From a virus: a stretch of DNA of 20,765 nucleotides. The notes beneath the pieces were generated by a model. The model did not search any database. It was not told the origin of the DNA and saw only the letters and a list, made by a program, of their open reading frames with translations. The stretch covers positions 1-20,765 of IMG/VR virus record IMGVR_UViG_3300027749_000542; one strand, written 5' to 3'. The position numbers and the translations under genes were made by a program. Positions 1-20,765 of this stretch are shown one piece after another. Position 1 is the stretch's first letter; each line of letters begins with the position of its first letter.

Positions 1-1197
1 GATGCACAAGCATATGCAGATGCACAGTCATCAGCATTAACCGTGACAGCCCCAGCAGACTTCGGCGTTCCTAAAGGAACAACCATAACTGCTCCTGTTT
101 ATGACCCAACATTTGATGTTGGTACTGGTGATGAAAACTTTGCAGATGTAACACCAAATGATTTAACTGGACTTAATGGTCTAAGCGACCGTGGTTCCCC
201 TGCTGGTGATAATAGTTATACTCCAGGTCAAGATGGTTCTGGCTATCCTGTCACTACTGCTACAACTGATGCGACTCCTTTAACTGCCGACGAAGCAGCA
301 GCCAAGGCTAAGGCTGATGAGTTAGCAGCAAGTCGTATAAGTATCTATGAGTTAATGGCAAAGCAATTTGAAATCTGGGGAGTTACCAAAAGAGACGCAC
401 AGGGTAATTATACACCTGAGTCTGCAGCCTTTCTTTCCCAACTTAAAGGTCTAGCAACTACTGGTGTTGGTCAAGATATGATTAGTTTAACACTTCAAGG
501 TAGTGATGCATATAAGAGTCGCTTTGCTGGTAATGCTCAACGTCTTAAGAGTGGACTAGCCGCCCTTTCTCCTGCTGACTATATTGCATCAGAAACAGCA
601 CATGACCAGATTCTTAGAGCAGCAGGTATTGATACTAGCGTATATTTGACTAAAGATATGCAGACTGCCCTTATTGGTGGTGATGTGTCACCTACTGAAC
701 TTAATGCGCGTGTTGCTTTAGCAGCCAAATCAATTGCTAATGCTGACCCATTCTATACACAGACCCTACAGAATTATTATGGTCTTACATCTGGACAGAT
801 GATTGCCCACGTACTTGACCCAACAGCAGCAATGCCTCTACTAGAAAAGCAGGCAATCTCTGCTGGCATCGGCTCAGCAGCATCTAAGCAAGGCTTGGGC
901 ATCTCGGCTACTACAGCACAGAATCTTTACGGACAGAATATTACAGAGGCACAAGCCCAACAAGGCTTCCAGAATATCGCTCTCAACATTGCACCTGAAC
1001 AAGGCATCGCAGCCCGATTTGGTGGAGATGCTGGAGCACAAGGTCAAAACCTTGTAGCCTCAACCTTCGGTCTAGCGGGTGCAGCGTATGCTGAACAGCA
1101 AATGCGAGCACTTAATACAAGAGAAACCAATGAGTTCTCTGGCTCCGCTGGAGCCGCCAAGGGAAGCCTCTACAGCGATAGTACTGGCGTTCTCTAA
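1..1197 (+). CDS. Unassigned virion protein, 5' truncated by window edge
   Basis: The frame is open from base 1 (it reads DAQAYADAQSSALTVTAPAD), so the GTG at 43 is probably not the start and the gene continues to the left. About 398 codons are visible. The N-terminal part is low-complexity (Gly/Thr/Asp-rich), followed by an Ala/Lys-rich helix near window residue 100. A helical region then has the pattern YKSRFAGNAQRL..GL..LSPADYI..E..HDQILRAAGI, which resembles a repeat-like motif I know from minor virion proteins of other tailed phages. There is no signal peptide, membrane segment or catalytic motif. Its place just before the scaffold and capsid genes suggests a portal-linked or internal virion protein. 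Structural role is inferred; exact function unknown. Confidence 0.7.
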   Translation, partial: DAQAYADAQSSALTVTAPADFGVPKGTTITAPVYDPTFDVGTGDENFADVTPNDLTGLNGLSDRGSPAGDNSYTPGQDGSGYPVTTATTDATPLTADEAAAKAKADELAASRISIYELMAKQFEIWGVTKRDAQGNYTPESAAFLSQLKGLATTGVGQDMISLTLQGSDAYKSRFAGNAQRLKSGLAALSPADYIASETAHDQILRAAGIDTSVYLTKDMQTALIGGDVSPTELNARVALAAKSIANADPFYTQTLQNYYGLTSGQMIAHVLDPTAAMPLLEKQAISAGIGSAASKQGLGISATTAQNLYGQNITEAQAQQGFQNIALNIAPEQGIAARFGGDAGAQGQNLVASTFGLAGAAYAEQQMRALNTRETNEFSGSAGAAKGSLYSDSTGVL

Positions 1198-1258
1198 CAA
1201 CTAAGCCTGCCCAATCCACCAGCATTGGCGCTATGTAATAAAGACTGGTAGTAGAAGC

Positions 1259-1286
1259 CATCAATATACTCCCCTGTATGTTGATG
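1259..1286 (+). other. Intergenic RNA hairpin before scaffold gene
   Basis: CATCAATATAC (1259-1269) pairs with GTATGTTGATG (1276-1286) across a 6-base loop, giving 11 base pairs with one G-U wobble. It sits in the 124-base gap between the first gene and the scaffold gene. No T run follows, so it is more likely an mRNA processing or stabilising element than a terminator. The rest of the gap holds only a weak 5-bp CCAAT/ATTGG repeat (1211-1228) and the scaffold ribosome binding site. Confidence 0.45.
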
Positions 1287-1321
1287 TGGTCTGCGTTCAT
1301 TCTAAACAAGGGAGTGCCGTA

Positions 1322-1813
1322 ATGGCGAACCAATACGAAGAAGACGATTACGAAGACGATACTAATGATGGAACACCTACGGGTGAAGTTCCAGCAGACC
1401 TTCGCAAAGCGCTCAAGCGCCTGCAGAGGGAAAATAAAGAACTGAAAGAGAGTAACGCGACAACTCAATCAGAACTGCGTTCTCGTAGCGTTAAAGACGT
1501 ACTGGAATCAAAGGGTGTACCTAGCAAAGTTGCTAAGTTTATTCCTAGTGATGTAAGTACACCCGACCAGGTTGCTGCATGGCTAACTGAAAACGCTGAC
1601 GTTTTCGGTTTCTCTGCTGAAACTGGTTCCTCCGACGAAACCAAATCAGAAAATGCAGGAAACTACCAGCGTATTAATAATGCTACGGAGACTGCAATTA
1701 GTCCAACAAAGGATGCTGACTTGCTTGCTAAGTTAAGCAACCCTAATCTCACGAGGAACGAACTCGATTCACTTCGTGGTGAAGGACAGAGTACAGGTCG
1801 TCGGAAGTTTTAA
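1322..1813 (+). CDS. Capsid scaffolding protein (probable)
   Basis: This 163-residue acidic, helix-rich protein lies directly upstream of the major capsid gene. The N-terminus is strongly acidic (residues 6-16, mostly Glu/Asp). Residues about 25-52 form a charged coiled-coil with a KRLQRENKELKES core. A segment PSDVSTPDQVAAWLTENADVFGF (about 74-96) and a basic C-terminus ending TGRRKF follow. These traits are typical of phage scaffolding proteins, which organise procapsid assembly through a basic C-terminal capsid-binding helix. I chose ATG 1322 because GGGAG (about 1310-1314) precedes it; the upstream ATG at 1286 lies in the intergenic hairpin and would add a non-conserved-looking stretch. 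Function rests on context and composition rather than a catalytic motif. Confidence 0.75.
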   Translation: MANQYEEDDYEDDTNDGTPTGEVPADLRKALKRLQRENKELKESNATTQSELRSRSVKDVLESKGVPSKVAKFIPSDVSTPDQVAAWLTENADVFGFSAETGSSDETKSENAGNYQRINNATETAISPTKDADLLAKLSNPNLTRNELDSLRGEGQSTGRRKF

Positions 1814-1852
1814 CCCATTTAACACTAACAACCCTAAGAAGGGGGTGAACAC

Positions 1853-2908
1853 ATGGCCAATGCTTACAATAGTACGTCAACGATTGGTACTAATTTAGTA
1901 CAAACCGCTTATGACCGCTATGTAGAATTTGCGCTTCGTGCTGTGCCTATGGTCCGCGACCTCGCGGATAAGCGTCCAGTACAACAGGCTATGCCTGGCT
2001 CAAGTGTTGTCTTTCAGATTTACTCTGATATGGCTCAAGCATCTACTCCACTGTCTGAGACAGTCGACCCAGATGCAGTAGCACTTGGTAACACAACAAC
2101 CGTTTCTGTTACTCTTAACGAATACGGTAATGCTTCCATGGCTACTCGCAAGTTGGAACTCTTCTCACTATCCGATGTTGACCCAGCAATTGCTGACATC
2201 ATCGCCTTCAATATGGCAGACTCCCTAGACACAGTTGCTCTCAATGAACTTGTTGGCGGAACCTACGGTATTGCAGAAGTTGGTGGCGCTCTAGTCACTA
2301 ACCTCGATGGCACAGGCTACACAGGTGGCGTAACTCAAGGTAAGGTTCTGGCAACAGACACTATCAAGAGCCGCGATATCCGTTTCGCAGTTGCCAAGTT
2401 GCGCTCTAACAAAGTTGTTCCTCGCCAAGGTGAGTTCTACTATGTTGGTATCCACCCAGAAGTTTCACACGACCTTCGTGCTGAGACTGGTTCAGGCGGA
2501 TGGCGCGATGACCACAAGTATTCCGAGACAGGTGCTGGCGAATTCTGGCCAGGAACTATCGGAACTTACGAAGGCGCTATGTTCGTAGAGTCTCCACGTA
2601 TGTTCAACGCTGCTGACGGTGCTACTGGCACTGGCGGTACTTATGCTAACACCTCATACTCAGGTACATTTGGAACAACTTCCTATGTATACGGTACTAC
2701 AGGTACTCGCGTATTCCGTACGATTATCGCTGGAAAGCAAGCACTGGCTGAAGCCGTTGCTGAAGAGCCACACGTAATCTTCGGACCAGTTGTTGATAAG
2801 TTGATGCGTTTCCGTCCAATCGGTTGGTACGGTGTGCTTGGATTCAAGCGCTATCGTGACCCTGCACTGATTCGTCTTGAAACTTCATCTTCTATTCACT
2901 TAGCCTAG
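1853..2908 (+). CDS. Major capsid protein, N4-gp56-like family
   Basis: This 351-residue protein has the length and order of features of the N4-gp56 capsid family (HK97-type fold). It has an N-terminal helix with TAYDRYVEFALRAVPMVRDLAD (about 18-39), then PGSSVVFQIYSD, an LSETVDPD loop and the strand segment VSVTLNEYGNASMATRKLEL. The helix AFNMADSLDTVALNEL and a C-terminal half with FYYVGIHPEVSHDLRAETGS and GTIGTYEGAMFVESPRMF follow. The ribosome binding site is strong (AAGGGGG about 7 bases before ATG 1853). It would form the icosahedral shell, using the upstream scaffold for assembly. A GC-rich hairpin lies just after the stop codon. The identity is clear from pattern and neighbourhood, although I could not run a profile search. 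Confidence 0.9.
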   Translation: MANAYNSTSTIGTNLVQTAYDRYVEFALRAVPMVRDLADKRPVQQAMPGSSVVFQIYSDMAQASTPLSETVDPDAVALGNTTTVSVTLNEYGNASMATRKLELFSLSDVDPAIADIIAFNMADSLDTVALNELVGGTYGIAEVGGALVTNLDGTGYTGGVTQGKVLATDTIKSRDIRFAVAKLRSNKVVPRQGEFYYVGIHPEVSHDLRAETGSGGWRDDHKYSETGAGEFWPGTIGTYEGAMFVESPRMFNAADGATGTGGTYANTSYSGTFGTTSYVYGTTGTRVFRTIIAGKQALAEAVAEEPHVIFGPVVDKLMRFRPIGWYGVLGFKRYRDPALIRLETSSSIHLA

Positions 2909-2920
2909 TCGCTCTGGAGT

Positions 2921-2942
2921 GGCCCCGCCTTCGGGCGGGGTC
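2921..2942 (+). terminator. GC-rich hairpin after capsid gene (attenuator or RNA-stability element)
   Basis: CCCCGCC (2923-2929) and GGCGGGG (2934-2940) enclose a TTCG loop closed by C-G, the very stable cUUCGg tetraloop. The stem extends by one G-U and one G-C pair to 2921-2942. It starts 12 bases after the capsid stop. The following bases (TCTACTCACC) are not a U tract, so full intrinsic termination is unlikely. Partial termination or protection of the capsid mRNA from 3' exonucleases is a reasonable inference. Confidence 0.65.
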
Positions 2943-2969
2943 TACTCACCCTACTATGATTGGAGACCA

Positions 2970-3230
2970 ATGGCTACGTACATACTAGAACCACCTACGG
3001 TAGACGAAGGTCCAGCAGGATTTGGACGCCTCTTCTGGCGCTATAAGATTACACGTGGAGATACACTTCTTATGACTGGCGGAGTTGTTACACGCTCACG
3101 CACATACTCAGTGCAAGAAGTTGCTGATGCAGACCATGCCTACCTAGGCGGTCACAAATATGTTCTTTCCCCATTAGAATACACTCAGTTGGTTGCTGCT
3201 GGATACAGCGCAAACATAACTGTTGTATAA
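2970..3230 (+). CDS. Small unassigned structural-region protein
   Basis: This 86-residue protein begins ATYILEPPTVDEGP and has no membrane segment or enzyme motif. Its core GFGRLFWRYKITRGDTLL, followed by a Val/Thr-rich strand and YLGGHKYVLSPLEYTQL, suggests a small beta-rich protein. I selected ATG 2970 (GGAG at 2962-2965) over the GTG at 2919, because the longer form would begin inside the post-capsid hairpin. It sits between the capsid and glycosyltransferase genes, where phages often keep decoration or connector proteins. The function is not recognised. Confidence 0.7.
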   Translation: MATYILEPPTVDEGPAGFGRLFWRYKITRGDTLLMTGGVVTRSRTYSVQEVADADHAYLGGHKYVLSPLEYTQLVAAGYSANITVV

Positions 3231-3239
3231 GGAGAAACT

Positions 3240-3329
3240 ATGATGTTCCAAGATGACCCAGATGAATTAATTAAAATAGCAATTCTTATCAAAGAACAAG
3301 GCTTGTTAGATGGCGAAGCCCCTGAATAA
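3240..3329 (+). CDS. 29-residue micro-ORF overlapping the glycosyltransferase start
   Basis: ATG 3240 has an excellent ribosome binding site (AAGGAG, about 3229-3234) and opens a 29-residue acidic, amphipathic peptide (MMFQDDPDELIKIAILIKEQ, then GLLDGEAPE). It stops at 3327-3329, overlapping the next gene by 20 bases. It fills the gap between the 86-residue protein and the glycosyltransferase almost exactly. It may be a genuine small protein, or a leader ORF whose translation couples to the glycosyltransferase, whose own ribosome binding site (AAGG near 3299-3302) is modest. Function unknown. Confidence 0.5.
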   Translation: MMFQDDPDELIKIAILIKEQGLLDGEAPE

Positions 3330-4395
3330 ATTTAAGATAGCAACTTATGCTATCGCACTCAATGAAGAAAAGCATATTGCGCGTTGGCTAGAGGCTACTA
3401 AGAACTCTGACTATCGTGTTGTTATGGATACTGGTTCAACTGATAAAACTGTAGAACTACTAGAAGCAGCAGGAGTTACCGTAGGACACATCAGTGTGAT
3501 ACCTTGGCGCTTTGATACTGCACGAAATGCAGCACTTGCTTTAGTTCCACAAGATGCAGACATATGTGTTATTTTAGATATGGATGAAGTTCCTGAAAAG
3601 GACTTCTACCAGAAGGTTCGTATGCAATGGATACCAGGCGCACATCGTGGCTGGATAACTATGGATACCTCAATCAAATGGGAAGCCGATAGACTCCACA
3701 GTAGAAATGGCTGGGAGTGGAAGTGGCCCTGCCATGAGGTTGCCCTCTGGACTGGCGAAGGTGAATCAACCTTCTGCGCTACTACGGCTGTTATCAAGCA
3801 CCTACCTGACAATGACAAGTCACGTGGTCAGTACCTGACCATGCTCCAGGCTGCAGTTGTAGAGATGCCAGAAGACACTCGCATGTGGCTCTATCTTTGC
3901 CGAGAATACTACTTCAACAATAACTGGTTGAAGGTCCTTGAGACGGCTGAAAAGGTCCTAATCCTAGATGGCTGGGATATTGAGTTAGCAGCAGCCTGCC
4001 GATGGGCAGGAGATGCCGCTAGGAACCTCTCACAGCCCTCTACAGCCTGGTTTGACCGTGGGGCTACACTTGCACCTGAGTCAGGTGAAGCGTGGTACGG
4101 AGTGGCTATAGATGCCTACAGAAACAATGACTGGACTAAAAGTTTAGATGCCTCAATTAAGGTCATAGAGTTACCTAGGTCACAACATTATCTTGCTGAA
4201 CCTAGTGCTTGGGATTGGAAAGCCTTTGACTTGGCTGCAGTCGCCTGCTATAACCTAGGACATCTTGATGAAGCAATTACCTTTGCCAAACGTGCTCTTC
4301 GTGGTAAACCTGCGGAACGAGAGCGTATCCAGCGTAACTTGAACTTCATGAAGGGTATCAAAGAGAATGCACGAACACGCGCCAAAAGTAGTTGA
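3310..4395 (+). CDS. Family 2-like glycosyltransferase with TPR-like C-terminal half
   Basis: This 361-residue protein has two parts. Residues about 8-165 form a GT-A-type catalytic domain: ALNEEKHI (16-23), VVMDTGSTDKT (38-47) for nucleotide-sugar binding, RNAA (72-75) and a DxD-type metal site LDMDE (89-93). HEV (142-144) and HLPDNDKSRG (164-173) follow. Residues about 190-350 are helical repeats (WLYLCREYYFNNNWLKVLETA; AWYGVAIDAYRNNDWTKSLDA; ACYNLGHLDEAITFAKRAL) that look like tetratricopeptide repeats. This architecture is known for cytoplasmic glycosyltransferases that modify proteins or surface polymers. Because the gene lies inside the head/fibre operon, glycosylation of virion or fibre protein is a reasonable inference; modifying host wall polymers is the alternative. 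Sugar donor and acceptor cannot be read from the sequence. Confidence 0.85.
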   Translation: MAKPLNKFKIATYAIALNEEKHIARWLEATKNSDYRVVMDTGSTDKTVELLEAAGVTVGHISVIPWRFDTARNAALALVPQDADICVILDMDEVPEKDFYQKVRMQWIPGAHRGWITMDTSIKWEADRLHSRNGWEWKWPCHEVALWTGEGESTFCATTAVIKHLPDNDKSRGQYLTMLQAAVVEMPEDTRMWLYLCREYYFNNNWLKVLETAEKVLILDGWDIELAAACRWAGDAARNLSQPSTAWFDRGATLAPESGEAWYGVAIDAYRNNDWTKSLDASIKVIELPRSQHYLAEPSAWDWKAFDLAAVACYNLGHLDEAITFAKRALRGKPAERERIQRNLNFMKGIKENARTRAKSS

Positions 4396-4801
4396 TTGGG
4401 TATTAAATGAAGAACACAACTTTGTTCCAAGCCTTTACGGGTGTACCTTATGCGAGGAAGTATTTACCTCTCTTCCTAAAGACGATGCTGTTTATGTGCC
4501 TCACGGGCACAGTGATTACGTTGATGGTTGTTTTGCTTGTAAGGTGGGCACTCTCGAACTAGGTACGGGTGATGCTGGTAGAGCGGACTCACCATCACAA
4601 AAGAAGTGGGATAAGGAATTATCTAACTATAGAGATGCACGTGCTCAAGGTGTACAGCCAGAAGGCACATCCAATAAACAGATAGAAGCATCACTTCAAG
4701 CAAGTGAGAAGTTGGGTCGTGCATTTAATGCTGAGACAATGGGTGCAGCAGCAACAGTTACCAAGGCCAAAGCAAATCTAATGAATGAACTAGGAGTCTA
4801 A
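4367..4801 (+). CDS. Small protein with paired CxxC zinc knuckles
   Basis: This 144-residue protein overlaps the glycosyltransferase 3' end by 29 bases. Residues 1-60 contain HNFVPSLYGCTLC (C26, C29) and DGCFACK (C55, C58), with several histidines (H46, H48) between them, so a zinc-ribbon-like knuckle is likely. The C-terminal part is helical, with KKWDKELSNYRDARAQGVQPEGT and an Ala-rich end. The pattern of two CxxC pairs followed by WD.EL..YRDAR.QG.QP.GT is one I associate with hypothetical proteins in structural operons of actinobacteriophages. The start at ATG 4367 has only a weak purine-rich site (AAGAGA), so translation is probably coupled to the upstream gene. Function unknown; a fibre-assembly or connector accessory is possible. 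Confidence 0.75.
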   Translation: MHEHAPKVVDWVLNEEHNFVPSLYGCTLCEEVFTSLPKDDAVYVPHGHSDYVDGCFACKVGTLELGTGDAGRADSPSQKKWDKELSNYRDARAQGVQPEGTSNKQIEASLQASEKLGRAFNAETMGAAATVTKAKANLMNELGV

Positions 4802-4802
4802 C

Positions 4803-7105
<2,303 letters not shown>

Positions 7106-7131
7106 TCTATATACAAAGAAAAGAGTACAAA

Positions 7132-7266
7132 ATGGCTAAAGGTAAAGTAGAACTATTCAAGTCCAAGGCCGCAATGGCTAAGCATGAAAAGGCTGAATCA
7201 CCTAAGAAGGCAATGGCTGAAAAGAAATCAGGCGAAAGAGACATCATCAAGAAAAAGGGGAAATAA
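7132..7266 (+). CDS. Small lysine-rich protein
   Basis: This 44-residue, highly basic protein (about one third Lys) consists of alternating KxxAMAKHEKA and KKAMAEKKS segments and ends KKKGK. ATG 7132 follows a purine-rich AAGAAAAGAG tract; an upstream in-frame ATG at 7078 lies inside the fibre gene and is less likely. No Cys or membrane segment is present. Such a short, soluble, positively charged protein could bind nucleic acid or act as a virion-associated basic peptide, but neither role can be shown here. Confidence 0.6.
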   Translation: MAKGKVELFKSKAAMAKHEKAESPKKAMAEKKSGERDIIKKKGK

Positions 7267-7268
7267 CT

Positions 7269-7382
7269 ATGTGCGCATCATGCGGTTGCGATAGCAACAT
7301 GATTGGTAAGACAGGCGACCAACTATCAGGAAAGCCACAAGACCCATATGGTCAGTATGATGGCGTTGGCGGAACTAAGTAA
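7269..7382 (+). CDS. 37-residue Cys-rich peptide (MCASCGC)
   Basis: ATG 7269 has a good purine-rich site (AAAGGGG, about 7255-7261) and starts a 37-residue peptide that begins MCASCGCDSN and ends in a Gly/Asp/Tyr-rich tail (DPYGQYDGVGGTK). Three cysteines (C2, C5, C7) sit in the first seven residues, suggesting metal binding or disulfide exchange. Short MCxSCGC peptides recur in structural operons of actinobacteriophages, but their role is unknown to me. It starts two bases after the stop of the Lys-rich gene, so it is part of the same message. Confidence 0.6.
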   Translation: MCASCGCDSNMIGKTGDQLSGKPQDPYGQYDGVGGTK

Positions 7383-7407
7383 CTAAGAATCTATAAGGGA
7401 GCGCACA

Positions 7408-7692
7408 ATGGCAATTGGTGACGGATTAACGACAACATATCATCTCAACCGTTTGGCTGGAACCATCGTTGGTGGTGTTCCCCAGTATGACACGCAAGGT
7501 GCTGCAATTATTTGGGCAAAGAATGTGACAGGTAAGAAATTCAATGCAGGCATTGATGCTCTTAATGAAATATATTCCTACCGTAATGGTGGCAATAAAC
7601 TCTTCTTAGATGTACCAGGAGTTCTGAGCATGCTTGCTACTGGGACAATGGGACTTGGCGAAGATGAAGCAGCGCGGAGGATTGTATCTTGA
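7408..7692 (+). CDS. Small unassigned virion-region protein
   Basis: This 94-residue protein has a good ribosome binding site (AAGGGAG, ending about 11 bases before ATG 7408). Its sequence shows an N-terminal AIGDGLTTTYHLNRLAGTIV, a central WAKNVTGKKFNAGIDALNEIY helix and a C-terminal Gly-Leu/Ala segment (GVLSMLATGTMGLGEDEAARR). There is no membrane segment or catalytic motif. The last codons overlap the next gene by 4 bases (TTGA), so it is probably translated with the tail/adaptor protein. A head-completion or tail-linked role is possible by position only. Confidence 0.7.
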   Translation: MAIGDGLTTTYHLNRLAGTIVGGVPQYDTQGAAIIWAKNVTGKKFNAGIDALNEIYSYRNGGNKLFLDVPGVLSMLATGTMGLGEDEAARRIVS

Positions 7693-8579
7693 CAACTTAT
7701 GCAGATTTAATCAATGAGACGGCTCTATCCCTTGCGGGATATACCAACCGTCAAGACCAGGCAACCTATCTGATTGCTAGTTTAACTAGCAGTGCCTTAG
7801 CCTTTGCGGTGCAAGATGGCACAGTGCTTACACGTGGCTTAGTTGAGATTGATAGCGAACTGTTATGGGTTGACTCCTTTGACAGGGTTACTAACGTCGC
7901 TACTGTTGCCCCTTACGGGCGCGGCTTTAGAGATACAGTGGCAGTAAGCCATGCCTCGGGAGCGCGGGTAACCATTGCTCCTTCATTCCCACGCTCTGTT
8001 ATTGCTCGTAACCTGGACCAGGCAATTGACGCAATCTATCCCGACCTGTTTGGTACATACTATACAACCTTCCCATTTATCGCATCACGGACAACCTATG
8101 CGTTGCCACAAGAAGCAATTGATGTGATGGGCATCTCATGGCAATCAATTGGACCATCTAAAGAATGGCTTCCAGTTCGTCACTATCGTGTAGACCGTAT
8201 GGCTAATCCTCTAATCTGGGGCACAGGTAAGACGCTATCAATCAATGATGGTATTGTTCCAGGACGTACAGTTATGATTACCTATACCAAGAAGCCTACA
8301 GTCCTACAATATGAGACAGATGATTTTACTTCATCTGGACTTCCTGATTCAGCACGTGAAGTTATTGTACTTGGTGCAGCATATCGTACTGCAGCCTATC
8401 TTGATTTAGGACGTGTACCTACATCTACTGCTGAATCAGATGCTATGGCTACAGGTAACCCTATTGGTTCTGCTGCCAATATATCACGGTATATCTACCA
8501 GATGTATCAGCAACGCTTACAGATAGAAGTTCGTCGTCAGCAAGAGCAGTTCCCACCCCGCGTTCATATTACAAGATAG
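7689..8579 (+). CDS. Head-tail adaptor / tail tube-like protein (probable)
   Basis: The start is TTG 7689: a perfect GGAGG (7676-7680) lies 8 bases upstream and the codon overlaps the previous stop as TTGA. The 296-residue product has a small beta module (EIDSELLWVDS..., RGFRDT...SHASGARVT, about 50-98) and a helix SVIARNLDQAIDAIYPDLF. Mixed strands follow, then a helical C-terminus (GLPDSAREVIVLGAAYRTAAYLDLG...YQMYQQRLQIEVRRQQEQ). The R.LDQAID..YP.L helix and the helical end resemble adaptor or tail-tubular proteins that dock onto the portal in short-tailed phages. Adaptor is my best guess; a generic minor tail protein is the alternative. Confidence 0.6.
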   Translation: MTTYADLINETALSLAGYTNRQDQATYLIASLTSSALAFAVQDGTVLTRGLVEIDSELLWVDSFDRVTNVATVAPYGRGFRDTVAVSHASGARVTIAPSFPRSVIARNLDQAIDAIYPDLFGTYYTTFPFIASRTTYALPQEAIDVMGISWQSIGPSKEWLPVRHYRVDRMANPLIWGTGKTLSINDGIVPGRTVMITYTKKPTVLQYETDDFTSSGLPDSAREVIVLGAAYRTAAYLDLGRVPTSTAESDAMATGNPIGSAANISRYIYQMYQQRLQIEVRRQQEQFPPRVHITR

Positions 8580-8592
8580 TTAGGATACCCTC

Positions 8593-9315
8593 ATGGCGGT
8601 CAATAGATATTACAGTGCTATCGCACAGGATACGACGATTACTAGTACAACCTCAAGTTCAGTAACAAGTATTGCTGTTAGCGCTACTACTGGATTTCCA
8701 GCAACCTATCCTTATTGCCTAGCGCTAGACTTTGGTGCTGCCCTTGAGGAACTTGTAGATGTAACCAATGCTGCGGGATTAACCTTGACAGTGACACGTG
8801 GAGTTAATGGAACAACTGCTGCAGCACATGCGGTAGGTGCCGTTGTACGCCATGTTATTACAGCCCGTGATATGACTGAAAGCCAGGCACATATCGCTGG
8901 TACTACAGGCGTTCACGGAGTTACTGGTGCCGTAGTTGGCACTACAGATACACAGACTTTAACTAACAAATCTATTGACTATACAGCCAACACTATTACT
9001 AACTTACCTACGGTAAGTCTTAACCTGACATTTAATGCCCAAACTGGTACTACATACACTCTAGTATCTGGCGATGTTAACAAGTTAGTCACTCTTAATA
9101 ATGCCGCTGCCGTCACAGTAACTATCCCTAACGGAGTCTTTACTACAGGTCAGCAGATTAACTTGCAGCAACTAGGAGCAGGTCAGGTAACAGTTCAAGG
9201 TGATGGAACAACAACCTTTACTGGAACTGGTACCAAACTACGCGCTCAGTACTCAACAGCAACTCTGGTTTGCACGGGAACTAACACCTTCACTCTAATC
9301 GGAGACATAGCATGA
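8593..9315 (+). CDS. Second tail fibre with shared C-terminal module
   Basis: This 240-residue beta-rich protein starts with a short barrel-like domain (about 10-95) that contains LEELVDVTNAAGLTLTVTRG, GTTAAAHAVGAVVRHVI and ARDMTESQAHI. A linker holds GVHGVTGAVVGTTDTQTLTNKSID. The C-terminal domain (about 145-240) has NNAAAVTVTIP, GQQINLQQLGAGQVTVQG and a final NTFTLIGDIA, and matches the end of the collagen-like fibre in spacing and motifs. TLTNK segments are typical of phage fibres. The ribosome binding site (AGGATA) is modest. The next gene overlaps by 4 bases (ATGA). Probably a second, shorter fibre or a spacer that positions the adhesins downstream. Confidence 0.75.
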   Translation: MAVNRYYSAIAQDTTITSTTSSSVTSIAVSATTGFPATYPYCLALDFGAALEELVDVTNAAGLTLTVTRGVNGTTAAAHAVGAVVRHVITARDMTESQAHIAGTTGVHGVTGAVVGTTDTQTLTNKSIDYTANTITNLPTVSLNLTFNAQTGTTYTLVSGDVNKLVTLNNAAAVTVTIPNGVFTTGQQINLQQLGAGQVTVQGDGTTTFTGTGTKLRAQYSTATLVCTGTNTFTLIGDIA

Positions 9316-9857
9316 CCCCGATGCTAGGAATTATGGCAAGTCAAATCTCAGGCCATCTCTTTGCGCCTAGCGGTGCCTACGACTCCATTGCTACGGTTGC
9401 AGTCGGTGCGGGTGGAAGTTCAACCATCACTTTCAGTTCTATTCCTAGCACTTATACGCACTTGCAGATTAGGGCTACGCCAAAGGTAGCGGCGGCTGTC
9501 AATGTGTATTACAAATTCAATAGTGATGCGACAACAACAAATTATGATTATCATTATTTATATGGAGATGGTACGACCCCTAGCACTGGTTGGTCATCAG
9601 GAGTCGCAGTGACTGGGTATATCGGATATATCTCACAGACCCAACCCTCGGCAATGGTCATGGATATTTTAGATTATGCAAACACAAATAAATATAAAAC
9701 AACGAGAACACTTCTAGGTGTGGATGCCAACGGTACTGGTAACATCGAACTTGTCTCGACAAGTTGGATGAGTACCGCAGCAATTACTCAAATTGATATT
9801 ACTAGCGCCCAAGTCATCGCGCAGTATTCTTCCTTTGCACTTTACGGAGTAAAATAA
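9312..9857 (+). CDS. Tandem adhesin-like protein 1
   Basis: This 181-residue beta-rich protein is the first of three consecutive paralogs. It has the shared frame IATVAVGAGGSSTITFSSIP (27-46), S.YTHLQIRA, FN.D...TNYDYHYLYGDGT, a variable middle, then STSWMSTAAITQIDI and QYSSFALYGVK at the end. The FSSIP...YT.L and F.LYG signatures recur in both following proteins while the centre differs, as in receptor-binding proteins under diversifying selection. It overlaps the fibre stop as ATGA. No signal peptide or membrane segment is seen; assembly on the virion tail is inferred from context. Confidence 0.7.
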   Translation: MTPMLGIMASQISGHLFAPSGAYDSIATVAVGAGGSSTITFSSIPSTYTHLQIRATPKVAAAVNVYYKFNSDATTTNYDYHYLYGDGTTPSTGWSSGVAVTGYIGYISQTQPSAMVMDILDYANTNKYKTTRTLLGVDANGTGNIELVSTSWMSTAAITQIDITSAQVIAQYSSFALYGVK

Positions 9858-9858
9858 C

Positions 9859-10362
9859 ATGGCTGCTGGAAATACCTACACACCTATCGCAACAACTACC
9901 CTCGGCTCTGCTGTTGCCTCCTACACCTTCTCGTCTATTCCTGGAACTTATACGGATTTGGTGTTGGTGATTGCCCTCCCTGGTTCTGGTACTGGCACTC
10001 CTTCTTGTTCACTCACCCTGAATGGTGACACTGCAAACAACTATGGGAGAGTGCACCTGCTTGGAAATGGCGCAACTGCAACATCAACGAGTGGGGCAAC
10101 TCAAGGAGTCGTCTATCTTTCCTACACTGCCTACGCAACAGCAGTGGCAAAAACATGGATATGTTCCCTCAACAACTACTCCAATACGACTACCAAGAAA
10201 GCAATTCTCACAAGAGAATCAGATGCAACAAACAATGTTTCTCTTAGCATCAACAGTTGGAACGCCACACCCGCTGCAATTACAACAATTCTTGTGTCGG
10301 CAGCAACTTACAACTTTGCAATCGGTTCAACCTTCTCACTCTATGGCATTTTGGCAGCGTAA
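9859..10362 (+). CDS. Tandem adhesin-like protein 2
   Basis: The second paralog has 167 residues: YTPIATTTLGSAVASYTFSS, IPGTYTDLVLVIA, LNGDTANNYGRVHLLGNGA, a variable middle and a C-terminus with SINSWNATPAAITTILV and GSTFSLYGILAA. It starts one base after the previous stop and has GGAG (9846-9849) upstream. Compared with paralog 1 the central loops are replaced, while the N- and C-terminal strands are kept. It may be an alternative receptor-binding tip or one subunit of a hetero-oligomeric adhesin. Confidence 0.7.
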   Translation: MAAGNTYTPIATTTLGSAVASYTFSSIPGTYTDLVLVIALPGSGTGTPSCSLTLNGDTANNYGRVHLLGNGATATSTSGATQGVVYLSYTAYATAVAKTWICSLNNYSNTTTKKAILTRESDATNNVSLSINSWNATPAAITTILVSAATYNFAIGSTFSLYGILAA

Positions 10363-10391
10363 GACTATGACAACTAAGGCAGGTAACTAAT

Positions 10392-11744
10392 ATGGCGGCT
10401 AATTATGTTTTACTAGAAAAGATTGTAGTCGGCGCAGCAGGCGCATCCAGCGTTACCTTCTCAAGCATCCCACAGACTGGGTACACTGATTTGGTTGTGA
10501 AGGTGAGTGTGCGCTCTAATCGTGTAAATGCTAGCGATGGAATGAACCTACAATTCAATGCTGATACCGCTAACAATTACTCAACACGCAGAATTTATGG
10601 GGTGGGTTCTGGAACACCTACCAGCGACTCACTCACTCCTTACGCAAGGATATTTCTCAATGACATTCCTGGCTCAACTGCTACTGCATCTACCTTCTGC
10701 AATACAGAGGTTTATGTTCCCAATTATCTGCTTGCCAATCAAAAATCGGTAAGCGCAGACACCACTTTTGAGAATAATACAACTGCCGCTGGATTGGTTC
10801 TTCTCGCAGGTATTTGGACTGGAACTGCTGCAATCACTTCCATCAAACTTTATCCAGATGGCGGCACACTCTTTGTCCAATACTCAACCTTCTCCCTTTA
10901 CGGCGTATCAGCCCTTGGTACTACTCCTACCAAGGCTCCCAAAGCCCTTGGTGGAGATATCATTGAAACTGATGGAACTTACTGGTATCACGCCTTCCTT
11001 GCATCTGGAACATTCACTCCTGCAACTACATTAAGTTGCGACTATTTAGTAGTCGCAGGTGGTGGTGGTGGTGGCGGTTCAATGGGTGGCGGAGGTGGTG
11101 CTGGTGGATTACTGAATGGAACCTTGGGGGTATCTACTGCTGCTACGGTTACTGTCGGAGCAGGTGGCGGTGGCGGTGCATCCACAGTTATCGGTGTATC
11201 AGGTTCTAACTCAGTATTTTCGAGCGTTACGGCAACAGGCGGCGGTGGTGGTGGTGGTTTCTCGGCTGGTCCTGCAAAGGGAGCCGACGGTGGTTCAGGT
11301 GGTGGTAGTACCTATACTGCGACTGCGAGTGCAGCATCACCCGCTGGTCAGGGTAATGCTGGTGGTGCTGGCGGATACGATGGCGGCGGAGGAATTGCAG
11401 GCGGTGGTGGCGGTGGTGCGGGTGCGGCTGGCACAGCGGGCAACACATTAAACGTTGCAGGTGGTGGCGGTAACGGCGTTAATACATATTCTGCGTGGGC
11501 AACTGCAACTGCAACTGGCGCATCAGGATACTACGCAGGTGGTGGTGGAGGTGCATCTAACTCTGGTGGCCCAGGCGGAGGTACTTCTGGTACTGGTGGC
11601 TCAGGCGGGGGCGCAGCAGGAAATAAAGCAGGAATTGGAAATGCTGCAACCGTCAATACAGGCGGAGGTGGCGGTGGTGGAGGCAACGGTTCCGCTGGTG
11701 GCGCGGGTGCGTCGGGTATTGTTATTGTTCGTTATGCAGTCTAA
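10392..11744 (+). CDS. Tandem adhesin-like protein 3 fused to glycine-rich domain
   Basis: The 450-residue third paralog has the shared beta domain in residues 1-172 (VTFSSIPQTGYTDLVV, FNADTANNYSTRRIYG, GIWTGTAAITSIKL, YSTFSLYGV). A linker GGDIIETDGTYWYHAFLASG precedes a glycine-rich region (about 223-439) that begins YLVVAGGGGGGG; the protein ends GASGIVIVRYAV. The LVVAGGGGG ... GASGIVIVRY frame is a widespread glycine-rich fibre-tip domain of environmental phages. Some Gly-rich phage adhesins form polyglycine-II bundles with exposed receptor loops, which may apply here. It is the largest and most distal-looking adhesin, hence a good candidate for the receptor-contacting tip. Confidence 0.8.
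   Translation: MAANYVLLEKIVVGAAGASSVTFSSIPQTGYTDLVVKVSVRSNRVNASDGMNLQFNADTANNYSTRRIYGVGSGTPTSDSLTPYARIFLNDIPGSTATASTFCNTEVYVPNYLLANQKSVSADTTFENNTTAAGLVLLAGIWTGTAAITSIKLYPDGGTLFVQYSTFSLYGVSALGTTPTKAPKALGGDIIETDGTYWYHAFLASGTFTPATTLSCDYLVVAGGGGGGGSMGGGGGAGGLLNGTLGVSTAATVTVGAGGGGGASTVIGVSGSNSVFSSVTATGGGGGGGFSAGPAKGADGGSGGGSTYTATASAASPAGQGNAGGAGGYDGGGGIAGGGGGGAGAAGTAGNTLNVAGGGGNGVNTYSAWATATATGASGYYAGGGGGASNSGGPGGGTSGTGGSGGGAAGNKAGIGNAATVNTGGGGGGGGNGSAGGAGASGIVIVRYAV
11058..11708 (+). repeat. Glycine-rich low-complexity coding tract (GGN repeats)
   Basis: About 217 residues of Gly-rich sequence (runs of 4-8 Gly separated by Ala, Ser, Asn and Thr) are encoded by GGT/GGC/GGA-rich DNA. The + strand is strongly G-rich and C-poor here, creating skew and long open shadow frames. 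The region encodes the distal domain of the third adhesin. Confidence 0.9.
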
Positions 11745-11761
11745 AACTAAGGAGATAGAAA

Positions 11762-11986
11762 ATGTCAGATAGACCAAAGAAGTTAATCGTAGATTGCGCT
11801 ACTGGTGCACAGGTTGAGTTTGACTTAACCGATGAAGAAATTGCTCAGATGGCTGTGGATGCGGCTAACGCTGAGGCAGAGCGCGTTGCTAAAGAGGCAG
11901 CAGATGCTGCGGCAGCAACGGCTAAAGATGCCCTGCTTGCTAAGTTAGGCATCAGTGCAGATGAGGCTAAGTTACTTCTAGCGTAA
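11762..11986 (+). CDS. Small Ala/Glu-rich coiled-coil protein after adhesins
   Basis: This 74-residue protein has a strong ribosome binding site (AAGGAG, about 11749-11754). A short beta start (KKLIVDCATGAQVEFDL) leads into DEEIAQMAVDAANAEAERVA, then a long Ala-rich helix and KLGISADEAKLLLA. Short proteins of this shape often follow fibre genes and are sometimes proposed as fibre-assembly factors. No enzyme motif. The function is not established here; a fibre chaperone is a guess from position. Confidence 0.65.
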   Translation: MSDRPKKLIVDCATGAQVEFDLTDEEIAQMAVDAANAEAERVAKEAADAAAATAKDALLAKLGISADEAKLLLA

Positions 11987-12077
11987 TTGTAATTGTATAA
12001 CCACCTGAGCAAGTGGCTAAACTGTTCATAATTTTATGCCACAAACAATCTCATTGAACTTAATATAGGAGGTTACG

Positions 12078-14285
12078 TTGACTGACTCGTTCTCTCACAT
12101 AATTGAACGGCCCGTTGTGCCTGCTGGTGTAACAGTAACAGGCGGAACTTCTTTTATTAATCAATCAAACTCTTATGATTGTGCCCTAGGAGGGCTTCCC
12201 TTCTTCTTCGGCATCTCTGATAAGTTTCCCTATAAGAGGGAGACTGCTCAGTACCGTAAGCAGCAGATTGACCAACAAAAGGAACCAGGCGAGCAAACAC
12301 TCACTGGTTGGTGGCTTCGTAGCCAATCCTCATTTCATTATGGTGCTGGTATCCGTTTTCAGGAGCCAGTACAAGGAGAGACTGTACCTTACCGTTTCAA
12401 TAAAAGCGCTGGTGTAGATGTATTTAACACAGGTCGCGTTGATTTGCTCCCTGATGTAACTCTACTCAAGGCATCAACCTCTACAACAATTGATGTTGAA
12501 GGTTTCACTGATGCTGGAACTGATTATGCCCTTATTACTGATGGCACTAGTGTCTTCAGAGTAAATGCTGCTGGTACATCAACAACAGTAACCTGGGGTG
12601 GTTCTGGTGCAATTAAAGATATTGCCCATGATGGTATTTATTATTATGTTGCTGACACTGTTGGTATCTTCAAGGGTCCACTATCACTTAGCGGTAGTGG
12701 TGCATCTATCTTTACACACCCAACAGTTATGACTGGCACTGTTACCAGCGTCAAGATGAACTGGGTTAAACAACGCCTCATTGCGGGTATCAATAACTAC
12801 CTTTTTGAAGTGACACCAGTCACATCTTATACAGTAGTTGCTGGCTACCTAGCAAACAATGTAGCAACTTTAACAACCGCAACATCACATAATCTTGGTG
12901 TCGGTTCGCAGGTTGTTGTGGCTAGCATTAGCGCAGCATACAATGGCGTCTATCAAGTAACTGCCGTAACTGCAGCAAACCAATTCTCTTATCAGCACAC
13001 CAATGCTGATGTTGCTTATGCAACAGGCATGACTGGTACGGCTGCACTTAACGTTAACAACAACCTACCTGTCTATGCGCACTCTAACCCTTCTTGGGTT
13101 TGGACTGGTGTAGTCGAAGGTCCTAATGCTATTTATGTATCAGGCTGGGCGGGTGATTCTTCTACAGTATTTCGTCTTTCACTTGATATTACAGGCGCAG
13201 TACCCCTATTAAGCAAGGCAGTAACAGCAGCAGACCTCCCACGTGGAGAGATTGTGCTGAGTCTTGGCTCCTATGTGGGCAAGTACATGGTTTTTGGCAC
13301 TAACAAAGGTGTGCGTGTAGGGCAGATTGACACCTCAGGATTTGTATCCTCTGGATATATCACCTACGGTCCACTTACTGTTGTGACATCTGGCTATGAC
13401 CCTGGAAGTGGTACTACTCTGGCTCCTTCTGGCACTGATGCCAATGTGAACTACATTACATTTAACGACCGCTATGCTTATTGCACAGTGAGTAATTATA
13501 TCGACAATGGTGATGGTACCTTTTCCTCTGGTCTAGTTAAACTGGATTTAGGTAAAGAAATCTCAACTAATCAGGTAGCCTATGCTACCCATCTGCGTGC
13601 TCCTAGTACAAATAGTGCTATGGATGCAGCAGTTTTTGGACATTCCAATAGACTGATGATGGCTATTGCTGGTAAAGGTGTATACATTCAGTCTACGACT
13701 GCACTATGTGCATCAGGATATATCCAAACTGGTTACATTCGTATGCTTACCCTTGAAGATAAGCACTTTAAACTTATTAAACCACGTATGCAATTGCCTA
13801 TCACAGGTAACATTAAGATATCTAGTGTTAGTGCTACAGGCACCGCGATTGATTTATTCACAGTCACACCAGCCTATGATATTACCCAAGATATCACTAC
13901 TGGTTCCCTCGGACCAGCAGAGTCTATTGCTTTTAGATTTACACTAACTCCCTCTGGTACAACATCAACAACCTTTAATGGTTATCAACTTAAGTCTCTG
14001 CCAGCAGTACGCCGTCAAAGGTCTTACTCTGTCCCACTCCTTAACTTCGATTTTGAGGGTGACAGATTCAATATGACTACAGGCTATGAAGGTCGAGCAG
14101 TTGAACGCCTACAGGCGCTAGAGGATATTGAAGCGCAAGGTGATGTTATTGTTTATCAGGACTTCACAACTGGTGAAACAATCCAAGGTGTAATTGATTC
14201 ACTTTCCTTTGTAAGGATGACCCCACCTGAGCGCAGATTCTCTGGCTTTGGTGGCGTTGTCTATGCAATCATCCGCAGTATCTAA
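12078..14285 (+). CDS. Large minor tail protein (beta-rich, propeller-like)
   Basis: The start is TTG 12078, preceded by a perfect AGGAGG (12067-12072). The 735-residue product opens with a segment containing GGLPFFFGISDKFPYKRETA, then REQ-type helices (YRKQQIDQQKEPGEQTLTGW) and WLRSQSSFHYGAG. This N-terminal pattern resembles minor tail proteins I recall from actinobacteriophages. Many short beta strands with DGTSVFRV, DGIYYYVAD, AIYVSGWAGDSSTVFRL and MVFGTNKGVRVG look like propeller blades. An inserted small barrel lies at about 250-325 (ATLTTATSHNLGVGSQVVV). The C-terminal domain (from about 645) carries RQRSYSVPLLNFDFEGD and ends VVYAIIRSI. A tail tube or hub role is likely, since no tape-measure gene accompanies it. 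Confidence 0.75.
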   Translation: MTDSFSHIIERPVVPAGVTVTGGTSFINQSNSYDCALGGLPFFFGISDKFPYKRETAQYRKQQIDQQKEPGEQTLTGWWLRSQSSFHYGAGIRFQEPVQGETVPYRFNKSAGVDVFNTGRVDLLPDVTLLKASTSTTIDVEGFTDAGTDYALITDGTSVFRVNAAGTSTTVTWGGSGAIKDIAHDGIYYYVADTVGIFKGPLSLSGSGASIFTHPTVMTGTVTSVKMNWVKQRLIAGINNYLFEVTPVTSYTVVAGYLANNVATLTTATSHNLGVGSQVVVASISAAYNGVYQVTAVTAANQFSYQHTNADVAYATGMTGTAALNVNNNLPVYAHSNPSWVWTGVVEGPNAIYVSGWAGDSSTVFRLSLDITGAVPLLSKAVTAADLPRGEIVLSLGSYVGKYMVFGTNKGVRVGQIDTSGFVSSGYITYGPLTVVTSGYDPGSGTTLAPSGTDANVNYITFNDRYAYCTVSNYIDNGDGTFSSGLVKLDLGKEISTNQVAYATHLRAPSTNSAMDAAVFGHSNRLMMAIAGKGVYIQSTTALCASGYIQTGYIRMLTLEDKHFKLIKPRMQLPITGNIKISSVSATGTAIDLFTVTPAYDITQDITTGSLGPAESIAFRFTLTPSGTTSTTFNGYQLKSLPAVRRQRSYSVPLLNFDFEGDRFNMTTGYEGRAVERLQALEDIEAQGDVIVYQDFTTGETIQGVIDSLSFVRMTPPERRFSGFGGVVYAIIRSI

Positions 14286-14297
14286 CTAAAGGAAACC

Positions 14298-14945
14298 ATG
14301 ACAACAGTATGCTTAGTTAACGAGAGTAATCTATCCACACAGGACATGCAAACATTAGTTAATGCTGTGACCTACCACACTGGTCTTGTTACAAAAGCAT
14401 GGGGGCTAGCCCCTGTTACTATTACTAGTAACGCTCCCACTGCAACTGACTGGAAAGTATACATTACTGAGCGTGGACGCAAGCAAGGTGCACTAGGATA
14501 TCACCAGTTAGAAAATGGTGTGCCTGTTGCTTTCTGCTCGCCCAAGGCATCCTACAAAACCTTCGGTGTATACAGCAAGCCTTTCATTATCAAAGGTAAG
14601 GTTATTAATGGCGCTCGCTATCGTAGCGGATTAGCCACAGTAATCTGTCATGAAGTTTCAGAGGCTCTCATCGACCCAGCAATCAATGTAATGTCAACAA
14701 TTGATAGCAAGGGCAGAGCATGGCTCAAAGAAGTAGCAGACCCAGTTGCTGGTTCTTTCCTGCTATTCACAGACCCAACTTCAAAGGTTGATGTCGTCCT
14801 ACCAGATATCGTTACCCCTGCTTTTTATGATGTCAAAGGCGTAGCACCATACTCGCTTAAGAGTTCGGTCTCTGCTCCGTTCACACTAGGGGTATCGGGA
14901 TATGCATATTACAGAAATGCGGCAGGCGTATTGACCAAGATTTAA
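14298..14945 (+). CDS. HExxE zinc-metalloprotease-like phage protein
   Basis: This 215-residue protein contains VICHEVSEALIDP (H118, E119, E122, D126), followed by WLKEVADPV (E145, D148) and upstream GALGYHQ (H69). The motif order, LGYH ... HExxE...DP ... EVADPV ... VTPAFYD ... PF.LG.SGYAYYR, matches a family of putative metalloproteases I recall from phages and bacteria, where the His and acidic residues would bind zinc. Whether it is catalytic or only structural is unknown. It lies between the large tail protein and the lysis genes, so it could be a virion protease or a peptidoglycan-entry accessory. A good AAAGGA ribosome binding site precedes ATG 14298. Confidence 0.65.
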   Translation: MTTVCLVNESNLSTQDMQTLVNAVTYHTGLVTKAWGLAPVTITSNAPTATDWKVYITERGRKQGALGYHQLENGVPVAFCSPKASYKTFGVYSKPFIIKGKVINGARYRSGLATVICHEVSEALIDPAINVMSTIDSKGRAWLKEVADPVAGSFLLFTDPTSKVDVVLPDIVTPAFYDVKGVAPYSLKSSVSAPFTLGVSGYAYYRNAAGVLTKI

Positions 14946-14976
14946 TCCACCACTTACACACATAGGGAGAACCGCC

Positions 14977-15231
14977 TTGAATGTCGATTTAGCAACCATA
15001 GTATATTCTTATTTCTTTGTAATTGTTGCCTTACTGGCTGGTCTAGCCATGATAGCCAAGCACACAATTATGAAACATACGGAGGACCTTAAAGATAAGT
15101 TAGGCCGTATTGAATATGCTTTATACAATGATGGAAAGACTGGATTGATTAACAAGGTTGAGGAACTATTAACTACTCAACAGGCTATTAAGATTGATGT
15201 AGAGGTTATCAAGGCAAAGGCTAAAAACTAA
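14977..15231 (+). CDS. Single-span membrane protein of lysis cassette
   Basis: The start is TTG 14977 with AGGGAGA (14964-14970) upstream. The 84-residue protein has one hydrophobic segment (about 5-27, ATIVYSYFFVIVALLAGLAM) and a charged helical C-terminus with RIEYALYNDGKTGLINKVEELLTTQQ. Its stop overlaps the next start as TAATG. It could be a spanin-like or holin-associated protein, but short one-span proteins with an EYALYNDG...V.EL tail are common in phage lysis regions without assigned function. Confidence 0.7.
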   Translation: MNVDLATIVYSYFFVIVALLAGLAMIAKHTIMKHTEDLKDKLGRIEYALYNDGKTGLINKVEELLTTQQAIKIDVEVIKAKAKN

Positions 15232-15431
15232 TGTCCAAATGGTTTCCCTTAAATGACTCAGCGTTAAATGTTATTAACCTTTGGTTGCAGAGTTTCATTG
15301 CTATCACAATAGCAACACACATTCGAGACATACTTGACTCACATGTTCTTGCTGCTTCCTTTCTTGCAGCAGGAATTCCTGTATTACTTCGCTGGTCTAA
15401 CTCACGCGATTCATTCCCAAAGGATACATAA
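15231..15431 (+). CDS. Holin-like two-span membrane protein A
   Basis: This 66-residue protein has two hydrophobic segments (about 11-30 and 38-54), a short charged linker with RDILDSH and a charged tail after IPVLLRWSNSRDSF. The size, topology and position directly before the amidase match holins, which permeabilise the membrane so the endolysin reaches the wall. It is coupled to both neighbours through TAATG overlaps. Its C-terminal PVLLRWSN..D pattern resembles that of the membrane protein at 15978-16250. Confidence 0.65.
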   Translation: MSKWFPLNDSALNVINLWLQSFIAITIATHIRDILDSHVLAASFLAAGIPVLLRWSNSRDSFPKDT

Positions 15432-15970
15432 TGACATACCCATTTTTGCAGGCTGTAAATTATACGCCAGGACGTGGTGGCAAAAAGCCACTACAGATTT
15501 TCCTTCACACTATGGAAACACCTGAAACCCCTGGACGTGCTAAGCAGGTATGGCAATGGTTTGCTGGTAAGACTGCTCCAAAGGCTAGTGCTCACTTTAT
15601 GACTGATGCTACCACGGTAGAACAGAGCGTAAGAACCTCAGATACGGCTTGGGCTGTTGACGATTATGCATTGAACCAATCCAGCATCTCAATCGAGATG
15701 TCAGGTGTAGCCTCACAGACACCAGCCCAATGGGCTGATGCTTATTCAACAGCAGAGTTAGCCTTGGTAGCCAAGTTAGTTGCTGAACTGTGTAAACAGT
15801 TTAATATTCCTATTGTAAAACTCAGTCCTTTAGATGTGGCTGCCAACAAGGCAGGCATTGCTGGTCACTGGGATGTCACACTTGGCAAAAAAATTGCTGG
15901 TGGTCATACAGACCCAGGCAAGTACTTCCCTTGGGACAAATTCATTGCCCAGGTTAAAGCCCTATCCTAG
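15431..15970 (+). CDS. Endolysin, N-acetylmuramoyl-L-alanine amidase (Amidase_2)
   Basis: This 179-residue protein has the PGRP/Amidase_2 fold signatures: IFLHTMETPE (H26, first zinc ligand), KASAHFMTDATTVEQSV (51-67), ISIEMSG (86-92), and AGHWDVTLGKKIAGGHTDPG (144-163) with H146 and D161 or H159 completing the zinc site. It ends FPWDKFIAQVKALS. The enzyme cleaves the amide bond between MurNAc and L-Ala of the stem peptide. There is no signal peptide and no separate wall-binding domain, so export relies on a holin. Its start overlaps the upstream holin-like gene as TAATG, and the length is normal for a single-domain amidase. Confidence 0.92.
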   Translation: MTYPFLQAVNYTPGRGGKKPLQIFLHTMETPETPGRAKQVWQWFAGKTAPKASAHFMTDATTVEQSVRTSDTAWAVDDYALNQSSISIEMSGVASQTPAQWADAYSTAELALVAKLVAELCKQFNIPIVKLSPLDVAANKAGIAGHWDVTLGKKIAGGHTDPGKYFPWDKFIAQVKALS

Positions 15971-15977
15971 GAGACCC

Positions 15978-16250
15978 ATGAAAATCAATAAAGCCCTATT
16001 AGAGTCCTATGGTCGCCACCTATCGGTAGCGGTCATTACAGCAATCTTTGCTATTGCCAATGTGACCCATCTCTCACCCTTGAACTTTAGTCTTGGTGAG
16101 TGGGTACTGGTTGCTAACTCCTTGTGGCTCTCAGCCCTACCAGTTGTGCGCCGTTATTTCAATAAGCAAGACCCAGCATTTGGGCTTGTTGTTGATGTAG
16201 TAGCAACACAGGTAGCAACCGAAGTTACTAAGGTTGCTCCAACAGTCTAA
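15978..16250 (+). CDS. Holin-like two-span membrane protein B
   Basis: This 90-residue protein starts at ATG 15978 (TAGGAGA about 5 bases upstream); longer in-frame starts would overlap the amidase. It has hydrophobic segments at about 15-29 (LSVAVITAIFAIANV) and 39-56 (LGEWVLVANSLWLSALPV). A basic and acidic stretch RRYFNKQDPAFG and a Val/Ala/Thr-rich tail follow. The LPVVRRYFNKQD pattern aligns with IPVLLRWSNSRD of membrane protein A. It may be a second holin, an antiholin or an accessory lysis protein. Confidence 0.65.
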   Translation: MKINKALLESYGRHLSVAVITAIFAIANVTHLSPLNFSLGEWVLVANSLWLSALPVVRRYFNKQDPAFGLVVDVVATQVATEVTKVAPTV

Positions 16251-16265
16251 CCCTTAACTAACACT

Positions 16266-16304
16266 TAACCCCCTTCTTTAGCCTTGCGCTAGAGTTGGGG
16301 GTTA
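16266..16304 (+). terminator. Intrinsic terminator at end of late operon
   Basis: An 8-bp outer stem, TAACCCCC (16266-16273) with GGGGGTTA (16297-16304), encloses an inner stem CTTTAGC/GCTAGAG (16276-16282 and 16288-16294, one G-U) and a CTTGC loop. A T-rich tail (TTTGTCATTTCT) follows. It lies 15 bases after the last lysis gene, where transcription of the structural and lysis operon should end. Confidence 0.85.
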
Positions 16305-16314
16305 TTTGTCATTT

Positions 16315-16343
16315 CTGACATAGTACTGGCTAATATTTATATT
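16315..16343 (+). promoter_or_regulatory. Candidate sigma70-type promoter
   Basis: CTGACA (16315-16320) matches five of six bases of the -35 consensus. After a 17-bp spacer TATATT (16338-16343) matches five of six of the -10. A further TATAAT (16350-16355) lies in the same AT-rich stretch but lacks a good -35. Transcription would begin near 16350 and read through the hairpin at 16366-16389 into the replication module. It was found by eye only, and AT-rich sequence can mimic promoters. Confidence 0.45.
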
Positions 16344-16365
16344 ATATGATATAATATATATTATA

Positions 16366-16389
16366 GCGAAAGCCCTTAAAGGCTTTCGT
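16366..16389 (+). promoter_or_regulatory. Inverted repeat / leader hairpin 1
   Basis: CGAAAGCC (16367-16374) and GGCTTTCG (16381-16388) pair perfectly across a 6-base CTTAAA loop, with a further G-U pair at the base. It is flanked by AT-rich DNA on both sides with no clean U tract. It could be an attenuator in the leader of the upstream candidate promoter or a second weak terminator. Confidence 0.55.
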
Positions 16390-16412
16390 ATATACATCTA
16401 AATGCTTATAAA

Positions 16413-16443
16413 GACAAGTATAGCAACAACCTAAGTACTTGTC
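16413..16443 (+). promoter_or_regulatory. Inverted repeat 2 (GACAAGTA / TACTTGTC)
   Basis: A perfect 8-bp inverted repeat, GACAAGTA (16413-16420) and TACTTGTC (16436-16443), is separated by 15 bases. The half-site spacing of about 23 bp centre to centre, roughly two helical turns, suits a dimeric DNA-binding protein, though an RNA hairpin is also possible. Confidence 0.5.
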
Positions 16444-16446
16444 AAA

Positions 16447-16456
16447 TGTTTAAACA
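16447..16456 (+). promoter_or_regulatory. Palindrome TGTTTAAACA
   Basis: A perfect 10-bp palindrome lies between inverted repeat 2 and the -35 element of the downstream promoter. It is a plausible operator half of a protein-binding patch. A 10-bp palindrome in AT-rich DNA can occur by chance, so confidence is limited. Confidence 0.35.
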
Positions 16457-16457
16457 A

Positions 16458-16495
16458 TGGACAACCTTAAGGGTTGTCTGCTACACTTACATTTA
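16458..16495 (+). promoter_or_regulatory. Extended -10 promoter giving a leaderless transcript, with internal inverted repeat
   Basis: TGGACA (16458-16463) and TACACT (16482-16487) are 18 bp apart, and TGC directly before TACACT forms an extended -10. The first A of the nuclease ATG (16495) is 8 bases past the -10, the normal start position, and no ribosome binding site lies within 15 bases of it, so the mRNA is probably leaderless. The inverted repeat GACAACC/GGTTGTC (16460-16466 and 16472-16478) overlaps the -35 and fills the spacer, as an operator would. Confidence 0.6.
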
Positions 16496-16686
16496 TGACG
16501 ATAACAATTGAGGGTTACACCCTCCCCGAACACGTATCATACTCAGCAATCAACACGTACCTCCTGTGTGGGTGGCAGTATTACCTAGGCAGGTTGCTCC
16601 AACTGGAGGAAGAACCTTCGGTTTGGCTAACAGGTGGGTCGGCTTTCCATTTAGCATGTGAGAATTTCGATAGAGCAACCCTATGA
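16495..16686 (+). CDS. RecB/Cas4-like nuclease, N-terminal fragment
   Basis: This 63-residue protein carries the N-terminal signatures of phage RecB/Cas4-like PD-(D/E)xK exonucleases. EHVSYSAINTYLLCGWQYYLGR contains C25, normally the first ligand of the 4Fe-4S cluster. WLTGGSAFHLACE contains H52 and E56 of motif I. It then stops at TGA 16684-16686, where usual family members continue for about 200 residues. The next ORF begins at an overlapping ATGA and supplies the missing parts. I chose ATG 16495 because it matches a leaderless promoter and gives the family-like EGYTLPEHVSYS beginning; the alternative TTG at 16474 lies inside the promoter. Confidence 0.75.
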   Translation: MTITIEGYTLPEHVSYSAINTYLLCGWQYYLGRLLQLEEEPSVWLTGGSAFHLACENFDRATL

Positions 16687-17297
16687 GTGCCCTAGCCCTA
16701 TGGGCTGAGGCTTGGAAAGTTTGTGTTGGCGACAAGGATTTAACTAACGCCCGTACAGGTGGTCGAGCAACCAAGGCTAGACCCAACAAGGAAGATGTCG
16801 CAGTCTGGCATGAACAAGGTCCTGAGTGGGTTAATGATTATATGCAATGGCGACAGAACAATCCCCAATGGAAAATCTGGACAGCCCCAGATGGCAACCC
16901 AGGCATAGAGTTGATGCTCAATCCCGTAATAGCGGGCGTCACAGTTAAGATGGCTATTGACCGTGTGTTTGAGGTTGATGGTCAGTTGGTTATTGTTGAC
17001 CTCAAGACGAGCCAGCAGGAGCCAGCCAGCGCCCTACAACTGGGCTTCTACAAGGTAGGGATAGAACAGACCTTCGGGATAGAGGTCAAGTGGGGAACAT
17101 ACTATATGTCCCGTAAGTCTGGTACAGGAACAATGGTCGACTTGTCCTGGTATACTCTTGAGAAGTTAGAGTACCTAGTGCAAACATTTGACAAAAGCCG
17201 TAAGGCTGGTATATTCTTACCTAATGCAGAAAGTTGCAACATGTGTGGTTTTACAAAGATATGTCAATTCACCTCTAGAAAGGCAGACCAGCAATGA
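16683..17297 (+). CDS. RecB/Cas4-like nuclease, catalytic C-terminal fragment
   Basis: This 204-residue protein begins at ATG 16683, overlapping the previous stop as ATGA. It contains the rest of the RecB-type nuclease. KMAIDRVFEVDGQLVIVDLKTS has D93 (motif II) and D106-x-K108 (motif III), ALQLGFYKVG is the QLxxY-type motif, and ESCNMCGFTKICQF holds C185, C188 and C194, the last three ligands of a Cas4/AddB-type 4Fe-4S cluster. The motif I histidine and first Cys are missing here but present in the preceding small ORF, so activity would require both pieces. Such nucleases act in phage recombination and DNA-end processing. A sequencing error or frameshift joining the two cannot be excluded. 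Confidence 0.8.
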   Translation: MSALALWAEAWKVCVGDKDLTNARTGGRATKARPNKEDVAVWHEQGPEWVNDYMQWRQNNPQWKIWTAPDGNPGIELMLNPVIAGVTVKMAIDRVFEVDGQLVIVDLKTSQQEPASALQLGFYKVGIEQTFGIEVKWGTYYMSRKSGTGTMVDLSWYTLEKLEYLVQTFDKSRKAGIFLPNAESCNMCGFTKICQFTSRKADQQ

Positions 17298-17674
17298 GCG
17301 AAGAATGGAAACTACAAGTTAGTTATAAGTTACCAACAGGTGACTTGATTAACATCAGGGCTAATACGGCAGATGAATTAAGTGTAAACTTAGAATCTGT
17401 TGGTGATTATGCTACACAGATTGCTGCAGTACAGGGGAAGTTAGCAGGTGCGTTTGCCACCCTCCCTTTATCGACATCGAGTTCCACGTCAAGCACAACG
17501 CCAACATACTCCTCGCCTCCAACCCAGGCGGGTCCTCCGTCAGGTACGGGACCAACGTGTATCCACGGACCACGGAAGCACAAGTCGGGAGTATCGGCAA
17601 AGACGGGTCAACCTTACAGCATGTGGGTATGTCCACTGCCACAGGGTCCAGACCAGTGCCGACCAGCGAACTAG
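17294..17674 (+). CDS. Zinc-knuckle protein paired with the nuclease
   Basis: This 126-residue protein starts at ATG 17294, an ATGA overlap with the nuclease stop. The N-terminal half (1-55) is beta/alpha (EEWKLQVSYKLPTGDLINI; ADELSVNLESVGDYATQI). A Ser/Thr/Pro-rich linker (about 56-86) follows, then TCIHGPRKHKSG...TGQPYSMWVCPLPQGPDQC with C89, H91, C113 and C122 as a likely zinc site. The H-G-P-R...G.PY..W.CP...QC pattern recurs in small actinobacteriophage proteins near recombination genes. Binding of DNA or of the nuclease is a reasonable but unproven role. A different reading frame extends past its stop, as noted in the findings. Confidence 0.72.
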   Translation: MSEEWKLQVSYKLPTGDLINIRANTADELSVNLESVGDYATQIAAVQGKLAGAFATLPLSTSSSTSSTTPTYSSPPTQAGPPSGTGPTCIHGPRKHKSGVSAKTGQPYSMWVCPLPQGPDQCRPAN

Positions 17675-17714
17675 AGCAAGAGAAGTTTCCATTCTAAACT
17701 AGAGAGGGGTTACC

Positions 17715-18500
17715 ATGCGTACATTAGTTCGTTCAGTTGGGCGTGGTACGATGGGTGGAGAACCCCTACCTAGTTGCTTTAAGGCTTTTGATAGTAATCA
17801 AATTGTAATACGCAGGGCTGAGGTATCATTGTTTGCTGCTGCGCCTGGCGCAGGCAAGTCAATGCTATCTTTGGCTCTAGCACTTAAGAGTAATGTACCA
17901 ACACTTTATATCTCTGCTGATACAAACGCACACACAATGGCAGTACGCTTAGCGTCTATGATATCTGGCAAGAGTCAAGGTGAAGTAGAAGGAAAGTTGG
18001 GTGTCGATATTGGTTGGACAAAGGCAGTCCTTGCAAAGGGCAGTCATATTGTCTGGTCGTTTGAATCAAGCCCGACGCTTGAGGATATTGATGAAGAAGT
18101 ACAAGCCTTTGAAGAGTTGTGGGGTTGCCCACCTACTCTAATCATTGTGGATAACCTAATGGATGTTGCCACTGATGGTGGCGAAGAGTTTGCATCTATG
18201 AGAGCAATCATGAAAGAGTTGAAGTACCTAGCACGACAGACAAATGCAGCAATTGTGGTCTTGCACCACACATCAGAGGGAGTCATGGGTACACCATGCC
18301 AGCCTCGCTCTGCTATTCAGGGCAAAGTCAGCCAACTGCCAGCGCTTATCTGTACCCTTGGTACGGTAGGCAATTCTATGGCGGTAGCAGTAGTTAAGAA
18401 CCGCTATGGCAAGGCAGATGCCAATGGCACAGGAGTACAGGCTTGGTTGGCATGGAACCCAGAGTATTGCTATATCAACGACATACCAGAGAATGCTTAG
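17715..18500 (+). CDS. DnaB/RecA-fold replicative helicase-like ATPase
   Basis: This 261-residue protein has a RecA-type core. RGTMGGEPLP (10-19) opens it, Walker A lies in AAPGAGKSM (42-50; K48, S49), Walker B in TLIIVDNLMD (141-150; D146), and VVLHHTSEG (181-189) is a sensor-like strand. A C-terminal VKNRYGKAD (228-236) provides basic finger residues. It is short for a full DnaB and lacks the N-terminal primase-interacting domain, like DnaB-type helicases of many actinobacteriophages. ATP-driven DNA unwinding at the phage fork is the likely role, supported by the nearby primase ORFs. A strong AGAGGGG ribosome binding site precedes ATG 17715. Confidence 0.8.
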   Translation: MRTLVRSVGRGTMGGEPLPSCFKAFDSNQIVIRRAEVSLFAAAPGAGKSMLSLALALKSNVPTLYISADTNAHTMAVRLASMISGKSQGEVEGKLGVDIGWTKAVLAKGSHIVWSFESSPTLEDIDEEVQAFEELWGCPPTLIIVDNLMDVATDGGEEFASMRAIMKELKYLARQTNAAIVVLHHTSEGVMGTPCQPRSAIQGKVSQLPALICTLGTVGNSMAVAVVKNRYGKADANGTGVQAWLAWNPEYCYINDIPENA

Positions 18501-18508
18501 GAGATACT

Positions 18509-18700
18509 ATGAGTAATAAAAAGACAGCAAAAGTTGTAGACATGGAGGCTTTTCAACAAGCCTTTATTGAGACAGAAATTAAGATGCGTCGCATTCTACG
18601 TGAGCGTATCCTTGATAAGGCTAAGGTAGAACCGAGCAATGAGATTCGTCTAGGCTTAAAGATTGCTGCTGATTTAGTAATGACGGCAGAAATCAAATGA
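18509..18700 (+). CDS. Small helical protein, unassigned
   Basis: This 63-residue highly charged protein starts at ATG 18509, chosen because TAGGAG lies about 5 bases upstream; a longer in-frame ATG at 18443 would sit inside the helicase gene. It starts SNKKTAKVVDMEAFQQAFIE and continues with a long amphipathic helix rich in Arg/Lys/Glu (KMRRILRERILDKAKVEP), followed by LGLKIAADLVMTAEIK. No Cys, membrane segment or enzyme motif is seen. It may be a replication-module accessory protein; function unknown. Confidence 0.65.
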   Translation: MSNKKTAKVVDMEAFQQAFIETEIKMRRILRERILDKAKVEPSNEIRLGLKIAADLVMTAEIK

Positions 18701-18741
18701 TGCTTTTACTTTTGGCTATATTTTTTTTCTGCAGGATTTAA
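18697..18741 (+). other. Possible 14-codon hydrophobic mini-ORF
   Basis: An ATGA overlap with the previous stop opens MMLLLLAIFFFCRI, ending at TAA 18739-18741 just before the resolvase-like start at 18743. A run of eight T bases (18721-18728) lies within it. It may be a translated spacer that couples the neighbours, or only an AT-rich gap. I see no independent ribosome binding site. Confidence 0.15.
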
Positions 18742-18742
18742 C

Positions 18743-19111
18743 ATGGTAACCCGTGCAAGTCACAAAGCAAGAGGAGCAACATTTGAAACCGACATCAAAG
18801 ATTTTGCCAGAGCACAGGGCTATGATGCTGAAAGACTTGCGCGGACAGGAGCAAAGGATGAAGGAGATGTTGTTATTAGAGGAGACTTCTTCGGTAGCAT
18901 TGGAGTCCTTGAAGCAAAGGCTCCAGGCGGTACGGGAAAAATTGACCTACCTGGGTGGATGAGAGAAGCACAATTAGAAGCACAGCACTATGCAGATGCT
19001 AGAGATATGCAGCGTGATACTATCCTCGCAGCGGTGGTGATTAAGGCTAGAGGCAAATCAATCGCAGATGCTTATGTAGTAATGAGGTTGGGAGATATCC
19101 TTGTTAAGTGA
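18743..19111 (+). CDS. Holliday-junction-resolvase-like PD-(D/E)xK nuclease
   Basis: This 122-residue protein matches Hjc-type and related phage nucleases. KARGATFETDIKDFARAQGYDAERL supplies the conserved glutamate (E15), GAKDEGDVVI supplies D42, and IGVLEAKA supplies the E57-x-K59 pair of the PD-(D/E)xK core. PGWMREAQLEAQHY follows as a helix. These enzymes cut branched DNA such as Holliday junctions arising in replication and packaging. The start at ATG 18743 has AGGA within about 10 bases. The 3' end overlaps the primase ORF, keeping this gene in the replication operon. The exact substrate class cannot be fixed from sequence alone. Confidence 0.78.
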   Translation: MVTRASHKARGATFETDIKDFARAQGYDAERLARTGAKDEGDVVIRGDFFGSIGVLEAKAPGGTGKIDLPGWMREAQLEAQHYADARDMQRDTILAAVVIKARGKSIADAYVVMRLGDILVK

Positions 19112-19469
19112 CCTACCTCCCATTGGACCAATTCTTGAGCACTACGGCGGAGTTGTACCCAATAGCACAGGACAGAGAAACATCAAGTGCCCATTCCATC
19201 ATGATACTCACGCTAGTGCGGGAGTTAACTTTAGAGACAACATCTTCAATTGCTTTACATGTGGCGTAAAAGGTAACAGTTTACAAATTATTGCTAGTAG
19301 AGAGGGAGTAAGTATTCGTGAAGCAGCAACTATCGCAGAAGGAATTACTGGGGAAAGCCGTGTTGAACTACACGGGAAGTATTCATCTGGCTCACGACTA
19401 CCTAGCAAGCAGAGGGATAACCAAGGAAGTAGCGCGAACGGCGCGATTAGGCGTAGTAGAACAGCCTGA
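19101..19469 (+). CDS. Primase zinc-finger (CHC2) ORF
   Basis: The start is TTG 19101, with GGGAG about 7 bases upstream, and the ORF overlaps the resolvase gene by 11 bases. The 122-residue product has a DnaG-type CHC2 zinc finger: KCPFHHDTHASAGVN with C30 and H33 or H34, and NCFTCGVKGNSLQII with C51 and C54. The helix SIREAATIAEGITG follows. After about residue 85 the sequence becomes low-complexity and basic and looks non-native. The TOPRIM part of a primase lies in the next, overlapping frame. The finger would recognise primer start sites on single-stranded template; the catalytic core must come from the second polypeptide. Confidence 0.82.
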   Translation: MLSDLPPIGPILEHYGGVVPNSTGQRNIKCPFHHDTHASAGVNFRDNIFNCFTCGVKGNSLQIIASREGVSIREAATIAEGITGESRVELHGKYSSGSRLPSKQRDNQGSSANGAIRRSRTA

Positions 19470-19941
19470 GATTGGTCATGAGATGTATGCAGGACGCTTG
19501 GCAATACCTTACATAACCAAGACAGGCGTCATGGACTTGCGCTTTAGGGCGCTGAACCCAGCAGTTGAGCCTAAGTATATGGGCATGACTGGTGCTGTTA
19601 CTAAGATGTACAACGTGTTAGATATAGACAAAGCAACTAATTGGATTGGGGTGTGTGAAGGTGAACTTGATACCATTACTCTTAGTCACTGTGTTGGGAT
19701 TCCTTGTATTGGGGTACCTGGTGCTAACTCATGGAAGAAACATTACACACGCTTGTTGGCTGACTTTGAACGAATCTATGTCTTCGCTGACGGAGACCAA
19801 GCGGGTACTGAATTCGCTCGTGGACTTGCTAAGGAACTCCCAGTTACAATCGTGCAATTGCCAGAAGGCGAAGACGTCAACTCCTGTTACATCCAGTACG
19901 GAGCCAACTACCTCAGAGAGAAAGCAGGACTAGACCAATGA
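19318..19941 (+). CDS. Primase TOPRIM ORF
   Basis: This 207-residue protein begins at GTG 19318, with AGGGAG (19303-19308) nine bases upstream. Its N-terminus includes AHDYLASRGITKEVARTARL, a typical helix between the zinc finger and the catalytic core. The RNA polymerase/TOPRIM region follows: AGRLAIPYITKTGVMDLRFR (58-77), IGVCEGELDTITL (E114, D118), VFADGDQAG (D158, D160) and LPEGEDVNS. The acidic residues bind the catalytic metals for primer synthesis. It overlaps the CHC2 ORF by 152 bases in another frame. Two-ORF primases are, as far as I recall, known in some actinobacteriophages, so the split may be functional. Confidence 0.82.
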   Translation: MKQQLSQKELLGKAVLNYTGSIHLAHDYLASRGITKEVARTARLGVVEQPEIGHEMYAGRLAIPYITKTGVMDLRFRALNPAVEPKYMGMTGAVTKMYNVLDIDKATNWIGVCEGELDTITLSHCVGIPCIGVPGANSWKKHYTRLLADFERIYVFADGDQAGTEFARGLAKELPVTIVQLPEGEDVNSCYIQYGANYLREKAGLDQ

Positions 19942-20228
19942 GCAAGTCAAAGAAGTGTCCTATCTGTGGTGAGATATTTAACAATGTCTTTGATGCCACA
20001 GACCATCTTTTGGTTGAGAATGAAGAAGAGTTTGACCCTTGTATCATTCTGCCTAGCGGTTGGAAGATTCGAGTGGGCACAATACTACGAGAGATACATG
20101 CAGTTGCTGAGGATTCAGAGCATGTACGTGACCTATGTGAGCAGGTCTATGGCATCTTATACTTAGCAGAAAATGAACCTGATGAGATAGATAGCCTATT
20201 TCAGAATATGGAGCACGGGGGAGAATGA
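19938..20228 (+). CDS. Small zinc-finger protein
   Basis: This 96-residue acidic protein starts at ATG 19938, overlapping the primase stop as ATGA. Its N-terminus KKCPICGEIFNNVFDATDHLL has C7, C10 and H23, resembling a C2H2 finger with an atypical or missing fourth ligand. The rest is acidic and helical (VRDLCEQVYGILYLAENEPDEIDSLF). It may be a regulator or a replication accessory; the context supports a phage-specific DNA- or protein-binding protein. Function unknown. Confidence 0.68.
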   Translation: MSKSKKCPICGEIFNNVFDATDHLLVENEEEFDPCIILPSGWKIRVGTILREIHAVAEDSEHVRDLCEQVYGILYLAENEPDEIDSLFQNMEHGGE

Positions 20229-20512
20229 TGTCAGACACGTTCGAGCAAGATGTTCACTCAGTATTCCTTGAACTTGAGGCGCTACTACTCAGCAAGCACC
20301 ATGACTACGGTCCCAGGAACATCTCAGGTGCCCCTGGAGGTCCACACAACGGTCTTAGAGTGCGTCTCTATGACAAGTTAGCCCGTCTTAATAACCTCTT
20401 TGATACAGGCTCAGAGCCTAAACATGAGCCAGTTGAAGATGGATACAAAGACATAGCCAACTATGGCATTATTGGATTGCTTGTCCAGAGAGGGCTGTGG
20501 CCCAGTGAATAA
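20225..20512 (+). CDS. DUF1599/Nmad1-like protein
   Basis: This 95-residue protein carries the pattern LLLSKHHDYGPRNI (about 20-33), GLRVRLYDKLARLNNL (43-58), HEPVEDGYKDIANYGIIGLL (66-85), typical of DUF1599, also called nucleotide modification associated domain 1. The conserved Glu, Lys, Asp and His residues suggest a MazG-like metal-binding helical fold that could act on nucleotides. In phages the domain is linked by context to nucleotide metabolism or modified bases, but the reaction is not established. ATG 20225 overlaps the previous stop as ATGA; ATG 20228 fits the GGGGGAG site somewhat better and is an alternative start. Confidence 0.75.
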   Translation: MMSDTFEQDVHSVFLELEALLLSKHHDYGPRNISGAPGGPHNGLRVRLYDKLARLNNLFDTGSEPKHEPVEDGYKDIANYGIIGLLVQRGLWPSE

Positions 20513-20765
20513 GCCAACAGTAATCAAGATTAATGGACAGAAGTATAGAGTTAAATATGATTTACCCGTACAAGGTACCGAAGCGGATGCCTTGGGTGAG
20601 ACAATTCAAGCAACTAGCACTATAAGAATTCAACCACACCTACAAGAAGATAAAATGGCTCGCGTTCTCATGCATGAGATTACTCATGCTGTTATTGATG
20701 AGTCAGTTATGAGTGGACGACTTCGTTTTAATGTTGAAGAAGTATGTGACATCGTAGGGTATCAC
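20505..20765 (+). CDS. HExxH metallopeptidase-like protein, 3' truncated by window edge
   Basis: GTG 20505 has AGAGAGGG (20487-20494) about 10 bases upstream and overlaps the previous gene by 8 bases. The frame stays open to the end (87 codons visible). It starts NKPTVIKINGQKYRVKYD and contains VLMHEITHAVIDE with H57, E58 and H61, the zinc-binding HExxH motif, followed by LRFNVEEVCDIVGYH, which may bring a further acidic ligand. Similar small HExxH proteins occur among phage and ImmA/IrrE-like families, but the missing 3' end prevents a firm assignment. Confidence 0.65.
   Translation, partial: MNKPTVIKINGQKYRVKYDLPVQGTEADALGETIQATSTIRIQPHLQEDKMARVLMHEITHAVIDESVMSGRLRFNVEEVCDIVGYH

Follow-up and report, generated by a model that had tools for sequence, protein, structure and literature searches.

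Do two overlapping reading frames that share the motifs of one nuclease encode two proteins, or are they a single gene that has been broken by a sequence error or is rejoined by ribosomal frameshifting? This question is raised by a locus in the stretch of viral DNA analysed here, hereafter called the window, which comprises the 20,765 nucleotides of IMG/VR record IMGVR_UViG_3300027749_000542. Our preferred answer, to which we assign a probability of roughly 0.86, is that the locus contains two genes derived from one ancient fission, which would be coupled by a stop-start overlap and the products of which would complete one active site and one Fe-S cluster.

Gene Organization of the Locus

The elements of the locus are the following, the second ORF lying in frame -1 relative to the first.

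16495..16686, + strand: ORF1, ATG at 16495 to TGA at 16686; 63 residues with C25, H52 and E56; candidate N subunit
16669..16675, + strand: weak SD-like sequence GATAGAG ahead of the C start, where many relatives have AAGGAG
16683..16686, + strand: ATGA, in which the ORF1 stop overlaps the ORF2 start
16683..17297, + strand: ORF2, ATG at 16683 to TGA at 17297; 204 residues with the catalytic core and the C-terminal cysteines; candidate C subunit
17294..17674, + strand: next gene of the operon, Phage_gp49/phrog_364 (Pfam, PHROGs), joined by ATGA
17715..18500, + strand: DnaB-like helicase (phrog_243, E 1e-69)

Re-reading of the sequence bears out the ORF coordinates, frames and residues that were named in a first-pass annotation, as well as its ATGA junction and its statement that no slippery heptamer occurs in 16674-16686, the only stretch that is open in both frames. 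ORF1 could alternatively be read from TTG 16474, giving 70 residues; since the N part of relatives is almost always 61-63 residues long, ATG 16495 is supported as its start. Junctions of the ATGA type are also found between other neighbouring genes of the window (at 17294, 19938, 20225 and 9312), so that the N/C junction resembles an ordinary junction between genes.

Downstream of the nuclease, the Phage_gp49/phrog_364 protein and the helicase are followed by a resolvase and a primase. This neighbourhood is a replication/recombination module, and the enzyme probably has a role in phage DNA replication or recombination; neither cas1 nor cas2 was found among the neighbouring ORFs, a part of those in the window, that were run against Pfam and PHROGs. 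Directly upstream of the nuclease operon lies a terminator-like element (16368-16388), consisting of the hairpin CGAAAGCC...GGCTTTCG and then an AT-rich stretch.

The primase of the module is likewise encoded by two ORFs, the zinc-binding part at 19101-19469 (phrog_360) and the TOPRIM part at 19318-19941 (phrog_849), the overlap, in the +1 frame, being about 150 bases long. Of 61 distinct loci, 60 have the same offset of 217 nt, and the divergence of the first frame at third positions drops from 0.60 to 0.17 inside the overlap; given this constant offset and lower divergence, both overlapping frames appear to be constrained. The geometry of the primase is thus fixed, in contrast to that of the nuclease split. 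Elsewhere, the window encodes a 650-residue protein with a collagen-like GPTGxTG repeat region (5153-7105) and a 450-residue protein whose C-terminal half contains long runs rich in glycine (10392-11744).

Distribution of the Split among Related Phages

The same phage has been assembled a second time (L001), and among the 10,083 bases compared this sequence has 13 mismatches with the window, none of which falls at the junction. Among the 80 nearest loci in IMG/VR, with identities of 64-100%, all 80 have the N and C parts in different frames, 79 have the stop and start overlapping as [A/G]TGA at an unchanged position, and the N part has 63 residues wherever it is complete. The split is also present in the cultured Planktophila phage LanE43AprF5 (OX376641), the host and isolation of which have been described (PMC10202952), and in 79 of 80 relatives of this phage, the contig of the remaining one stopping before the N part. 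In the sister phage E7 (OX376640), the C match has the same extent as in LanE43AprF5.

Altogether, 184 split loci were collected against 53 of the single-chain form, the former being loci rather than genomes (some contigs were fetched twice) and representing 114 distinct junctions. The N part lies upstream of the C part in every split locus that has enough flank, no C part without an N part was seen among the loci of the clade except at contig ends, and re-fusion into one ORF occurs in none of the 184. Single-chain forms are confined to the outgroup, which includes mycobacteriophages and others. The split is therefore far beyond chance, and it is common to a large and old family of phages from fresh and marine waters.

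Family Assignment and Conserved Residues

Both ORFs belong to the same Pfam family, PF12705, which ORF1 matches with 27.5 bits over profile positions 1-50 and ORF2 with 39.2 bits over positions 83-247, both exceeding the gathering score of 22 bits. ORF2 additionally matches Cas_Cas4 (PF01930), and each ORF matches PHROG exonuclease families, ORF2 matching phrog_1870 with an E value of 4e-41. The residues on which the family assignment can be followed are located as listed below, the numbering being that of each ORF.

16567..16569, + strand: codon of C25, the first of four predicted cluster cysteines (alignment)
16648..16662, + strand: motif I, H52 to E56, HLACE (alignment)
16959..16961, + strand: codon of D93, motif II (invariant, 184/184)
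16998..17006, + strand: motif III, D106-L-K108 (invariant, 184/184)
17037..17051, + strand: QhxxY motif, Q119 to Y123 (invariant, 184/184)
17235..17264, + strand: C185, C188 and C194, the remaining three predicted cluster cysteines (invariant, 184/184)

The motif I histidine (present in 184/184 split loci), the aspartate of motif II, the DxK and the QhxxY show no variation in the 184 split and 53 single-chain loci. Position 56 is E or D in all split loci (D in four), and over both sets taken together it is E or D with one Q. The first cysteine column contains C in 182 of the 184 split loci, two rows being gapped, and in 53 of 53 single-chain homologues; the four family cysteines are thus kept throughout, one on the N part and three on the C part. 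What differs from the usual single chain of PF12705 is the presence of two ORFs in 184/184 loci of the clade, which is a difference of architecture and not of homology. The predicted cluster and activity draw on the combination of a four-cysteine Fe-S module with RecB motifs that is known for the family (PMC5704561, PMC4625639).

Predicted Structure

An AlphaFold model of the C subunit alone reaches a pLDDT of 88. Two regions are weaker, a loop close to residues 21-40 and the surroundings of the cysteines, where pLDDT is about 61; low confidence in the latter region is expected if a partner is missing. Foldseek places ACE1 and AdnA at the top for this model, the nearest solved folds including also MGME1, EXO5, Cas4, Dna2 and AddAB. 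The natural single-chain relative L183 was modelled with a pLDDT of 93 and matches AdnA, ACE1, Dna2 and Cas4 in the fold search; the break maps onto the loop between its helices 38-55 (which carries motif I) and 62-83, according to model and alignment. This alignment included fused readings of relatives in the +1 frame, as did the search of PDB by sequence profile, which retrieved AdnAB, ACE1, MGME1 and Cas4. Since the loop that is broken follows the motif I helix, the N protein should, judging from these models, be small, with about three helices, and pack on the C protein.

Variation at the Junction

The frame of the C part relative to the N part is -1 in the clade of the window and +1 in most of the LanE43AprF5 clade, where the overlaps are of at least eight bases. 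Moreover, genes are inserted between the N and C parts in at least four lineages, as follows.

L011, 5835-6000: insert with a 56-residue ORF and ATGA at both ends (sequence reading)
L118-L120, 2037-2990: insert with one or two ORFs
L136, 2696-2990: insert with one or two ORFs
L146, 2669-2990: insert with one or two ORFs
L195, 214-413: insert stretch with ORFs
L239/L240: insert stretch with ORFs

Some of the inserted genes share an RSC(N/S)G stretch close to the C-terminus. Where searched (the proteins of L011, L118 and L136), they gave no clear family match, and four such proteins had no match to homing endonucleases in PHROGs. In the window itself nothing lies between ORF1 and ORF2, hence there is no homing endonuclease at the break.

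Sequences with at least five exact SD bases precede the C start at 67 of the 114 distinct junctions (AAGGAG at 47), whereas about 5% of internal ATG or GTG codons have an SD this strong, a comparison in which related junctions are non-independent and the start with the best SD was chosen among several possible ones. The window's own SD for the C start is weak. The clade-dependent frame, together with the presence of whole ORFs between the N and C parts, indicates that the halves are separate proteins, and their separate translation is well supported by the comparison of sequences.

Weighing the Alternatives

A one-base change could merge the two frames in a single sequence, and the first-pass annotation accordingly held a single-base error within one ORF of about 267 residues to be the main alternative. 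This explanation fails, and its probability is practically nil: the identical junction recurs in L001, where the few mismatches all lie elsewhere, and the same split is carried by 184 related loci that come from many samples and include a cultured, sequenced phage. The same annotation had noted that related phages all carrying a single ORF would speak against a genuine split; what we find is that every relative within the clade that has enough flank is split. A programmed ribosomal frameshift that yields a fused protein, either as the sole product or in addition to the short one, would accommodate the collinearity of the N and C parts with single-chain homologues, their usual adjacency and the longer doubly open stretches of some relatives. 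Yet the two clades would need shifts in opposite directions, -1 and +1, and the window has no slippery site. Some relatives retain a shared open stretch of just a few bases, and in seven relatives of the window (L005, L018, L021, L027, L033, L042 and L080) the C start is closely preceded, by a few bases, by a stop codon of the C frame, while several lineages have whole genes between the two parts, mostly with an SD before the C part. We thus regard frameshifting as very improbable.

It is also conceivable that the C protein alone is a working nuclease and that the N protein is a remnant or has been repurposed, as with TP1 of TTV1. The D...DxK core does lie on the C protein, which has a confident fold by itself, and exaptation after the splitting of a Cas4 gene is documented in TTV1 (PMC4625639). 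However, the median pairwise dN/dS is 0.059 for the N part (1907 pairs) and 0.107 for the C part (3621 pairs), as calculated by the Nei-Gojobori method with our own script on pairs that are non-independent; both halves are thus under purifying selection, which is at least as strong on the N part as on the C part. The N part further retains C25, H52 and E/D56, the C part retains the three partner cysteines, and the latter part is seen without the former only at a contig end. In eight near-complete genomes, PF12705 matches the N part, the C part and nothing else, which leaves no sign of a further intact copy. We regard self-sufficiency of the C protein as unlikely. The pattern of conservation shows a need for both parts, not contact between them.

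Origin of the Split

A scan with an outgroup alignment added homologues of the single-chain form as well as split forms that are more distantly related. In a maximum likelihood tree built from 39 representatives, a single branch (100/99) sets all split forms apart, and the other side includes the 'Cas4 exonucleases' of mycobacteriophages and proteins of Thermobifida phages. The branch separating the two forms is present in 100% of bootstrap trees and corresponds to one change of state in a tree that is unrooted. Because the single-chain architecture is general in the family, the natural reading of this unrooted topology would be one ancient fission of a single-chain actinophage exonuclease of the Cas4/RecB-type PD-(D/E)XK class.

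A Candidate Two-Subunit Nuclease

The proposal of the first-pass annotation, a nuclease of two subunits made by coupled translation, is favoured by the clade-wide presence of the split and by the relatives examined. The gene of a single-chain Cas4/RecB-type PD-(D/E)XK exonuclease would have been broken once into two separate genes, and ordinary stop-start coupling at the ATGA would yield two polypeptides, start of the C part being aided in many relatives by an SD within the 3' end of the first gene. The helical N subunit of 63 residues, with C25, H52 and E56, would dock on the catalytic subunit of 204 residues, which would supply D93, D106, K108 and the other three cysteines, and one active site and one Fe-S cluster would be completed across the N/C interface. 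The nuclease would then act in phage DNA replication or recombination beside the DnaB-like helicase, the resolvase and the primase. Assembly, Fe-S cluster, nuclease activity and role are predicted here from residue conservation and from knowledge of the family. As the active site and the predicted cluster are each shared out between the two proteins, joining of the two is most likely needed for function.

A more specific form of the two-subunit reading, which we put forward tentatively and consider possible but somewhat doubtful, is an obligate heterodimer with a cluster of 1+3 cysteines and an active site formed in trans, in which the split would have been kept throughout the lineage because assembly serves as control. 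If this were true, activity would require the production of both parts and the availability of iron. A two-protein Fe-S nuclease could be separated and rebuilt in vitro, which would make the role of the cluster in the family directly testable. There is also a warning for annotation, for the piece of 63 residues is easily overlooked and the C piece alone resembles a truncated exonuclease.

Comparison with Known Systems

The closest counterparts of single-chain form are the 'Cas4 family exonucleases' of actinophages, such as gp67 of Mycobacterium phage Mundrea and the exonuclease of Thermobifida phage P318, each a PF12705 protein of one polypeptide. Their motifs, four cysteines and neighbourhood in a replication module are all alike to those described here, and identity in the C part is about 33-34%; the clade of the window differs in having two polypeptides, with the break after the motif I helix in a loop. 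The nuclease domains of AdnA, AddAB, Cas4, ACE1 and Dna2 have a similar fold according to Foldseek, and in their structures the nuclease domain lies within one chain.

Most known split enzymes of phages are isolated cases, and a homing endonuclease at the break is common among such genes in pieces, but not required. Examples are the split NrdA of Aeh1, the T4 topoisomerase with mobA in gene 60 and gp43A/B of phage 25; such enzymes reassemble from the products of two ORFs, some of the breaks lie in functionally critical regions, and those of Aeh1, T4 and phage 25 are tied to homing endonucleases or intercistronic sequence (PMC2988022). Like these, ORF1 and ORF2 are collinear with one single-chain homologue; unlike them, the window shows no homing endonuclease, a large clade has the split as a fixed feature, and the division extends to the predicted metal cluster.

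TP1/gp7 of TTV1 also derives from a split Cas4 gene, with the first cysteine on one product and the other three on the other, but there the split fell within QhxxY, the catalytic residues disappeared and the N part was turned into a nucleocapsid protein (PMC4625639). The present genes share with TTV1 the division of the cysteines into 1+3 in a Cas4-family gene, and differ in that the split follows motif I and all key residues are kept. Among the open-licence papers searched, TTV1 is the only split Cas4/RecB nuclease, and no split that keeps every key residue and is fixed in a large clade was found in the same literature. Hence, while split phage enzymes as such are known, an apparently intact split nuclease of the Cas4/RecB type appears to be new, and it has stayed split across a large group of aquatic phages despite the division of its catalytic site and predicted metal cluster.
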